Positions 1 to 64,000 of a DNA stretch of 64,000 bases are shown in pieces. Positions within the stretch are counted from its first letter, which is position 1; every line of letters begins with the position of its first letter. Source of the stretch: Acetoanaerobium noterae (GTDB lineage: Bacteria; Bacillota; Clostridia; Peptostreptococcales; Filifactoraceae); assembly GCF_900168025.1 (NCBI RefSeq), contig NZ_FUYN01000001.1:558001-622000 (forward strand), written 5' to 3'. Under the pieces are notes generated by a model, which was given only the letters and a program-made list of their open reading frames with translations, made no database searches and was not told the origin of the DNA. The position numbers were made by a program, and so were the translations under genes.

Positions 1-119
1 TTCCTGGTAAAGTTCTAGATATGGAAGGTTATATAAGAATTGGCTATGCAAATAGTGAAGATATTCTTAAAAAGGGATTGTCAAAATTGACAGAATACTT
101 GGAAACTTATTGGGGATAA
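1..119 (+). CDS. Aminotransferase, class I/II, C-terminal end (partial)
   Basis: Only the last 38 or so codons are inside the window; the frame runs from base 3 to the TAA at 117-119. The visible tail contains MEGYIRIGYANSEDILKKGL followed by LTEYLE, which resembles the C-terminus of PLP-dependent class I/II aminotransferases (an RIGYA-type strand holding the substrate-binding arginine, then a helix with a KKGL/KRL pattern). The substrate cannot be told from this fragment. The gene is followed after 25 bases by the EamA exporter on the same strand, so the two may be co-transcribed. The alternative is another fold-type I PLP enzyme. Confidence 0.6.
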   Translation, partial: PGKVLDMEGYIRIGYANSEDILKKGLSKLTEYLETYWG

Positions 120-144
120 ATATTTTTTTAAGGAGAATTGAGTA

Positions 145-1005
145 ATGATTTCAAAAAAGAATGCTTCACTAATCGGATTAGTTCTAGTTGCTATTATTTG
201 GGGTTCAACTTTTACTTTTAATAAAATGGCTCTTTATGGACTAACTCCTATAAGCCTCATGGCAACAAGATTTATGATTGCCTTTATTCTAATGATTACT
301 ATTTTTAGAAAAAAATTTAAGAACATTAAATTTAAAAATTGTATAGGTGGTTTTTTATGTGGGCTTGCTTTATTTTTAGCTTTTATATTGCAAACTTATG
401 GATTAATTTATACTACAGCTAGTAAGCAAGCTTTTTTAAGTGGAGCATATGTGATTGCCGTTCCATTTCTTACTTGGTTTGCATTTAAGAAAACGCCAAA
501 TTTAAAAACCTATTTAGGTACTGCAATATGTTTTTATGGAATTTCTCTTCTTTCATTTAACAGTGATATGAGCATCAACATAGGTGATATATTAACTCTA
601 ATTAGTAGTATTATGTTTGCTGCTCAAATAGTAATAGCTGGCTATTATATTGATAGAGAAGATGCAGCAGTAATGTCCACTGTACAGTTTGGAGTAATAG
701 GGATTTTATCCACAATTTTTTTACTTATTATGAAAGATTTTAGTTTTATAACTATTATTACTGACATCACTTCACCAACTAGTCTATCGGTTTTTTATCT
801 CGGGATAATCGGAACAGCTACTGCATATTATCTTCAAATCCTAAGCCAAAAATATACAAGTCCAACAGCTACATCGATTATTCTTAGCATGGAAGCCGTT
901 TTTGGAACTATTATTGCTGTGTTAATTCTTGGCGATGTTATTACACTTAAAATGATTTTTGGTGCTATTGCTATTTTAATTGCTATTCTAATTAGCGAAC
1001 TATAA
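145..1005 (+). CDS. EamA/DMT-superfamily membrane exporter
   Basis: A 286-residue, almost entirely hydrophobic protein with about ten membrane helices arranged as two EamA repeats. The first begins at residue 8 with the hallmark IIWGSTFTFNK segment; the second spans roughly residues 145-285. The family moves small metabolites, often amino acids, out of the cell; the substrate here is unknown. AGGAGA lies 8-9 bases before the ATG. The gene follows a truncated aminotransferase gene, which weakly suggests an amino-acid-related substrate. It ends at a bidirectional terminator shared with the convergent DUF302 gene. Confidence 0.85.
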   Translation: MISKKNASLIGLVLVAIIWGSTFTFNKMALYGLTPISLMATRFMIAFILMITIFRKKFKNIKFKNCIGGFLCGLALFLAFILQTYGLIYTTASKQAFLSGAYVIAVPFLTWFAFKKTPNLKTYLGTAICFYGISLLSFNSDMSINIGDILTLISSIMFAAQIVIAGYYIDREDAAVMSTVQFGVIGILSTIFLLIMKDFSFITIITDITSPTSLSVFYLGIIGTATAYYLQILSQKYTSPTATSIILSMEAVFGTIIAVLILGDVITLKMIFGAIAILIAILISEL

Positions 1006-1047
1006 ATTATTGTGTATAAAACTAGTCATCATAATGAAATAATCTAT

Positions 1048-1079
1048 AAAATAAGCCCTGCCTTTGCAAGGCTTATTTT
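1048..1079. terminator. Bidirectional terminator between EamA and DUF302 genes
   Basis: The inverted repeat AAAATAAGCC / GGCTTATTTT (1048-1057 and 1070-1079) encloses a 12-base loop. It has A and T runs on both sides and lies between two convergent genes. The right arm includes the stop codon of the DUF302 gene. Confidence 0.8.
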
Positions 1080-1464
1080 ACAGTGAAGCTTCTATTGAAT
1101 TTTGTAGAGCTTCTTCAACTTTTTTAGCAACTTCTTTTAAGTCACTACCTTCGAACAATCCAATAAGGGCCTCTGGGCTTGTCATTCCTATATAAGTTTT
1201 ATCGTCTTCTCTTCTAACTACCATCTTACATGGAAGAACATAACCTATATGAATGTTTTCCTCTAGAACTTCTTTTGCTTGCTTTGGATTACATACCTCT
1301 AATACTACAAAATCATCCTTGAACTCTAGACCTTTTTCTTGTAATTTATCTTTGAAATTAAGCTGCCATAGTATCCCAAAACCACTTTCCTTTAAATTAC
1401 TCTCTAAAGAACTGATTGCCTCAGTTAGACTTTTATTTGTACTTTTTTCATAAACTATGCCCAC
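1078..1464 (-). CDS. DUF302-family protein
   Basis: A 128-residue cytosolic protein with the DUF302 pattern: an N-terminal strand, a SLTEAISSLESNLKESGFGI helix, then FVVLEVCNPKQAKEVL and IGYVLPCKMVVRRED. The biochemical role of the family is not established. The longest frame starts at a TTG at 1488, but AAAGGAGG lies inside that extension. The ATG at 1470 is only one base past the Shine-Dalgarno, whereas the GTG at 1464 has seven-base spacing, so I chose the GTG. It is a single gene with a terminator at its 3' end shared with the EamA gene. Confidence 0.8.
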   Translation of the reverse strand: MGIVYEKSTNKSLTEAISSLESNLKESGFGILWQLNFKDKLQEKGLEFKDDFVVLEVCNPKQAKEVLEENIHIGYVLPCKMVVRREDDKTYIGMTSPEALIGLFEGSDLKEVAKKVEEALQNSIEASL

Positions 1465-1808
1465 GTTCATTCCTCCTTTAACTTTCAATCAAATTACTAT
1501 TCACACTTAGAACTAAATTAAGCAAATTTATATATCTGAAATTTTTATTAGATTACTATATATCAAATACCCAATGTCTTAAAATATAAACTAAACGTAG
1601 AAAACTCAATCATAATATGACATCCATTTTAGAAATCTAAGCATTAATTTTATTAATGATACAGTATAATTTTAATTTTATATTTAATTATAAATATTTC
1701 GAACTATTATGATAGTAAGTTCTATTTTCCTATGATACAATCTACTCTATATAAAAATTTTGAATCTAAAAAATATCTGCTAAATTATATCTGGGGGAAG
1801 TATAGAAG
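1465..1808. other. AT-rich intergenic region
   Basis: These 344 bases lie between divergently transcribed genes (DUF302 leftward, GGDEF rightward). I find no coding frame or riboswitch motif. GGGGGAAG at about 1793-1800 is the ribosome-binding site of the GGDEF gene. TATGAT near 1730 could be a -10 element, but no convincing -35 precedes it. Confidence 0.5.
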
Positions 1809-2720
1809 ATGCATAAGAATCATAACAAACAAAAGATTTTAATAGTTGATGATACAAAAATTAACTTAGCTATTCTTACTGATGTGCTTAAGGATGATTA
1901 TGTTGTAGTAACAGCGAGTAGTGGAGAGCAGGCATTAGATTTAATTTTTTCTGATACCTTGCCCGATATTATTTTGCTAGATGTCGTAATGACTGGTATC
2001 AGTGGCTATGATGTATGTAAAAAATTAAAAGATACTCCTCTAACTAAAAATATTCCTATAATTTTTATTACAGGAAAAATCAGCGTTGAGGATGAAACTT
2101 ATGGCTTTAAGCTGGGAGCTGTAGATTATATTTCTAAGCCTTTTTCCCCTGTTATCGTAAAGGCTAGGGTCAATACACATTCTGAGCTTAAAAAGCACAG
2201 AGATTATCTTGAAAGTATTTCTTACTTAGATGGACTTACTGGAGTTTTTAATAGAAGAAAGTTTGATGAGTATTTATGGGAGCAGTTGAATTATTGCTTT
2301 AATACCAATAGAAAGCTATCTCTTATGATATTTGATATAGACCACTTTAAAGCGTATAATGATTTATATGGTCACGAAGAGGGGGACCAGTGTCTAAAGA
2401 AAATCGCATCTATGACTTCTGAGTATACTTGTGAAAAAAAGGGTCTTTTAGCTAGATACGGTGGCGAGGAATTTGCCAGTATATTTGTAGGTGACTCAAA
2501 TGAAGAAGTCTTTGAAATAGCAGAAAATATTAGAAAGAAAATCTATGACTCTAAAATTCCAAATGAAAATTCTTTGGTTGAACCTTTCGTAACTGTAAGT
2601 ATAGGTATCGCCAGTGTAATTCCAACTCAGGAAACCAGTTGCAAAAGTATGATTGAATCTGCTGATAAGCAATTATATCTTGCAAAGAAAACCGGCAGAA
2701 ACAAGATATGCATGATATGA
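1809..2720 (+). CDS. Response regulator with GGDEF output (diguanylate cyclase)
   Basis: A 303-residue two-domain protein. Residues 9-125 are a receiver domain: acidic pair D14/D15, phospho-acceptor D58 in IILLDVVM, and the lysine of DYISKPF. Residues 140-300 are a GGDEF domain with LTGVFNRRKFDEYL, the metal-binding FDIDHFKAYND and the active-site RYGGEEF. The intact GGEEF predicts synthesis of cyclic di-GMP controlled by phosphorylation. The inhibitory RxxD site expected just before RYGGEEF is absent (the region reads CEKKGLLARY), so product inhibition is probably lost. No histidine kinase is adjacent, so it is an orphan regulator. A strong terminator follows. Confidence 0.9.
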   Translation: MHKNHNKQKILIVDDTKINLAILTDVLKDDYVVVTASSGEQALDLIFSDTLPDIILLDVVMTGISGYDVCKKLKDTPLTKNIPIIFITGKISVEDETYGFKLGAVDYISKPFSPVIVKARVNTHSELKKHRDYLESISYLDGLTGVFNRRKFDEYLWEQLNYCFNTNRKLSLMIFDIDHFKAYNDLYGHEEGDQCLKKIASMTSEYTCEKKGLLARYGGEEFASIFVGDSNEEVFEIAENIRKKIYDSKIPNENSLVEPFVTVSIGIASVIPTQETSCKSMIESADKQLYLAKKTGRNKICMI

Positions 2721-2793
2721 TTCTTTACATATTATTCAATTAATGAGACTGTAAATAATTTTGAAGGAAGAATAAAGATTTAAATTGTATATT

Positions 2794-2832
2794 AAAAGGC
2801 TGTCAAGAAATGAAGCCTCTTGACAGCCTTTT
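2794..2832 (+). terminator. Rho-independent terminator of the GGDEF gene
   Basis: A perfect 15-bp stem, AAAAGGCTGTCAAGA (2794-2808) with TCTTGACAGCCTTTT (2818-2832), has a 9-base loop and a T run. It lies about 75 bases past the stop codon. Confidence 0.9.
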
Positions 2833-2993
2833 TGTCGTTATGTTTCAATGTTTTTAAATTGTTGATTGTATTTAGCTCTTAAAACTTTTCTTTCAATCAT
2901 CAAACTTTCTTATGATTATCCCAATTCAGAGGATAAAACACAAATTATTTTACACTACCAAAAGAGTGTTTGACATGTATAATCTTATTGTAT

Positions 2994-4346
2994 CTAATAT
3001 TTCAAATCCTCTTTTAGATAGTTGTTTTTTGTAGATGTATCATCTTCATTATTTACTTCTATAATAACTTTTTCTATTCTTTTATCTGTAACTTCAGTTA
3101 CTTTAAAATATAAATTCTTAAACTGAACCTCAATTTCTTCATCCTTTGAAGGTATATTTCCAATCAGTCCGATTAAAAATCCATTTAATGTCTCATATTC
3201 TTCTACCGGAAGCTCAACTTCTAAATGTTCTTCTAGCTCCTCTAAGCTAATCATAGCTTTTACTTCAAAAATAGTCTCATCTATTTGTTTAAATTCTTTA
3301 TCCTCTTCTTCATCGTATTCATCAAAAATATTTCCTACAATTTCTTCAAGCAAGTCTTCAACTGTTACTATCCCAGCGGTACCTCCATACTCATCTATAA
3401 CAATTGCAATATGAATATTGGTAGCTTGAAGCTCAAAAAATAACTCGTCTATTTTTTTCTGAATGGGAACAAAAAAAGGCTTTCTAATGTAAGAATCTAA
3501 TTCAAAATCATCTTCTGCCTCTTCTACAATTAGTGGCAATAAATCTTTTACATATAGTACCCCAATTATATTATCTATACTTTCATTATAAACTGGTATT
3601 CTAGAATACTGCTCAGTTTTAACTATATCTATAAGTTTTCTCAATCCAATATCATGAGGTATTCCTACAAGTTCCATCCTATGAGTCATAATATCCTCTG
3701 CTGTTTTATTATTAAATTCAAAAATATTATTTATCATAATTTTTTCTCGCTCATGAATAGTACCTTTTTCTTCACCTACATCTATCATCATTCTTATTTC
3801 TTCCTCTGTGACATCGTCATCATTAGAACTCGGATCAATTCCGAATAATCTTACGCAAAAGTTTGTCGAAGCTGTAAGAAATTTTACAAAAGGACTTGTT
3901 ACCTTTGATAGTACGGTTAATGGAGTCACCACAAAAAAAGCTATTGACTCTGCTTTTTTCATTGCTACTCTTTTTGGAACTAGTTCTCCAAGTACAAGCG
4001 TAAAATAGGATAGTATTATAGTAATTACAGTTACTGTTAATACTCTTAAAACTGAATCCGTGATTGGTAAATCGTAAGCCTTGATAATATTCACTAGTGG
4101 ATCAGCAAATGATTCTGCTGCAAATGCACTGGCAAGAAAACCTGCTAATGTTATCCCAATTTGAATGGTTGCTAAAAATCTACTTGGCTCACTTAGCAAT
4201 TTTACTAACTGTATGGCTTTGAGATTTTTTTCGTCAGCCATTATTTTTATTTTATTATCATTTAAAGAAATCAGGGCTATCTCAGAAGCTGCAAAAAAAG
4301 CATTTACTCCTATCAATAATATTAAAAAAAGAATTTGTGTAGTCAT
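2994..4346 (-). CDS. CNNM/CorC-type transporter-associated protein (hemolysin family, UPF0053)
   Basis: A 450-residue inner-membrane protein with the classical three-part layout. An N-terminal DUF21/CNNM membrane domain (about residues 1-190, ASEIALISLNDNKIK) is followed by a CBS pair (about 205-325, RIPVYNESIDNIIGVLYVKD and DEYGGTAGIVTVEDLLEEIVG) and a CorC_HlyC domain (about 345-430). Relatives take part in magnesium, cobalt or sodium homeostasis; hemolysis is a historical label. AGGAGGATGATACT before the ATG gives a clear start. The gene is monocistronic and its long leader begins at a possible TATAAT (4463-4468). Confidence 0.88.
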   Translation of the reverse strand: MTTQILFLILLIGVNAFFAASEIALISLNDNKIKIMADEKNLKAIQLVKLLSEPSRFLATIQIGITLAGFLASAFAAESFADPLVNIIKAYDLPITDSVLRVLTVTVITIILSYFTLVLGELVPKRVAMKKAESIAFFVVTPLTVLSKVTSPFVKFLTASTNFCVRLFGIDPSSNDDDVTEEEIRMMIDVGEEKGTIHEREKIMINNIFEFNNKTAEDIMTHRMELVGIPHDIGLRKLIDIVKTEQYSRIPVYNESIDNIIGVLYVKDLLPLIVEEAEDDFELDSYIRKPFFVPIQKKIDELFFELQATNIHIAIVIDEYGGTAGIVTVEDLLEEIVGNIFDEYDEEEDKEFKQIDETIFEVKAMISLEELEEHLEVELPVEEYETLNGFLIGLIGNIPSKDEEIEVQFKNLYFKVTEVTDKRIEKVIIEVNNEDDTSTKNNYLKEDLKY

Positions 4347-4710
4347 AGTATCATCCTCCTAAAAAATTACAATAAAAAAAGACCCAAAAACAGCAACAAC
4401 TGGATTACGGCCTGCGATGGTAGGATGAAGTTTTAAAAAATATTATTCCTTTTTTAAATCTTATTATACTAAAATACCTATCCGCTTCTTCCGATTCGTC
4501 TTCCATTAAATTTCACATCCTTCAAAATTAATTTGATAATAATTTTATAACTAATTTATGATTACGTCAACTGAAAATTAAGTGATATACCATTTATCAG
4601 GTTGTAAGATGATAATTCAAATGTTAAACTTTAGAAGACATTTCATTGTTAAACTTTAGAAGACATTTCATTGTTAAATAATAAATCAAAAAGAAAATGA
4701 GGACTAATTA
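4347..4710. other. Intergenic region with leader/promoter of the CNNM gene
   Basis: A divergent 364-base spacer. On the minus strand TATAAT (4463-4468) is a good -10 element and would give a leader of about 110 bases. That leader contains a moderately GC-rich block (4380-4432) and a T-rich stretch. I could not match it to M-box, yybP-ykoY or NiCo riboswitch consensus sequences, nor fold a clear terminator. The right-hand 90 bases carry the tandem repeat listed separately and the start region of the DUF368 gene. Confidence 0.4.
4622..4678. repeat. 25-bp tandem direct repeat upstream of the DUF368 gene
   Basis: Two identical 25-base units lie at 4622-4646 and 4647-4671 (core GTTAAACTTTAGAAGACA). 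A third partial copy, TGTTAAA, is at 4672-4678. The array ends 32 bases before the DUF368 start codon and so overlaps the expected promoter. It could be a regulatory array or a polymerase-slippage duplication. Confidence 0.85.
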
Positions 4711-5535
4711 ATGATATTAAAGAATATATTAAAAGGGATTTTAATAGGAATAGGAAGTATAGCTCCTGGAGTAAGTGGTGGTACTTTTGCCATGATGCTT
4801 GGAATTTATGATAAAATTACTGATGCTATAGGCAATTTTTACGTGGATTTCAAATCCAAGATGATTTTTTTATGTTCTATTAGCTTAGGTGTTGCGATAG
4901 GCATTATAGGATTTAGCAGAATATTGGAATATCTTTTCGTTTCGCATGAATTTGCCTCTAAATTCGTTTTTGTTGGAATAATGATTGGATCCCTTCCCTC
5001 TATATTTAATGAAGCGAAAAAACAAGGCTTTACAAAATATTATTTCTTGCCTATGTTTTTCACATTATTTTTGACAGTAGGCTTTGCTTTTATGGAGAAT
5101 GATTCTATTGCTGTTCAAACGCTTTCATCTCTTAGTTTTAGAGAAAGCATATTCTATGGTGGTGTTATATCTCTTGGAACCATAATACCTGGAATCAGCT
5201 CATCAATTTTATTGATGTATGCAGGAGTTTATAATTTAATTTTGGACGCAATAGGCTCTATTAAAATAGATATTTTGTTTCCTTTAGGACTAGGATTCGG
5301 TTTTTCAACTTTGTTTTTGTCAAAATGTATTAATTATATGTTTAAAAAATACTACGGATGGACTTATTTCATGGTTTTGGGTTTTGTATTAGGCTCAATA
5401 ACTACTTTAATTCCACCCATAGCATCTATCAAGGACTTTATTATAGGATTTATATTAATATCTATAAGCACAGTTTTATCATATAAATTTTCACAAAAAT
5501 TACTTACAAGCAAGAACTCTAGCAATCAAAACTAG
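4711..5535 (+). CDS. DUF368 membrane protein, probable undecaprenyl-phosphate translocase (PopT family)
   Basis: A 274-residue polytopic membrane protein with the DUF368 signature GSIAPGVSGGTFAMMLGIYD near the N-terminus and a second related motif, GTIIPGISSSILLMYAGVYN, around residue 155. This internal duplication is typical of the family. DUF368 proteins were recently shown to return the lipid carrier undecaprenyl phosphate across the membrane for cell-wall synthesis, so that role is inferred by family. GAGG precedes the ATG. The tandem repeat just upstream may affect its expression. It converges with proC with only 20 bases between the stop codons. Confidence 0.85.
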   Translation: MILKNILKGILIGIGSIAPGVSGGTFAMMLGIYDKITDAIGNFYVDFKSKMIFLCSISLGVAIGIIGFSRILEYLFVSHEFASKFVFVGIMIGSLPSIFNEAKKQGFTKYYFLPMFFTLFLTVGFAFMENDSIAVQTLSSLSFRESIFYGGVISLGTIIPGISSSILLMYAGVYNLILDAIGSIKIDILFPLGLGFGFSTLFLSKCINYMFKKYYGWTYFMVLGFVLGSITTLIPPIASIKDFIIGFILISISTVLSYKFSQKLLTSKNSSNQN

Positions 5536-5555
5536 TCGCAATGATTTATTTGCTT

Positions 5556-6356
5556 TTACATACCTTTAGATTTTTGAGCACATTTCCTCATTGCCTCTAT
5601 TACAGCCGAGCGCATCCCTTTTTCTTCTAGCACTGCTACTGCTTCTATAGTAGTACCTCCAGGCGAGCATACCATGTCTTTAAGTTCTCCCGGATGGCTC
5701 TTAGATTCTAGTACCATTTTTGCACTTCCTAGCACTGCTTGAGCTGCAAATCTATATGCCTGAGCTCTAGGCATTCCTTGAATCACTGCTGCATCTGCCA
5801 TTGCTTCTATAAACATGAATACATAGGCTGGAGATGAGCCTGATACTGCAACTACAGCATCAAACAATTTTTCTTCTATTAGCTCTACTGCTCCAAAGCT
5901 TTCAATTAGCTTAATAAGTAACTCTAGCTCTTCTGAGTCAATGTTAGAATTTGGACAAATCGCTGTCATCCCTTCGCTTACCATAGATGGAGTGTTTGGC
6001 ATAGTTCTAAGAATTTTGGCATCTGCCCCTAGATGAGCCTCTAGAAACTCCATAGTCTTTCCTGGTGCTATTGAAACAAATATCTTATCCTTTGTTACGC
6101 TGTCTTTGATTTCCTTCATAACCATTTCATAAAGGTTTGGTTTTACAGCTAAGAACACGATATCGCATTTTTCTGCAACTTCTATGTTGTTAGATGCAAT
6201 AGTAATGCCATATTCTTTATTCATTTTCTCAAGTATATTTTTTGAACGATTGCTTGCTATTATTTGATTTGACTCTATTAGCTTTGATTTGACTAAAGCT
6301 GATATCATTGCCTGAGCCATATTTCCGCATCCTATAAATCCAATTTTTTTATCCAT
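5556..6356 (-). CDS. proC: Pyrroline-5-carboxylate reductase
   Basis: A 266-residue enzyme that reduces 1-pyrroline-5-carboxylate to L-proline with NAD(P)H. The N-terminal Rossmann motif IGFIGCGNMAQAM is at residues 5-17 and AVKPNLYE is near residue 71. The C-terminal dimerization and substrate-binding domain has SGSSPAYVFMFIEAMADA and the signature HPGELKDMVCSPGGTTIEA. The length is normal. In Stickland fermenters proline is also an electron acceptor, so the gene can serve synthesis or ornithine/arginine breakdown; this cytosolic role is inferred. GGGAGG precedes the start. Confidence 0.95.
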   Translation of the reverse strand: MDKKIGFIGCGNMAQAMISALVKSKLIESNQIIASNRSKNILEKMNKEYGITIASNNIEVAEKCDIVFLAVKPNLYEMVMKEIKDSVTKDKIFVSIAPGKTMEFLEAHLGADAKILRTMPNTPSMVSEGMTAICPNSNIDSEELELLIKLIESFGAVELIEEKLFDAVVAVSGSSPAYVFMFIEAMADAAVIQGMPRAQAYRFAAQAVLGSAKMVLESKSHPGELKDMVCSPGGTTIEAVAVLEEKGMRSAVIEAMRKCAQKSKGM

Positions 6357-6428
6357 TGTTTTTTACCTCCCTATAGTGTATAAACTAAATTATAGTATCA
6401 TTATATAATAAAATCAAAGGAGACGGAT

Positions 6429-6926
6429 ATGAACAATAAACCTATTATACTCGACGCAACTGAAAAACATTTAGAAGAAATTTTAAAATTAAATCAAGAT
6501 TTAGTACATTTTCTTTCAGACTTGGATATGGGTTCACTTACAGAGCTTGGTAATATGGCTGAGATGTTCAAAGTGGTAGAAGTAGATGGAAAGGTTGCTG
6601 CTTTTTTAATTGCAGTAAGAGAAAACAAGCCTTATGCTAGTGTAAATTACAAATGGTTCTTAGATAATTACGATAAATTTTTATATGTCGACAGAGTGGT
6701 GGTATCAGAGGATTATCAGCACATGGGCATAGGAAGACTTATTTATAACGAAGTTTTTAATCATGCAAAATCTACTGGAGTTGATAGAGTGACTGCTGAA
6801 ATCGATATTAAACCACCAAACCCAGTGTCATTAAAATTCCATGAAGCTTTTGGTTTTAAAGAAGTAGGAAAGCAAATGGTAGCTGGTGGAAAAAAAGAAG
6901 TATCGCTTCAGTCAGTTCAGTTATAG
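6429..6926 (+). CDS. GNAT-family N-acetyltransferase
   Basis: A 165-residue single-domain protein with the GNAT acetyl-CoA site. The strand LYVDRVVVSEDYQHMGIGRL gives the Q/RxxGxG/A loop (QHMGIG), followed by a helix and the FHEAFGFKEVGKQ C-terminal motif. The acceptor is unknown; the PNPVSLKFHEAFGF segment is common in small-molecule acetyltransferases. AAAGGAG lies 7 bases before the ATG. It is divergent from proC with a 72-base shared promoter region and ends at its own terminator. Confidence 0.85.
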   Translation: MNNKPIILDATEKHLEEILKLNQDLVHFLSDLDMGSLTELGNMAEMFKVVEVDGKVAAFLIAVRENKPYASVNYKWFLDNYDKFLYVDRVVVSEDYQHMGIGRLIYNEVFNHAKSTGVDRVTAEIDIKPPNPVSLKFHEAFGFKEVGKQMVAGGKKEVSLQSVQL

Positions 6927-6950
6927 TTTTTTAATTTAATAAGTTATTTC

Positions 6951-6981
6951 AAATAGCTCTTATTTTATATAGGAGCTATTT
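6951..6981 (+). terminator. Terminator of the GNAT gene
   Basis: The stem AAATAGCTC (6951-6959) / GAGCTATTT (6973-6981) is followed by a T run, 25 bases past the stop codon. Confidence 0.85.
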
Positions 6982-7307
6982 TTTTATTGTCTGTATAAAA
7001 AAATTTCAAGCTTTATGTACACGCTTATATTTTTGTAATGGATAGGAATCTTATTGCTAAATTTTAATTATTATTTAATATTAACCCCTATTATATTCAT
7101 TAATATTCAGTAAATGTCTTTTACGTAAAACACTATCAATACTTGATTCGCAAACATTTTTTCTCAATTCTGACTATCAAAATTGTTGAAATTTTGCCAA
7201 TAGATTTACTTTTTATTTTTATATAAATAATTAACATTATATATGTAAAGTATATGATATAATGTGTTTTGCATTAATAATTATAAACTTTTTAAGGAGG
7301 TAGACTT
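6982..7307 (+). other. AT-rich promoter region of the OPT gene
   Basis: These 326 bases contain no coding frame. TATAAT at 7258-7263 is a likely -10 element, 45 bases before the OPT start. TTAACA at 7231-7236 is too distant (21-base spacer) to be an ideal -35. AAGGAGGTAGACTT is the ribosome-binding site. I see no riboswitch motif in the rest. Confidence 0.45.
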
Positions 7308-9227
7308 ATGGATCATAAGTTATCAAAAGATGCATATGGTGGCGTAGCTGGAAAAGATTACGTTCCATATATTTCTACTGGTTCTAAATCAGGCGGAAAT
7401 ACAGTTGTTTTAATTATCGGTATTATTCTTGCTGTTATCTTTGCAGCATCTACTGCATACTCAGGTATGAAATCTGGTCTTACAGTTGCTGCTGGTATTC
7501 CAGGATCAATTATAGGTTCTGCATTTATAGCTGCTTTTGCTAAGCAAAAGGGTATCCTTGGCAAAAACCTTGTTCAAGGTATGGCAAGTGGTGGAGAGTC
7601 TGTAGCTAGTGGTATTATTTTCGTATTACCAGCTGTACTATTAATTGGTTCTCAAATTTCATTCCTAGAAGGCTTCCTTGTAGGAGTTGGCGGAGTACTA
7701 TTTGGAATAGGTATTGCATCTCTAGTTTACAACTACCTAATAGTTGAAGAGCACGGAATGCTTATGTACCCAGAGTCAATGGCTATTTCTGAGACACTTG
7801 TTGCTTCAGAAGGTGCTGGAGATTCTATGAAGTTCATGGGAATTGGTTTTGGTATCGGTGGTGCTATAACTGTTGTAACTAGTTCTTTCTTAAATGTTAC
7901 AAATAACGTTATCAGCTATGTTAATGAAAGCTTTTACAAGTGGAGACTTCAGCTTGAAGTAAACCCACTTTTACTAGGAATCGGATTTATAGTAGGTCTT
8001 GAAGTTGCTCTTACTATGTTTGCTGGTTCACTTCTTTCAAACTTCGGTATTCTTCCTCTTATCGGTTATTTCTCTGAGCTAGGAAAAGAAGGCGCTGTAG
8101 TTTGGAACAACCCTGATGTTTCTATTAACGCTATGGGAGTTGGTGATATCGCTGGTAGCTATGTAAAATACATCGGAGCTGGTATGATGCTTTCTGGTGG
8201 ACTTATCGGAGCTATAAAGCTTATCCCTACAATTATTTCTTCAATCAAAGAAACTTTAAATGCTAAAACTTCTGGAAACAATGCATCTAAAATCGGTACT
8301 ATGATTTTACTTGGAGGACTTGTAGTAGGTTTTCTAGCTGGTTTTGTAGTTTCTGGTGGAAATATTATGATGGCTATCACAGCTTCTATTTTATCATTAT
8401 TCTTATCACTACTATTTGTTATCGTTGCTGGACGTTTAACTGGAACAATCGGAACATCAAATCTTCCAGTTTCAGGTATGACTATAGCATCTATAGTTTT
8501 AGTAACTTTACTGTTTGTTGCTATGGGCTGGACTAATCCAGAGCACAACAAAGCTCTATTACTATTTGGTACATTTATAGTTACAGCTATAGCTATGGCA
8601 GGAGGATACTCTCAGTCACAAAAGGTTACTTTTATAGTTGGTGGAGATAAATCAGAAATGGATAAATACTTTGCTATTTCTGGTATAGTTGGTGTTGCAG
8701 TTGTTGTTGGTACTATCATGCTACTATCTAGCCAATTAGCTATGACAGGAGCTAACGTTCCATTTGCACTTCCACAAGCTAACTTGATGTCTACACTTAC
8801 AGCAGGTATAATGTCTGGAGAGCTTCCATGGGTAATGATTATCGTTGGAGCAGTTATGGGAGTTGTTTTATTCCTTCTTAACCTTCCAGTTATGACAGTA
8901 GCTATAGGATTCTATCTTCCTATCGCAACTACTTCTATCATTTTAGTTGGAGCATTAGTTAGAGTATTTATCGAAAGAACTTCTAAATCAGATGTAGAAA
9001 AAGATACAAAGGTTTCTAACGGAATCAGTTTATCATCTGGATTAGTTGCTGGTGGATCAATTATCGGATTAATCGGTATTATATTGCAAGTAGCTGGTGT
9101 TATTAAAGGTGCCGGTCCAAGCGGATTTGCTGCATCAAACGGCATGGCATTTATAATATTAGCTGGTCTTGTAGTTGCTACTATTATTCCTATCATGAAT
9201 AGTAAGGTAAAAAATGTACAAAAATAA
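7308..9227 (+). CDS. OPT-family oligopeptide/metal-chelate transporter
   Basis: A 639-residue integral membrane protein with around 14-16 hydrophobic helices rich in Gly, Ala and Ile. It matches the oligopeptide transporter (OPT/YSL) family: an early GMKSGLTVAAGIPGSIIGSA segment, EEHGMLMYPESMAISE in the middle, and long repeated helices. Family members import peptides or metal-chelates by proton coupling. The bacterial substrate is usually unknown; peptides fit the apparent lifestyle. A strong AAGGAGG precedes the ATG. Its last 14 bases overlap the start of the PqqD-like gene, so the two are translationally coupled. Confidence 0.9.
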   Translation: MDHKLSKDAYGGVAGKDYVPYISTGSKSGGNTVVLIIGIILAVIFAASTAYSGMKSGLTVAAGIPGSIIGSAFIAAFAKQKGILGKNLVQGMASGGESVASGIIFVLPAVLLIGSQISFLEGFLVGVGGVLFGIGIASLVYNYLIVEEHGMLMYPESMAISETLVASEGAGDSMKFMGIGFGIGGAITVVTSSFLNVTNNVISYVNESFYKWRLQLEVNPLLLGIGFIVGLEVALTMFAGSLLSNFGILPLIGYFSELGKEGAVVWNNPDVSINAMGVGDIAGSYVKYIGAGMMLSGGLIGAIKLIPTIISSIKETLNAKTSGNNASKIGTMILLGGLVVGFLAGFVVSGGNIMMAITASILSLFLSLLFVIVAGRLTGTIGTSNLPVSGMTIASIVLVTLLFVAMGWTNPEHNKALLLFGTFIVTAIAMAGGYSQSQKVTFIVGGDKSEMDKYFAISGIVGVAVVVGTIMLLSSQLAMTGANVPFALPQANLMSTLTAGIMSGELPWVMIIVGAVMGVVLFLLNLPVMTVAIGFYLPIATTSIILVGALVRVFIERTSKSDVEKDTKVSNGISLSSGLVAGGSIIGLIGIILQVAGVIKGAGPSGFAASNGMAFIILAGLVVATIIPIMNSKVKNVQK

Positions 9228-9564
9228 TGACGATGTTTTAAATATAGTTTATAAAATAAATGAGAGCCTTACCTATGATGTAGACAACAAAGGCGTAGTG
9301 ACAATTTTAGAAAAGCAAAATCATAAGGTTCAAAATTTCTTTAGAAAACTAAAGTTTAAAATACCTGAATATAAAAAAATAGCTTTTGATGAGTATGCAA
9401 GTTTTGTGTTCCTTCAAATAGATGGAATAAAAACTGTTAAAGAAATAGGAGAAGCTCTTGAACTTAAGTTCGGTGACAAAGCTCATCCAGTATATGAAAG
9501 ACTGCTTTTATTTCTAAATCATATAGAAGTCAATAGCCGTTATATTACTAAAACTGAAAATTAG
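9214..9564 (+). CDS. PqqD-like (peptide-recognition fold) protein
   Basis: A 116-residue soluble protein. Residues 35-110 resemble PqqD/RRE domains: a strand ending in FDEYASFVFLQIDGIKTVKE, the conserved I-DG-TV-EI turn, then a helix and VYERLLLFLNHIE. PqqD-type domains normally bind leader peptides for radical-SAM or other modifying enzymes; none is nearby. The gene begins inside the OPT gene (14-base overlap) with AAGG six bases before its ATG, so it is made together with the transporter. A role as a cytosolic partner that recognises transported peptides is inference. Confidence 0.75.
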   Translation: MYKNNDDVLNIVYKINESLTYDVDNKGVVTILEKQNHKVQNFFRKLKFKIPEYKKIAFDEYASFVFLQIDGIKTVKEIGEALELKFGDKAHPVYERLLLFLNHIEVNSRYITKTEN

Positions 9565-9599
9565 TTTATATTAATTTTCTGTATAAAATGTATATTAAG

Positions 9600-9652
9600 A
9601 TACTCCTTTTGTATTATAAGCAAGATAAATAAGCTTATTTCAAGAGGAGTAT
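9600..9652 (+). terminator. Terminator of the OPT-PqqD operon
   Basis: The outer stem ATACTCCTTTTG (9600-9611) / CAAGAGGAGTAT (9641-9652) has one mismatch and an inner ATAAGC/GCTTAT stem. It is followed by TTTTTTA. Confidence 0.75.
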
Positions 9653-9718
9653 TTTTTATGGGCTTTTTTTATTTATTTTTACATGATAGACTTAAAAAAA
9701 GAATAGGCGGTGGATACT

Positions 9719-10351
9719 ATGAAAATATTCGATTTAACTCATATGATTAAAGAACAAATGCCAGTTTATCCAGGAACCGAGCCCCCATCACTTAAGAATA
9801 CTAACACTATAGAAGTAGATGGGTTTGCTGAAAAGCTGTTTAGTATGTATTCTCACACAGGGACTCATATAGATGCTCCTAAACACATGGTAGAAGAAGG
9901 ACTTGGGCTTGATGATTTTGATATATCAAAATTTGTAGGAAAAGCTATTTTAATTGATGTAACAGAGGTATCAGATAACATTACTCTCCCAGATTTGATT
10001 GATTATGAAAGATTTATAGAAAGCTGTGATTTCGTAATTTTTTATACAGGCTGGAGCAAGTACTGGGGTTCAGAGCAGTATTTTGACAACTTTCCAGTTT
10101 TAGAGCACGATGCGGCAAAATGGCTCTCTAACTTCAAGCTTAAAGGAATAGGTATTGACGCTATCTCTATAGATGCTGTAGATACTGTAGATTTTGACAA
10201 TCATTATGTATTTCTTAACCAAAATTTCATAATTATAGAGAATCTAACTAATTTAAGTGAAATTCCAGAAAAGCAATTTACATTTAGTGCTCTACCACTT
10301 AAGACCTTTGATGCTGATGGTTCTCCAACAAGAGCTATAGCAATGCTGTAA
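9719..10351 (+). CDS. Cyclase-family metal-dependent hydrolase (kynurenine formamidase-like)
   Basis: A 210-residue enzyme with the metal-binding signature SHTGTHIDAPKHM near residue 42 and a C-terminal SPTRAIAML tail, both typical of the cyclase/formamidase superfamily (KynB, isatin hydrolase). Such enzymes hydrolyse N-formylkynurenine, isatin or related amides. No other tryptophan-degradation gene is seen, so the substrate is open. The longest frame starts at a GTG at 9710 that overlaps the Shine-Dalgarno; the ATG at 9719 has five- to six-base spacing and is preferred. It precedes the D-cysteine desulfhydrase gene by 102 bases on the same strand. Confidence 0.85.
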   Translation: MKIFDLTHMIKEQMPVYPGTEPPSLKNTNTIEVDGFAEKLFSMYSHTGTHIDAPKHMVEEGLGLDDFDISKFVGKAILIDVTEVSDNITLPDLIDYERFIESCDFVIFYTGWSKYWGSEQYFDNFPVLEHDAAKWLSNFKLKGIGIDAISIDAVDTVDFDNHYVFLNQNFIIIENLTNLSEIPEKQFTFSALPLKTFDADGSPTRAIAML

Positions 10352-10453
10352 TAATAAGAAATACGCCAATTATAACAATAAATCTGTCCCAAAATATTCT
10401 GTATTCACAATGAATCCAAAATAAAGAAATCAATTTAAGGAGGCTTCATAAAT

Positions 10454-11443
10454 ATGAAGATGCCAAGAAAGCTAACTATTGCTAATCTACCAACAAATAT
10501 CGAACATTTAAAAAGATTATCATCAGAGCTTGGAAATGTAGCTATCTATCTTAAGCGTGATGACCAAACTGGAACTGAGGTGTCTGGAAATAAAATTAGA
10601 AAGCTTGAATTTGCTATAGCTGAAGCTATTGATAACGGTTATGATACTCTTATCACCTGCGGAGCTGTTCAGTCCAATCATGCCAGAGCTACTGCTGCCG
10701 CTGCAGCAAAGATTGGCTTAAAATGTCACCTGATTTTAAGAGGTAGTAATGAAGATGTCTTTGAAGGAAATTACTTTTTAGATGGATTATTTGGTGCAAG
10801 TATAGATATTGTAAGTAGCGAGGAATTTAAGAATATAGATACATTACTAAAAGCAAAGCAAGATGAGCTAGAGACTAAAGGAAGAAAAGGCTACGTGCTC
10901 CCTATTGGAGCATCAAATGGTATAGGTGGTTTTGGATATTTTCATGCCATGAATGAAATTCTAGAGCAGGAAAAATATTTAGGTATTCATTTTGATGCTA
11001 TAGTTACAACTGTGGGTTCGGCTGGTACTTTTGCAGGGCTTCTCTATGCCAACACCCTCGTAAAAAATGATGCCGTAGTCTATGGTATAAATATCTCAGC
11101 TGACAGAGAGTATTTCGCTGGTGAAACTAAAAAAATCATAGCTGAGATGAACGATTATACTGGAGAGAATATCAGCCTTTCTTACGATGAAATTCCGATT
11201 ATTAATGGCTATGCAGGAAGAGGCTATGGACTTAGTACTAAAGATGAAATAGATTTTATAAAATACATAGCTAGCTTAGAAGGTGTAGCTCTTGACCCTG
11301 TGTATACTGGCAAAGCATTTTATGGTCTATATAATGAAATTAAGAAAGGCAATTTATCTAATCATAAAAATATACTCTTTATTCATACTGGTGGAATTTT
11401 CGGCTGGAAAGCTGAGCAAAGAGATATTATAAAGAATTTCTAA
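10454..11443 (+). CDS. dcyD: D-cysteine desulfhydrase / ACC deaminase-family PLP enzyme
   Basis: A 329-residue fold-type II PLP enzyme. It has YLKRDDQTGTEVSGNKIRKLE with the Schiff-base lysine at about K47, CGAVQSNHARATAAAAAKIGL, and the glycine-rich TTVGSAGTFAGLLY loop. This pattern fits D-cysteine desulfhydrase (D-cysteine to pyruvate, sulfide and ammonia) and the closely related 1-aminocyclopropane-1-carboxylate deaminase; I favour the former in an anaerobe. AAGGAGG precedes the ATG. It may share a transcript with the upstream hydrolase and ends at a strong bidirectional terminator. Confidence 0.82.
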   Translation: MKMPRKLTIANLPTNIEHLKRLSSELGNVAIYLKRDDQTGTEVSGNKIRKLEFAIAEAIDNGYDTLITCGAVQSNHARATAAAAAKIGLKCHLILRGSNEDVFEGNYFLDGLFGASIDIVSSEEFKNIDTLLKAKQDELETKGRKGYVLPIGASNGIGGFGYFHAMNEILEQEKYLGIHFDAIVTTVGSAGTFAGLLYANTLVKNDAVVYGINISADREYFAGETKKIIAEMNDYTGENISLSYDEIPIINGYAGRGYGLSTKDEIDFIKYIASLEGVALDPVYTGKAFYGLYNEIKKGNLSNHKNILFIHTGGIFGWKAEQRDIIKNF

Positions 11444-11446
11444 TAA

Positions 11447-11496
11447 AACCCTAGATTACTCATAGTGATGGTTTTATCACAGATTAATCTAGGGTT
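11447..11496. terminator. Bidirectional terminator between dcyD and trpB
   Basis: A perfect 12-bp stem, AACCCTAGATTA (11447-11458) / TAATCTAGGGTT (11485-11496), encloses an inner GTGAT/ATCAC hairpin. It lies between convergent genes. Confidence 0.85.
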
Positions 11497-11503
11497 CTTC
11501 TTT

Positions 11504-12691
11504 TCAGTTTTTATCTAATAGATTCATCTCTTTTACTTGATTTACGTCTTTATCTCCCCTACCTGATAGATTGACAATGATTGTCTGATCTTTTGATAAG
11601 GTTTTCGCTAGCTTTACTGCATATGCAACTGCATGAGCACTTTCTATTGCTGGTATTATGCCTTCCGTTCTGGATAGAAGAAAGAATGCCTGCATCGCCT
11701 CATCGTCTGTTATAGCAATGTACTCAGCTCTATTACTCTCTTTGTAATAGCTATGCTCTGGTCCTACTCCAGGATAGTCAAGTCCAGCAGCTATAGAATG
11801 AACTGGAAGAGGCTCACCATTTTCATCTTGCAAAGTATAGCATTTGAAGCCATGGATAACTCCTACACTTCCTTTAGAAATAGATGCAGCATGTTCGTTT
11901 GTATCTAGTCCTTTTCCCCCTGGCTCTACTCCTACAATTTTTACTGAGAGGTCATCTACAAATGGTGCAAACAATCCTATTGCATTACTTCCTCCTCCTA
12001 CGCAGGCTACTATATAATCAGGCAGTTTACCTTCTGCTTCTAGGATTTGCTTTCTTGCTTCTTTTCCTATTACGCTTTGAAATTCTCTTACCATTGTAGG
12101 ATATGGATGTGGTCCAACTGCTGAGCCTAGAAGATAGAATGTATCGTGAGCATTTGCAACAAAATCAGCTAAAGCTTCGTCTACTGCATCCTTTAGAGTT
12201 GCTGTTCCTGTAGTTACTGGAACGACTTTAGCTCCTAGCATCTCCATCCTAAAGACATTTAGCTCTTGTCTTTTTATATCGATTGATCCCATGTAGATGA
12301 TGCATTCAAGTCCCATCAGAGCACATACCGTTGCTGTTGCCACTCCATGCTGTCCAGCTCCAGTTTCTGCTATTATTCTCTTTTTGCCCATTCTCTTTGC
12401 CAAAAGTACCTGTCCCATTGCATTGTTTATTTTGTGAGCTCCTGTATGATTCAAATCTTCTCTCTTTAAATAAATCTTTGCTCCTCCAAGTTGCTCAGAC
12501 AGCCTTTTTGCAAGATATAGAGGATTTTCACGTCCTATATATTGGCGCTGGTAGTAGGCAAGCTCATTTAAAAACTCCTCATCTTCTATGTACTTATAAA
12601 AAGCTTCCTCCACATCTTTTAGTACATTTTTTAATTCCTCTGGTACAAAGGCTCCTCCAAATTGTCCAAAATAACCATTGTTTCTTTCCAT
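11504..12691 (-). CDS. trpB: Tryptophan synthase beta subunit
   Basis: A 395-residue enzyme that condenses indole with L-serine to L-tryptophan. The PLP lysine is K87 in [13 protein letters not shown], the catalytic glutamate is E109 in [13 protein letters not shown], and the phosphate loop is GGGSNAIG. The numbering matches the classical TrpB1 type. No trpA or other trp gene flanks it, so it probably salvages indole or pairs with a TrpA encoded elsewhere. Expression is controlled by the tryptophan T-box upstream. The start ATG is preceded by AAGGAGG. Confidence 0.95.
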
Positions 12692-12720
12692 TACATTTCC
12701 TCCTTTTTTCCATAAAAAAA

Positions 12721-13000
12721 GCCCCCATACATAAATAACTCATGTATAGAGGACGATTGCTCGCGGTGCCACCTCAAATTGGTATAGAAAAACCCACTCA
12801 TTCAAATACGGGCCACAATGGCCGATATTCTATCTCTATAACGGGAGAACCCGGGGTTCCTACTTTAATTCAGTCTCCACTCGTAAGCCCATTCATAGTA
12901 TTTATTGATATCGGACTCTCACCTACGCCGACTCTCTGTAATCCTTTCACACTACTACTATCCTTACTCAACGCTTTTCATAATTTATGGATATTTTTAA
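12721..13000 (-). promoter_or_regulatory. Tryptophan-specific T-box leader of trpB
   Basis: The canonical T-box motif GAGGTGGCACCGCG reads on the minus strand at 12761-12775. A terminator hairpin with a T run follows (12714-12754: CCTCTATACATGA pairing with TATGTATGGGGG). In Stem I an AGTA / GAA loop-E pair flanks the triplet TGG (12889-12891), enclosed by the GTAAG/CTTAC stem, giving a tryptophan specifier. The antiterminator bulge is UGGC, whose C pairs with the G73 discriminator of bacterial tRNA-Trp. Uncharged tRNA-Trp should therefore switch trpB on. Confidence 0.93.
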
Positions 13001-13009
13001 TTACTGACT

Positions 13010-13038
13010 ATATTACGAGTAATAAATCCATATGTCAA
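13010..13038 (-). promoter_or_regulatory. Sigma-A promoter of the trpB T-box transcript
   Basis: On the minus strand the -35 TTGACA (13033-13038) and the -10 TAATAT (13010-13015) are separated by exactly 17 bases. Transcription would begin at about 13003, just before T-box Stem I. Confidence 0.88.
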
Positions 13039-13130
13039 GTGTTTTGTTATAAAATTTATATATTTCAAAATTATCAGTCAAGCTTTTAATCCAATTGTTT
13101 TTTGATTAAAATTGTAATTATCTTTTATAA

Positions 13131-13598
13131 TCAATTTTTATTATTTCCCTCTAATTCTAAAAGATATTCTTTGATTTCGAGTCCTCCACCGTAGCCTACC
13201 ATCTTTCCAGTGCTTCCTACTACTCTATGACATGGGATTATTATAGGTATAGGGTTTCTATTGTTTGCCATGCCTACTGCTCTAGAAGCTTTTTCATTTC
13301 CTGATAATGTAGCTATTTTTTTGTAGCTTGCCGTTTCTCCATATGGGATAGTCAAGAGATTATTCCATACTTTCTTTTGAAATTCTGTACCTTTTGGGTT
13401 AAGCTTTACATCAAAGCTTTGTCTTCTTCCTTCAAAGTACTCTGCTAGCTGATTTTTTACTTCCTTCAAAAATGCAGTTTCTTCTCTAGGGATGTCTTTA
13501 ATGATTGTCTCTCCAAAATCTAAGCAGATTAATTCTTTATTTTCTTCTATAAGTGTAAGCTTTCCTATAGGCGAATCCATTACCATTAATTTTTTCAT
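13131..13598 (-). CDS. ogt: Methylated-DNA--protein-cysteine methyltransferase
   Basis: A 155-residue suicide DNA-repair protein that removes O6-alkyl groups from guanine. It has the acceptor motif PIIIPCHRVVGSTGKMVGYGGG, and upstream the DNA-binding helix with GTEFQKKVWNNLLTIPYGET. The length is normal for the single-domain Ogt type. The longest frame begins at an ATG directly abutting GGAGG (13607); the ATG at 13598 has nine-base spacing and is preferred. It lies 44 bases downstream of the AI-2E permease gene on the same strand. Confidence 0.93.
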   Translation of the reverse strand: MKKLMVMDSPIGKLTLIEENKELICLDFGETIIKDIPREETAFLKEVKNQLAEYFEGRRQSFDVKLNPKGTEFQKKVWNNLLTIPYGETASYKKIATLSGNEKASRAVGMANNRNPIPIIIPCHRVVGSTGKMVGYGGGLEIKEYLLELEGNNKN

Positions 13599-13642
13599 TT
13601 CACTCATCCTCCACTTAAACCAAAACTTGTCTCAATTATTCT

Positions 13643-14812
13643 TTATACACTATCAGGCTCAATTTCTTTTTTTGCCAGTCTTTTATGAACAGATTTTCTA
13701 AGCAGACTGTATAGCACTGAGCTAAGAGGAACTCCGAGTAGCATTCCAAGCACACCATAAGCACTACCTCCTAGTGTAACTGCTACAAGCACCCAAATGC
13801 TTGGAAGTCCAATCGAACCACCTACTACCTTTGGATATATTAAGTTTCCTTCTAGCTGCTGTAATACCAAGAAGAATATAACAAACCACAGGGCTTTTAT
13901 AGGGCTGACCATGAGTATAAGAAACACTCCAACTATAGTTCCTATAAATGCACCAAATACAGGGATAAGTGCAGTAAATCCCACAAGTGCTGAAACTACT
14001 AAAGCATATGGAAGTCTAAGTATCAACATTCCTATAAAGCAAAGCACTCCTATAATAACAGCCTCTAAAAACTGTCCTGTTACAAAACTTGAGAAAATTC
14101 CGTTTGAAAGCTTAGCAATATCTAGAATTTCTATTACGATATTTTCCGGAAGATAAGCATATAATAGCTTTTTAAATTGTTTAGATAGAGTTTCTTTTTG
14201 GAGCAGTACATATATTGCAAATACTAACCCAAGCACAAAGTTTAATAATGCACTAAATATCGATGATGTAATTCCTATAGTGGTATTGAAAAGTGCTGAG
14301 CTTCCTCTTGATAGAAACTGAGATATCCACTGCCCTATTTTTTCCCAGTTTAAATCCGAAAATGCAATTGAATTTATTTCAAATGGAAGAGATGCCAATA
14401 TCCCACCTAGCCAATTTTGAATTTTTTTCATGAAATCTGGAAATTCTTTAGACACTATTTCTACTGTGTTTTTAAATTCGGGTACAATTAAAAATAGTAA
14501 AATCCACACCATTGCAACTACTAAGGATAAGCTTAATAGCAATGAAATTGGTCTTATCCATTTTTCAATTTTCGAAGAATTTTTAGTATTGCTAGACTGC
14601 TCTAATCTCTTTTTTAAAAAATCCTCAATCAATCTCATTATCACATTTAGTATAAATGCTATGCACAGCCCTACAATAAAGGGTGTCAAAAGTGAAACCA
14701 CATAGCCTATCACTGATAGTACTTTTGGCAAGTTAGACATGATAGCATAGAGAACTATAGCAAAGGTTATTATTCCCAGTATTTTTTTGATATTCGCTTT
14801 AGACAGGTCCAT
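13643..14812 (-). CDS. AI-2E family transporter (PerM-like permease)
   Basis: A 389-residue membrane protein with about eight helices. There are three N-terminal helices, a cytosolic or amphipathic middle (about residues 75-210), and a C-terminal bundle with the family pattern GFTALIPVFGAFIGTIVGVF and QQLEGNLIYPKVVGGSIGLP. The AI-2 exporter name derives from TqsA; other members are sodium/proton antiporters or of unknown substrate. AGAGGA lies 6 bases before the ATG. The gene may be co-transcribed with ogt downstream. Confidence 0.88.
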   Translation of the reverse strand: MDLSKANIKKILGIITFAIVLYAIMSNLPKVLSVIGYVVSLLTPFIVGLCIAFILNVIMRLIEDFLKKRLEQSSNTKNSSKIEKWIRPISLLLSLSLVVAMVWILLFLIVPEFKNTVEIVSKEFPDFMKKIQNWLGGILASLPFEINSIAFSDLNWEKIGQWISQFLSRGSSALFNTTIGITSSIFSALLNFVLGLVFAIYVLLQKETLSKQFKKLLYAYLPENIVIEILDIAKLSNGIFSSFVTGQFLEAVIIGVLCFIGMLILRLPYALVVSALVGFTALIPVFGAFIGTIVGVFLILMVSPIKALWFVIFFLVLQQLEGNLIYPKVVGGSIGLPSIWVLVAVTLGGSAYGVLGMLLGVPLSSVLYSLLRKSVHKRLAKKEIEPDSV

Positions 14813-14840
14813 CTTAGTTCCTCTTTTCGCTTTTAATTCA

Positions 14841-14871
14841 AATTAAGGAATGGCATAGCCATTCCTTAATT
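14841..14871 (-). terminator. Hairpin terminator after clpB
   Basis: A perfect 14-bp stem, AATTAAGGAATGGC (14841-14854) / GCCATTCCTTAATT (14858-14871), has a three-base loop, 27 bases after the clpB stop codon. The T run on the minus strand is short, so efficiency is uncertain. Confidence 0.7.
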
Positions 14872-14898
14872 AAAAAATTATATCTAATTTTTATTTTA

Positions 14899-17493
14899 TC
14901 AGATTTTACTGCCAATTGATAGGTCTGCTTCATGCTTATCAATATAAATTGTCTGATAATCTTGAACCTCTCCTTGAATTAGTAGTCTAGCAATAGGAGT
15001 TTCTATATGCTTTTGCAGATATCTTTTTACTGGTCTTGCTCCGTATACTTTTGAGTAGGAATTATCTGCAATGAAATTCTTTGCATCATCACTTACTTCT
15101 AGCTTGATATTTCTATCACTTAATCTCTTTTGAATATCTGCTAGACTAAGCTCTACTATTTTTACTATTTCGCTCTTTGTAAGAGGTTTGAACATCACTA
15201 TATCATCTATTCTGTTCAAAAACTCTGGTTTAAAGTTCGCTCTTAGTATATTTAGTACATTTTCTTTCACTGCATCTGAAATCTCTCCAGATTCCTGCAT
15301 CCCATCTAAAAGTAAATTGCTTCCTATATTTGAAGTCATAATAACTACAGTATCTTTGAAGTTTACAGTCTTTCCCTTTGAGTCTGTCAATCTTCCATCA
15401 TCAAGCAGCTGAAGCAAGGTATTGAATACCTCTGGATGAGCCTTTTCTATCTCGTCAAACAATATCACGCTGTAGGGCTTTCTTCTGACAGCTTCAGTAA
15501 GCTGTCCCCCTTCTTCATAGCCTACATATCCTGGAGGAGCTCCTATAAGTCTCGCTACTGTATGCTTTTCCTGATATTCACTCATATCTATTCTTACGAT
15601 ATTCTCTTCAGTATCAAATAAAGCCTGGGCTAAAGCTTTTGCAAGCTCTGTCTTTCCTACACCAGTAGGTCCTAAGAATATGAAGGAACCTATAGGTCTT
15701 CTTGGGTCTTTGAGTCCTGCTCTTGCTCTTAGCACTGCATCAGCAACTAAATCGACTGCTTCGTCTTGTCCTATTACTCTGTTGTGAAGAAGGCTAGGAA
15801 GATGCAGTAGTTTTTCTCTTTCGCTTTCTACGAGCTTTGTTACAGGTATTCCTGTCCATTTTGATATAATCTCAGCTATTTCGTCTTCTGTTACTTCTTC
15901 TTTTAATAGCTGAGCTTTACTTTTTGCTTGATTTTCTCTTTCACTTTCTAGCTTTTTCTCAAGCTCTGGAAGCTTTCCATGCTTTAGCATAGCTAGTTCT
16001 TCTAAATCATATCTTCTTTCTGCGTCTTCTATCTTATGTCTAGTTTGTTCTATTTCTTTTTGCAGGTCTTTTATTTTTATTATATTTTCTTTTTCTAGCT
16101 CCCACTGACTTTTCATCGAGCTATACTGCTCTTTTAAGATTGCTAGCTCTTTTTGAAGGTCTTCTAGTCTTGCTTTTGATGATGTATCTGTTTCTTTTTT
16201 AAGTGCTTGCTGCTCTATTTCCATCTGCATGATTTTTCTGCTTATTGCATCCAGCTCCGTAGGCATGCTGTCAATTTCTGTTCTTATCATTGAAGCCGCT
16301 TCATCCATAAGGTCTATTGCTTTATCTGGTAGGAATCTATCTGAGATGTATTTATTTGACAGCACTGCGCAGGCAATAATAGCATTGTCAGTGATTCTAA
16401 CTCCATGATGAATTTCAAATTTCTCTTTTATCCCTCTTAATATGGATATGGTGTCCTCTACATCTGGCTGGTCTACTAGAACTGGCTGAAATCTTCTTTC
16501 TAAAGCTGCATCTTTTTCTATATATTTACGATATTCATCTAAGGTTGTAGCTCCTATACAGTGAAGCTCTCCTCTTGCAAGCATAGGCTTTAAAAGGTTT
16601 CCTGCATCCATAGCTCCTTCAGTTTTACCTGCCCCTACTATAGTGTGAAGCTCATCTATAAATAAAATAATTTGTCCCTCAGATTTTGAAACTTCATTTA
16701 GTACAGCTTTGAGCCTTTCTTCAAACTCTCCTCTGTATTTTGCCCCAGCTATGAGGGCTCCCATATCCAGTGCAAATATAGTCTTATCCTTTAAGCCTTC
16801 TGGTACATCGTGATTTACTATCCTTTGGGCAAGTCCTTCTACTACAGCAGTTTTACCTACTCCAGGTTCTCCAATCAGTACAGGATTGTTTTTAGTTCTT
16901 CTAGATAGAATTCTAATAGCTCTTCTTATTTCTTCATCTCTTCCAATTACAGGGTCAAGCTTGCCTTTTCTAGCCATCTCAACCAAATCTCTACCGTATT
17001 TGTTTAGAACATCATAGGTATCCTCTGGGTTTTGGCTGGTTATTTTTTGATTGCTCCTCACCTTGCTTAGAGCCTGAAGAAATTCATTTTTATCAATATG
17101 GTATCTGCTTATTATATCTTTAGTATAGCCCTGATTTTGCTCTAAAATAGCAAGATACAAATGCTCCACAGATATATACTCATCTTGAAATGCTTTAGCT
17201 TCGTCTTGAGCCTTTACAAGAATTTCGTTGTATCTTCTGGATGGATATACACTGCTTACTGACTCTCCTTGAACCTTTGGAAGCTTATCTAGATGATTTC
17301 CAAGATCTATTAAAATTGCTGAAACATTCTTGCCCATCATAGTCAGTAGCTTGGATATGAGACTATCCTCGCTTGCAAGCAGTGCATAGTGCAGATGCTC
17401 TGTTTCCATCTGCTGGTGGCCAAGTCTCAAAGCCATTTCTTGTGATTGAACTATGGCTTCTTGAGACTTTTGGGTTAATTTCTCCATGTTCAT
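14899..17493 (-). CDS. clpB: ATP-dependent disaggregase ClpB
   Basis: An 864-residue Hsp100 protein that rescues aggregated proteins with DnaK. The layout is complete: Clp N domain (1-150), first AAA+ module with [13 protein letters not shown], a long coiled-coil middle domain (about 405-525, rich in E/K/Q), and second AAA+ module with [15 protein letters not shown] and [19 protein letters not shown]. The middle domain identifies ClpB rather than ClpC. AGAGGTG precedes the ATG. It lies 30 bases after psuG on the same strand with no terminator between, so read-through is likely. No CIRCE or CtsR box is visible at its start. Confidence 0.96.
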
Positions 17494-17523
17494 TTATGTT
17501 CACCTCTTTGTTAGTTTATCAAA

Positions 17524-18438
17524 TTAATCTAATTTAGCTAGCTCTACTGCTATTTGAGAGCCTACTCTCGCATTGTTATATACTAGCTCTATGTTTGCTG
17601 CTAAGCTATCTCCTTTTGTAGCACTCTTAAGGTAATCAAGCAAGAATGGGGTTACTTTCTTTCCTTTTATTCCACCTGCTTCAGCTTTTTCTAAAGCTTC
17701 TTCAATAGACTTATTGATAAATGCTGGCTCTAGCTCGTGCTCTTTTGGGATAGGATTTCCAATTACTACTCCACCCTTTAGCTTCATGTTCCATTTATCT
17801 GCTATAACCTTTGCCATAAGCTGTGGATTTTCTATACTATAGTCAGCTTTGTATCCACTTTCTCTAGTGTAAAAAGCTGGGAAATCTTCTGTTTGGTAGC
17901 CTAGAACAGGAACTCCTTGAGTTTCTAAATACTCTAACGTAAGTCCGATATCTAGTATAGATTTTGCTCCTGCACAGATTACTGCAACAGGTGTCTGAGC
18001 TAGCTCCATAAGGTCTGCTGAGATATCAAAGGTATCTGTAGCGCCTCTATGCACTCCGCCTATTCCTCCTGTAACAAATACCTTTATTCCTGCCATGTGA
18101 GCAATTATCATAGTAGATGCTACTGTAGTTGCTCCATTCATTTTGTTTGCTGTGATATAAGGTAAATCTCTTCTACTTGCTTTTACTATATCTTTAGCTG
18201 TTGCAAAATATTCTAGTTCTTCTCTTGTAAGTCCTGCCTTTAGCTTACCTTTTATTATACCTATAGTGGCAGGTACTGCACCATATGATCTTACGATTTC
18301 TTCTACCTTAAGAGCGGTTTCTAGGTTCTGTGGATAAGGCATACCATGTGATATGATAGTCGATTCAAGTGCTACTACTGGTCTTTTTTCCACTATTGCT
18401 TTTTCTACCTCTGGGCTAAGTTCTAAATAATTTTTCAT
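17524..18438 (-). CDS. psuG: Pseudouridine-5'-phosphate glycosidase
   Basis: A 304-residue enzyme that splits pseudouridine 5'-phosphate into uracil and ribose 5-phosphate. It shows family segments VVALESTIISHGMPYPQN, the lysine-bearing GTIKGKLKAGL-like strand (IGIIKGKLKAGLT), FVTGGIGGVHRGATDTFDIS, and GVVIGNPIPKEHEL. The length is normal. The gene lies 15 bases downstream of the PfkB kinase gene psuK, the usual partner, forming a pseudouridine catabolic unit. AACGGAGG precedes the ATG. Confidence 0.95.
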   Translation of the reverse strand: MKNYLELSPEVEKAIVEKRPVVALESTIISHGMPYPQNLETALKVEEIVRSYGAVPATIGIIKGKLKAGLTREELEYFATAKDIVKASRRDLPYITANKMNGATTVASTMIIAHMAGIKVFVTGGIGGVHRGATDTFDISADLMELAQTPVAVICAGAKSILDIGLTLEYLETQGVPVLGYQTEDFPAFYTRESGYKADYSIENPQLMAKVIADKWNMKLKGGVVIGNPIPKEHELEPAFINKSIEEALEKAEAGGIKGKKVTPFLLDYLKSATKGDSLAANIELVYNNARVGSQIAVELAKLD

Positions 18439-18453
18439 AATTATCCTCCGTTT

Positions 18454-19560
18454 TTAATATAATTTAATTTCAAATTCTATATCAGTTAGCGTTTTTTCTA
18501 TTTCTGATTCTGACATTGCTGGATTGATTGTACTGTAGCTTTTCAGTGCTGTAAGTGAAGCTCCAGTCGCATAGGTGCAGGCTTTATCAAGCTGACTTCC
18601 CTTGAGATAGGAGCTGATAATTCCTGCCATAAAAGCATCTCCTGCTCCTGTTGCACTTTTTATATCCTTTGCTTTTGCCTTAAGAAAAACTTCAATTTTC
18701 TCATCACAGGCAAAAACACCTTCACTACCCATACTTATAAACACTTGCTTCAAGCCTTTTTCTAAGAATTTTTCTCCAGCTTTTCTTATATCATCTATGG
18801 TATCTGCTGGAATTCCAAGTAAGTCACTTACTTCATGTCTATTGGGCTTTATAGTGTGGATATACTTTAGTGAATCCTTTAATCTCATAGCTTTTTTACT
18901 GGATACTGGGTCTACAAATATCGGGATATCTGAAAAATTCATCCCAATATAATCTATAGTTTTTTTAGGAATGTTGGTGTCCAGTACGATTATATTGGCA
19001 TTTTTTAAAAGCAGCTGATTTTCCTGAATGAAGGTCTCATCTATTAGCTCGTATATTTCCATTTGAGATATAGCAACTCGCATGTCATTTTGCTCATCCA
19101 TTATAGATAAATACATCGATGTAGGATAGCTATCAGATATCAAGGAGCTTTTCATATCTATACCCATATCTTCGCTTTCTTTTATGAGCTTTTGTCCGTA
19201 AAAGTCATTGCCTACTGCAGATATGAGTCTCACTGGAATATCGAGCTTTGCTAGGTTTTCTGATATGTTCCTACCTACTCCACCGAGCGATGTTTCAATC
19301 TTTCCTGGGTTTGAATCGTATAGCTTTAAGCTTTCATTTGGAAATCCTTGAAGATCTATGTTTGAGCCTCCAATTACAGTGACTTTTTTTTCTTCGCTCA
19401 CTATATAGCCTTTTCCCATAATATAGCCCTTTTTCATAAGATTCGCTATGTGCACAGCCACCGATGACCTGTTAAGCTTCAGTCTATCTGCTAGGGCTTG
19501 CTGAGCTATCATGGGTTCTTTTTTTAGTATTTCCAGTATTTCTCTTTCTCTAGAAGTCAT
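18454..19560 (-). CDS. psuK: PfkB-family pseudouridine kinase with N-terminal helix-turn-helix
   Basis: A 368-residue fusion. Residues 1-55 form a winged helix-turn-helix (REREILEILKKEPMIAQQAL, then LADRLKLNRSSVAVHIANLM). Residues 60-365 are a PfkB sugar kinase with GGSNIDLQG, GGVGRNISENLAKL and the catalytic SATGAGDAFMAGII. It should phosphorylate pseudouridine for PsuG and may also act as the operon's repressor or activator; the second role is inference. The longest frame starts at a TTG inside GGAGG; the ATG at 19560 has five-base spacing and is preferred. Confidence 0.9.
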   Translation of the reverse strand: MTSREREILEILKKEPMIAQQALADRLKLNRSSVAVHIANLMKKGYIMGKGYIVSEEKKVTVIGGSNIDLQGFPNESLKLYDSNPGKIETSLGGVGRNISENLAKLDIPVRLISAVGNDFYGQKLIKESEDMGIDMKSSLISDSYPTSMYLSIMDEQNDMRVAISQMEIYELIDETFIQENQLLLKNANIIVLDTNIPKKTIDYIGMNFSDIPIFVDPVSSKKAMRLKDSLKYIHTIKPNRHEVSDLLGIPADTIDDIRKAGEKFLEKGLKQVFISMGSEGVFACDEKIEVFLKAKAKDIKSATGAGDAFMAGIISSYLKGSQLDKACTYATGASLTALKSYSTINPAMSESEIEKTLTDIEFEIKLY

Positions 19561-19596
19561 GCCAACCTCCAATCCTTCTCCAACTTACAAAATTAA

Positions 19597-19655
19597 ACTT
19601 TTGTTTATTAATATAACTTTTGTTTAATTATAACATTTTTGTTTATTAAACGCAA
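19597..19655 (-). promoter_or_regulatory. psuK promoter with three 19-bp-phased direct repeats
   Basis: On the minus strand the -35 TTGCGT (19650-19655) and the -10 TATAAT (19627-19632) have a 17-base spacer. Overlapping it are three copies of ACTTTTGTTTATTAA-like sequence at 19597-19611, 19616-19630 and 19635-19649, each offset by exactly 19 bases. This looks like an operator array, plausibly bound by the HTH of PsuK itself. The rest of the 356-base gap towards mgtC (19656-19916) is AT-rich, with a TATAAT at 19875-19880 pointing right. Confidence 0.7.
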
Positions 19656-19916
19656 TATATTATCCATAAATTTTTTCTAAATAGGATATAAGGTTTAAAA
19701 GTACTATTATATTGATTTTACATCTTATTAATACCCAATAATTAGAATTAATCAATTGCACTTAGCTATAATTTAAGATATAAATAAAAGTAACATAAAT
19801 AAAAAACGCTTATTAACAGATAAATTTATAAATCATAAATAGTTTAAAAACAACTGATATCATAACTAAAGTAGTATAATGATAATTATAAAAAATTAGT
19901 ACGAATGGAGGTTACT

Positions 19917-20600
19917 ATGCCTATAGATATATTCATCCAGCGACTATTTATAGCTTTTCTCTGCGGATTAATTATAGGTTTAGAAAGACAGCTACGGCAC
20001 AAGATGTCAGCAGTAGTTACAAATGTTTTAGTCTGTATGGGCTCATTTTTATTTTTATCCTTTGCCATGCATGACTCTGCAAATGAACAGGCAAGATTAG
20101 CCTCACAGGTCATATCTGGAATTGGTTTTCTTGGCGGAGGAGTTATAATCAGAGATGGCTTTAGCATTAGAGGATTAAACACTGCTGCCACACTTTGGTG
20201 CTCTGCGGCTCTTGGTCTGCTTATCAGTCAAGGATATATAAACTATGCCTTTGTAGGGACTGCTTTTATTCTAGGTGCTAATATATTTCTAAAGCCTCTT
20301 GCGATAAGAGTAGAGCATAGCAAATACGGCAATAGAGATACAGAGTTCAACTATAAAATAAAGCTTCAATGCAATGATGCTCAGGAAGAGGAAGTTATAA
20401 AAAGCTTTAGATCATCTGTTGAAAACAAAAATATTACTATTAGAGGAATAGAAAGCAGACGCTCTGATGAAACAAACCACATGAGCATCAAAATTTATAT
20501 TCTTACCTTTGGTCAGAATGAAGAAGACATCTGGAAAACATTAAACTATATTCATAATAAATATGATATATATTCATATAGCTATGAATTAGAAGCCTAG
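19917..20600 (+). CDS. MgtC/SapB-family membrane protein
   Basis: A 227-residue protein. Its N-terminal half has four or five helices and the MgtC motifs CGLIIGLERQLRHK and SGIGFLGGGVIIRDGFSIRG followed by LNTAATLWCSAALGLL. A soluble C-terminal domain (about residues 140-227) resembles the ACT-like tail of MgtC. Relatives are linked to magnesium limitation, virulence or ATP-synthase control; the exact role here is unknown. The longest frame begins at an ATG within TGGAGG (19905); the ATG at 19917 has five-base spacing. It is followed after nine bases by the TraX gene. Confidence 0.88.
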   Translation: MPIDIFIQRLFIAFLCGLIIGLERQLRHKMSAVVTNVLVCMGSFLFLSFAMHDSANEQARLASQVISGIGFLGGGVIIRDGFSIRGLNTAATLWCSAALGLLISQGYINYAFVGTAFILGANIFLKPLAIRVEHSKYGNRDTEFNYKIKLQCNDAQEEEVIKSFRSSVENKNITIRGIESRRSDETNHMSIKIYILTFGQNEEDIWKTLNYIHNKYDIYSYSYELEA

Positions 20601-20609
20601 GAGGATATC

Positions 20610-21344
20610 ATGCTAAAATTCATCGCACTTGTAGTTATGCTAATCGACCATATCGGTGCTAAGTTACTCCCTCAGTTTTTTTTCCTGCGCATTATAGGAA
20701 GGTTATCTTTTCCAATATTTGCCTATATGGTTGCAACTGGGGCCAAAAGAACAAGGGATTTAGATATTTATATATCTAGAATGCTCATTTTTGCCTTTAT
20801 TTCACAAATTCCATTTGTTTACTCGTCACCTTCAGTAAGCATGGCTGATATGTCACTACTTGAGCTTTCATTTAAATCATTTTTACCTGGGGTTACTTTC
20901 TTTGCAAATCCAGCAATTATAGGTCATCCAGGGCTAAATATCGGATTTACTTTTTGCTTCGCGCTTATGGCTATTAAATTTATAAACCAAGCAAAGGAAT
21001 ATAAAAACGACAGAAAAAATGTAGCTCTTAGTTATCTTGGAGTAGTAGCTATGATATTAGTAGCTTTCTTTTTGAGAACTGACTATATGATGTATGGAGT
21101 AGCAATGGTTCTAGTCTTTTATAACTTTTCTATTGAAGAAAAGTCCATCTACCCTAAGCTCATATACATTCTGCCTTTACTTATTAATGTTTCTACTATG
21201 ATAGTTCAAAGCGCTTCCTTACTTACTGTTCCAATCATCAAGCGATTTAAGGACGTAGCTCCAAATATGCTTCCACGATGGGTATATTATGTATTTTATC
21301 CAGCTCATCTTTTAATACTTGGAATTATAATGAGACAGTTTTAA
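20610..21344 (+). CDS. TraX-family membrane protein
   Basis: A 244-residue polytopic membrane protein starting LKFIALVVMLIDHIGAKLLP, with RIIGRLSFPIFAYMVATG and a C-terminal WVYYVFYPAHLLILGII. These are the signatures of TraX, named for the F-plasmid pilin N-acetylase and related to membrane acyltransferases. Chromosomal clostridial members have no known substrate. No conjugation genes are near, so plasmid transfer is not implied. It forms a two-gene operon with the MgtC gene and is followed by a terminator. Confidence 0.88.
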   Translation: MLKFIALVVMLIDHIGAKLLPQFFFLRIIGRLSFPIFAYMVATGAKRTRDLDIYISRMLIFAFISQIPFVYSSPSVSMADMSLLELSFKSFLPGVTFFANPAIIGHPGLNIGFTFCFALMAIKFINQAKEYKNDRKNVALSYLGVVAMILVAFFLRTDYMMYGVAMVLVFYNFSIEEKSIYPKLIYILPLLINVSTMIVQSASLLTVPIIKRFKDVAPNMLPRWVYYVFYPAHLLILGIIMRQF

Positions 21345-21356
21345 TTTGCTGTATAT

Positions 21357-21388
21357 TAAAGACCCCTGCAGATTTTGCTGGGGCCTTT
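21357..21388. terminator. Terminator between traX-like gene and htpG
   Basis: AAAGACCCCTGCA pairs imperfectly with TGCTGGGGCCTTT (one internal mismatch). It lies just past the TraX stop codon and before the convergent htpG stop codon. Confidence 0.75.
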
Positions 21389-21410
21389 GTTAATTTTGAT
21401 AGTTTATAGT

Positions 21411-23291
21411 TTATGACATTAGCTTACAGATATTGTTCGTAAATTCTACAGGATCTGTTATGCTTAGCCCCTCAATTAATAGAGCTTGATTGTAAAGAAG
21501 ATTTGTATACATTTTAAGTTTTTCTTTATCATTTTCAAAAGCTGCTTTTAAGCTTTCGAATATTTCGTGATTTATATTTAATTCTAATACCTTTTCAGCC
21601 TTTGCTCCTTCAGCATTTGGCATAGCGCTTAAGATTTTTTCCATCTCAATGCTTAGCTCTCCATCAGCAGATAGACAAACTGGATGATTTTTTAATCTTA
21701 CAGACGGTCTAACATCAGTAACTTTTCCTTCTAGAGCTTCTTTCATAAATGTAAATAGGTCTTTATTTTCTTCTTTTATTTCCTCTGTTTTTTTGTTTTC
21801 TTCTTCCATATCTATTCCTAAATCCTTGCTAGATACAGACCTAAACTCTTTTTCTTTATATGACATTAGCATTTTGATTGCAAATTCATCAACCTCATCT
21901 GTAAAGTAAAGAATTTCATAGCCTTTATCAGTTAGAAGCTCAGTCTGAGGAAGCTTATCAAGTCTATCGTTTGATTCTCCTGCTGCGTAGTAGATGTATT
22001 TTTGATCTTCTTTCATACGCTCTACATACTCATCAAGAGTAACCATCTTCTTTTCAGTAGAAGAGTAGAACATAAGCAAATCTTGAAGTACTTCTTTTTC
22101 CATTCCATAGTTGCTGTAGATTCCATATTTTAATTGTCTTCCAAAGTTTTTGAAAAACTCTTCATAGTTTTCTCTGTCATTTTTAAGTAGGCTAAGTAGC
22201 TCACTTTTTACTTTATCTTTGATTTTCTTAGCTATTAGCTTAAGCTGTCTATCATGCTGTAAAAGCTCTCTAGAGATATTTAGAGATAAATCCTCTGAAT
22301 CCACCATGCCTTTTACAAAGCTGAAATAATCTGGAAGCAGGTCAGAGCATTTGTTCATTATCATTACTCCACTAGAATACAGCTCCAAGCCTTTTTCATA
22401 TTCCTTGGTGTAAAAATCAAATGGCATTTTTTCTGGGATATATAGTATAGCATTATATCTTACAGCTCCATCAGCACTGATATGAACGTACTTTAGAGGC
22501 TTATCAAATCCATAATGCTTTTCTGAGTAAAAGTTTTCGTAGTCTTCTTTAGTAAGCTCACTTTTATTTTTTCTCCATAGTGGCACCATGCTGTTTAGAG
22601 TCTCTTCTTCTACTACCTCTTCAAATTCTTCTTCACTGCCTTCTTTTAGCTTGCTTGTTTTCATATCCATTTTTATAGGATATCTCACAAAATCAGAATA
22701 TTTCTTAACAATAGAGCGAAGTCTATATTCATTAAGATAGTCGTCATAGCTCTCATCTTCTGTATTTGGCTTGATCTGAAGAATAATTTCAGTTCCTACT
22801 TCAGCCTTATCAGCGTCTTCTATAGTGTAGCCTTCTGCTCCAGTTGATTCCCATTTGTAGCCCTTTTCTTCACCTAGAGCTTTACTAATTACAGTTACTT
22901 TGTCAGCAACCATAAACGCAGAGTAAAATCCTACTCCAAACTGGCCTATAATATCAAATCCATCTTTAATTTCATTCTCTTTTTTAAATGCAAATGAGCC
23001 ACTTTTTGCTATTACTCCAAGGTTTTCCTCTAACTCATCTTTTGTCATACCAATTCCAGTATCACTTATTTTTAGGATTCTATTATCCTTATCAGCTTCG
23101 ATTTTGATAAAATAGTCATCCTTTGAAAAACTGATGTTATCATCAGTAAGAGCTTTGTAGTATATCTTGTCTATAGCATCGCTAGAATTTGAAATTAACT
23201 CTCTTAAAAATATTTCTTTGTGGGTGTAAATAGAATTAATCATCAAATCAAGCAGACGTTTGGATTCCGCTTTAAATTCCTTTTTTGCCAT
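21411..23291 (-). CDS. htpG: Molecular chaperone HtpG (Hsp90)
   Basis: A 626-residue Hsp90 homologue. The N-terminal GHKL ATPase has [18 protein letters not shown], the [11 protein letters not shown] loop and [18 protein letters not shown]. The middle domain has the catalytic-loop region [16 protein letters not shown] (arginine contacting ATP), and a C-terminal dimerization domain follows. The length is usual for bacteria. It assists folding of client proteins in the cytosol. A perfect CIRCE operator and a promoter lie upstream, so it should be heat-inducible through HrcA. Confidence 0.96.
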
Positions 23292-23342
23292 TCATATAAC
23301 TCCCTTTCATATGATATTTATATTTAAGATTTTTCGTTATAG

Positions 23343-23369
23343 TTAGCACTCACTTAATTCGAGTGCTAA
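23343..23369 (-). promoter_or_regulatory. CIRCE element (HrcA operator) of htpG
   Basis: An exact CIRCE: TTAGCACTC, nine bases, GAGTGCTAA. It lies 52 bases before the htpG start codon and directly downstream of the promoter, where HrcA repressor binding would block transcription in the absence of heat stress. Confidence 0.95.
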
Positions 23370-23373
23370 CTAT

Positions 23374-23401
23374 AATTTACCAAAAAAAATAGATTTGTCA
23401 A
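23374..23401 (-). promoter_or_regulatory. htpG promoter
   Basis: On the minus strand a perfect -35 TTGACA (23396-23401) is followed after 16 bases by TAAATT (23374-23379). The CIRCE begins just downstream of the -10. Confidence 0.7.
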
Positions 23402-23419
23402 TAACTTAGTTCAAAAAAA

Positions 23420-23450
23420 CAAAACCCGTTTATTAAATAAAACGGATTTT
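23420..23450 (-). terminator. Terminator of the ferredoxin-like gene
   Basis: On the minus strand AAAATCCGTTT pairs with AAACGGGTTTT and is followed by GTTTTTTT. It is located 17 bases after the stop codon. Confidence 0.85.
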
Positions 23451-23467
23451 GAAATTTATTATTTGAT

Positions 23468-24160
23468 TTATAGGATATTTCCTTCAGTAGTAATAGTAAC
23501 TTCGTTATATGGTACAATTTTTTCCGACTTAAGCATAGCTTGCTTTACAGCGTAGGTCATTCCGTTACAGCAAGGCACTTCCATTTTTACTACTGTAATG
23601 CTTTTTAAATCGTTAGACTTAAATATCTCAGTTAGCTTTTCTATATAAAATTCATTGTCATCTAGCTTTGGGCAGCCTATAAGAACTACTCTATCTTTGA
23701 TAAACTCTTCATGGAATTTAGAATAAGCATAAGCTGTGCAGTCGGCCGCTACTAAAAGATGTGCGTCCTTTAGGCATCCTGCTTTAGTATTCATTAGTTT
23801 AATCTGAACTGGCCAAGTTTTCAGCTGAGAGTCTCCACTTCCATGAACATTTGCAAACATCGGAGGCATATCGGCTAGGAATAAAGGCTTTTTCTCTTTT
23901 TCCTTTTCTTTTTGCTCTTTGATTTCAGCCATTCTCTTTTCTACTAGCTCTTTATTAAATGGCATAGCCTCTTTGTCCTCAAGCTTAATAGCTCCAGTAG
24001 GACATTCTGGCAAGCAGTCTCCTAGTCCATCGCAGTATTCATCTGAAATAAGCTTTGCTTTGCCATCTATCATCACTATTGCACCTTCATGGCAAGCATC
24101 TACGCATAGTCCGCATCCATTACATTTTTCTTCATCTATAGTTATTATCTTTCTAATCAT
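23468..24160 (-). CDS. Ferredoxin-domain iron-sulfur protein
   Basis: A 230-residue cytosolic protein. Residues 1-65 are a two-cluster ferredoxin domain: CNGCGLCVDACHEGAI holds one cysteine set, while CDGLGDCLPECPTGAI is a modified second set with CX4CX3C spacing. A charged linker with repeated EK pairs (about 75-90) leads to a 135-residue C-terminal domain containing further cysteines, including VLIGCPKLDD and VPCCNGMTY. Similar proteins occur in many anaerobic clostridia as putative electron carriers. I do not know a defined partner. A good AGGAGG precedes the start, and a terminator follows. Confidence 0.8.
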   Translation of the reverse strand: MIRKIITIDEEKCNGCGLCVDACHEGAIVMIDGKAKLISDEYCDGLGDCLPECPTGAIKLEDKEAMPFNKELVEKRMAEIKEQKEKEKEKKPLFLADMPPMFANVHGSGDSQLKTWPVQIKLMNTKAGCLKDAHLLVAADCTAYAYSKFHEEFIKDRVVLIGCPKLDDNEFYIEKLTEIFKSNDLKSITVVKMEVPCCNGMTYAVKQAMLKSEKIVPYNEVTITTEGNIL

Positions 24161-24270
24161 AATATCCTCCTAATGGTTTTCGCTTTGAATTTCATACTCT
24201 ATAAATCATATTCTAATGAATAATTCTAATATTCGCGGTAACATAGGTTACACATTAAGAGGATATTTTT

Positions 24271-25173
24271 TTACATGAATAACACAAGGCTGACAGCCAT
24301 AACTGCCATCCCTCCGATTAATCCATATATAGAAAGGTGATGCTCTCCATACTCTCTAGCTGAAGGCAATAGCTCGTCAAATGAAATAAATACCATAATT
24401 CCAGCTACAGCTGCAAACAAAATACCAAAGGTCACATCATTAAAAAATGGTCTAAGAATCGTATAGCCAACTATAGCTCCTACTGGCTCTGAAAGCCCTG
24501 ATAAAAAAGAATACATAAATGCTTTTTTCTTACTTCCAGTAGCAAAATAAATCGGCACTGACACAGCTATTCCTTCTGGAATATTGTGAATAGCTACTGC
24601 TATTGCAATTGCTATACCAAGTGAAGGATCATGGAGTGCTGATGCAAAGGTAGCAAGTCCTTCTGGAAAGTTGTGTATAGTGATTGCAAGTGCAGTGAAT
24701 ACACCCATTCTCATAAGCTTTTGCTTATCCTTTTCATCATATTCCTCTGCTTGTAATTCTCTGCTTGCGTTTATCTTTTCGCTTTTATCCTTGTTAGCTA
24801 TTTTTTGACAATACTCTCTTACATCTTCAGGTTCATTTTGAATTTGCATATCCTCTACATTTCTAACCTCATGGGGATTTTCATGAGAAGGTATCATTTT
24901 ATCTATTAGAGCTATAACTGCCATCCCACCAAAAAAACCTGCAATAGTAGTCCAGCTTCCATTTTTTTCTCCAAGAGCAGCTATGAGAGAATCCTGAGCC
25001 TTAAAAAATATTTCAATCATAGATACATAAATCATAACTCCAGCTGAAAAACCAAGTGATATAGATAAGAACTTCTTGCTAGTTGTCTTTGCAAAAAAAG
25101 CAATAGCACTTCCTATCCCAGTGGATAATCCAGCAAAAACTGTAAGTCCAAATGCTAATAAAACGTTATCCAT
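24271..25173 (-). CDS. ZIP-family metal ion transporter
   Basis: A 300-residue membrane protein with eight helices. Conserved metal-binding helices contain HNFPEGLATF (helix 4) and HNIPEGIAVS (helix 5), the ZupT-type signature for import of zinc, iron or manganese. A cytosolic charged loop (about residues 95-145) separates helices 3 and 4. AGAGGA precedes the ATG. It lies 25 bases downstream of the DUF523 gene on the same strand and likely shares its transcript. Family members import divalent metals down their gradient; the actual metal is not predictable. Confidence 0.9.
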   Translation of the reverse strand: MDNVLLAFGLTVFAGLSTGIGSAIAFFAKTTSKKFLSISLGFSAGVMIYVSMIEIFFKAQDSLIAALGEKNGSWTTIAGFFGGMAVIALIDKMIPSHENPHEVRNVEDMQIQNEPEDVREYCQKIANKDKSEKINASRELQAEEYDEKDKQKLMRMGVFTALAITIHNFPEGLATFASALHDPSLGIAIAIAVAIHNIPEGIAVSVPIYFATGSKKKAFMYSFLSGLSEPVGAIVGYTILRPFFNDVTFGILFAAVAGIMVFISFDELLPSAREYGEHHLSIYGLIGGMAVMAVSLVLFM

Positions 25174-25198
25174 AGATTCTTTCCTCTCTTATGTCATT

Positions 25199-26116
25199 TT
25201 ATCTTCCTCTGTATAGTATAGGAGCTGCTCCAAAAAGCACCTCTGTACTAAATGATGTTTTTTCCATGAGCATAAGCTCATCTGCAATGTGATTCATATT
25301 TCTCATATCAGTAGGCTCCATTACATTTTCAAGCTCTACCCCTGTTTTTCTTTTAAAATACATATAGTGCTTCCAAAGTCTATTTTTGATTTTCTCTAAG
25401 CTAGAAGGCTGCCTTAATATCATCATTACTTCGTGTCTTAAGGTTTCAGCTGACTCTTTATCAAATCCTTTTGGAAGCTCGGCTAGCCTTTTTCCTATTT
25501 CTCTAGCAGTTTTTTCATCAATTTCCTGACACAAAAACTTGACTATATGCCAGAACTGAAACAAATCATCCTTACTATTTATATCTACTTCCTTTGCCCA
25601 AGCAAAAGCATAGAGTCTTCTCTTCCAGTCCCATCTTCTAACTGGACTTTGAAGGTCATTTGCAGGTATAAGGAAAAAGTCTCTGTCAAGTAGCATAGCT
25701 CCAAAAACTCCTGGTGGTTTTCCCATGCGGTTGTTTTTGAGTGTAGTTCTATATACTCCACATGATGGACTGCCTTCCATATATACAAAAGCAAAAACAT
25801 TTGCTCTTTCAAGAGCTTCTATACTGGCATTGCAGCCTTTTATGAGCATATCAGTAACATCTTTGCCTTCCCTATTTTTAATTTTTGAATTTCCCTCTAG
25901 CACAGCTCTTCCACTTTCTCCTATAACTCTGATGGGACTTCTAGGAATTCCCATTCCAGATAAACTCTCTGGACACACAGGATGCCAAATAAATGAAGTC
26001 TGATCTCTTCCAAAAAGCTCTGACATATTCCAGCCTTTTTTATTATATCTCACCTTGCACCCATACATACAAGCACTTATTCCTAAATTTATTTTTTCTT
26101 TTAGAACTGTATCCAT
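25199..26116 (-). CDS. DUF523 (TudS-like) protein with C-terminal extension
   Basis: A 305-residue protein. Residues 9-150 are a DUF523 domain with the three conserved cysteines C16 (GISACMYG), C48 (HPVCPESLSG) and C119 (EGSPSCGVY). In characterised TudS these three cysteines hold a [4Fe-4S] cluster that removes sulfur from thiouracil-type compounds, so a thio-base desulfidase activity is inferred. About 155 further residues form a mostly helical domain I do not recognise; DUF523 proteins are often single-domain and about 150 residues long. A GAGAGGGG site precedes the ATG. It is followed by the ZIP gene. Confidence 0.75.
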   Translation of the reverse strand: MDTVLKEKINLGISACMYGCKVRYNKKGWNMSELFGRDQTSFIWHPVCPESLSGMGIPRSPIRVIGESGRAVLEGNSKIKNREGKDVTDMLIKGCNASIEALERANVFAFVYMEGSPSCGVYRTTLKNNRMGKPPGVFGAMLLDRDFFLIPANDLQSPVRRWDWKRRLYAFAWAKEVDINSKDDLFQFWHIVKFLCQEIDEKTAREIGKRLAELPKGFDKESAETLRHEVMMILRQPSSLEKIKNRLWKHYMYFKRKTGVELENVMEPTDMRNMNHIADELMLMEKTSFSTEVLFGAAPILYRGR

Positions 26117-26190
26117 AAACTAATCCCCTCTCATACCAAACTCTAAGCCATTAATACCCAAACCTAGCTGAATTAATATAAAAAGTAAAA

Positions 26191-26211
26191 AAAAGCTCGA
26201 AAAGAGCTTTT
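26191..26211. terminator. Terminator between the Rrf2 and DUF523 genes
   Basis: AAAAGCTC (26191-26198) and GAGCTTTT (26204-26211) form an 8-bp stem with A and T runs on both sides. It lies after the Rrf2 stop codon on the minus strand. Confidence 0.85.
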
Positions 26212-26229
26212 TAGTTTTAAAATATGTAA

Positions 26230-26616
26230 TTAGAATCTAGCTTTTCCTAGTTCTTCGTCTAAAAATTTTTGGATTCCTAAAAGTTTTTTATGTATAGAGC
26301 ATTTATCAGCTGCATCTCTAGTACAATTTGTTTTATTTGCAAGACATCTATTTAAGTAAATATCGCCTTCGATAGCCTCTATTACTTCCTTATAAGATAT
26401 TTCACCAGGCTCCTTTGTCAGAGCATAGCCCCCTGAGACTCCTCTATAAGCTTTTGTTATACCTGCCGCGTTTAGTTTTCTAAGAATTTTAAGCGCAAAT
26501 CTAAGGGGTACATCCTGTTCTTTTGCAATTATTGACGCACCTACTCTGCTCTCTTCTTGATTTGCCAAGTATTGTACTATCCTAAGCGCATAATCTGACT
26601 CTTGTGTTATCTTCAT
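26230..26616 (-). CDS. Rrf2-family iron-sulfur transcriptional regulator
   Basis: A 128-residue regulator with the Rrf2 winged helix: SDYALRIVQYLANQ, IAKEQDVPLRFALKILRKL (recognition helix) and YRGVSGGYALTKEPGEISY (wing). Three cysteines, C91, C98 and C106 (CX6CX7C), match the cluster-binding pattern of IscR/NsrR-type members, so it probably senses iron-sulfur status, redox or nitric oxide. It lies alone between terminators. The only clear candidate operator is an inverted repeat 18 bases upstream of its start, suggesting autoregulation. Confidence 0.88.
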   Translation of the reverse strand: MKITQESDYALRIVQYLANQEESRVGASIIAKEQDVPLRFALKILRKLNAAGITKAYRGVSGGYALTKEPGEISYKEVIEAIEGDIYLNRCLANKTNCTRDAADKCSIHKKLLGIQKFLDEELGKARF

Positions 26617-26634
26617 ACAAAACTACCCCAATCT

Positions 26635-26650
26635 ATGCATAAATATGCAT
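26635..26650 (-). promoter_or_regulatory. Inverted repeat upstream of the Rrf2 gene (candidate operator)
   Basis: ATGCATA-AA-TATGCAT has perfect 7-bp arms with a two-base spacer, 18 bases before the Rrf2 ATG. It is placed where a self-repressing regulator would bind. Confidence 0.5.
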
Positions 26651-26780
26651 TTAAATTCATTCCTATATAACAAAATATTACAACCTAAAACTAATTCTGT
26701 CAAATACTTAGGATGTAAAATTTATACTAATTTGATAAATTTTTTAAACCTTAATTAAGTTATTGAAATTTTTGCAAAAT

Positions 26781-26806
26781 AAATACCCAAGTCGCCTTGA
26801 GTATTT
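26781..26806 (-). terminator. Terminator of the acetate transporter gene
   Basis: On the minus strand AAATACTCAAG pairs with CTTGGGTATTT (one G-T pair) around a GCGA loop, followed by ATTTTG. It is 12 bases after the stop codon. Confidence 0.75.
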
Positions 26807-26817
26807 ACATGCTTTAA

Positions 26818-27435
26818 TTACTTTTTAAATATTCCAAATGGCTTTCCAAGTGGAAGGAAAACTCTTCCAAAATGGTTGTTTGCTAAATGTGCTATAGCTC
26901 CATAGAAAGCAAGTAATGAAATAATAAGCTCTGAATAAGCTGCTAGTAAATGCATTTCATGCTCCATTATTCCAAGAACTGAGCAGAACAGACCTAGGAA
27001 AAGTAAGTCGATAAAACACATAACAATGAATAAGTGCTTGTTTGTTTCAGCAGCTACAAGTGTAGCTCCCATACTAAATATAAAGTATCCTATAAATGCG
27101 ACTCCTAGCTGACGAACATCTGCTTTTGCTGCCATAGCTTCTCCAAACACTCCGTTTTGAATCATCCAAGTCATAGCTACTCCTAGCCAGAAAAACCCGT
27201 AAGCTCCAAAAACTGTAGTTCCGAAAATGTTGTTCTTTTGAGCATCTTTAAATGAAGCAAAAAGCTGTGCGCAGGCTCCTAAGAAAATAGCCCATGGTAT
27301 TACAAGAGCAGTTCCTTCAGTTAATCCTAGCTTTTGTGATGCTGCTACTAGAGTTACCATTGCTAGACCAAACTGACCTAATGCCGTAGGATCTGCAGTA
27401 ACTACTTTGTTTTCAATAATTTGATTGTTTTGCAT
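26818..27435 (-). CDS. Acetate uptake transporter (SatP/GPR1-FUN34-YaaH family)
   Basis: A 205-residue membrane protein with six helices. The N-terminal family motif appears as ADPTALGQFGLAMV (canonically NPAPLGL), and FGTTVFGAYGFFWLGVA is conserved. Members move acetate and succinate with protons, or act as acetate channels. In a fermenter it could export or re-import acetate; direction is not decided by sequence. The longest frame starts with a TTG inside TTGGAGG (27447); the ATG at 27435 has five-base spacing and is preferred. It appears monocistronic, with its own terminator. Confidence 0.87.
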   Translation of the reverse strand: MQNNQIIENKVVTADPTALGQFGLAMVTLVAASQKLGLTEGTALVIPWAIFLGACAQLFASFKDAQKNNIFGTTVFGAYGFFWLGVAMTWMIQNGVFGEAMAAKADVRQLGVAFIGYFIFSMGATLVAAETNKHLFIVMCFIDLLFLGLFCSVLGIMEHEMHLLAAYSELIISLLAFYGAIAHLANNHFGRVFLPLGKPFGIFKK

Positions 27436-27549
27436 ACTTCCCTCCAATATGTAAAAAAATATATATTCCTACATAAGTTAACAGATTCACAAACAAAAGT
27501 CAATCAAATTTGTATAATATACAACCATAATTTTTATTATATATTAATC

Positions 27550-28551
27550 TTACTTATTCTGTAGCAGCAGGTCATTTTCTTTGATATATCCTTTTTTTCT
27601 CATGTACATAGAAATCGCATAGCTAAGTACAGCTGGAAGTAAAAAATGAAGTAAGGCTATTCCTATAAACGCTTCATTTCCCATAACTGAATATGTTGAA
27701 AACTGACCTACTAGTCCACTGGTTCCCATACCTGCTCCAACGCTATCAGCTTTCATTTTGAAAACTGTAGTTGAAATAGGTCCTAGTAGCGCACTTGCTA
27801 ATGTAGGCGGTATCCAAATAAGAGGATTTTTTATTATATTAGGTATCTGAAGCATCGATGTCCCTAATCCCTGAGAAATTAACCCACCTACTTTGTTTTC
27901 TTTATAAGACATAACTGCAAAACCAATCATCTGGCAGCAACAGCCAGTAAGCGCAGCCCCCGCTGCCAAGCCTTCTAATCCTAACGCAATAGACAGTGCC
28001 GCTGAGCTTATCGGAAGAGTTAGAATCATACCCATAAATACTGCAAGTACTATTCCCATAGGTATAGGCTGAAGCTCGGTTGCTCTATTTAGCAAAGACC
28101 CTATCGCCTTCATCATCATAGCTACAAAAGGTGCTATAAATATCCCTGCCAAGCTCCCTACTATAATAGTTATAGCTGGTACTAGCACTATGTCAACTTT
28201 TGTTTTTCCTGTAATTCTTTTTCCTATTTCTGCTCCTATAAGAGCTGCTACAAATGCCCCCATAGGCTCACCTATTCCTATAGTCGCGACTCCCTCTACG
28301 AACTTTACAGTGCCTGCTCCCATTGCTCCAGTTACAAGTGAAGCAAAAATCACAAGAGGCCCTGCACCTATGGCATGAGCTACTGCTGCTCCAATAGCTG
28401 GTCCCATCATAAACTGTGCAGTTCTACCGAATAAAGATAGCTGCTCTATAGAGCTTAAATCTCCTATTTGTTTGAGTATAAGTCCAATAATAAGCGATGA
28501 AAACAATCCTAGAGCCATTCCGTTGAGGGTTTTAATCAAATAATTTTTCAC
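27550..28551 (-). CDS. PTS EIIC-type membrane permease, orphan
   Basis: A 333-residue membrane protein with about ten helices, rich in glycine and alanine. It resembles the stand-alone EIIC-like family (PTS_EIIC_2), with GPAIGAAVAHAIGAGPLVIF, GIGEPMGAFVAALIGAEIGK and LPISSAALSIALGLEGLAAG. No EIIA or EIIB domain is fused or encoded nearby, so phosphotransfer is unlikely to be assured. It follows niaR by 63 bases on the same strand, making a niacin or related vitamin-precursor permease a reasonable guess but not shown. The GTG at 28551 has a good AGAGG spacing; the longer GTG start (28560) overlaps it. Confidence 0.72.
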   Translation of the reverse strand: MKNYLIKTLNGMALGLFSSLIIGLILKQIGDLSSIEQLSLFGRTAQFMMGPAIGAAVAHAIGAGPLVIFASLVTGAMGAGTVKFVEGVATIGIGEPMGAFVAALIGAEIGKRITGKTKVDIVLVPAITIIVGSLAGIFIAPFVAMMMKAIGSLLNRATELQPIPMGIVLAVFMGMILTLPISSAALSIALGLEGLAAGAALTGCCCQMIGFAVMSYKENKVGGLISQGLGTSMLQIPNIIKNPLIWIPPTLASALLGPISTTVFKMKADSVGAGMGTSGLVGQFSTYSVMGNEAFIGIALLHFLLPAVLSYAISMYMRKKGYIKENDLLLQNK

Positions 28552-28577
28552 ACTATACACCTCTTTTCATATGTAAA

Positions 28578-28592
28578 ACACCTGTCTTGTCA
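28578..28592 (-). promoter_or_regulatory. Candidate NiaR half-site between niaR and the EIIC gene
   Basis: On the minus strand TGACAAGACAGGTGT includes ACAGGTGT, which, as I recall, is the core half of NiaR operators in Firmicutes. It lies 27 bases before the EIIC start and 22 bases past the niaR stop. A full palindromic partner is not evident, so the call is weak. Confidence 0.35.
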
Positions 28593-28614
28593 GCTACTAA
28601 ACAAGTATACTATT

Positions 28615-29136
28615 TTATTGCTCTGCAATCAAGTATCCTTTTTCATCTAGCTCTTTTAAGATGTCTGTCATATCATCTTTTTTATTTACTTCTATAGTGT
28701 GAAAATGAACTCCATCAGTTATTGCCGACAATGGCTTTGAGTTTCCAGTTGAGAGCTTTGCAATAAAATTTTTAAGCTCCTTTCTAGATGAAATACCTAA
28801 ATCAACTCTAATATCGCCGTATATATCATGCTCTATAATTACATCTAATATCTTTCCGCCATTATCAATAATTATTTTTAGCTCTTCCTCTAAATCTTCC
28901 AAGGTATCATGCTTTGACGCAATTACCTTTCTATAGCCTTCTTCATTTATTTTTGAAATGATATAGCCCTGAGGGGTAGCAAGTATTGGAATACCTTTAG
29001 CCCTTAGTATTGCAATATCTTGAACTATTACTTGTCTGCTAACTTTAAATTCCTTAGCTAGCTCTGAGCCACTTAAATAAATGTCGCTATCTACTAATCT
29101 TTTTTCTATCTCCAGTCTTCTTTTTGTTGCTTCCAT
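28615..29136 (-). CDS. niaR: NiaR-type transcriptional repressor (HTH plus 3H domain)
   Basis: A 173-residue regulator. Residues 3-60 form an HTH_11 winged helix (LSGSELAKEFKVSRQVIVQD). Residues 70-170 form the 3H nicotinate-sensing domain, with a metal/ligand histidine in SKHDTLEDLEEELKII, IEHDIYGDIRVDLGIS with RKELKNFI, and ITDGVHFHTIEV. NiaR (YrxA) represses NAD-biosynthesis and niacin-transport genes when niacin is abundant. The longest frame abuts AGGAG; the ATG at 29136 has nine-base spacing. The downstream EIIC-type permease gene is a candidate target. Confidence 0.9.
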   Translation of the reverse strand: MEATKRRLEIEKRLVDSDIYLSGSELAKEFKVSRQVIVQDIAILRAKGIPILATPQGYIISKINEEGYRKVIASKHDTLEDLEEELKIIIDNGGKILDVIIEHDIYGDIRVDLGISSRKELKNFIAKLSTGNSKPLSAITDGVHFHTIEVNKKDDMTDILKELDEKGYLIAEQ

Positions 29137-29330
29137 TTTTATCATCTCCTGCAGTTAAACTTATTCGGAATATATCTTTAATTTTGATTTCAATTATATC
29201 ACAATTTGCACTTTTAACTATCCAAGCTATTCTATATTAGTATTTTTATAGTATAATGAAGGCTACGATGAAACCTACATTGTTTTTGATTTTATTCACC
29301 ATTCATTTTATTTTTAAAGGAGTAGTAATT

Positions 29331-30071
29331 ATGTTAAAAAAATATATTATAATAACTTCAGTTATATTTTCTTGTTTGTTTGGACTAAATCCTAGCTATG
29401 CACAGTCTCCAATCGTAGATGTAAATTTTAAAGTCAATGATATTTACGAGGATGAGGAAAGTGTAATAATTCAAGCTATAGTTTACAACCTAGGCAATAC
29501 AAATATAAATGGGTTTAATGATATCGATGTAGTTTTGAAAAGTATGAATGATGAGCTAATTGCTCAAGGAACTTTTGAGATAGATGATTTAAAAGCTATA
29601 AGCTTTGAACCAGGAGAATCTTTTTTCTTTACTGGTGCTATGAACAAAACAGCTCCTGTCACTTATCCCTATAAATATGTAGCAGAATCTAGTGTCAATT
29701 GGAACAATATAACAGAGCTTTCAGATGATATCAAACTTTATATCAATAGCGAGCAAATAGTTTTGGAACAAAAACCTGTAATAATAAACAATAGAATGTT
29801 AGTTCCTATTTCAACAATAGCTTCGAATTTTGATTATGAAGTAAACTGGAATCAAGCAGAAAAATCTGTTACCTTGGCACGCGGCCCAAAATCAGTAAAG
29901 CTTACAATAAATAGTGCTGTTGCAAGTGTTGATAGCGAGAATGTAAGTATAGATACAGCTCCTATAATATTAAATAATAGAACTATGGTTCCTATTTCAT
30001 TTATAGTGGATGCCTTTGGCGCAGATTATGCCTGGGGTGCTCAAACAAAAATTTTATCCATTTATTATTAA
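29331..30071 (+). CDS. Secreted protein with copper amine oxidase-like N-terminal (stalk) domains
   Basis: A 246-residue exported protein. Residues 1-25 are a signal peptide (basic MLKKY, hydrophobic IIITSVIFSCLFGL, cleavage after SYA). Residues 30-145 form an unassigned beta-rich domain. From about 150 there is a Cu_amine_oxidN1 (stalk) domain seen as two copies of PVIINNRMLVPISTIA / PIILNNRTMVPISFIVDA, each followed by a W and VTL/LSI strands. Such domains are found on clostridial surface proteins and do not imply oxidase activity. The frame extends to 29256, but AAAGGAG sits 9 bases before the ATG at 29331, so that start is used. TATAAT lies at 29252-29257. Confidence 0.82.
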   Translation: MLKKYIIITSVIFSCLFGLNPSYAQSPIVDVNFKVNDIYEDEESVIIQAIVYNLGNTNINGFNDIDVVLKSMNDELIAQGTFEIDDLKAISFEPGESFFFTGAMNKTAPVTYPYKYVAESSVNWNNITELSDDIKLYINSEQIVLEQKPVIINNRMLVPISTIASNFDYEVNWNQAEKSVTLARGPKSVKLTINSAVASVDSENVSIDTAPIILNNRTMVPISFIVDAFGADYAWGAQTKILSIYY

Positions 30072-30121
30072 ATACATTATAATTAGAGTATAATTTATTT
30101 TTTTATAACTAGGAGGAGTTT

Positions 30122-30535
30122 ATGACCTATAACAGACTGATACCTGAAATCACTGTAACATCTATTAAAGAAAGCCTTTCTTTTTACTGTGATGTTTTAG
30201 GCTTTGAAAAAACTTACGAAGGCGAGGATAAGGATTTTTCTTTTATTTCATTTTATGGCTCTCAGCTTTTACTTCAAGAAAATTCTAATGAAGCATGGAA
30301 GAAATATGAGCTAGAATATCCTTTTGGAAGAGGCGTTAACTTTTCTATAGAAACTGATGACATCGATAAACTAGTTTCTAATTTGGAAAAAGCTAATATC
30401 AGCTTGCTTTGTCCTTTAGAAGAACGCTGGTATAAAAAAGACGATATGGAGCATGGAGAAAAGCACTTTATAGTTATGGATCCCGATGGCTATATATTAA
30501 GATTTATGCAAGATTTAGGTCAAAAAACTATCTAA
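30122..30535 (+). CDS. VOC-family (glyoxalase/bleomycin-resistance-like) protein
   Basis: A 137-residue protein with the paired beta-alpha-beta-beta-beta fold. It opens RLIPEITVTSIKESLSFYCD and closes with the second half, HGEKHFIVMDPDGYILRFMQ, where metal-binding glutamate/histidine residues are expected. Members include glyoxalases, extradiol dioxygenases and drug-binding proteins; the substrate is unknown. TAGGAGGAG precedes the ATG. It lies 50 bases downstream of the stalk protein gene and ends at a terminator with an unusual loop. Confidence 0.82.
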   Translation: MTYNRLIPEITVTSIKESLSFYCDVLGFEKTYEGEDKDFSFISFYGSQLLLQENSNEAWKKYELEYPFGRGVNFSIETDDIDKLVSNLEKANISLLCPLEERWYKKDDMEHGEKHFIVMDPDGYILRFMQDLGQKTI

Positions 30536-30554
30536 ATCTAGACTAATAAACAAT

Positions 30555-30605
30555 AAAAAACCAAGATGTGATGGAATCAAAAAGAACCGTCCCTCTTGGT
30601 TTTTT
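30555..30605 (+). terminator. Terminator with long REP-like loop
   Basis: AAAAAACCAAGA (30555-30566) pairs with TCTTGGTTTTTT (30594-30605), a 12-bp stem with a 27-base loop. The loop contains AAAAAGAACCGTCCC, a string I recognise as common in clostridial REP-like intergenic sequences. Its length is greater than an ordinary terminator loop. Confidence 0.75.
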
Positions 30606-30629
30606 TGTACTATAGGTTACATTTTAAAG

Positions 30630-31940
30630 TTATGCTTCTCTTAAAATATTCAAGTCTTCTCCTGCCATTATTTTGTTCATTGTTCTCATCGCGCACATTT
30701 TTCCGCACATTGTACAAGTATCTTCATTTTCAGGCATTGATTCCTTGCGATATCTTCTTGCTTTTTCTTCATCCATAGATAGCTTGAACATGGTTTCCCA
30801 GTCTATATCAGCTCTAGCCTTACTCATTTTGTTATCCCATTCTCTTGCTTTTGGAATTTTTTTAGCTATATCAGCAGCATGAGCAGCTATTCTTGATGCT
30901 ATTATTCCTTCCTTCATGTCTTCTAGGTTAGGAAGTCTAAGATGCTCTGCTGGAGTAACATAGCATAGAAAATCCGCTCCATAGGTAGCTGCTATTGCTC
31001 CACCTATTGCTGAAGTGATATGGTCATATCCAGGGGCTACATCAGTAACTATAGGTCCAAGTACATAAAATGGTGCATTGTGGCAAAGTCTTTTTTGAAG
31101 TAGCATATTTGCTTGAATCTCATCTATAGCCATATGACCTGGTCCTTCGATTATAATCTGTACGTTTTTCTCCCAAGCACGCTTAGTAAGCTCTCCTAGT
31201 GTGATTAATTCTTTTATCTGGCAAGCATCAGATGCATCATTTATACTTCCTGGTCTAAGAGCATCACCTAGGCTAAGGGTTACATCATACTCGGCGCATA
31301 TATCTAGTAGCTCATCATAGTATTCAAAAAATGGGTTTTCTGCATTGTTTAGCTGCATCCATGCATACATTAAAGAGCCCCCTCTAGATACTATGTTAGT
31401 AAGTCTTTTATTTCTTTTGAAAACCTCAGCTGTTTCTTTGTTTATGCCTGCATGGATAGTCATAAAATCTACGCCATCGATTGCATGCTTTCTTACTACA
31501 TCCAGAAACTCTTTTGCTGTGATATCCTTAAGCTCTTTGTCATAAAATCCAACAGCATCATATATAGGCACAGTTCCTATCATAGCAGATGACATTTCAA
31601 CTAGTCTTTTTCTAAATTCTTCTGTTTTTCCAAATGAGCTAAGGTCCATGATGGCTTCAGCTTTCATCTCTATAGCTTTTTTTACTTTTTCTAGCTCTGG
31701 TTCAATGTCTGGGCAGTCCTTTGATATACCTAAATTCACATTAATTTTTGTACTTAGCCCTTGACCTACTCCTTTAGGACTTAGGCTTTTATGATTTTTA
31801 TTTGCAGGGATTGCTATACTTCCATTTGCAACTCTTTCCATAAGTACATTGATATCCATGTATTCTTCTTTTGCTACTATTTCCATTTCTTTAGTTACAA
31901 TGCCTTTTCTTGCTGCATCCATTTGAGTTGAATAATTCAT
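30630..31940 (-). CDS. thiC: Phosphomethylpyrimidine synthase ThiC
   Basis: A 436-residue radical-SAM-type enzyme that rearranges aminoimidazole ribotide into the pyrimidine HMP-phosphate. The C-terminal [11 protein letters not shown] (CX2CX4C) binds its [4Fe-4S] cluster. Other conserved stretches are [21 protein letters not shown] and [20 protein letters not shown] with IGGAIAA. The length is the short, common bacterial form. It is the last gene of the thi operon, 23 bases after thiE, giving the de novo pyrimidine half of thiamine. AAAGGAG precedes the ATG. Confidence 0.96.
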
Positions 31941-31963
31941 AATAGTAATCTCCTTTTTATTTT

Positions 31964-32617
31964 TTAAATTTTTAATAGATTATCAACTGATTGTCTTAAA
32001 TTTTTTGTAGCATTTAGGCAGTCTGCTTGCCCTAATATTGCTGATACTACACAAATACCATCTAGTCCAAGATTGTTTAGCTTTGAAATGTTTTCCTGAT
32101 TTATTCCGCCTATCCCAAGCACTGGAATATTAATTTTACTGCATATATCAGAAATATCTAAAAGTCCAAGCTCACTAGCATCAGCTTTAGTTGAGGTTGG
32201 AAAAATTGCTCCCACTCCTATATAATCAGCTTCACTCTCTATTGCTTTTGTAGCTTGACTTAAGGTCTTTGCAGAAACTCCTAAAATTTTATCTTTTCCT
32301 ATAAGTTTTCTAACAAGCTGAGCATCTAAATCATCTTGTCCCACATGTACTCCCTCAGCATCTAGGGCTAGAGCTATATCTACTCTGTCGTTGATAATGA
32401 GAGGAATATTATGACTTCTAGTGATTTCTTTTAGCTTTAATCCTATTTGATAAAATTCTCTGCTAGATGCTGTTTTTTCTCTTAGCTGAACTACAGTCAC
32501 ACCGCCTTTTATGGCTTCTTCAACACTATGAAATAAGTCTTTCCCTGAAAGGCAAAGTCTATCTGTAACTAAATATAGTGAGTAGTCAGTTTTTTTTCTA
32601 AGCTCTGATTTTTTCAT
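31964..32617 (-). CDS. thiE: Thiamine-phosphate synthase ThiE
   Basis: A 217-residue TIM-barrel enzyme that couples HMP-pyrophosphate to thiazole phosphate. It has [46 protein letters not shown] and [11 protein letters not shown], with PVLGIGGI at the phosphate site. The frame extends to 32677, but those extra residues are encoded inside thiM; the ATG at 32617 has GGAGG nine bases upstream and matches the usual ThiE start. It overlaps the end of thiM by 20 bases, so translation is coupled. Confidence 0.95.
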
Positions 32618-33422
32618 TTTCCAAAGCCTCCATATACAGATTAATTTTATTGGCATCCATAGTATGTACGTAGTCAAATAATCTAGTTCTAAAGGTTCCT
32701 ATTCCTTCGTTGTTCTTAAGACTGCATTCTGCTAGTTCTCCAGCTATTCCTATTACTGTAAGAGCTGAAGCTGCAGCCAAAAATGGCTCTACTCCTGATG
32801 CACAAAAACTTCCTGTTAATGAGCTAGCCATGCATCCTGTTCCTGTGACTTGCTTCATCATTTTGGTTCCATTTTTTAATCTTAGCTCTCTAACCTCATC
32901 TATTACGATATCTACAGCTCCAGTTATAGCTACTGTGCAAGGTTTAAATCCAATGAGTTCTTTTGCACAGGATATAGCTACATCTGATTCACTAGATGAG
33001 TCTACTCCTTTTGTATTTCCTGTAAGTCCGGACATTGCCATTATTTCTGAAGCATTTCCTCTTATCACTGAAATATTTAATTCTTCAAATAATCTTTGCG
33101 CCCACATAGTTCTATAACTTGTGGCTCCTGCTCCTACAGGGTCTAATACTATAGGTATTCCAATTTTATTTGCTTCTTTTCCTGCAATTAGCATAGACTC
33201 TACTGTTCTAGCATTTAGGGTTCCTATGTTTAGCACTAGAGCTTTTGCTAAGTTTACCATTTCCTTTACTTCATTTTCATCATCAGCCATAACTGGGGAT
33301 GCTCCTATAGCTAGGGTGATATTGGCACAGTCATTTATAGTTACACTATTTGTAATATGATGCACTAGCGGACTAATATCTCTAAGTTTATGAAGCGAAC
33401 TTATAACTTTATCTTTCATCAT
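32598..33422 (-). CDS. thiM: Hydroxyethylthiazole kinase ThiM
   Basis: A 274-residue ribokinase-like enzyme that phosphorylates salvaged hydroxyethylthiazole. It has HHITNSVTINDCANITLAIG at the substrate site, the magnesium motif VLDPVGAGATSYR, and the catalytic GTGCMASSLTGSF. It starts with two adjacent ATGs after AAAGGAG; either could be used. It lies 33 bases after thiD and overlaps thiE by 20 bases. Because thiG, thiH and thiS are not in the operon, this is the route for the thiazole half. Confidence 0.95.
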   Translation of the reverse strand: MMKDKVISSLHKLRDISPLVHHITNSVTINDCANITLAIGASPVMADDENEVKEMVNLAKALVLNIGTLNARTVESMLIAGKEANKIGIPIVLDPVGAGATSYRTMWAQRLFEELNISVIRGNASEIMAMSGLTGNTKGVDSSSESDVAISCAKELIGFKPCTVAITGAVDIVIDEVRELRLKNGTKMMKQVTGTGCMASSLTGSFCASGVEPFLAAASALTVIGIAGELAECSLKNNEGIGTFRTRLFDYVHTMDANKINLYMEALENEKIRA

Positions 33423-33455
33423 AAATCTCCTTTCTTACTAACTTTTAGCTTTTTG

Positions 33456-34244
33456 CTATCTAATAAGTCTGTACAAGTGGTTTGTGGGACCATTTCCACT
33501 TCCTATATCCAAACTATTTCTTATAGCTCCTGTGATGTATTCCTTTGCATCAAATACTGCTTGCTCTACAGATAATCCAAGAGCTAGATTAGATGCTATA
33601 GCAGATGAAAGAGTACATCCTGTACCATGGGTATTATTTGTATTAATTTTTGGAGCATCATACCATCTGAATTTATCTTCATAGGCCAGTAAATCTGCCG
33701 CATCATCCACTAGATGCCCTCCTTTAATAAGTACAGCCGAGGATGTTAGTTTCCTAAATGCATGAACTGACTTTTCCATATCATCTTTTGATTTTATTTC
33801 TAAGCCATCTAATATAGCAGACGCCTCATGAAGATTTGGTGTAATTACATCAGCTAGAGGTAAAAGTTCTTGAATCAGAGCTTCTTTTGCATCCTTTTCA
33901 AGTAAATCAAATCCAGTAGTAGATATCATGACAGGATCTAAGACAATATTTTTAAACTTATAGCGCTTTATTAGCTCTGCTACTGTGAGAATTATTTCAG
34001 CATTTGACAGCATCCCTATTTTTACTGCATCTATGTCTATATCCTCTGCCACTGCTTCTATTTGTTTTCTTACTGAGAGAGATGAGAGAGTCTCTATATG
34101 GCTTACTCCTAAAGTGTTTTGAGCAGTTACGGCGGTTATTATGCTCATGCCATATACCTTATGAGCACAGAAGGTTTTTAAGTCAGCTTGGATTCCTGCT
34201 CCACCAGAAGAATCAGAGCCAGCAATAGTCAGAACCTTCTTCAT
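33456..34244 (-). CDS. thiD: Hydroxymethylpyrimidine/phosphomethylpyrimidine kinase ThiD
   Basis: A 262-residue bifunctional kinase that makes HMP-pyrophosphate. It has [20 protein letters not shown], the TAVTAQNT segment, [11 protein letters not shown] and the catalytic [18 protein letters not shown]. It overlaps the end of thiW by four bases (ATGA), so the two are translationally coupled; GGAGG is nine bases before the ATG. It works between ThiC/salvage and ThiE. Confidence 0.96.
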
Positions 34245-34741
34245 GCACTATGCCTCCCATCGTCTTTAGTCAATTTATAAGCAAATGCAGACTTAAGTAC
34301 TGCTATTGCTATTATGCTTCCACCGATAGTGCTTAGCATAAAAGGAACTACAAAGAAAAATGCTCCTACTTCTTTTCCAAGAATGAATTTTGCCATAGGA
34401 AAAGCAACTAGACCTCCTATGATTCCTGTTCCAATTATTTCTCCCAAAGCAGAAAGCGAAATTTTGTTAAACTTTTTATACATATACGAGGCCAGTATGG
34501 CTCCAAATATACTTCCTGGAAATGCAAGTATAGAGCCTGTTCCAAGTATATTTCTAAGCAGTGATATCAAAAATGAGTTTAATACAGCGTAATAAGGTCC
34601 AAGCAGTACAGCTGAAATAACATTAATCGTGTGCTGAATAGGGAAACATTTAGCTACCCCTACTGGAATATAAATTACATGTCCTACCATAGTTCCTATG
34701 GCTACCAATAATGATGCAAATACCATTTTTTGAATCTTCAT
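34241..34741 (-). CDS. thiW: ThiW, thiazole-precursor transport component of an ECF transporter
   Basis: A 166-residue membrane protein with about five or six helices, matching ThiW S-components: [20 protein letters not shown] and [20 protein letters not shown] with the C-terminal [14 protein letters not shown]. It should bind a thiazole precursor and use a shared energizing EcfA/T module encoded elsewhere. A longer frame runs through the TPP-riboswitch terminator to 34810; the ATG at 34741 with TAGGAGG is the true start. It is the first gene of the thi operon, placed directly behind the riboswitch. Confidence 0.88.
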
Positions 34742-34778
34742 CCTACTTCCTCCTAATATAATTTTTTGAAAATAAAAA

Positions 34779-34808
34779 GAGCATAAACCCAATCTAGGAT
34801 TTATGCCC
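34779..34808 (-). terminator. TPP-riboswitch expression-platform terminator
   Basis: On the minus strand GGGCATAAATCC (34797-34808) pairs with GGTTTATGCTC (34779-34789), followed by TTTTTATTTT. It lies between the aptamer and thiW, where ligand-bound aptamer would let it form. Confidence 0.9.
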
Positions 34809-34823
34809 AATATAAATAAACGG

Positions 34824-34914
34824 CCTAACTTCCCTACGCTGGCATTATCCAGATCAGGTTAAAGGGTCAAAGAACACATCTTTATCTCAGCCGATTTAAT
34901 CGGCACCCCTAGTC
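34824..34914 (-). promoter_or_regulatory. TPP riboswitch (thi-box aptamer)
   Basis: On the minus strand the aptamer reads ACTAGGGGTGCC, CGGCTGAGAT, GACCCTTTAACCTGATCTGG, then ATAATGCCAGCGTAGGGAAG. All conserved thi-box blocks (GGGGTGC, CTGAGA, ACCTGATCTGGATAATGCCAGCGTAGGGA) are present in order. It should shut off the thiW-D-M-E-C operon when thiamine pyrophosphate is plentiful. Confidence 0.97.
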
Positions 34915-34948
34915 TAATTTATTAAATTATTTCTTGCTCTTGTGACTC

Positions 34949-34977
34949 AGTTTACAACTAAAGATTTAAAAAATCAA
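34949..34977 (-). promoter_or_regulatory. Promoter of the thi operon
   Basis: On the minus strand TTGATT (34972-34977) is followed after 17 bases by TAAACT (34949-34954). The aptamer starts about 35 bases downstream. Confidence 0.6.
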
Positions 34978-34990
34978 GTCTATTTTATAT

Positions 34991-36034
34991 TTATTTTAGT
35001 GTTATGTATGATATAAGTAATTTTAATGTGTTTTCAAATGCGGAGTAATGAGTTCTTTCCATTCCATGAGATGCATGTACTCCTGGTCCAATTAAAGCAC
35101 CTTTTATGTTATAGCCTGCAGTAAGCGCTGCCCTAACATCAGAGCCATAGAAAGGATAAATATCCACAGCATATGAAAGCTTGTTTTCTTTTGCAAGATT
35201 AATCAAGGTAGTTGTCATATTGTAATCATATGGTCCACCAGAATCCTTTGCACAAATAGATACATCATACTCTGTACAGGTTAAGTCCTCGCCTATGCAT
35301 CCCATATCAACTGCTATAAGCTCAGTTATATCTTCAGGGATATTCGATGAGCCATGCCCTACTTCTTCGTAAACTGAAAAAACAATTCTCAAATCATATT
35401 CAGGAGTTATATTGTTATCCTTAAGATATTTCATCAGTCCAAAAAGACAAGCAACGCTTCCTTTGTCATCTATAAATCTAGACTTGATAAAACCACTAGG
35501 CGTAATAGTAGTTTTAGGCTCTATAAATATAAAATCTCCTGGCATTATGCCTAGGTTTTCTACATCTTCTTTTGTCTTAACACATTCATCTATGCGAATA
35601 GCCATGTTTTCAGTATCTCTAGGCTTGCTGCTTGCATCCTTGAACACATGAACTGCTGGACTAGTGCTTAAAAATGTTCCTGTGTAAAGCTTTCCATCTC
35701 GAGTTTTTATTTGGCAGTATTCACCATCTAGTGTCGGTACTATCGGTCCTCCAACTAAAGTAAATTTAAGCTGACCATCTGATGTTATGGATCTTACCAT
35801 AGCTCCTAATGTATCTACATGAGAAGAAAGCCCTATTACTCTGTCCTTTGATTTCCCTGCTATGCTTATAAATCCACAGCCTTTTTGGTTCACTGTCATT
35901 TCATATCCTAGCTCTTTTACCCAAGATTTCATTTCTTCAATTATTTCGTGACAAAATCCACTTGGACTATGAAACTCCATTAGGCTCTTTGCTGTGTTAA
36001 GAATATATTCTTTGTCGATATTATGAAAGTTCAT
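34991..36034 (-). CDS. M42-family metallopeptidase
   Basis: A 347-residue cytosolic aminopeptidase of the M42 family. Metal ligands and catalytic residues are visible: GLSSHVDTLGAMV (His, Asp), FIKSRFIDDKGSV (bridging Asp), VFSVYEEVGHG (catalytic Glu pair), AVDMGCIGED, and near the end GVHASHGMERTHYSAFE. These assemble co-catalytic zinc or cobalt. Members trim peptides from proteolysis or peptide uptake, consistent with peptide fermentation. AGGAGG precedes the ATG. It sits convergent to nothing and shares no operon; a 97-base AT-rich gap separates it from the next gene. Confidence 0.9.
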   Translation of the reverse strand: MNFHNIDKEYILNTAKSLMEFHSPSGFCHEIIEEMKSWVKELGYEMTVNQKGCGFISIAGKSKDRVIGLSSHVDTLGAMVRSITSDGQLKFTLVGGPIVPTLDGEYCQIKTRDGKLYTGTFLSTSPAVHVFKDASSKPRDTENMAIRIDECVKTKEDVENLGIMPGDFIFIEPKTTITPSGFIKSRFIDDKGSVACLFGLMKYLKDNNITPEYDLRIVFSVYEEVGHGSSNIPEDITELIAVDMGCIGEDLTCTEYDVSICAKDSGGPYDYNMTTTLINLAKENKLSYAVDIYPFYGSDVRAALTAGYNIKGALIGPGVHASHGMERTHYSAFENTLKLLISYITLK

Positions 36035-36131
36035 ATTTCCTCCTTAGTATATGTTTTTTCCCATTGTAATAATTGTAACAAATAATAATATACATAGAAA
36101 GAAATATTATAAATAAAAATAATTTTTTATA

Positions 36132-37112
36132 TTAGCTTTTATATAGGATTACGTTAAGCCATTTTTCGTTTTCTCTACCTGCTCTTTTGTCTGATGTAAT
36201 CCAGATTTCTTCAATTTTAAAAGGTGTTTTGGTATCTATTATATCCTTTACTAAGCTTTGAGTGTAAGAAGTAAACACTCTTCCATCCTCTACTTTTTCA
36301 GAATCACCATATTTAAGGGATATATATACATGACCTTCTGGCTTAAGTGCTTCATAAAATTTTAGCAAGACCTTTACAAAGGCTTTTCTAGTTAAATGTA
36401 TAAGAGATGAACAGGCCCAAATGGCGTTAAAATCTTCATTATAATTTAGCTCTGTGAATTTCATATTTATAACTGATTTTCCTATAAAGCTACTTGCTCT
36501 TTGGGTCAATTTTTTACATCCATCAAAGCTAGTTACATCATAACCTTTTTCTAGGAAATGCTTGCTATCTCTTCCAGCGCCACATCCTGCATCTAATATA
36601 TTATCTCCAGCTTTAAGATATACTTCAAATCTTTCATATACATCAGACATATCTATAAACAGAGTTTCGTCGGCATATGCATCTCCATTTTTTTCATAAA
36701 AAGTAATAGCTGCTTTTTCTTCCTTCCATGATCTATATGCATCAATATCTGCGGAAATTTGCTTAAATAAAAATCCAAAAATAACTACATCATCTACAAA
36801 TCCACCTGGAATTAAATCTGGCAAAATATCAATTGGCGTTATAAAATATATAAGGCCTACAACTAATATCATAAGCGAACCCATAGGAATCTGCTTGTAT
36901 TCTCCAGAAATCCAGTCCTTTAATAGTGAAAATACTATTTGAAGCTTGCTCCAAATTTCATCTATAGGTCCAATTCTATTTGCCTTAGCCTTATTCATAG
37001 CTTCTTCAAGTAGCTTTGATACCTTATTTTTATCTTTCAAAATTTCCATAGCTTTAGTCTCATTTTTTTTGTAGAAAAGCGATTTAAATTTAGTTATGAT
37101 AGTCTCTACCAT
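36132..37112 (-). CDS. YkvA (DUF1232) / SAM-methyltransferase fusion protein
   Basis: A 326-residue protein with two unrelated parts. Residues 60-130 hold a DUF1232/YkvA membrane segment (GLIYFITPIDILPDLIPGGF, then VDDVVIFGFLF). Residues 145-325 are a class I methyltransferase: ILDAGCGAGRDSKHFLEKGY is the SAM site, WACSSLIHLTRKAFVKVLLK the motif IV region, and GHVYISLKYGDSE the following strand. The target is unknown; the YkvA part suggests membrane attachment. An in-frame TTG at 37130 has a distant GGAG; the ATG at 37112 lacks a good site, so the start is uncertain. Confidence 0.72.
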   Translation of the reverse strand: MVETIITKFKSLFYKKNETKAMEILKDKNKVSKLLEEAMNKAKANRIGPIDEIWSKLQIVFSLLKDWISGEYKQIPMGSLMILVVGLIYFITPIDILPDLIPGGFVDDVVIFGFLFKQISADIDAYRSWKEEKAAITFYEKNGDAYADETLFIDMSDVYERFEVYLKAGDNILDAGCGAGRDSKHFLEKGYDVTSFDGCKKLTQRASSFIGKSVINMKFTELNYNEDFNAIWACSSLIHLTRKAFVKVLLKFYEALKPEGHVYISLKYGDSEKVEDGRVFTSYTQSLVKDIIDTKTPFKIEEIWITSDKRAGRENEKWLNVILYKS

Positions 37113-37344
37113 ATTATTACTTATTCTCAATTCATCTCATCTCCATTTTTAATTAATTAATCTTATACAAAAACTCTCTCATATTCTGATATAATAATTA
37201 TTATACTACAAATAAGTAGTTGATTATTGAAAATTATTTTACAAAAAAAGAACTCCATCCATTAAGGCAACTAAAGATTGCCAGTGAGTCTCTAAAACCT
37301 TGCTTATCCACAATAAAAATCTATTAAATTGGAGGTATTATAAT

Positions 37345-37881
37345 ATGTATGCAGCATTCGAAGGACATAGTCCTGTAATTGATAATAAATGTTTTGTAGC
37401 TGATGGCTGTCAGGTCATTGGAAATGTAGAAATGTTAGAATACAGTAGCATTTGGTTTAACTCTGTAGCTAGAGCCGATGTAAATAAAATTTTGATTGGC
37501 AGATATTCTAATGTTCAAGATGGAAGTGTACTTCACTGTGATGATGACTATCCACTAATTATTGGCGATTATGTGACTGTAGGCCATAAAGCTATTCTTC
37601 ACGGCTGTACTATAGAAGACCATGTTCTAGTAGGCATGGGAGCTACTATACTAAACGGAGCGGTAATCGGAAGAGGAAGCATTATAGGTGCTGGAGCAGT
37701 AGTTAAGGAAAATATGGTAGTGCCACCATTTTCTATGCTTGCAGGTGTCCCTGCAAAAATTCTTAAACAACTTCCTGAGGATACTACTGCGCTCCATAAC
37801 CATGCTGTAAAGTATAAAACTCTATGGGCTAAAAGATATGCAATTTTGCCTGAAGATGATGGTGAAAGCTTCGAGGATTAA
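37345..37881 (+). CDS. Gamma-class carbonic anhydrase family protein
   Basis: A 178-residue left-handed beta-helix trimeric enzyme of the gamma-CA/YrdA type. Hexapeptide repeats run from about residue 15 to 145. Zinc-ligand histidines are in SVLHCDDD, TVGHKAILHGC and the following repeat; the tail is AKILKQLPEDT. It may hydrate CO2 or be a related acyltransferase. The longest frame starts at 37300; the ATG at 37345 has TTGGAGG nine bases upstream. Upstream lies a 232-base gap with a possible small hairpin (GGCAA/TTGCC near 37266-37282). A terminator follows. Confidence 0.88.
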   Translation: MYAAFEGHSPVIDNKCFVADGCQVIGNVEMLEYSSIWFNSVARADVNKILIGRYSNVQDGSVLHCDDDYPLIIGDYVTVGHKAILHGCTIEDHVLVGMGATILNGAVIGRGSIIGAGAVVKENMVVPPFSMLAGVPAKILKQLPEDTTALHNHAVKYKTLWAKRYAILPEDDGESFED

Positions 37882-37965
37882 TATATTGTAACTATAACGT
37901 ATGAATAAGATATTTATAATTATCCTTTTTCAAACTATATTTAATTTAATAGCCATAATTCATAC

Positions 37966-37998
37966 AAAAAAAGGTAGTACATATGCACTACCTTTTTT
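37966..37998. terminator. Bidirectional terminator between gamma-CA and NifX-like genes
   Basis: AAAAAAGGTAGT pairs with ACTACCTTTTTT around a CATATG core. It is placed between the convergent stop codons. Confidence 0.88.
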
Positions 37999-38023
37999 GT
38001 ATTCAACTAAAATCCACTATATT

Positions 38024-38383
38024 CTAATGTCCACATCCATCGCCTTCATGCATATGGTCATGGCATACACTTCCTGTTGATTTTAGTTCACCACTTAAAT
38101 ATGCATTTATTGTATTTTCAAGTTCTCCCTGAGCTCCTATTATTACTTCAATGTTTTTTTCATTGAATATCTCAATAGCTCCTCCTCCCATTCCACCAGA
38201 AATTATTACATTAACTCCTTGCTCATGTAAAAATACTGGAAGGAATCCTGGTCTATGACCTGGGTTTTTAACTTTTTCAGAGCTTACTACTTCTTTGCCA
38301 TCCACTTCATAAATATGAAAGTGCTCACAGTGTCCAAAATGTTGTGTTACCATACCTCTGTCACTTGCAATTGCTATTTTCAT
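38024..38383 (-). CDS. NifX/NifB-associated (MTH1175-like) cofactor-binding protein, His/Cys-rich tail
   Basis: A 119-residue protein of the NifX/NafY superfamily: MKIAIASDRGMVTQHFGHCE at the start, FLPVFLHEQGVNVIISGG in the middle. The last 15 residues are rich in His, Cys and Asp (CHDHMHEGDGCGH), a likely metal-binding tail. Related proteins hold Fe-Mo cofactor precursors or the Mo-Cu orange-protein cluster. No nitrogenase gene is nearby. It is the last gene in a five-gene cluster with MinD-like ATPases and a GltB-like protein. AGGAGG precedes the ATG. Confidence 0.85.
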   Translation of the reverse strand: MKIAIASDRGMVTQHFGHCEHFHIYEVDGKEVVSSEKVKNPGHRPGFLPVFLHEQGVNVIISGGMGGGAIEIFNEKNIEVIIGAQGELENTINAYLSGELKSTGSVCHDHMHEGDGCGH

Positions 38384-38405
38384 AATCTTCCTCCTAAAAA
38401 TGTTT

Positions 38406-39950
38406 TTATTTTAATATTTTTGATAAACGCTTACTGTAGCTATCTAAACCACTTACCTCTGAAGCCAAAGCTGTCATAGGTAATATATCAGCTCTAGATA
38501 TATCCTTTATGTCAAATCTTCTATTAAGAGCCATGAGCTGTTTTACTCCTGTACTTACTCTTTCTAAATATGAGTAGACTCCTATAGCCCCTGCTGGAAG
38601 ACTCACAGCATCCTCATATATAGTTTTGAGTTGCTTAATGTCTTCAAAAATCTCTTCTTTAGTATTTCCAAATCGCTGTATGTCTGGGAAGATTTTGCCA
38701 TTATCAATAGCATTTCCCACATGTTTTCCTGATATTGCAGCCGCCATGGCAGCTCTTCCTATAGCTACAAAGTTAATATATGGAGCTCCAAGGGACAGAG
38801 CTTTATATACTTGATCTTCCATAGCTATACCACCAGTAATTGCAACTTGAACTTTATTATAGCCTTCACTATAGATTTTTTCTAAAAGTGCATATACTAT
38901 GCATTCTAGCTCTACTGTTGGGATTCCCCACTCATTCATCATTTTAACTGGACTATTTCCAGTTCCGCCGCCAGCTCCATCAAATGTAACCAGGTCAACT
39001 TCACACTTAGAGGCTATCTTTAATATTCTAAGTAAATCCTCAGGGTCAAATGGGCCTGTTTTAAAGCAAATTCTCTTTGCTCCTTTTTCTCTAAGCTCTG
39101 CAATTCTTTTTTCAAAATGGTCTTCATCCCAAACAGGTAATTTACCAATTCTTTCAAAAACTTGGCCAATTCCTGCTTTATAAGCTTCTGCAATTTTTGA
39201 ATCACTAGGATCAGGGTAAACCACATAGCCCATTTTTTGAAATTTAAGAGCATCGTTTATATCTTTAATTCTGCCCATTCCTTGTATGCCTTTTGCTGCT
39301 TGTCCAAACTTTATTTCTACAGATTCCACTCCTAATTTTTCTATGGCATAATCTAAAACTCCTAGATACTCATCATCCATATTGGCTTGAAGTATAATAT
39401 CTCCATAACCATGATAATAATTTCTAAATGTATCTACCATTTCTTTGATTAAGGGAGAATTTACAACTTTATTATGGTCTAGCTCAAGAGCTTTATCTTT
39501 AGCTACTACGTCCTCCCCTATAACTACAGGAACTCCAAACACTGCCGCTCCAGCATAGTAATCCTGCCAGTTTAACTTAGCAATCGCGGGTAATATATAG
39601 GGCCCTTTTACAGGTATAGGATTTTTTATGCCAAATGTAGTCTTTATTTCTGCTTTAGGATAGGTTACTTCATAAGGATCCATACTCTCGCCTTTTGCTT
39701 GAAAAACTCTTCCATTGATATTAAAATGAGAAAAATCAAGTGAGTATTCTTTTTCTGATGCAAATTGATTTATGTCTGTAGCATATGGATAAATTGCTTC
39801 TGAGCCTCTCACTGCTGATAGTCCTATTTCACATGGGCCTACGCAATTTGCAGTACATACACAGCACATGCCTGAGCTAAGTGATAGATTCTCTGGTGTC
39901 CTCATTTTAGTGTTTGATAAAGTACTTCCTAAAGAGATACGTTTAGACAT
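38406..39950 (-). CDS. GltB-like FMN-binding glutamate synthase family protein
   Basis: A 514-residue protein with the FMN-binding, central and partly C-terminal domain of glutamate synthase but no amidotransferase domain. It has GMCCVCTANCVGPCEIGLSA near the N-terminus, then KFGQAAKGIQGMGRI, LVTFDGAGGGTGNSPVKMMN and TGGIAMEDQVYKALSLGA. Archaeal-type GltB proteins have this form; the true reaction here is unknown. Its start is uncertain: the ATG at 39950 has GGTG six bases upstream and overlaps the ATPase gene by eight bases; longer GTG/ATG starts exist to 39968. It is fourth in the NifX-MinD cluster. Confidence 0.85.
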   Translation of the reverse strand: MSKRISLGSTLSNTKMRTPENLSLSSGMCCVCTANCVGPCEIGLSAVRGSEAIYPYATDINQFASEKEYSLDFSHFNINGRVFQAKGESMDPYEVTYPKAEIKTTFGIKNPIPVKGPYILPAIAKLNWQDYYAGAAVFGVPVVIGEDVVAKDKALELDHNKVVNSPLIKEMVDTFRNYYHGYGDIILQANMDDEYLGVLDYAIEKLGVESVEIKFGQAAKGIQGMGRIKDINDALKFQKMGYVVYPDPSDSKIAEAYKAGIGQVFERIGKLPVWDEDHFEKRIAELREKGAKRICFKTGPFDPEDLLRILKIASKCEVDLVTFDGAGGGTGNSPVKMMNEWGIPTVELECIVYALLEKIYSEGYNKVQVAITGGIAMEDQVYKALSLGAPYINFVAIGRAAMAAAISGKHVGNAIDNGKIFPDIQRFGNTKEEIFEDIKQLKTIYEDAVSLPAGAIGVYSYLERVSTGVKQLMALNRRFDIKDISRADILPMTALASEVSGLDSYSKRLSKILK

Positions 39951-40824
39951 TTTTAGCACCATCCTCACATTTTATAAAATTTAATATATTAGCTATAATA
40001 TTTTTTACTGCTTTTCCAGAAACTGTATCTTCATCTATTATGCTTTTGCCTTCATTTATAGCTTTTACAGCCTTGCTATCAAAAGGAATATTTCCTACAA
40101 AAGGTATATTTTTCTGTATGCAATATTCTTCTATTTCCTCTGCTTTTTTTATATTGGTGTTATATTTATTGATACAAACAGCAACTTTAGTTTTGAAATG
40201 ATTTGCTGTTTCTATTATTCTTTTCATATCACTAATTCCTGAAATAGAAGGCTCTGAAACTATAAGAACAAAATCTACTCCTGTAATAGATGCTATTACT
40301 GGGCATCCTATGCCAGGAGAACCATCAATAATAACTATCTCATCAGTGACTAGATTATCTCTTAATCCTTTTTTGACCTCAGATACTAACATTCCAGATG
40401 TTCCGCTGCCCATCTTTAGCTCTGCTGTAGAAAAAACAGCATCTGACTTATATAGCATAAGCTCTCCAGCTACATCTTTTTTCATAGTGATGGCATTTAC
40501 CGGGCAGACATATTCACAAAGACTACAGCCTTCACATGCAAAAGGATTTACTTTGTAATCTGATTCATTTTCTATGGCATCAAATCTGCATTTTTCCATG
40601 CAAAACCCACAACTGATACATTTTTCAGAATCAATTACAGCTTTATCCATACCATAATAATTTGAACTTATTTTATTTGTGTTTTGATGCATAAGCAAAT
40701 GCAAATTAGGAGCATCCACATCGCAGTCAGCATAACCTTTTGCATTTGAAAGCTTAATAAATGCTGTAGCTACTGTAGTTTTACCTGTTCCACCTTTACC
40801 GCTAAGAATTAATAATTGCTTCAT
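39943..40824 (-). CDS. MinD-superfamily ATPase with inserted ferredoxin domain (second of pair)
   Basis: A 293-residue P-loop ATPase. The deviant Walker A LSGKGGTGKTTVATAF is at residues 6-21. A two-[4Fe-4S] ferredoxin insert lies at about 60-115 (CISCGFCMEKCRFDAI and CEGCSLCEYVCPVNAI), followed by the Walker B-like EIVIIDGSPGIGCPV. This matches the paired Fe-S ATPases of the orange-protein (ORP) type operon and the MinD-like families seen with NifX-like proteins in anaerobes. It overlaps the previous ATPase by 23 bases. AGGAGG precedes the ATG. Probably it assembles or moves a metal cluster using ATP; this is inference. Confidence 0.85.
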   Translation of the reverse strand: MKQLLILSGKGGTGKTTVATAFIKLSNAKGYADCDVDAPNLHLLMHQNTNKISSNYYGMDKAVIDSEKCISCGFCMEKCRFDAIENESDYKVNPFACEGCSLCEYVCPVNAITMKKDVAGELMLYKSDAVFSTAELKMGSGTSGMLVSEVKKGLRDNLVTDEIVIIDGSPGIGCPVIASITGVDFVLIVSEPSISGISDMKRIIETANHFKTKVAVCINKYNTNIKKAEEIEEYCIQKNIPFVGNIPFDSKAVKAINEGKSIIDEDTVSGKAVKNIIANILNFIKCEDGAKNV

Positions 40825-41671
40825 TTTGAGCCTCCTTAGTGATATCAGTTAACAGCTTTACAAATAAGTCATGATAACGCCTGTTTTCTTTAGAAACTAT
40901 TTTCCCATCAGAGTTGAGTTTTCCAAGCTCAACATCAAATGGAATTTCGCTTAATATTTTTATTTTATTATTTTCGCAAAATTCCTTTGAGGGATTGAAT
41001 CCATCTTGAGCTTTATTTAGAACAACACCAAAAGGTTTTTTAAATAATCTTACTAAATCATAAACCATCTTTAGATTATGACTACCAAACAATGTAGGTT
41101 CAGCTACTAGTAGGCAGTAATCAGCATCTTTTATGCTTTCCATAACTATGCAGGCACTGCCTGGTGGACAATCTACAATAGTAACTTGCTCATTTATATT
41201 TTCATTTTCTATCATAGCTTTTATTATAGGAACTCCTGAAGCTTCTCCCGTGTTTAATATACCTGACACAACTGTAACATCTTCTAGATTACCTTTTTCT
41301 ATTTTCCCTATCGATTTATTAATTTCAGATATCGCACTTTCAGGGCAAATTTCCATACATCCTCCACAAGAGTGGCAAACTTCACTAAATACTTTTACTT
41401 TGTTATTTATGTAAGCTAAAGCGTTAAATTTACAAAAATCTACACATTTCCTGCATCCATTGCAAAGGTAGTCATTCACATATGGAATTTTTACCGATAC
41501 ATCTTCTTTAGTCAAGTTATCGGGTTTGAAAAAAAGATGGCCATTTGGTTCTTCTACATCACAATCTAAATAAAGAGCCTTTTTCGCAGTGTAAGCTAAG
41601 TTTACAGAAACTAAAGTTTTACCAGTACCACCCTTACCGCTAAGGACTGCAATTTTGAGCCTACTTTCCAT
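40802..41671 (-). CDS. MinD-superfamily ATPase with inserted ferredoxin domain (first of pair)
   Basis: A 289-residue paralogue of the downstream ATPase. Walker A VLSGKGGTGKTLVSVNLAYT is near the N-terminus. The ferredoxin insert has CNGCRKCVDFCKFNAL and CHSCGGCMEICPESAI, then VTIVDCPPGSACIV. The pair may form a heterodimer; similar pairs occur with ORP-type proteins. The longest frame starts at 41689, but the ATG at 41671 has AAGGA ten bases upstream; both overlap the NifX-like gene end. It sits second in the cluster. Confidence 0.85.
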   Translation of the reverse strand: MESRLKIAVLSGKGGTGKTLVSVNLAYTAKKALYLDCDVEEPNGHLFFKPDNLTKEDVSVKIPYVNDYLCNGCRKCVDFCKFNALAYINNKVKVFSEVCHSCGGCMEICPESAISEINKSIGKIEKGNLEDVTVVSGILNTGEASGVPIIKAMIENENINEQVTIVDCPPGSACIVMESIKDADYCLLVAEPTLFGSHNLKMVYDLVRLFKKPFGVVLNKAQDGFNPSKEFCENNKIKILSEIPFDVELGKLNSDGKIVSKENRRYHDLFVKLLTDITKEAQNEAIINS

Positions 41672-42026
41672 GATTATGCATTCCTTCATGAATTTCAGTC
41701 AGTTCATTAAGCTTTCCAGCTTCATAAGCTTCTAAATTGGATTTTATGGAGTCCCCTTGAGTTTTGTACATTTTAATATTCGCTCCATTAATCACATCCG
41801 CAGCATTTCCTCCGCATCTTGGAGTAAGTAGTACATCAATTTTTCTATCAACTAAGCTTTGAGCCGCTTTTATTCCAGCTCCTCCTGGGCTAGATGCAGC
41901 TTCATTGTCAAAAAACTCAGCTTCTTTTGAGTCAGTATCATATATCATATAATATGGAGTTCTTCCAAACGATATGCAAACCTTTGACTCTATGTTCTTT
42001 TCATCTACTGGTATAGCTATTTTCAT
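41661..42026 (-). CDS. NifX/MTH1175-like cofactor-binding protein
   Basis: A 121-residue NifX-superfamily protein beginning MKIAIPVDEKNIESKVCISF, with AASSPGGAGIKAAQSLVDRK and ending in a histidine-rich tail (EIHEGMHNHGK). It is the first gene of the NifX-MinD-MinD-GltB-NifX cluster and overlaps the first ATPase gene by 11 bases. Related orange proteins bind a Mo-Cu-S cluster; NifX binds iron-molybdenum precursors. Which one this binds cannot be told. AGGAG precedes the ATG. Confidence 0.85.
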   Translation of the reverse strand: MKIAIPVDEKNIESKVCISFGRTPYYMIYDTDSKEAEFFDNEAASSPGGAGIKAAQSLVDRKIDVLLTPRCGGNAADVINGANIKMYKTQGDSIKSNLEAYEAGKLNELTEIHEGMHNHGK

Positions 42027-42216
42027 GCTTTCATCTCCTATTATTTCTTTATTGGCATATGCCTTTTATATTTTTGATTATACTCTTATAATTTTTGATG
42101 TCAATAAAAGTTTTTAGCATATGCTATTTAATCTTTATAGAATAGCTTTATGATTCTTGATATAATCTGAAAATCAATTTTTTTAAAGCAAGCATTATTT
42201 TTTTGCAAAAAATAAA

Positions 42217-42251
42217 AAACTAAGAATCACGTATAAGCTGATTCTTAGTTT
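42217..42251 (-). terminator. Terminator upstream of the NifX cluster, after DUF2225
   Basis: AAACTAAGAATCA (42217-42229) pairs with TGATTCTTAGTTT (42239-42251), a perfect 13-bp stem. On the minus strand it follows the DUF2225 stop codon by 64 bases. Confidence 0.8.
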
Positions 42252-42314
42252 CAAAATAAATTATTTAATTATAAATTACTAAATTCAAAATCATCCTCAA
42301 AAACTAGAGCTGTG

Positions 42315-43010
42315 TCAGGCGCCTTTTTGTGTTTCAAAATGCGCAGAACTTTTTCTTTCTTCTTTAAACTCTATCCATAAATCTCTAGCTGAATTCATAG
42401 TTATTCTAGGAACATTTCTTTCTGCAAATAACTCAGCATACCATCTTTTTGCATCTTCATAATCATTAAGTCTTCTGCTTAGCTCTGCAAGAGTATAAAG
42501 CATAAAATATCTTTTGTAGCCTATAGCTTCAAAATCTTCGTTGATATAGCACTTTTTATAGTTGTCATAACTCTGCTTAAGATAGTTCATTTCACCTTCA
42601 ATATTTCCTTGCTCTCTGTAAAGCCAAGCTATTTTCAAAGACAATCCTGCTTTTACATAATATGGCTCTTCTATTAGTTGGGCGATGTATAGTCCTAGTT
42701 TTAGGGTTCTCAGTCCATCCTCATGTGTTCTTTCACCTGTAAGTCTAGTAAAATCCTTTATATTTAGAAGGTACTGAATAATCTTTTCCGTTTTCTGTAT
42801 AGTCAGCCTCTTGTTTGCATTCTCTCCAAATGCATATCCACAGTGTGGGCAGATATTTATTTCATAGTGGTAAGGATTTACCCCTTTGTATATTTTATGA
42901 TTATCAGATTCTACCTTTTCTACTCTTAATTTAGAACTGAGGGGTTTTTTAGTTGTAAAATTTGACTTGCAATTTGGACAAGCATATTTTTTATCGTATA
43001 GTAAAATCAT
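42315..43010 (-). CDS. DUF2225-family zinc-ribbon protein
   Basis: A 231-residue protein. The N-terminal zinc ribbon has CPNCKSNF and CPHCGYAF (residues 12-62) separated by a strand-rich insert. Residues 80-220 are helical with TPR-like features (AQLIEEPYYVKAGLSLKIAW; YDNYKKCYINEDFEAIG; YTLAELSRRLNDYEDAKRWY). The function of DUF2225 is not known to me; it occurs widely in Firmicutes. AGGAGGG precedes the ATG. It is followed by its own terminator and preceded by a 117-base gap. Confidence 0.85.
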   Translation of the reverse strand: MILLYDKKYACPNCKSNFTTKKPLSSKLRVEKVESDNHKIYKGVNPYHYEINICPHCGYAFGENANKRLTIQKTEKIIQYLLNIKDFTRLTGERTHEDGLRTLKLGLYIAQLIEEPYYVKAGLSLKIAWLYREQGNIEGEMNYLKQSYDNYKKCYINEDFEAIGYKRYFMLYTLAELSRRLNDYEDAKRWYAELFAERNVPRITMNSARDLWIEFKEERKSSAHFETQKGA

Positions 43011-43127
43011 TTTACATCCCTCCTAACTAAAACTATACACCCAGAAATTATCTTAGTCAATAGTACTATGTTAAATTAGGCATAAAAATAAATTTATGGG
43101 TCTAAAGGGACTAATTACCTATCACGA

Positions 43128-44336
43128 TTATTTGACAACCTCTGACATCAAGCTAGTGTAAAAAGCAATTATATCTTCTTTAGTTTCAAAGCTTCCCTGT
43201 ACCTTATCTTTTGAACCTCCGCCTTTTCCATTATAGGTTTTTATATTTGATTTAAAAAACTGTCCTAGATTTATGGCATCATTTTTTGTAACAGCAGTAA
43301 TCTTATTATCAATCGTAGTTGCAAGAATAACTGTATTTGATTTTTCAAGCAAAATAGACTCTATATGAGCTAGTGTAGGAAAATCTATATCGTCAAAAAT
43401 AAGAGCTATCGTTTCATCGGCCTTTATATTAAGTGAAATATTTTTTGCAAGATCTTTTCTTATTATATCACTTTGCTTCTTTAACGCAGATATATCTTCT
43501 CTTTGCTTTTGTACCTTCGTCAAAATCATTGATTCTTCTGCTGAAAGTTCCTTTTTTAATGATTTAATAATATCGTTTTTTTCTCTATAATCGTTTAGGG
43601 CTCTATATCCACATAGGAAAGAAATCCTAGTCATTCCCTTATACGATTCTGCTTTTATTATTTTAATTATACCCACTTCTCCTAGATTTCTTACATGAGT
43701 TCCACAGCATGCACAGCAATCAGCTTCACCCATAGATACTACTCTTATATCTTCCTCAGCAGTTATTTCTTTTCTTATTGGGTATGCTTTTAAGCCTTCT
43801 GTGTCTGTAACTATCTGGTCTACTTTTTGATTTTCAAAAATATATCTATTGGTTTCCTTTTCTGCCTCAGTCAGCATCTCTTCTGTCATATCTTTTATAT
43901 TGATATCTATAGTTACAAATTGCTCTCCAATATGAAAGCCCTTGTTAGCTCCACCAAATAATTTTAGAATGACTCCAGAAAGAGCATGTTCTCCAGAGTG
44001 TTGCTGCATAAAATCAAATCGCCTGTGAAAATCTATCTTGCAATTAACTTTTGAACTTTTAGGAAGCTCATTTACATAATGATACACAATCCCATCTTTT
44101 TCTTTTACATCAAAAACTGGTATTTCTTCTATTTCTCCTCTATCGCTGGGTTGTCCCCCACCTTCTGGATAAAATAATGTTTCATCAAGTACAATTTTAT
44201 AAAAATCTTTATCCTTAAGTATAGCTACTATATTAGAACTTGCCTCTATCATGTATGGATTAAAATAATATAGTTTATTTGTAGGATTAAGGGTAGCTAT
44301 ATCTACTTCAAAAAAGTCATTTAATTCATTATTCAT
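43128..44336 (-). CDS. Alanyl-tRNA editing protein (AlaX-L type)
   Basis: A 402-residue trans-editing protein homologous to the AlaRS editing domain. N-terminal part: FYPEGGGQPSDRG. The zinc-bound editing site includes QQHSGEHALSG (HxxxH) and DCCACCGTHVRNLGEVG (Cys-His). The C-terminal part (about 260-400) is a DHHA1-like domain with a coiled-coil linker (KKELSAEESMILTKVQKQRE) and NGKGGGSKDKVQGS. It hydrolyses Ser- or Gly-mischarged tRNA-Ala. AGGAGAG precedes the ATG. Sixteen bases separate it from the xth gene. Confidence 0.9.
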   Translation of the reverse strand: MNNELNDFFEVDIATLNPTNKLYYFNPYMIEASSNIVAILKDKDFYKIVLDETLFYPEGGGQPSDRGEIEEIPVFDVKEKDGIVYHYVNELPKSSKVNCKIDFHRRFDFMQQHSGEHALSGVILKLFGGANKGFHIGEQFVTIDINIKDMTEEMLTEAEKETNRYIFENQKVDQIVTDTEGLKAYPIRKEITAEEDIRVVSMGEADCCACCGTHVRNLGEVGIIKIIKAESYKGMTRISFLCGYRALNDYREKNDIIKSLKKELSAEESMILTKVQKQREDISALKKQSDIIRKDLAKNISLNIKADETIALIFDDIDFPTLAHIESILLEKSNTVILATTIDNKITAVTKNDAINLGQFFKSNIKTYNGKGGGSKDKVQGSFETKEDIIAFYTSLMSEVVK

Positions 44337-44351
44337 TTTATCTCTCCTAGA

Positions 44352-45104
44352 TTAAAATATTTCAAGCACTACTGGACAATGGTCAGAGCCAAGAATATCC
44401 ATATGAATCTCAGCATTTTTTAGCTCGTTTTTCAGTTTGTTTGATACACAGAAATAGTCAATTCTCCAGCCTGCATTATTCTCTCTGGCGTTGAATCTAT
44501 ATGACCACCACGTATACATTTCAGTAGCATCTGGATAGAAAAATCTAAACGAATCAATAAACCCACTATCTAATAGATTAGTGAATTTCCCTCTTTCTTC
44601 ATCGCTAAATCCAGGATTTTTCCTATTTGATTTAGGATTTTTAAGGTCTATCTCATTGTGAGCTACATTTAAATCTCCACAAACTATAACAGGCTTCTTC
44701 TCGTCTAACTCGTTTAAATAATTTCTAAAATCATCTTCCCACTGCATTCTGTATTCAAGTCTAGCTAATTTTGGCTGAGCATTTGGGGTATATACATTAA
44801 CAAGATAGAAGTTATCATATTCCAAAGTAATTACTCTACCTTCTGTATCGTGATGCTCTATATCTATTCCATAAGCAACAGAAATTGGTTTTATTTTAGT
44901 GAATACTGCTGTTCCTGAGTAGCCTTTTTTTTCTGCATAATTCCAATACTGCTCATAATCATTAAGCATCAAATCTATTTGGCCTTCTTGAAGCTTAGTT
45001 TCCTGTATGCAAAAAATATCTGCATCTACTTCGTCAAAATACTCTAAAAAGCCTTTTTTGACGCAGGCCCTTATTCCATTCACATTCCAAGATACCAACT
45101 TCAT
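44352..45104 (-). CDS. xth: Exodeoxyribonuclease III (AP endonuclease)
   Basis: A 250-residue EEP-superfamily nuclease of base-excision repair. It has VSWNVNGIRACVKKGF, IFCIQETKLQEGQ (metal Glu), VCGDLNVAHNEID, FSDEERGKF, and the catalytic GWRIDYFCVS and ILGSDHCPVVLEI (Asp-His). Its length is the usual ExoA/XthA size. The frame extends to 45158, but the ATG at 45104 has AAAGGAG nine bases upstream and fits the family N-terminus. It lies immediately downstream of nothing coding on the minus strand and precedes the AlaX gene. Confidence 0.93.
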   Translation of the reverse strand: MKLVSWNVNGIRACVKKGFLEYFDEVDADIFCIQETKLQEGQIDLMLNDYEQYWNYAEKKGYSGTAVFTKIKPISVAYGIDIEHHDTEGRVITLEYDNFYLVNVYTPNAQPKLARLEYRMQWEDDFRNYLNELDEKKPVIVCGDLNVAHNEIDLKNPKSNRKNPGFSDEERGKFTNLLDSGFIDSFRFFYPDATEMYTWWSYRFNARENNAGWRIDYFCVSNKLKNELKNAEIHMDILGSDHCPVVLEIF

Positions 45105-45263
45105 ATTTAACTCTCCTTTTATATAAATTATTTTCTTAATTATATCATAAAATATCAATCGAACTAAGGCTAACTAAAACAAAGTAAAAAGTTATAGACA
45201 TTAAATATATTCTCTGACTTTTACTGTATTAAAAGGGTATTATTGAATACTAGGAGGTGTATT

Positions 45264-46616
45264 ATGACAGAAGAAATAAACAACCTACTAAATTCCGGAA
45301 AACACATAAGCGCATTTATTGAATGTATGAAAAGTCGCACTGAAGAAGATGTTATTTCAGCAAAAAAAATCCTAAAGGAAATAAAAAGCTACTCAAAGTT
45401 AAGTGATGATTATAAATCCTATAACATAAAAATCAAAAGCATTAATGAAGAAAAGCAATTCGCATATAGTGTTTCTCGCAAATATAAGAACTTTTTAAAT
45501 CAAATTGAAAATAACGTGGATTTAACCAATAAAACTATAGGCTATCTTGAAAATACTGATGGATATCTGTTTAACTATTTTTCAAATTCTGGGCATAATT
45601 CTGTTGGCTATACCCTAGATGAAACTAATTGGAGCAGAGCAGTTTTTAGCAATTTTCCTGTATATAAAAGAGAATATATGAAAGCTCCTCTTCCAAAGCT
45701 TTGTATAGGAAATGAGTTTAATCATAATATAGACTTATTTATTTGGATAGTAAATGACTATAAAGCAGAAAAGTTATTTTTAGAATCTATATTAGCCGAC
45801 GATACTATAGCTATTTATAATTTTTCTGATTCTGTATATGATAACCAATTATCTACACATATTCCATATGGAAAAACTTCAGTTCTTGACGGACTTGAGG
45901 TTTTAAAAAGCAAAAGCTTAATATTTAGAGTAGATATAGATAAATGCAGAGATAATAACGGGTTTATGTACTCAAGTAAAGGTCATTATTTTGTTGAAAC
46001 TATAAAGCAATATATCAGTAATCCTAACATCACTTATAGAGAGTCTTACTTAAAATACTATTACGAGAAGTTCACCCCATCAAATAGACGAGATAATTAT
46101 TTATGGTCTTTTGATGCTGATTGTTTTCCCATGGACCATGGCTGGCTGTATGATCCTTGGAGAAAGCCGGCCAATCCACCTCTTAGATTAGCTAGATTCG
46201 AAACTAGAAAGGGAGGTAATCACAATTTCGGTCCTAATACGGAGGAATTTGGAGAAGCTGAATTTAAAAGACTTGTAAGTGTCTATGAATCTTTAAAATT
46301 AAATGGATATAACCCAGACCTGTATGTAGATGGGTATATTACAGGATATCTTCTTGTTAGAAAAAACGACTATAGGTATGTAATAAGTGAAGGTCAACAC
46401 AGAATAGCTGCACTTGCTGCACTTGGATATGATAAAATCATCTGTAGATTTGACCTAAAGCCTTGGACAAATGAGGTAGTTTTTTATAACCAAGCTCCAA
46501 AATGGCCTCAAGTTGAAGCTGGTATTTTTAGTTCAAAGCTAGCTAAACTTTGCTTTGAGCATTTTTTTAAGGATAACAATACAAATCTTTGTGCATTTTT
46601 AAATAGTAAAAACTAA
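45264..46616 (+). CDS. Uncharacterised protein with ParB/sulfiredoxin-like region
   Basis: A 450-residue soluble protein I do not recognise as a whole. The last third has DGYITGYLLVRKNDYRYVIS followed by EGQHRIAALAALGYDKI, which resembles the ParB/Srx nucleotide-binding pattern (a GQHR box after a strand). The middle has DADCFPMDHGWLYDPWRKPAN and aromatic-rich segments; there is no signal peptide or membrane span. Some proteins of this kind are found near polysaccharide or surface-modification genes, but none is seen here. AGGAGG lies before the ATG at 45264; a longer frame starts at 45243. It is isolated, divergent from xth, and ends at a hairpin. Confidence 0.6.
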   Translation: MTEEINNLLNSGKHISAFIECMKSRTEEDVISAKKILKEIKSYSKLSDDYKSYNIKIKSINEEKQFAYSVSRKYKNFLNQIENNVDLTNKTIGYLENTDGYLFNYFSNSGHNSVGYTLDETNWSRAVFSNFPVYKREYMKAPLPKLCIGNEFNHNIDLFIWIVNDYKAEKLFLESILADDTIAIYNFSDSVYDNQLSTHIPYGKTSVLDGLEVLKSKSLIFRVDIDKCRDNNGFMYSSKGHYFVETIKQYISNPNITYRESYLKYYYEKFTPSNRRDNYLWSFDADCFPMDHGWLYDPWRKPANPPLRLARFETRKGGNHNFGPNTEEFGEAEFKRLVSVYESLKLNGYNPDLYVDGYITGYLLVRKNDYRYVISEGQHRIAALAALGYDKIICRFDLKPWTNEVVFYNQAPKWPQVEAGIFSSKLAKLCFEHFFKDNNTNLCAFLNSKN

Positions 46617-46688
46617 TGATAAAGTTTGTGGTAATCTAATTAGCTAATATTTCTTACTAAAGCTTTTATCTGTTCTTGCGTTCACAAA

Positions 46689-46741
46689 AAATACTTCCGA
46701 GGATTTTGCTTGCCCTTAGGCAATTTTCTTCGGAAGTATTT
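46689..46741. terminator. Terminator between ParB-like and stalk-protein genes
   Basis: AAATACTTCCGA (46689-46700) pairs with TCGGAAGTATTT (46730-46741). An inner GATTTTGC...GCAATTTTC-type stem completes a 53-base hairpin between the convergent stop codons. Confidence 0.8.
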
Positions 46742-46783
46742 ATATTTATTTCAATCAACATAATTAAAGTTTTATAAATATTA

Positions 46784-47617
46784 TCAGAACTTAACTGAAA
46801 TTGTTTTTGTGCTCTGATCCCAAAAAACATTTGCTCCTAAATTTTCAGAAACAAATTTCACAGGAACCATGGTTCTTCCTTTAATTATTTTTGGCTGAAC
46901 GCTACTATCATCTGGGTCAATTTGAGTAGTTACTCCATTTACTCTAGCATTACTGCTGTCTATCCATAATTCAATAGTTTTATCAGCTTGAATTATAGTG
47001 ATCTTTTTATCTACTGGATCCCAGCCTACATCCGCTCCCATTGATGAAGCTATATATTTAACCGGAAGTAATGTTCTTTCGTTATATATTGTAGGAGGTG
47101 AATCTAGCTTAAATTTTTTGTTATTCATAAATAAGATATTTTTATCAAGCCTAAATAAAGCTATATTTTGCCCATTTGGTCCAATAAGAACTGCTCTTTC
47201 ATCTGTATTCCACTCATCAGATATTTCATCAGAAAAATCATAAGAGTTATAATCAGATATTCCATCAGTATTTTCATCTGTATAAGTGTCAGTTATTCCA
47301 TCTGTTACTTCATCAGTGATTCCGTCAGTCACGCCATCAGTAATTCCGTCTGTAGTCTCGTCTGTTAAGCCGTCAGTCGTTTCATCTGTAATATCATCTG
47401 AATCTGATATAGCAAAAATAACAGCATTATCATTTTTATATTCGCTTATCCCTATTTTTTCATCGGCTGCATATACTGGTGTCATAAGCCTAGAAACTAT
47501 AAGCGCCGTAGCTAGAGAACTTGCAACAGCAGTCTTTATTAGTCTTTTTTTCTTGTCTTGATTTATGGTCCAAAAATAATTTTGTCTATTAAACCTATCT
47601 AGCACCTGTTTTTTCAT
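46784..47617 (-). CDS. Secreted stalk-domain protein with TDG-repeat region
   Basis: A 277-residue exported protein. Residues 1-50 are a long basic signal region (KKKRLIKTAVASSLATALIV, cleavage near VYA). Residues 76-122 are a low-complexity repeat of TDE/TDG units (as in TDETTDGLTDETTDGITDG). Residues 140-277 form Cu_amine_oxidN1 (stalk) domains: PTIYNERTLLPVKYIASSMG and PKIIKGRTMVPVKFVSENLG. Stalk domains are common on clostridial surface proteins; the repeat may be a flexible or calcium-binding spacer. AAAGGA precedes the ATG. The function is unknown. Confidence 0.8.
   Translation of the reverse strand: MKKQVLDRFNRQNYFWTINQDKKKRLIKTAVASSLATALIVSRLMTPVYAADEKIGISEYKNDNAVIFAISDSDDITDETTDGLTDETTDGITDGVTDGITDEVTDGITDTYTDENTDGISDYNSYDFSDEISDEWNTDERAVLIGPNGQNIALFRLDKNILFMNNKKFKLDSPPTIYNERTLLPVKYIASSMGADVGWDPVDKKITIIQADKTIELWIDSSNARVNGVTTQIDPDDSSVQPKIIKGRTMVPVKFVSENLGANVFWDQSTKTISVKF
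47252..47392 (-). repeat. TDG/TDE-coding tandem repeat
   Basis: The 141-base region codes residues 76-122 of the stalk protein, alternating T-D-G and T-D-E units with I, V or L as spacers. Nucleotide copies are near-identical short units, so the region could change length by slippage. Confidence 0.8.
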
Positions 47618-47728
47618 ATGACCCTATCCTTTCATGGTTATAAAAAAGAAACATACTCCTAAAACATTTTCTGCGCACGATTTGATTTGTTATTTAATAA
47701 GTACCCACGATTGGTATAAAATATCAAA

Positions 47729-47785
47729 AATACCTCCAAGCATATAATGTGATTTTAATAAAACACACTATATGCTGAAGGTATT
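47729..47785 (-). terminator. Terminator of the asrABC operon
   Basis: A long hairpin: on the minus strand AATACCTTCAGCATATAGTG pairs imperfectly with CATTATATGCTTGGAGGTATT, followed by TTTTGATATTTT. It lies 27 bases beyond the asrC stop codon. Confidence 0.8.
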
Positions 47786-47812
47786 ATGTCATTGATATTA
47801 TTTAATTAGCTT

Positions 47813-48814
47813 TTACTCTGCTTCTATCATAAATGCATCTCTTTCGTATTTGTAGCCACCAAAATCTATATATTCAGCTACCTTTGCCCCTTTAGGAAGA
47901 ACTACGTCCTTTAGAGCATATTCCTTAAATTTCTGGTAGCCAGCTCTGTCTACTATATAGCCAACGTGCTCTTTCGGAAGGCTTCTATCTATATATTCAT
48001 CTACGAAGGCATAGGTATTTTTGATAACCTTTACTATTGTGTCCTCATCTACCCACTCTAAGAAGGTTCTAGCTATTCTAGGATTTTTCTTTCCTGTTCT
48101 TCCCATTATAACAAGTCTGTAGTATTTCTGTGGATTACGGCTCCATGCCTGAGTAGGGCAAGTAAGGGCACATTCCCCACAGCCTACACATCTTCTTTCG
48201 TCTCTTACTACCTTTCCATTTTTCATAGAAAGAGCTCCTGTAACTCTAATCTTACAGTTTTTAACACAGGCTTCACAGCCTATACACTGACTATAGTCAT
48301 ATTCAACCTTTGCCGTACCTATTACTCCAAAATCCTGCATGTGAGCTTTTATACAGTCGTTTGGACATCCTGTACAGGCAACTTTAAAGTGATGGTCATG
48401 AGGAAATATTGCTTTTTCGATTCTCTTTGCAAGCTGGGTAGTATTATAGTTTGCAAATGGACAGACCTTATTTCCAATACATGCTGATATATTTCTAGTT
48501 CCTGCTGCTGGATATCCTTTATTTGGTTCACCTATTTCTACACCATTATCAACCTCAAGCTTTTGAATTACAGGCTCTATCATTTTGTTGACTTCAGGCA
48601 TATCCTCAAACCTTATTCCTGTTATTTCAAAACCTTGTCTTATAGTGATGTGCATCTTGCCATCTCCATATTTCTTGGCTATATCGTGAAGTATTGGCAT
48701 AATATCTGCATCAAGCTCTCCACCTGGAATTCTTACTCTTAGAGAGGTAGTTCCTCTATGTTTTGTGATACGAAATGCATTCTTTTTTATTTTTTTAGTA
48801 TTTAAATCAAGCAT
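47813..48814 (-). CDS. asrC: Anaerobic sulfite reductase subunit C
   Basis: A 333-residue siroheme/[4Fe-4S] subunit that reduces sulfite to sulfide. The siroheme site has ACIGNKVCPFANYNTTQLA and ACTGCPNDCIKAHMQDFG. A ferredoxin insert carries two cluster motifs, CIGCEACVKNCKI and CVGCGECALTCPTQAW. Its length is standard for AsrC. It is the last gene of the asrABC operon, 11 bases after asrB; AGGAGGGG precedes the ATG. It acts in the cytosol with AsrA and AsrB using NADH. Confidence 0.95.
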   Translation of the reverse strand: MLDLNTKKIKKNAFRITKHRGTTSLRVRIPGGELDADIMPILHDIAKKYGDGKMHITIRQGFEITGIRFEDMPEVNKMIEPVIQKLEVDNGVEIGEPNKGYPAAGTRNISACIGNKVCPFANYNTTQLAKRIEKAIFPHDHHFKVACTGCPNDCIKAHMQDFGVIGTAKVEYDYSQCIGCEACVKNCKIRVTGALSMKNGKVVRDERRCVGCGECALTCPTQAWSRNPQKYYRLVIMGRTGKKNPRIARTFLEWVDEDTIVKVIKNTYAFVDEYIDRSLPKEHVGYIVDRAGYQKFKEYALKDVVLPKGAKVAEYIDFGGYKYERDAFMIEAE

Positions 48815-48825
48815 CCTTACCCCTC

Positions 48826-49614
48826 CTAATCTACTAGTTTGATAGCTTTATCATATCTGAAAACTGGACCTTCAAGACAGACATAGGTTTCATCTACTTT
48901 ACAATGTCCACATTTTCCTAGTCCACATGACATCTTTCTTTCAAAGGACATCCAAATCTGTTCTTTTGGCATGCCTATCTGCTCGAAGCCAAGTGCAGTA
49001 AATTTCATCATAGGAGGTGGTCCTACTATAATTACATGAGTTTTTGCAATATCCTTTATTACCATTTTTTGAACATGCTCAGTAACAAAGCCTGTACTTC
49101 CAAACCATCCTTCTTCTGGTCTATCAAGAGTTACATTGACTGGGAATTTCTCTCCCCATTTTGCTAGCTCAGGTACAAAAAGTCTGTCTTTCATAGACTT
49201 AAATCCAACAATAAGTCTAAAGCTACTAAGTGAATCCAGATTGTTGTAATAGTAGTTTATAAGATTTTTTACTGGAGCTAGGCCAGTTCCACCTACAACT
49301 AATATTAAATCCTTGCCAAAATTATCTTCAACTCTAAATCCGTTGCCATAAGGTCCTCTTAAATATATAAAATCACCTGGTTTTTTTTCAAATAATTCAT
49401 CAGTAACTTTTCCAACTTTTCTTATAGTCATCTCTATATAGCCATCACCAAAATCACTGATTGAAATTGGCGCTTCACCTACTCTAGGAATGGATAACTG
49501 AACAAATTGCCCACTTCTAACCTTTAAATCTGATTTTACAAAGAATGTATAATCTATGTCTGTCTGCTGATTAATTTTAATTATTTCTGCTGGAAATGGA
49601 ATATATGGATTCAT
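48826..49614 (-). CDS. asrB: Anaerobic sulfite reductase subunit B
   Basis: A 262-residue FAD/NAD-binding and 2Fe-2S subunit of the sulfite reductase. It has the flavin fold (YLRGPYGNGF), the NAD-binding LILVVGGTGLAPVKNLI, and the C-terminal cluster motif MSCGLGKCGHCKVDETYVC with a final CLEGPVFRYD. It passes NADH electrons to AsrA/AsrC. It starts one base after the asrA stop codon with AAGGAGGG before the ATG. Confidence 0.95.
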   Translation of the reverse strand: MNPYIPFPAEIIKINQQTDIDYTFFVKSDLKVRSGQFVQLSIPRVGEAPISISDFGDGYIEMTIRKVGKVTDELFEKKPGDFIYLRGPYGNGFRVEDNFGKDLILVVGGTGLAPVKNLINYYYNNLDSLSSFRLIVGFKSMKDRLFVPELAKWGEKFPVNVTLDRPEEGWFGSTGFVTEHVQKMVIKDIAKTHVIIVGPPPMMKFTALGFEQIGMPKEQIWMSFERKMSCGLGKCGHCKVDETYVCLEGPVFRYDKAIKLVD

Positions 49615-49615
49615 T

Positions 49616-50635
49616 TTATCCCTCCTTGATAGTATCGTTTACTTTTTTAGTTACCTTGTTAATACAGTTTGAAAATGATATATACTCTGGGCACTGGTCA
49701 TCACATCTGCCACAGCCTACACACATATGACTTCCAAATCTTTTATTAAAATCATATATTTTATGCATAGTTTTAAATCTCATTCTAGAGCCATAGTCAT
49801 TTCTAAACACGTGTCCGCCAGCCATATCTGTAAACTTATCAACATGACATCCAGCCCAGGTCCTTCTTCTTTCTCCATTGTCCACATTGTCATCATAAGC
49901 TATATCTACAGTAGTAAAGCATGAACATGTAGGACATGAAAAATTACAGCGTCCACAAGCAATACATCTCTTTGCATATTCTTCCCACATTTCATCGTTA
50001 AATAAGCTAGTGTCAATCTTTTCGCCATCTGGAAGATTTACAACTATATCGTTTTCCTCAACAAAATCTGGTTTAAAATCAATTTTATCAAGGTTATTAA
50101 AGTAATCAAAAAATATTGAGTCTTTTACTTCTAGCTTTACTGAGTCTTGCTCAAAGCCTATACCCATAGAGTAATTGTCAGTTTTATTTGTTCCCATACT
50201 TACGCAAAAGCAATTTTCAAAGCTTTTATTACATCCCATTACTATGTAGCTGATATTATCTCTTTTTCTTTTATAATAAGGGTCTTGAACATCTCCATTT
50301 TTCAGAAAAATTGAATCTAGTTTATCCATAGCATGAATATCACATGATCTCAGAAATACTAAAAACTTTCTATTTTTAACTAGTGGCTCAAGTAACTGCT
50401 CTCCAACTATATTAAAAATGGTTTCTGTTGCAGGAAAAGGTATTTCCTTTGCAGAAAATCTCGATTTTTCTTTGTATTCTATTTCTTCTACCTTTGATAT
50501 TTTTTGATATCTGATATTATCTGTGTCTGAAAATCTTCCTCTGCCTTTAATTCTAACTGGCGCATAGATTTCATAGTCATTAGAAAGCCTTTCAAGGATT
50601 TCATTGAACTTTGAATTACTAATCTTATAGCTCAT
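49616..50635 (-). CDS. asrA: Anaerobic sulfite reductase subunit A
   Basis: A 339-residue ferredoxin-type subunit. The N-terminal 200 residues are soluble with VFLRSCDIHAMDKLDSIF and GCNKSFENCFC. C-terminal [4Fe-4S] motifs are CIACGRCNFSCPTCSC and CVGCGRCDDQCPEY. It transfers electrons within AsrABC. It is first in the operon. AGGAGGG precedes the ATG. Upstream are a candidate Crp-type site and promoter. Confidence 0.94.
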   Translation of the reverse strand: MSYKISNSKFNEILERLSNDYEIYAPVRIKGRGRFSDTDNIRYQKISKVEEIEYKEKSRFSAKEIPFPATETIFNIVGEQLLEPLVKNRKFLVFLRSCDIHAMDKLDSIFLKNGDVQDPYYKRKRDNISYIVMGCNKSFENCFCVSMGTNKTDNYSMGIGFEQDSVKLEVKDSIFFDYFNNLDKIDFKPDFVEENDIVVNLPDGEKIDTSLFNDEMWEEYAKRCIACGRCNFSCPTCSCFTTVDIAYDDNVDNGERRRTWAGCHVDKFTDMAGGHVFRNDYGSRMRFKTMHKIYDFNKRFGSHMCVGCGRCDDQCPEYISFSNCINKVTKKVNDTIKEG

Positions 50636-50726
50636 AGTTTCCCTCCTCGTGATTTAAATCTTTGGTAATCTTTTCCTGTTACTTTCATAAATATACCCAT
50701 TAATCGTTTGTTAATCATCTAACGAT

Positions 50727-50769
50727 ACAATATCACTTAAAAAAATATCTTTCTGTGATAATTATCACA
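50727..50769 (-). promoter_or_regulatory. Candidate Crp/Fnr-type activator site and promoter of asrA
   Basis: TGTGATAATTATCACA at 50754-50769 is a perfect 16-bp palindrome of Crp type (TGTGA-N6-TCACA). On the minus strand TATTGT (50727-50732) could be the -10; transcription starting near 50720 would put the palindrome centre at about -41.5, the class II activator position. No -35 hexamer is needed in that arrangement. The Crp/Fnr gene 1.5 kb away has a matching recognition helix. Confidence 0.6.
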
Positions 50770-50903
50770 ATATAAGCTCCAAATATGTAAAATTTGCTAG
50801 ATTTCATCTTTTATATCGCCGTATTGCAAAATTTTCTTATCAATTTTAATTTCAAAGAAAGCGTTCAAATGAATTTTTATATCAATTTAATAAAAAACTT
50901 CTT

Positions 50904-50930
50904 TTGTAATCATTACATTTATGATATAAT
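50904..50930 (+). promoter_or_regulatory. Peroxiredoxin promoter with PerR-like operator
   Basis: TTGTAATCATTACAT (50904-50918) agrees with the PerR box (TTATAATnATTATAA) at 12 of 14 fixed positions and contains the perfect palindrome TGTAAT-C-ATTACA. TATAAT at 50925-50930 is the -10; the box covers the -35 and spacer. TTGTAA at 50904-50909 is the nearest -35 with a short 15-base spacer. Confidence 0.6.
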
Positions 50931-50987
50931 TCTAAACAGATTAAGAAATACTACTAAAATAAATCAATTTTATAGGAGGAATTTACA

Positions 50988-51509
50988 ATGGAAAGAATAG
51001 TTGGAATGAAAGCTCCATCATTTAATATGGCAACAGCACTAGGAGACGGTAGTGGATTTGGAAGAGTTTCTCTTGATGACTATAAAGGCAAATGGCTTGT
51101 ACTTTTCTTTTATCCCCTAGATTTTACATTTGTATGCCCTACAGAAATCACAGGATATTCAAAAAAATACGATGCATTTAAAGGTATGGACGCTGAAGTA
51201 CTTGGTGTAAGTATAGACAGTGAGCATTCACATAAAGCATGGATAAACTCAGATTTAGGCAAGCTAAACTTCCCTCTAGCTGCAGACCTTACTAAAAAGG
51301 TTGCAAGCGATTACGGTGTACTTATCGAAGAAGAAGGAATTGCTCTAAGAGGATTATTTATAATAGACCCTCAAGGTGTTGTTAGATACAGCGTGGTTCA
51401 TGATTTGAATGTTGGAAGAAGTGTAGATGAAACTTTAAGAGTACTTAAAGCGCTACAAACAGGTGGACTTTGCCCAGTAGACTGGTCTGAAGGTGAAGAT
51501 TTACTTTAA
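50988..51509 (+). CDS. 2-Cys peroxiredoxin (AhpC/TSA type)
   Basis: A 173-residue thiol peroxidase. The peroxidatic cysteine is C50 in FYPLDFTFVCPTE and the resolving cysteine is C162 in TGGLCPVDWSEGE; IDSEHSHKAWINSD lies in between. It reduces hydrogen peroxide and organic peroxides, with reducing power from thioredoxin-type partners. It is monocistronic; AGGAGG lies 7-8 bases before the ATG. A PerR-like box in the promoter suggests peroxide-induced expression. Confidence 0.93.
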   Translation: MERIVGMKAPSFNMATALGDGSGFGRVSLDDYKGKWLVLFFYPLDFTFVCPTEITGYSKKYDAFKGMDAEVLGVSIDSEHSHKAWINSDLGKLNFPLAADLTKKVASDYGVLIEEEGIALRGLFIIDPQGVVRYSVVHDLNVGRSVDETLRVLKALQTGGLCPVDWSEGEDLL

Positions 51510-51532
51510 GATAAACTTGCTTTATTACAACA

Positions 51533-51571
51533 AAAGCTATGAATCTCAACTTTCATGAGATTCATAGCTTT
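51533..51571. terminator. Bidirectional terminator between peroxiredoxin and Crp/Fnr genes
   Basis: A 16-bp stem, AAAGCTATGAATCTCA (51533-51548) with TGAGATTCATAGCTTT (51556-51571), plus T/A runs, lies between the convergent stop codons. Confidence 0.9.
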
Positions 51572-52255
51572 TTATTCACTGCTTTTCACATATTTCAATA
51601 GCTCTTTTTTGTCTTTAATTATTATTTTATTATCTATAAGTGATATGACTTTGGCTTTTTCTAGTGTAGTCAAAAATCTACTTACTGTTTCTCTGGAAGT
51701 TCCTACCATTGCTGCTATATCGGTTCTATTTATATCTAGGTTTATAAGGCTTCCTTCTGGATGTGATATTCCATAATCTCTTGACAGCTTCCAAAGCTTT
51801 GAAGCTATTCTTTGTCCAGTTTTTAGTCTTCCTAGATTAAGAGCCTGTCTTTGAGTTCTTCTTACTTTTTTTGTAAGAGATTTTATTACTAATATATTTA
51901 GCTCTTTATACTTAAGCATGAGAGTTAAAAGCTCCGTTGATTTTATGCTGAGTAGGACAGAATTTTTTAGGGCTCTAGTGCTATTTGAGGTTCTTAGGCC
52001 ATCAAGTGAAAGCTCATTTATAAGCTCTCCTTCTCCAAAAATATATAATATTTTTTCTTCACCTGTTTCCGAAAATTTAGAAAGTATAGCATTTCCACTT
52101 AAAACTATAAATACTGGTATTTCCTCTTCACCCTCTAGATAGAGCAAGGTTTCATTAGTATAGTTTATAATTTGGGCTTTAGAAACAAGTTGTTTTTTTG
52201 CTTCATCTGAAACTTCTTCCCAGCCCTTTATATTTAGCGTATTAATATCTGACAA
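51572..52255 (-). CDS. Crp/Fnr-family transcriptional regulator
   Basis: A 227-residue regulator. Residues 20-120 are a cNMP-binding-fold domain (TLLYLEGEEEIPVFIVLSGN). The C-terminal helix-turn-helix (about 165-215) has INRTDIAAMVGTSRETVSRF. The recognition helix SRETVSR carries R-E...R residues, as in Crp, predicting TGTGA half-sites. The protein has no cysteine, so it is not an Fe-S oxygen sensor like Fnr; its ligand is unknown. It begins with a TTG after GGGGTGG. A palindrome of the predicted type lies upstream of asrA. The next gene (204 aa) lies 10 bases upstream on the same strand. Confidence 0.9.
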   Translation of the reverse strand: MSDINTLNIKGWEEVSDEAKKQLVSKAQIINYTNETLLYLEGEEEIPVFIVLSGNAILSKFSETGEEKILYIFGEGELINELSLDGLRTSNSTRALKNSVLLSIKSTELLTLMLKYKELNILVIKSLTKKVRRTQRQALNLGRLKTGQRIASKLWKLSRDYGISHPEGSLINLDINRTDIAAMVGTSRETVSRFLTTLEKAKVISLIDNKIIIKDKKELLKYVKSSE

Positions 52256-52265
52256 AATACCACCC

Positions 52266-52880
52266 CTATGGTTTATTATTAATCAGTGTAAAATAATAAG
52301 ATAATCTTAGAGCAAAATCCTCCATAGTTTTAAAATCCGCAGATTTGGGATCTACAGAGTTTCCATCTAAATCCATAGATGCTATCATTGTATTTTCAAC
52401 AAAAAACATTCTATACCCAATTATTTCACCATTTTTATTTTTCTGGTCCTTATACTCAGTTGGTACGGCTAGAATAAACGTCACCTTATTGTCCCAGTAA
52501 TATATCTCGAAATTCATACTTTTATCATATGCGTAGATTTTGTATAGATTATCTTCTTTATAATAACTTTTTACCTGCATTTCCATATATTCATCATACC
52601 ATGATTTTGACTCTAGTGTACCTATTTCAGACTCAACATGTATGAAGCTATTAGTGATTTCATCTATATATCGCTCAAAGGTTTCATTATCTATATCATC
52701 TAAATTTAGCTTCTTCTGATTAGGAAGCTCAAATTCTTCTTGCTTTGATATAGACTCGTTTGTCAAGCGATAATCTTCCTCGATATTTTTCTGTGGAAGT
52801 CCTAGTAGCACTAAAAAAGAAATAACAATCATAGCTATTACAAGAAGGATTAGTGTTATTAACTTGCCTCTTTTAGACAT
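52266..52880 (-). CDS. Membrane-anchored hypothetical protein
   Basis: A 204-residue protein with one N-terminal membrane helix (residues 7-28, LITLILLVIAMIVISFLVLL) and an acidic extracellular part. It includes NLDDIDNETFERYIDEITNS, YAYDKSMNFEIYYWDNKVTF and MASMDLDGN-like segments rich in aromatic strands. I do not recognise a family. It precedes the Crp/Fnr gene by 10 bases and likely shares its transcript; a sensing or regulatory link is only a guess. GAGGGTG precedes the ATG. Confidence 0.7.
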   Translation of the reverse strand: MSKRGKLITLILLVIAMIVISFLVLLGLPQKNIEEDYRLTNESISKQEEFELPNQKKLNLDDIDNETFERYIDEITNSFIHVESEIGTLESKSWYDEYMEMQVKSYYKEDNLYKIYAYDKSMNFEIYYWDNKVTFILAVPTEYKDQKNKNGEIIGYRMFFVENTMIASMDLDGNSVDPKSADFKTMEDFALRLSYYFTLINNKP

Positions 52881-52995
52881 AACTCAACACCCTCTCATTA
52901 GTTCTCTTATATAGAATACCCACAGAGTTAACAATTATTTATTTTTTAAAAACAATTTATCATGATATAATTTGTATGGAAGAATGGAGGTAAAA

Positions 52996-53679
52996 ATGAA
53001 ATATAAATTATTACTTTTTGATGCAGACGAAACTCTTTTTGATTTTAAAAAAGCAGAGAGGTATGCAATTGAAGAATCTCTTAAGCATTTTAATATAGCT
53101 TATGAAGAATCCGTTCATATACCTTTATATCACAAGGTGAACCACGATATATGGAAAGAATTTGAACAAGGAAAAATAACTCAAGACGCACTTAAAGCGG
53201 AGCGCTTTAGAAGATTTTTTGATATCTTAGATTTAGATTATGACTCGGTGCTTTTTTCAAAAACATATATGAAGTATCTAGGACAGGCATCCTTCCTATA
53301 TGAAAAATCTACAGCTATCATTGATAAGCTATCCAAATCTCATAGGCTAGCTATCATTACCAATGGTTTAACTGAGGTTCAAGAAAATAGAATATCAAAA
53401 TCTAGCATAGCCCATTACTTTGAAGAAATAATTATTTCAGAAGCTATCAATCTTTCAAAGCCAAACCCAGAAATTTTCAGCTATGCTTTAAATAAAATGA
53501 ATCACAACGATAAAAAATCCGTACTTATGATAGGAGATAGCTTAACTTCTGATATAAAAGGCGGTATAAACTTTGGAATTGATACCTGCTGGTACAATCC
53601 AAACAAAATCAGCAATACTTTTGAATTTTCACCTACCTATGAAATCAGCGATTTAGATTCAATTTATGATATTATATAA
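52996..53679 (+). CDS. HAD-family YjjG-type nucleotidase
   Basis: A 227-residue haloacid-dehalogenase phosphatase. Motif I is LLLFDADETLFDF (nucleophile Asp), motif II is IITNGLTEVQENR, the lysine is in SEAINLSKPNPEIF, and motif IV is VLMIGDSLTSDIKGGINFG. This pattern fits YjjG-type pyrimidine 5'-nucleotidases, which can clean noncanonical nucleotides such as dUMP analogues. The ATG at 52996 has TGGAGG five bases upstream; two earlier in-frame starts overlap the site. Confidence 0.86.
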   Translation: MKYKLLLFDADETLFDFKKAERYAIEESLKHFNIAYEESVHIPLYHKVNHDIWKEFEQGKITQDALKAERFRRFFDILDLDYDSVLFSKTYMKYLGQASFLYEKSTAIIDKLSKSHRLAIITNGLTEVQENRISKSSIAHYFEEIIISEAINLSKPNPEIFSYALNKMNHNDKKSVLMIGDSLTSDIKGGINFGIDTCWYNPNKISNTFEFSPTYEISDLDSIYDII

Positions 53680-53766
53680 CTGAATCTAATAAAGTGAGTA
53701 GTAGATAATACTTTTTATTACTAATATAAACATTATAATTCAAAACACTAAATGGAGGTTATTACA

Positions 53767-54183
53767 ATGATAAGTTGGGAAACACAGTATGAGCTAGGAA
53801 TCAAGTCTATAGATGACCAGCATAAGGAACTAGTAAACATAATTAACAAAATGGCTGCTTTATTAATAGAAGCAAAACAAGGCGTAGATATTTACGACGA
53901 GGTTGTAGCTGTTATAGGTGATTTAAAAAAATATACTATTTATCATTTCAAATATGAAGAAAATCTTTTTGACCAGTATTCTTATGAATACAAGGATACT
54001 CATAAGTCAGAGCACGACAAGCTTGTAAATGACATAGAAGAGTTAGATTTGTCAAGCTTTGACGAAGATCAGATTAAACATACTAATGATTTGCTAAAAT
54101 TCCTTATTACATGGCTATTTAAGCATATCAGTGGCTCTGATTTTCTATATAGAGACTTACTTAAAGGAAATAATGTTCAGTAG
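53767..54183 (+). CDS. Bacteriohemerythrin
   Basis: A 138-residue four-helix bundle with a di-iron site. The ligands are in IDDQHKELVNIINKM, HFKYEENLFDQY, HKSEHDKLVND and the last helix HISGSDFLYRDLL. Bacterial hemerythrins bind oxygen, nitric oxide or iron and protect anaerobes from oxygen. The longest frame begins at an ATG within TGGAGG; the ATG at 53767 has eight-base spacing and is preferred. It is followed by a hairpin. Confidence 0.9.
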   Translation: MISWETQYELGIKSIDDQHKELVNIINKMAALLIEAKQGVDIYDEVVAVIGDLKKYTIYHFKYEENLFDQYSYEYKDTHKSEHDKLVNDIEELDLSSFDEDQIKHTNDLLKFLITWLFKHISGSDFLYRDLLKGNNVQ

Positions 54184-54250
54184 CAAATAGGCTCTTAATA
54201 TTATTTCTGAGGAAAATTACAAGTAGTTTTTTAAAGCCTTGATTTACTTA

Positions 54251-54310
54251 AAATAATACCTCCAAAACGAGAACCTAGTTAATAGATTTTCTTTTTCGGA
54301 GGTATTTATT
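54251..54310. terminator. Hairpin between hemerythrin and formimidoylglutamase genes
   Basis: AATACCTCC (54255-54263) pairs with GGAGGTATT (54298-54306) around a 34-base loop, with flanking A and T runs on each strand, between convergent genes. Confidence 0.65.
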
Positions 54311-54333
54311 ATGTTTTATTTTATATTACTGAA

Positions 54334-55317
54334 TTACAGCTTTATGTTATTACTTGCTATAGAATTTACAGCTGCAAATATAAAGGTAGCCGCTAAGTTA
54401 GAGGTTATATTATCTTGGTCGTAGCGTGGCGATACCTCTGCTATATCCATTGCTATAACTTTTTTATGAGTAAAGATTCTATCAAAGAATTTTAGTACTC
54501 TACTCGGATGAAGTCCTAGTGGCTGAACTGCACTTACTCCAGGTGCAAATGCAGAAGAAAAAACATCACTGCATATAGTCACATAAATACTTTCTTGCTT
54601 TTCTATAAAATTATCTAGGCTTGCAAAAGCATCTTCTAAGGCTCCTTCTTCGATGTCCTTTGCCAAAAGATACTCTATCCCCAGTGCATCAGCAGTATTA
54701 AAAAGCTCTACAGTGTTTCCTCTTTTTTGAATTCCTATGCAGTAATAATTAAAAGGAAGTTCATTAAGCTTGCAGTAATCTGCTATTTGTCTGAACATAG
54801 TACCAGAAGAAGCTCCATTTTTATATGGTCTAATATCAAAATGAGCATCAAAATTTATAATCCCTAAATTGGTTTTGGTTTTTATTCCCATATAGGTTCC
54901 TAAAGCAACTTCATGTCCCCCACCTAAAACAAGTGGAAACAACCCCATATCCATAATTTTTGATACTGCTAAGCTTAGCGATTTCTGAGCTGTTTCTAAA
55001 TCATTATCCTCGCAGTAAATATCTCCTGCATCAAACAATTTCAAATCCGATGAAAAGCTGCATGGAAGATTACATAATTCCTTTCTTATACTCTTTGGAC
55101 CATTTACAGCTCCAGGTCTGCCTAAATTTCTCCTTACTCCTTCATCGCTAAGAAATCCAATAAAAGCAACACCAGCTTGATTTGAATCTAAGTAAATAGT
55201 CTCATCCATCAGATTAAGAGGCTTAACCCACTGATGCCATCTAAAAGCATTGTAGTTTTTATCATCATCTATTCTTCCTGTCCATATATCCATATTTGGT
55301 TTTGTATAATTTATCAT
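54334..55317 (-). CDS. hutG: Formimidoylglutamase (arginase/agmatinase family)
   Basis: A 327-residue ureohydrolase-family enzyme. The N-terminal WTGRIDDDKNYNAFRWHQWV is typical of HutG. Manganese ligands are in LVLGGGHEVALG (His), NFDAHFDIRPY (Asp-His-Asp) and YVTICSDVFSSAFAPG (Asp region). It hydrolyses N-formimidoyl-L-glutamate to glutamate and formamide in histidine breakdown; the rest of the hut pathway is not in view. The ATG at 55317 has AAGGTGG; the longer frame to 55347 is unlikely. Arginase/agmatinase activity is the alternative. Confidence 0.82.
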   Translation of the reverse strand: MINYTKPNMDIWTGRIDDDKNYNAFRWHQWVKPLNLMDETIYLDSNQAGVAFIGFLSDEGVRRNLGRPGAVNGPKSIRKELCNLPCSFSSDLKLFDAGDIYCEDNDLETAQKSLSLAVSKIMDMGLFPLVLGGGHEVALGTYMGIKTKTNLGIINFDAHFDIRPYKNGASSGTMFRQIADYCKLNELPFNYYCIGIQKRGNTVELFNTADALGIEYLLAKDIEEGALEDAFASLDNFIEKQESIYVTICSDVFSSAFAPGVSAVQPLGLHPSRVLKFFDRIFTHKKVIAMDIAEVSPRYDQDNITSNLAATFIFAAVNSIASNNIKL

Positions 55318-55415
55318 AGACACCACCTTAATGAAAGCTCCATCCAAAAATCAAATGTTCCTGATGGTTTCGGAGCCGTTTATTTTCACAATAATAATAT
55401 TAGTTATTAACATGC

Positions 55416-55862
55416 TTATTTATAATCTTTAACCATCTGTTTATAATCCAGCTCTTTAAAGCCCATTTTCATATAGAGCTTCTTAGCTCTTTCGTTGCTT
55501 GGAGATATTTCTAGTCTTTGTCTTGCTATTCCTTCTGAATTAGCTTTTTGTTCTAAATGCTCAAAGAAATCTCTTCCAAGTCCCTTTGATCTATATTCAT
55601 CGAGAAGATAAAGCTCCTCTATCCAAATTACTACTCCACCAGCTTCCGGAGAAAAAGTTTTTGAAATTATTCCATACCCTACAGACTTAGACTCGTATTC
55701 TAAGATATATCCTTCCAAATAATCTGAAGACCTAAAAAACTCATTAAAAGCAGCTTCAAAATGACTTTCTGGAACTGTATGGTCTACTGCATCTGAGCTA
55801 TAGAAGTCCTTCGCAAATTCCATATATATTTCTTTATCTGCTTTTTCAATTCTTCTTATCAT
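55416..55862 (-). CDS. GNAT-family N-acetyltransferase
   Basis: A 148-residue acetyltransferase. It has ELYLLDEYRSKGLGRDFFEH (acetyl-CoA loop YRSKGLG) and AKKLYMKMGFKELDYKQ. Its N-terminal MIRRIEKADKEIYMEFAKDF starts a typical GNAT helix. The substrate is unknown. ATGGAGGAG precedes the ATG. It sits downstream of the VanW gene's terminator and upstream of hutG on the same strand. Confidence 0.85.
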   Translation of the reverse strand: MIRRIEKADKEIYMEFAKDFYSSDAVDHTVPESHFEAAFNEFFRSSDYLEGYILEYESKSVGYGIISKTFSPEAGGVVIWIEELYLLDEYRSKGLGRDFFEHLEQKANSEGIARQRLEISPSNERAKKLYMKMGFKELDYKQMVKDYK

Positions 55863-55930
55863 CTTTTACTCCTCCATTATATGCGCTTACTTTATACTAA
55901 TATCATAAAACTAAAGTATCTAAATTCATA

Positions 55931-55963
55931 AAAAAATCCTGTTTTAACAATACAGGATTTTTT
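55931..55963 (-). terminator. Terminator of the VanW gene
   Basis: AAAAAATCCTGT (55931-55942) pairs with ACAGGATTTTTT (55952-55963). It is located about 75 bases after the VanW stop codon on the minus strand. Confidence 0.88.
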
Positions 55964-56038
55964 CATAAATCACTATTTTCATTCAGGTATTACTATATTA
56001 TATGTTTATTATTTTGATTAATAAAAGCTTACTATAAT

Positions 56039-57145
56039 TTAATTGGTTTTTTTAGGCTCTCTATAGCTTGAAATGAATCTATCCTGTATGCTACCATTTA
56101 CAGTTCTTGTCATTTCATACTTTCGCTCTGCCAGTTTTTTTACAGAAATATTTACTTCTTTATCATCAGCTTGACTTCCATAAATTCTAAAATATATCTT
56201 AGAATTTTCTACAAAGGCTTGAAGATAAATCGGATTGTTTAATGTGTTTTTAAATTTAAAATCCAAAGTAGATGCTACTGCGGCATCCGTTCCTTTAGGC
56301 ACATATGCAACAGGAAGAGAATGATTTCTTCTTGAAGTCACTGTCATGCCTGCTCTTAATACAGAATTGAACAAAGTAGTAGAAACCTGGCACACTCCTC
56401 CGCCTACTCCTTCAACAAACTCTCCATCCACAATTACAGGTGCATTTTTGTATCCCCTAGCAAGAGTAGTTTGGCCAACTACCTTGTTGAAAGAAAATTC
56501 TTCTCCTGGCATCAATATAGTTCCATCGATTGCTTTGGCAGCCAGTGATATATTTTCTGATCTTCCTGCAACTTTAGAATTAAAAGAAGTAGAGAACTCA
56601 GAAAGAATAAAATTTATTTTTTTCATATCTTCAGTAGTCCTACTTGGAACTTGTCCGTAGTTAAACACAGGCTGATAAGGAGTAAAATCCTGATGTCTCA
56701 CTTTCATAATCAAATCCTGCTTAGCTTTTTCAATGTCCATTTCAATAGCTTGAACCCCTGGTGTTATAGCTACTAGCTCTCCTTTTGTATTTATACTAGT
56801 CGCAGCATTTTGGCCTTTTTTATTAAGCGCTTTTTTCATGTTCTCTAGCTCTTGATAAAATATTACTTCATCCATTTGAAGAAGCATTACTCCCCCACTG
56901 GGATTAGGTAAAAACTTAAATACTTTTGTAGCATCAAAATCATAAATCTGACCTAAGCCATTTGCAATTCTAATTGTTCCTATATAGTCCTCCGGCATTG
57001 TAACCTTTATAGCTGAATCTGTAGTTGTGGATACTGGTTGATTCTCTATTGGTATTTGAGGATTAAGTGTTTCGGCATATGATGATATCGGAGAAAATAA
57101 AATTGCAAAGGCGAGAATAAAACTTCCTACACCTTTATACTTCAT
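56039..57145 (-). CDS. VanW-family secreted protein
   Basis: A 368-residue exported protein with a signal peptide (FILAFAILFSPISSYAET). Residues 60-200 hold a YoaR-type region (EFSTSFNSKVAGRSENISLA near its end), and residues 200-330 the VanW domain: LMPGEEFSFNKVVGQTTLAR, GVGGGVCQVSTTLFNSVLRA and SRRNHSLPVAYVPKGTDAA. VanW is an accessory in some vancomycin clusters, but such proteins are widespread and here no resistance genes adjoin it. AAAGGAG precedes the ATG at 57145; the longer frame to 57178 is rejected. The cell-wall role is unknown. Confidence 0.86.
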   Translation of the reverse strand: MKYKGVGSFILAFAILFSPISSYAETLNPQIPIENQPVSTTTDSAIKVTMPEDYIGTIRIANGLGQIYDFDATKVFKFLPNPSGGVMLLQMDEVIFYQELENMKKALNKKGQNAATSINTKGELVAITPGVQAIEMDIEKAKQDLIMKVRHQDFTPYQPVFNYGQVPSRTTEDMKKINFILSEFSTSFNSKVAGRSENISLAAKAIDGTILMPGEEFSFNKVVGQTTLARGYKNAPVIVDGEFVEGVGGGVCQVSTTLFNSVLRAGMTVTSRRNHSLPVAYVPKGTDAAVASTLDFKFKNTLNNPIYLQAFVENSKIYFRIYGSQADDKEVNISVKKLAERKYEMTRTVNGSIQDRFISSYREPKKTN

Positions 57146-57467
57146 AATAACACTCCTTTTTTCGAAAATACAAACCATAGAATCGAATATTTATATGGTT
57201 CTTTTGCACCTTATTACATTAACAATAAATTCAAATAAATTAATCATATATATAATTTACCCAATATATTGGTTTTTAATAACGTCTTTTTATTATATCA
57301 AATCTATAACTTATATTAAATACATTTAGGTTACACCTTTATTAATTTATCAATTATTTAATAAATATATGCTAACTATTGTTTTCAAAGCCATTCTTGT
57401 GCCTACAAAAAAGCCCATAATAATCTATGGGCTTTTGTTAATTAAGCATATTAAATTAATTTGCTAT
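57146..57467 (-). other. AT-rich spacer with megL terminator
   Basis: A 322-base non-coding stretch. Near its right end AAAAAAGCCCATA (57407-57419) and TATGGGCTTTT (57426-57436) form the megL terminator on the minus strand. The remainder is AT-rich sequence before the VanW gene; I see no riboswitch motif. Confidence 0.6.
57407..57436 (-). terminator. Terminator of megL
   Basis: An 11-bp stem with a T run on the minus strand begins 31 bases after the megL stop codon. Confidence 0.85.
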
Positions 57468-58667
57468 TTATAAAATACCATCTAAAGCTTGCTTTAAATC
57501 TGCAATTATATCTTCAGGATTCTCTAAGCCTACAGAAAGTCTGATTAATCCATCGCTTATTCCCGCTTTTGCTCTTTCTTCTGCTGTATATGGAGAGTGA
57601 GTCATAGATGCTGGATGCTGAATCAATGTTTCTGCGTCTCCTAAGCTTACAGCAAGTACGCAAAGATGAACAGTGTCCATAACCTTTTTACCCTTTTCGA
57701 TATCTCCTTTTATTTCAAAAGCAATCATTGCTCCTGGAAGACTCATTTGTTTTTTAACTATTTCAGCTTGTGGGAAATCTTCAAAGCCTGGGAAGTATAC
57801 TTTATCTACTGCAGGATGATTACGTAAAAACTCAGCAACTTTCACTGCATTTTCACAGTGCTTCTCCATACGGATATGAAGAGTTTTCATACCTCTAGCT
57901 ATAAGGAAAGCATCAAATGGACTAAGAACTGCTCCAGTCATATCTTTTACTCCAAAAAATCTCACTTGATCTATAAACGCTTTGGTTCCTACTACGAACC
58001 CTGCTATTACGTCTCCATGTCCATTAAGATATTTAGTAGCTGAGTGAACTACGACATCTGCTCCTAGCTCTATTGGTCTTTGAATATATGGTGTACAGAA
58101 TGTATTGTCAACCATTACTAAGCACCCTTCATTCTCGTGAGCTATATCGCTTATTGCTTGTATGTCAGCTACATCTAGAGTAGGGTTTGCTGGTGTTTCT
58201 AAATAAACTACCTTTGTATTTGGTTTCATTGCATTCTTAACATTTTGAGGATCCTTAGTATCTACGAAAGTAACCTCTACTCCGTATCTAGGCATACCAT
58301 GGCTAAGAAGAGCAAAAGTACAGCCATAAAGTGTATCTGCTGCAACTACGTGATCCCCTGCCTTAAGAGCCGTCCAAAGAGCTGAACTGATTGCTCCCAT
58401 TCCAGAGCCCATTGACATACATGCCTCTGCTCCTTCTAAAAGTGCTAGCTTTTCTTCTACAGGAGTATTACTTGGATTTCCTAATCTTGTGTATATGTAA
58501 CCTTCTTCTTCTCCAGCAAAACGTTTTCCACCTTGGTCTGCGCTGTCGAAAATAAATGTAGAAGTTTGGTATATAGGAGTAGCTAAAGCTCCCATTTCAT
58601 TTTTCTGATATCCACCATGTATAGTTCTTGTAGCAAATCCCATATTCTTTAAAGCATCTTTATTCAT
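57468..58667 (-). CDS. megL: Methionine gamma-lyase
   Basis: A 399-residue fold-type I PLP enzyme of the Cys/Met metabolism family. The PLP lysine is K212 in VVHSATKYLNGHGDVIAG. Y114 and C116 in DTLYGCTFALL match the tyrosine and cysteine characteristic of methionine gamma-lyase (C116 in Pseudomonas putida). It splits methionine into methanethiol, ammonia and 2-oxobutyrate, feeding fermentation. AAGGAGG precedes the ATG. The promoter is of sigma-54 type, and an activator gene lies just upstream. Cystathionine gamma-lyase activity is the alternative. Confidence 0.92.
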   Translation of the reverse strand: MNKDALKNMGFATRTIHGGYQKNEMGALATPIYQTSTFIFDSADQGGKRFAGEEEGYIYTRLGNPSNTPVEEKLALLEGAEACMSMGSGMGAISSALWTALKAGDHVVAADTLYGCTFALLSHGMPRYGVEVTFVDTKDPQNVKNAMKPNTKVVYLETPANPTLDVADIQAISDIAHENEGCLVMVDNTFCTPYIQRPIELGADVVVHSATKYLNGHGDVIAGFVVGTKAFIDQVRFFGVKDMTGAVLSPFDAFLIARGMKTLHIRMEKHCENAVKVAEFLRNHPAVDKVYFPGFEDFPQAEIVKKQMSLPGAMIAFEIKGDIEKGKKVMDTVHLCVLAVSLGDAETLIQHPASMTHSPYTAEERAKAGISDGLIRLSVGLENPEDIIADLKQALDGIL

Positions 58668-58722
58668 AATAATATCCTCCTTAATTTATCCAAAAATTAC
58701 ATACTTATTTGGTTAAATACAG

Positions 58723-58740
58723 AAGCAATAAGCTTGCCAA
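58723..58740 (-). promoter_or_regulatory. Sigma-54 (-24/-12) promoter of megL
   Basis: On the minus strand TTGGCAAGCTTATTGCTT has GG and GC exactly ten bases apart, matching the TGGCAC-N5-TTGCW consensus. The GC (58725-58726) would place the transcription start near 58713, 46 bases before the megL ATG. The matched activator gene is directly upstream. Confidence 0.85.
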
Positions 58741-58916
58741 AAAAAATAGATGTTATTATTTTTATATAAAAATTAATTACATCTATCCTATTACAACATA
58801 ATTTTATTTTTAATTTAAGCAAAAGTTGAAATTTTCTTTAAAATCCAATTGCCAATTTATATATTGGAATTTTTAATTTCCATTATCACAATTAAATAGT
58901 AAATATATATTTCCAC

Positions 58917-58934
58917 TGTAAATTTATATTTACA
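58917..58934 (-). promoter_or_regulatory. TyrR-type box (upstream activating site of megL)
   Basis: TGTAAATTTATATTTACA, a perfect TGTAAA-N6-TTTACA palindrome, is the TyrR consensus. It lies about 210 bases upstream of the predicted megL start, between the activator gene's stop codon (15 bases away) and the promoter. Confidence 0.8.
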
Positions 58935-58948
58935 TTTTTAAATTACAC

Positions 58949-60517
58949 TTACATTTTCAAATTATACTTTTTTAATTTATTAATTAGTGCAGTATGAGAA
59001 AGTCCAAGTTTTTTTGCTGTTTTTCTTATACTCATATCAGTTTCCATATTACTTAATAATATTTGTCTTTCTATATCTTCCAATTGTTTCTTTAATGAAA
59101 CTTCGCTTCTTTTAATTTCAAATGCTTTTTCATTATCCTTTTCTTTGGCAGGATTTAGCATTAGATGTTCCTCTGAAAGTATGGCCCCTTCACATAAATT
59201 CATAGCTCTTTCCATAATATTTTCTAGTTCTCTTATGTTTCCTGTATATTCATAGCTCATAAGTCTTTCCAAAAAAACCATACTAGTACTTCCAACAGAT
59301 TTATTAAGCTTTTTATTCATTTTTTGTACGAAATAACTAACCAGAAGTGGAATATCTTCTTTTCTATCACGCAGAGGTGGAATCTCTAAAGGTATAACAT
59401 TAAGCCTATAGTATAAATCCTCTCTAAACATTCCTTTTTCAATCATTTCTTCCAAATTTCTATGAGTTGCACAAATTATTCTCACATCGACTTTTTCTTC
59501 TTTACTGCTTCCTATTCTTCTAACCACTCCTTCTTGCAATACTCTTAGCAGTTTAGCCTGGGTTGCAAGGGATAGTTCTCCTATTTCATCCAGAAATAAA
59601 GTTCCTTTATCCGCTTCTTTAAAAAGTCCTAGTTTCCCACTGTTTAGAGCTCCTGTAAAGCTCCCTTTTTCATAGCCAAATAGCTCACTCTCTATCAAAG
59701 AATCAGGAATAGCAGCACAATTTATAGTTATAAATCTCTGATTTTCTCTTTGGCTTAGATTCTTTATTGCTCTTGCAAAAAGCTCTTTGCCCGTTCCACT
59801 TTCTCCTCTTATAAGAATAGTCGAATCACTTTTCGCAACAGCTTTAGCTATTTTTTTAAGGTTGTATATAGCATTGCTATTTCCTATTATATCTTTAAAT
59901 TGATCATCTTCAGAGCTTATCACTATATCTGCCAGCTCTTTTGCTTTTTTATAGTCTTTAATAGTTAGAACTGCTCCAGCAGAATATCCATCATCATCCC
60001 TTATCGCTCTTCCGCTAGCCAAATATCTGCCTTCTACTCTCTCATTTTGGATGAAAGTTTCTATATTATCATAATTTTTCCCTTGTTCCAAGAAACCTAT
60101 TAAATTTGTACTCTTTCCTAGAAAGCTTTTTATATTTTTCCCTAGTAGCTCTGTTTTATCATAATCAAATATTTTCTCTGAATAGTCATTGAAAAATTCA
60201 ATTTCTAGCTTTGGATTTAGAGCTATTACTCCTTCATCTACAGAATCTATAATGGCCTCAAGACGTTTTGAGCTTTTTTCAAATTCTAAAAGCTTAATTT
60301 CTTTAATAGAAATAACGTCCTCTAATTGCATCAAATCATTTGTAATATCTTGAATTTCCTGGCTTTTAATATCCTCAATCTGGATATTTACTCTTTTAGA
60401 AAACACCTCAACTGAATTTAGGCTGATATGTCTAGAATAAATTTTACCTAGAATTTTTAGAGTTACTCCTATCTTATCTTCAGTTTCTATACTTAATCTA
60501 ATATATTTTTTCATCAT
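58949..60517 (-). CDS. Sigma-54-dependent TyrR-like activator
   Basis: A 522-residue enhancer-binding protein. Residues 1-75 are an ACT-like sensor (KKYIRLSIETEDKIGVTLKI), 85-190 a PAS-like domain (EAIIDSVDEGVIALNPKLEI), and 205-440 the AAA+ domain with ILIRGESGTGKELFARA, the sigma-54 contact loop YEKGSFTGALNSGKLG and Walker B GTLFLDEIGEL. The C-terminus is a TyrR-type helix-turn-helix (MSIRKTAKKLGLSHTALINK). It should bind an amino acid ligand and activate megL. The gene is directly upstream of the TyrR box and sigma-54 promoter. AGAGG precedes the first ATG. Confidence 0.93.
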   Translation of the reverse strand: MMKKYIRLSIETEDKIGVTLKILGKIYSRHISLNSVEVFSKRVNIQIEDIKSQEIQDITNDLMQLEDVISIKEIKLLEFEKSSKRLEAIIDSVDEGVIALNPKLEIEFFNDYSEKIFDYDKTELLGKNIKSFLGKSTNLIGFLEQGKNYDNIETFIQNERVEGRYLASGRAIRDDDGYSAGAVLTIKDYKKAKELADIVISSEDDQFKDIIGNSNAIYNLKKIAKAVAKSDSTILIRGESGTGKELFARAIKNLSQRENQRFITINCAAIPDSLIESELFGYEKGSFTGALNSGKLGLFKEADKGTLFLDEIGELSLATQAKLLRVLQEGVVRRIGSSKEEKVDVRIICATHRNLEEMIEKGMFREDLYYRLNVIPLEIPPLRDRKEDIPLLVSYFVQKMNKKLNKSVGSTSMVFLERLMSYEYTGNIRELENIMERAMNLCEGAILSEEHLMLNPAKEKDNEKAFEIKRSEVSLKKQLEDIERQILLSNMETDMSIRKTAKKLGLSHTALINKLKKYNLKM

Positions 60518-60598
60518 AGTTTACCTCTTAACCATATGAGTTTAATCTGATATTTTAATAAGTATATCATACTTTATAAGAGGTTTAGAACGATTGAA

Positions 60599-60880
60599 TC
60601 ATCTGCAATTATTTACATACTTATCTTTTTTACCTTTTCTTTGGTTTAAAATTATTTTTTCTGCATAAATTTCATCTAGTATTATTCTTTTAGCAGCTTC
60701 TTGGAAATATATACTTTTTGGTATTTTTTTACGCAAAACTATATCGATTAAATTTCTTGCAGCTCTTTCATGAAGGAAGTGCGAATGGTTACAATTATTA
60801 CCTCGTGTATTGATTACTACAAAATCCCTTTTCGTCTTCAAAATTTTGTATTCATGAATCACATCCACTACCTTAGCCAT
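60599..60880 (-). CDS. Small uncharacterised protein
   Basis: A 93-residue soluble protein that is basic overall, with DVIHEYKILKTKRDFVVINT and HSHFLHERAARNLIDIVLRK segments. I do not recognise a family. AAGGAG is 8 bases before its ATG, supporting real translation. It lies upstream of the sigma-54 activator gene on the same strand, separated by 81 bases, so the two may be co-transcribed. Confidence 0.6.
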   Translation of the reverse strand: MAKVVDVIHEYKILKTKRDFVVINTRGNNCNHSHFLHERAARNLIDIVLRKKIPKSIYFQEAAKRIILDEIYAEKIILNQRKGKKDKYVNNCR

Positions 60881-60969
60881 GTAATCACTCCTTATAATTG
60901 TACTTACTTCATTTATATCCCACTAATATTAAGGTTTCATTATCCCTATGTAAATTTGAGATTAAAAAA

Positions 60970-60990
60970 AGCCTCAGTCTAAACTGAGGC
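60970..60990 (-). terminator. Terminator of leuS
   Basis: GCCTCAGT (60971-60978) pairs with ACTGAGGC (60983-60990) with a tetraloop and a T run on the minus strand, directly after the leuS stop codon. Confidence 0.88.
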
Positions 60991-60997
60991 TCTTACT

Positions 60998-63400
60998 TTA
61001 TACAACTATATTTAATATTTTTCCTGGAACATAAATTATTTTCTTAATTTCTTTTCCGTCTAGCATATCTTTTACAACTAAATCAGATTTTGCCATTGTG
61101 ATTACTTCATCTTGAGATATGTTTGCTGCTACTACTATCTTGCCTCTTACCTTTCCATTAATCTGAACAGGTATCTCTATAGTAGACTCTACAAGCTTTG
61201 ATTCATCATATTTTGGCCAAGGAGCTTCATTTAAGAATCCATCAAATCCCATAAGCTGCCATAGTTCTTCAGTAACGTGAGGAGCAACTGGATTTAATAA
61301 AATCAAGAATGTTCGATAGTCCTTTTTAGTTATTCCACCCATATCATAAATTTCATTTATCAATGACATCATAGCCGCTATGGCTGTGTTGAATTTTAGA
61401 GTTTCATAATCCTCTGTCACTTTTTTGATAGTCTTGTGCAAGCTAGATTCTATTTTTTCAGAGAATATGTCTTCCTCTCTAATCATTTCTTGAAGCTTCC
61501 AAGTACGCTCTATAAAACGTCTACAGCCTTTGATTCCTAGAGATGACCATGGTACACTCTTTTCAAAGTCTCCAATGAACATTTCATACATTCTAAAGGT
61601 GTCAGCACCATACTCTTCTACTATTTCATCCGGATTAACAACATTGCCTCTTGATTTGGACATTTTTTCGTTGTTTTCACCTAGAATCATTCCATGAGAA
61701 GTTCTCTTTGCATATGGTTCAGGGTTTGTAACTACACCTATATCATATAGAACTTTATGCCAGAAACGTGAATATAGAAGGTGAAGCGTAGTATGCTCCA
61801 TTCCTCCATTGTACCAATCTACTGGCATCCAGTAATCAAGAGCTTTTTTAGAAGCTAGCTCCTCATTATTGTCAGGGTCTGCATATCTTAAGAAATACCA
61901 TGATGAGCCAGCCCACTGAGGCATAGTGTCAGTCTCTCTTTGCGCTGGTCCGCTACAACAAGGACAGGTAGTGTTTACCCAATCAGTGATTTTAGAAAGA
62001 GGTGACTCTCCATCATCTGTCGGTTCATAAGATTCTACCTCTGGTAGTGTAAGCGGTAGCTCACTATCAGGAAGTGGGACCCAACCACATTTTTCACAAT
62101 ACACAAGTGGAATAGGCTCTCCCCAGTATCTTTGTCTAGAAAATACCCAGTCTCTTAATTTAAAGTTTACTTTTTTAGTTCCAAGTCCCTGAGCTTCTAT
62201 ATACTCAGATATCTTTTCTTTAGCTTCTTTAACAGAAAGTCCATCTATAATCGGTGAATTTACAATAGTACCATTATCTATATCAGTAAAGGCTTCTTCC
62301 TGAACATTACCACCTGATACTACCTCAACTATAGGAAGATTAAATACCTTTGCAAATTCATGGTCTCTTGTATCATGACCTGGCACTGCCATTATAGCTC
62401 CTGTTCCATATGTCATAAGAACATAATCAGAAACAAAAAGCGGAATATTTTGTTTTGTAAGAGGATTTACAGCATCTAAGCCTAAGACTCTTACACCTGT
62501 TTTTTCAGTGTTTACTTCAGTTCTTTCAAACTCAGATTTTTTAGCAGCTTCTTCTTTATATGCAAGAACTTCATCTAAGTTTTGAATTTTGTGGCTTTTT
62601 TCCTGAATTATAGGATGCTCAGGAGAAATTACCATATATGTAGCTCCATATATAGTATCTGGTCTTGTAGTAAATACAGTTAAGCTAGTATCGTCTACTG
62701 GGAATTTAATCTCCATTCCATATGAACGACCAATCCAGTTTTTCTGCTGAATCTTAACTCTTTCTATATAATTAACCAAATCTAAATCATCAATCAATCT
62801 ATCTGCATACTCAGTAATCTTAAGCATCCACTGATTTTTTTCTTTACGTACGACTTCTCCGCCACAGCGCTCACAAGTTCCTTGGATAACTTCTTCATTT
62901 GCAAGGCCAACTTTACAGCTGTTACACCAATTTATAGGCATTTTATTTTTGTAAGCTAGACCTTTGTTGAAAAGCTGAATAAATATCCACTGAGTCCATT
63001 TATAATACCCTTCATCAGTAGTATTTATTTCTCTTGACCAGTCAAAAGATATTCCAAGAGACATAAGCTGTCTTTTAAAGTTAGCTATATTGTCCTTTGT
63101 AACTATTTTAGGATGAATTTTGTTTTTGATTGCATAGTTTTCTGTAGGAAGGCCAAATGCATCCCAACCGATAGGATAAAGTACATTATATCCATCCAAT
63201 CTTCTTCTTCTAGCAACAACATCAAGTGCAGTATATGATCTAGGATGACCTACATGCAGTCCTTGCCCTGATGGATAAGGAAACTCTACAAGAGGATAAA
63301 ACTTCTCTTTATCTGAATCATTTGATGCATGAAATACGCCTTTTTCTTCCCAGATATCCTGCCATTTTTTTTCTATAGGCTTATGATTATATTTTTCCAA
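60998..63400 (-). CDS. leuS: Leucyl-tRNA synthetase
   Basis: An 800-residue class Ia synthetase that charges tRNA-Leu. It has the HIGH-equivalent [16 protein letters not shown], a zinc-binding [20 protein letters not shown], the editing (CP1) domain with [14 protein letters not shown], and the KMSKS loop [13 protein letters not shown]. The length is normal. It starts with a TTG codon nine bases after GAGGAGG; no ATG fits. The gap to the upstream TetR gene is only 80 bases, with no T-box, which is unusual for clostridial leuS but not rare. Confidence 0.96.
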
Positions 63401-63480
63401 TACCTAATGCCTCCTCTCAATGTATACAATAAATAATTAAATTGTACACCAGTAATTTAGTATATTCAAGGTATTTTTAC

Positions 63481-64000
63481 TTATGCACCTATACCATCGA
63501 ACAATACTTGGAGACTGAAATTAACTTTATCATCTAGAGAATCTTTTGTGGGGGCACTTACATTAATATAACTGCCAATTAGCATTTGAAAAAACATTTT
63601 TACAATATAATCCACCGAAACCTCTTGGTTTATCTCATTAGTTTCCATTCCATTTGTTACTATTTCTTGAACAAATTCATGATATTTAATATATTGCTCT
63701 TTCAGCATAGCCCAGATTTCCTCTCTAAATTCAAAAGGAGGAAAAAGTGCGTTCCTAGCTAAAAAATTGGCTACATCTGGATTTTCTGCTTTAAATACCC
63801 AGTACTGCTTTATAAGTGCCTCTAGCTGTTGTTTGCTTGATTTTGCTTTGCCTTTTTCCAAAACCTCCATAAACGCTTTCCTGTGAAGTTCTTCTGCATC
63901 CTTAATCAGCTCTATATATAAATCTTTTTTAGATGAATAATAGTAATAAAAAGAAGGTGCAGATATTCCAATCAAGTTGAAAATATCTTTTAAGCTAGTT
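63481..64000 (-). CDS. TetR-family transcriptional regulator (5' end cut off)
   Basis: The gene enters from beyond the right edge. The frame is open to base 64000, reading TSLKDIFNLIGISAPSFYYY then YSSKKDLYIELIKDAE, the second half of a TetR helix-turn-helix. The remaining 130 residues are a helical ligand-binding domain (AENPDVANFLARNALFPPFE; VDYIVKMFFQMLIGSYIN). The start and regulated genes lie outside. The inner TTG start at 63975 would destroy the DNA-binding domain, so I treat this as partial. It lies 80 bases upstream of leuS. Confidence 0.85.
   Translation of the reverse strand, partial: TSLKDIFNLIGISAPSFYYYYSSKKDLYIELIKDAEELHRKAFMEVLEKGKAKSSKQQLEALIKQYWVFKAENPDVANFLARNALFPPFEFREEIWAMLKEQYIKYHEFVQEIVTNGMETNEINQEVSVDYIVKMFFQMLIGSYINVSAPTKDSLDDKVNFSLQVLFDGIGA

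Follow-up and report, generated by a model that had tools for sequence, protein, structure and literature searches.

An ORP/MrpORP-type operon of Acetoanaerobium noterae with a predicted GltB-like Fe-S flavoprotein and palindromic promoter sites

We analysed a window of 64,000 nt from Acetoanaerobium noterae (NZ_FUYN01000001.1, positions 558,001-622,000) and found in it an operon that represents one version of a system already known from anaerobes for the handling of metal-sulfur clusters. We consider it rather probable that the operon joins a metal-sulfur cluster module of the ORP/MrpORP type, in a clostridial version, to a GltB-like Fe-S flavoprotein (G) under one regulator, DUF134, with G predicted to be a co-regulated client or redox partner. 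What is new is a palindrome that is common to module promoters and many unlinked G genes. For the ORP complex, of which a purification and a partial characterisation exist, G is a concrete candidate client or partner, being co-occurring, often co-regulated and a predicted Fe-S flavoprotein. The palindrome is a direct handle on when anaerobes use the ORP module, and since it often lies on the G promoter even at unlinked sites, the role of G becomes testable.

Operon organisation

In the ORF listing of the window the five genes all lie on the minus strand and are transcribed from 42026 to 38024 (Table 1). Using internal ATG starts, NifX1 and ATPase-1 overlap by 11 b (41661-41671), ATPase-1 and ATPase-2 by 23 b (40802-40824) and ATPase-2 and G by 8 b (39943-39950), exactly as a preliminary description of this five-gene stretch had it, and a gap of 22 b separates G from NifX2. 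By sequence, the five genes form a single transcription unit, and its sigma70 promoter is flanked by a palindrome on each side. A terminator-like hairpin separates the operon end from a convergent gamma-carbonic-anhydrase-like gene. The four-gene block without G was present in 13/13 ATPase loci of the order-level relatives looked at, and in the locus survey G adjoined the block in several genera; the gene cluster is thus not due to chance.

Table 1. Features of the operon and its promoter region (positions in the window).
Feature	Position	Strand	Description
Operator-like palindrome AGCATATGCT	42116..42125		upstream of -35; variant of the TTATTGACATATGTCAATAA palindrome
sigma70 promoter TTGACA-16-TATAAT	42077..42104	-	12 of 12 match
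Operator-like palindrome GGCATATGCC within TTATTGGCATATGCC	42054..42063		between -10 and NifX1 start
NifX1	41661..42026	-	PF02579, MTH1175/ORP-like, 121 aa, His tail
ATPase-1	40802..41671	-	Orp3/Orp4-type, MinD fold, two 4Fe-4S motifs, deviant Walker A GKGGTGKT, conserved C174
ATPase-2	39943..40824	-	Orp3/Orp4-type, architecture as ATPase-1, C174 likewise conserved
G	38406..39950	-	GltB-like FMN barrel protein, 514 aa, without glutaminase domain
G N-terminal cysteine motif C29-x2-C32-x3-C36-x3-C40-E	39831..39866	-	homologue conservation
NifX2	38024..38383	-	stand-alone MrpORP-type Di-Nase domain; HFGHCE and CHDHMH...C motifs
Terminator-like hairpin, flanking A and T runs	37969..37996		by eye; not in automatic scan

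Module proteins

Both small proteins matched PF02579 (Pfam; E 1e-23 and 6e-22), and no further PF02579 gene was found in the genome. NifX1 was matched to 1RDU (2.6e-18), which we take to be TM1816, to MTH1175 (2.7e-17) and to ORP 2WFB (3e-7), the last two marking it as the single-domain Orp8-like Di-Nase protein of an ORP system. NifX2 covered positions 265-365 of the MrpORP model NF041136 (118.9 bits, and 119.4 bits in a second search) and carried the CXHFGHCE-like and C-D-H-like Di-Nase motifs, the end motif in the window being CHDH. HFGHC itself was conserved in 100% of 27 alignment rows, and the NifX2 of the window lacks the Cys with which CXHFGHCE begins. Against TIGR02663 (NifX), NifX2 reached 20.2 bits vs a cut-off of 112 and nothing was listed for NifX1. 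The label 'NifX' of the preliminary description had to be given up, the proteins being MTH1175/ORP-like (NifX1) and MrpORP Di-Nase-like (NifX2), while the His-rich tails it noted on both are real and conserved. H113 and H117 of NifX1 were kept in 93% of 33 alignment rows, and in NifX2 (27 rows) C107 and H110 were found in 100% and H112 and C117 in 92%.

Each ATPase combined CbiA with 4Fe-4S motifs (Pfam), and the eight ferredoxin cysteines were conserved in the alignments of both. In common with the COG1149-type ferredoxin-inserted ATPases, both have the GKGGTGKT form of Walker A along with two ferredoxin motifs. C174 lies seven residues past the Walker-B-type (switch-II) Asp, presumably the spacing of NifH Asp125/Cys132. 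Unlike NifH, the ATPases have no nitrogenase partner that we could find: PF00148 had no match in the genome, which is 99.92% complete, and was positive in 4/14 control genomes, in line with the words 'without nitrogenase' used earlier.

In the accessible part of PMC6345978, the ORP complex of Desulfovibrio vulgaris comprises Orp3, Orp4, Orp5, Orp8 and MrpORP. The features in common are a pair of MinD-type ATPases that both carry two 4Fe-4S motifs, a single-domain Di-Nase protein, an MrpORP-type Di-Nase domain and an Mrp in the genome. D. vulgaris has two divergent operons, in contrast to one operon here, and G is not among the members listed in that part of the source, which agrees with the earlier placing of the GltB-like member outside the ORP operon. 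MrpORP is a further difference. Mrp lies outside the window, on contig 7 together with a DUF134 gene, and covers positions 2-234 of NF041136 (307.9 bits), so that Mrp and NifX2 span as two genes a model of one two-domain protein; neither reaches its cut-off of 450 bits. By these matches, MrpORP is split over two loci, NifX2 in the operon and Mrp on contig 7.

Judged from sequence features, NifX1, the ATPase pair and NifX2 make up the Fe-S module of ORP/MrpORP in the form it takes in a clostridial genome, and the earlier reading of an ORP-type module is upheld by the paired ferredoxin-MinD ATPases, the ORP-like NifX1 and the MrpORP Di-Nase-like NifX2. The ATPase pair and Mrp would assemble or transfer Fe-S or other metal-sulfur clusters via ATP-gated dimer changes, and NifX1 and NifX2 may hold or hand over clusters via their His/Cys motifs. 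Support comes from PMC6345978, where the cluster of an Mrp/ORP protein is passed on to Orp3/Orp4/Orp8 proteins and a [3Fe-4S] cluster is bound by the Di-Nase domain.

The GltB-like flavoprotein

G matched Glu_synthase (PF01645, E 7e-13, Pfam), and Foldseek related its fold to glutamate synthase 1llw (E 2.7e-9). It has the FMN/synthase barrel with active-site lysines that is typical of GltB, along with the signatures EIKxxQxAK, a Lys before a DGAGGG stretch and GGTGxSP. Residues K214, Q217, K220 and K297 were invariant across 76 rows, and a profile match, although weak (prob 24, E 8.5e-4), aligned them with canonical GltB. Unlike GltB, G lacks the glutaminase domain (GATase unmatched in Pfam; length 514 aa) and the central domain, and its invariant cysteines are N-terminal. 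The Cys-rich N-terminus pointed out earlier was borne out by C29, C32, C36 and C40, which were kept in 80/80 homologues and are the only invariant cysteines of G. The 3Fe-4S ligands of GltB, C-terminal-side cysteines that we place within or close to the FMN domain, are thus not kept in G, whose invariant cysteines are all N-terminal.

The Cys region was modelled at low confidence (pLDDT 52-63), and Pfam gave nothing for the N-terminal 115 residues up to E 1. The Cys motif presumably resembles those of CODH or hybrid-cluster proteins; as these 115 residues have no Pfam match, a CODH-like reading was not retained. By sequence search (phmmer) no solved relatives of G were found at 1e-3, and a profile search for solved structures gave chance-level barrels (best E 0.01, a designed protein). 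In VIA-align, glycolate oxidase and IPP isomerase were best and tied (Z about 25), so this comparison shows the barrel fold only. In the limited literature collection searched, no description of a GltB-like gene with ORP, NifX or DUF134 was found. For G we predict a cluster bound by the N-terminal CX2CX3CX3C motif and an FMN in the barrel that keeps K214, Q217, K220 and K297. Its reaction may be low-potential electron chemistry, with a 2-oxo or amino acid-like compound as the substrate.

Promoter, palindromes and DUF134

A promoter scan returned 30 promoter-like sites vs 22.2 expected in shuffles, with that of the operon as the only 12/12 match. With up to 2 mismatches allowed, the region upstream of the operon had no sigma54 -24/-12-like site, and sigma54 control was rejected on this ground. 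The ORP operons of D. vulgaris, in the accessible part of PMC3897727, are under sigma54, the DVU2106-type activator and IHF, whereas here a sigma70 promoter with palindromes was found instead.

The palindrome TTATTGACATATGTCAATAA occurs in module promoters and was found upstream of 13/63 unlinked G genes vs 5/782 controls. The top-ranked 8-base palindrome was ACATATGT, for which 48/80 occurrences fell within the 200 bases upstream of a gene, against an expectation of 3.2. Of 20 operator sites retrieved genome-wide, 11 preceded a module family gene. The operator was absent near G in several linked and clade-mate loci, and few loci outside the group at least 56% identical to the window G had the palindrome upstream. 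The palindromes of the window promoter are variant sites; the consensus operator was found nowhere in the whole own genome within 3 mismatches, and the site of its DUF134 gene has CAAATG in place of CATATG. Literature searches with the palindrome strings gave, among the matches listed, nothing on this system by title.

The operator often stands in front of DUF134 genes. DUF134 is similar to Sigma70_r4 (sigma-region-4-like), and its recognition helix varies with the operator: R-[TA]-T helices pair with ACATATG sites (20/20 loci) and SR[QG]TFQ helices with GC-type sites (3/3 loci). The probable target of DUF134 is TTGACA-TA-TGTCAA, in which the -35 hexamer is repeated in inverted orientation; by binding there it would set the expression of the whole set and in this way control both the module and G. 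We further propose, more tentatively, that DUF134 is a sigma-region-4-like regulator family, perhaps metal- or Fe-S-sensing, acting as dimers on the facing -35 hexamers. It would govern an undescribed clostridial metal-sulfur regulon of ORP ATPases, NifX-like carriers, Mrp, DUF5320 and a new Fe-S flavoenzyme class (CX2CX3CX3C plus GltB-type FMN barrel) working with the ORP complex. In the limited literature collection searched, DUF134 is named in only 2 papers, both unrelated; if true, the regulon reading gives the family its first function.

Association of G with the module

The tie between G and the module is real but loose. The ATPase was found in the flank of 15/80 G loci, where G took four different places with respect to the block. 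Of the 39 loci having 5 kb on both sides, 10 were ATPase-linked. Recurrent neighbours of G were NifX1-type genes (16 loci), Mrp (15), ATPases (14), DUF134 (11) and NifX2 (10), which makes the module families the most frequent ones, generic ABC ATPases (16 loci) aside. Linkage was found in 0/19 assessable loci outside the group at least 56% identical to the window G, and 0/10 fetched stretches with G from order-level relatives had ATPase or NifX. Chance juxtaposition, suggested by the latter count, was overturned by the wider locus survey. Conservation of the cluster beyond close strains therefore stands for gene content and fails for order, given the four positions of G and the unlinked order-level loci.

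In a class sample of 393 genomes, the ATPase was present in 18/19 genomes with G vs 59/374 without (Fisher 5e-13). For CODH as a control the difference was weaker (9/19 vs 74/374, p 0.008). Within-family permutation over 59 relatives gave a co-occurrence of 10 vs 6.3 expected (p 0.005). No ATPase match was found in 16/50 genomes with unlinked G, many of them MAGs of unstated completeness, which implies that G can act without the ATPase, and 59/77 ATPase-bearing genomes of the class sample had no G. Neither is G obligatory to the module, nor the module to G. Neighbourhood, genome co-occurrence and the common promoter palindrome together support the functional tie proposed earlier; modification or supply of G by the module may be part of it.

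G might also be an independent enzyme of amino-acid or nitrogen metabolism, a glutaminase-free GltS relative of amino-acid fermenters, standing beside the module through common ecology and a common iron- or redox-responsive regulator. The G genomes without ATPase match would fit this, as would the unlinked G loci in Bacteroidota, Synergistota, Spirochaetota and Fusobacteria, the enrichment of CODH, an unrelated anaerobe marker, the GltS FMN-barrel residues kept in G and the own genome, in which no canonical GltB was found. However, the association persists within families, no other specific neighbours of G recur as often as the module families, and the palindrome is almost restricted to module, DUF134, DUF5320 and G promoters (73/83 sites, automatic count), so we regard an independent enzyme as unlikely, if the most serious alternative.

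Somewhat more doubtful is that the small proteins store thioferrate (IssA-like) or hold a Mo-Cu-S cluster (ORP-like), the module handling metal sulfides under sulfidic conditions and not ordinary Fe-S clusters. The nearest matches of NifX1 and the properties of ORP and IssA in the accessible part of PMC6345978 point that way. In the same text, however, the Di-Nase domain of Mrp/ORP, whose motifs NifX2 has, binds a [3Fe-4S] cluster, and the thioferrate binder of IssA is a cationic tail, unlike the His-rich tails here.

Most likely, G is a co-regulated client or redox partner of the module and not a core assembly factor. A dedicated factor, with FMN as the electron source for building or reducing the clusters of the NifX-like proteins or ATPases, would suit the translational coupling of G to ATPase-2, the common operator and the place of G in the Mrp slot, but is improbable in view of the module-bearing genomes, most of which lack G, of G without ATPase and of loci with both Mrp and G. 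This slot, between ATPase-2 and NifX2, is filled by G in the window and in Fusibacter bizertensis; as many loci carry both genes, G is not a replacement of Mrp, and that reading was discarded. Fused Mrp-NifX ORFs were also seen in relatives (e.g. L023, 406 aa).

Gene cluster and ORP-type module

On the minus strand of the window the gene order was NifX1 (MTH1175/ORP-like; ORP, orange protein), ATPase-1, ATPase-2, G (a GltB-like FMN barrel protein of 514 aa) and NifX2 (of the Di-Nase-domain type of MrpORP), with families assigned by Pfam and NCBIfam. The five-gene cluster of the preliminary description was borne out with its overlaps of 11, 23 and 8 bases, NifX2 being preceded by a 22-base gap. 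The absence of nitrogenase also held, as no PF00148 protein was found in the window genome. This genome had no PF02579 genes besides the window pair.

Features around the five-gene cluster (window positions)
Feature	Position	Context	Remark
sigma70 promoter	42104 to 42077	upstream of NifX1	12/12 match
hairpin	37969-37996	between operon end and convergent neighbour gene	read by eye; the scan did not list it
gamma-carbonic-anhydrase-like hexapeptide protein	37300-37881	convergent with operon	166.8 bits to NF050158, below the cut-off of 250 bits
AlaX-like alanyl-tRNA editing protein	43128-44336		DHHA1 match at C-terminus

The genes other than G form a module of a known kind, the ORP/MrpORP type. 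ATPase-1 was accompanied by NifX1, ATPase-2, NifX2 and/or Mrp genes in 13/13 ATPase loci from order-level relatives (L144-L156; L-numbers denote fetched loci), with only DUF5320, NifX1 and ATPase-1 visible in the output for L149, and DUF5320 and DUF134 often stood at the head of the module in these loci. Mrp ORFs 394-429 aa long occupied the expected place of Mrp and NifX2 in L148, L150 and L155, and a single 406-aa ORF of L023 contained both; these fused ORFs resemble MrpORP. The window genome has the two halves of MrpORP apart: NifX2, inside the window, is the Di-Nase half, while the NTPase half on contig 7 covers positions 2-234 with 307.9 bits and adjoins a DUF134 gene. MrpORP is described in PMC6345978 as passing its cluster to ORP proteins and as holding a [3Fe-4S] cluster in its Di-Nase domain, with CXHFGHCE and CDH as conserved motifs. 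NifX2 carries HFGHCE and CHDH at the corresponding motifs. All eight ferredoxin cysteines were conserved in both ATPases. They share an extra conserved Cys at position 174, seven residues past the switch-II Asp, which we take to be comparable to Cys132 of NifH.

An IscU-like scaffold gene adjoined the module in L039, L051, L060 and L154. An ORF named MBL-fold-like by eye was found next to DUF134 in L209 and within the module, between ATPase-2 and NifX2, in L146.

The GltB-like protein G

The window genome has one G at 1e-3, for which neither NCBIfam nor PDB (phmmer) gave a match at 1e-3. Full-length GltB was not found in this genome, the remaining PF01645 matches being weak (at most 32.0 bits). 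The AlphaFold2 model of G (pLDDT 85.5, pTM 0.88; weak at residues 1-17, < 50, and in the Cys region, 52-63) is a predicted FMN-type barrel. The best Foldseek match was lactate monooxygenase (1.4e-10), glutamate synthase matched at 2.7e-9, and VIA gave Z up to 25.4, with 279 residues at 3.2 A. In an hhalign comparison with canonical GltB, EIKFGQAAK, the Lys of FKTG and GGGTGNSP paired with their GltB counterparts; formally the score was weak (prob 24, E 8.5e-4).

The four N-terminal cysteines were present in 80/80 homologues, and no other Cys was invariant in the alignment (76 rows). They were arranged as CX2CX3CX3CE in 77/80; L061 has CD, and in L082 and L084 the middle gap is one residue shorter. 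Eight remote relatives (36-38% identity) kept the motif too. GltS carries FMN and [3Fe-4S], according to a review (PMC8097209). The part of GltS for FMN and the 2-oxo acid is thus retained in G, which is without the glutaminase and differs in its presumed cluster site.

Association of G with the module

In a class-level sample of 393 genomes (E 1e-60 for G, 1e-45 for ATPase-1), G was found in 19 and ATPase-1 in 77. ATPase-1 was present in 18/19 genomes with G as compared to 59/374 without (Fisher 5e-13). The remote relatives at 36-38% identity make up eight of the 19; 10 of the remaining 11 had the ATPase (one of them, genome G206, by a partial match), the exception being genome G074. The control, CODH, occurred in 83 genomes, 9/19 with G and 74/374 without (p 0.008). 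A catalytic subunit of CO dehydrogenase (TIGR01702) is also present in the window genome itself (contig 4, 34139-35980). Within-family shuffling over 59 relatives gave 10 observed cases of G with ATPase as compared to 6.3 expected (p 0.005), a fragment in G007 being scored as G and a weak match in G052 left out. An ATPase match at 1e-40 was absent from 16/50 genomes with unlinked G (no ATPase gene in its flank; genome completeness not stated), which was counted against co-occurrence.

Among the best 80 of 210 relatives from genome_contigs, with flanks truncated in many, an ATPase gene lay within the fetched flank (linked G) in 15 loci; L041, L053 and L055 had Mrp but no ATPase beside G. Where at least 5 kb was present on both sides, linkage was found in 10/39 loci: 10/20 at 56% identity or more to the window G, and 0/19 outside that group. 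By chance, the probability of a location no more than 5 kb away is about 0.4% for each genome. The G loci of relatives that were fetched first counted against the neighbourhood: the stretch contained neither ATPase nor NifX genes in any of them (0/10); one (L015) had Mrp 2.7 kb away. G occupied four positions: Sedimentibacter and others have it ahead of NifX1, the window and Fusibacter bizertensis between ATPase-2 and NifX2, Acidaminobacter between Mrp and NifX2, and Tissierella praeacuta behind NifX2. By a quick method, the linkage label required 11 changes on the G tree, 6 of them forced by starred branches.

Because G occurs without the module and the module without G, we prefer a role for G as a client or redox partner of the module. 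No description of a GltB-like flavoprotein joined to the module, or of the palindrome regulon, was found in the literature searched.

A putative palindromic operator and DUF134

In the 200-base stretches ahead of module and G genes, ACATATGT was the most enriched 8-base palindrome (48/80 occurrences, 3.2 expected), followed by the window type GCATATGC (12/47, 1.9 expected), by Poisson with kinship ignored; this ranking is unbiased as to sequence. The long form of this operator is TTATTGACATATGTCAATAA, frequently doubled at a spacing of 34-40 bases. At a score of at least 15 of 20, the operator preceded linked G in 7/15 cases, unlinked G in 13/63 (CATATG core in 12 of 13, several being mutual close relatives) and other genes of the same loci in 5/782 (Fisher 4e-12), a count that is not independent because the consensus was drawn partly from the same loci. 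Of the 83 core sites in 94 loci, 73 had a family gene no more than 300 bases away; of the ten that did not, five were ahead of DUF5320-like ORFs.

A genome-wide scan of the 59 relatives gave 59 sites with at most 3 mismatches, as compared to 18 with the reversed pattern. At most 2 mismatches were seen in 13 sites, 10 of them ahead of module, DUF134 or DUF5320 genes; so were 11 of 20 further fetched sites (including two with 2 mismatches and several with 3), and 9 were not. No site within 3 mismatches of the consensus was found in the window's own genome. In the window promoter, GGCATATGCC and AGCATATGCT flank the sigma70 promoter, one on each side, and the DUF134-Mrp operon of the same genome carries TAATTAGCAAATGCCAATAA.

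DUF134 matched Sigma70_r4_2 at 1e-5 to 7e-5, and the operator holds TTGACA, the hexamer read by sigma region 4, in inverted repeat. Phylogeny uncorrected, (A/S)R(T/A)T helices of DUF134 paired with ACATATG sites in 20/20 loci where DUF134 and a CATATG site occurred together, and SR(Q/G)TFQ helices with GC-type sites in 3/3 (L062, L156 and the window genome, whose own CAAATG site and window pair were counted). One further DUF134 locus (L129) had no operator site. Based on the sigma-type match, the inverted repeat and the pairing of helices with sites, DUF134 is likely the regulator of the operator-bearing genes. D. vulgaris is described as relying instead on sigma54, DVU2106 and IHF (PMC3897727).

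Two of the five control sites, in L023 and L044, had the CATATG core. The palindrome was also seen ahead of a permease-like ORF (L023, 7911), and in L044 (15752) it had a lipoprotein-like ORF on one side and peroxiredoxin-like ORFs on the other. These ORFs are possible further members of the regulon. An operator-like site with 2 mismatches (L185, 1501-1520) was found about 2.5 kb ahead of the module, upstream of a 461-aa ORF, which we take to resemble the radical-SAM SCIFF maturase; a similar ORF adjoins the module in L044.
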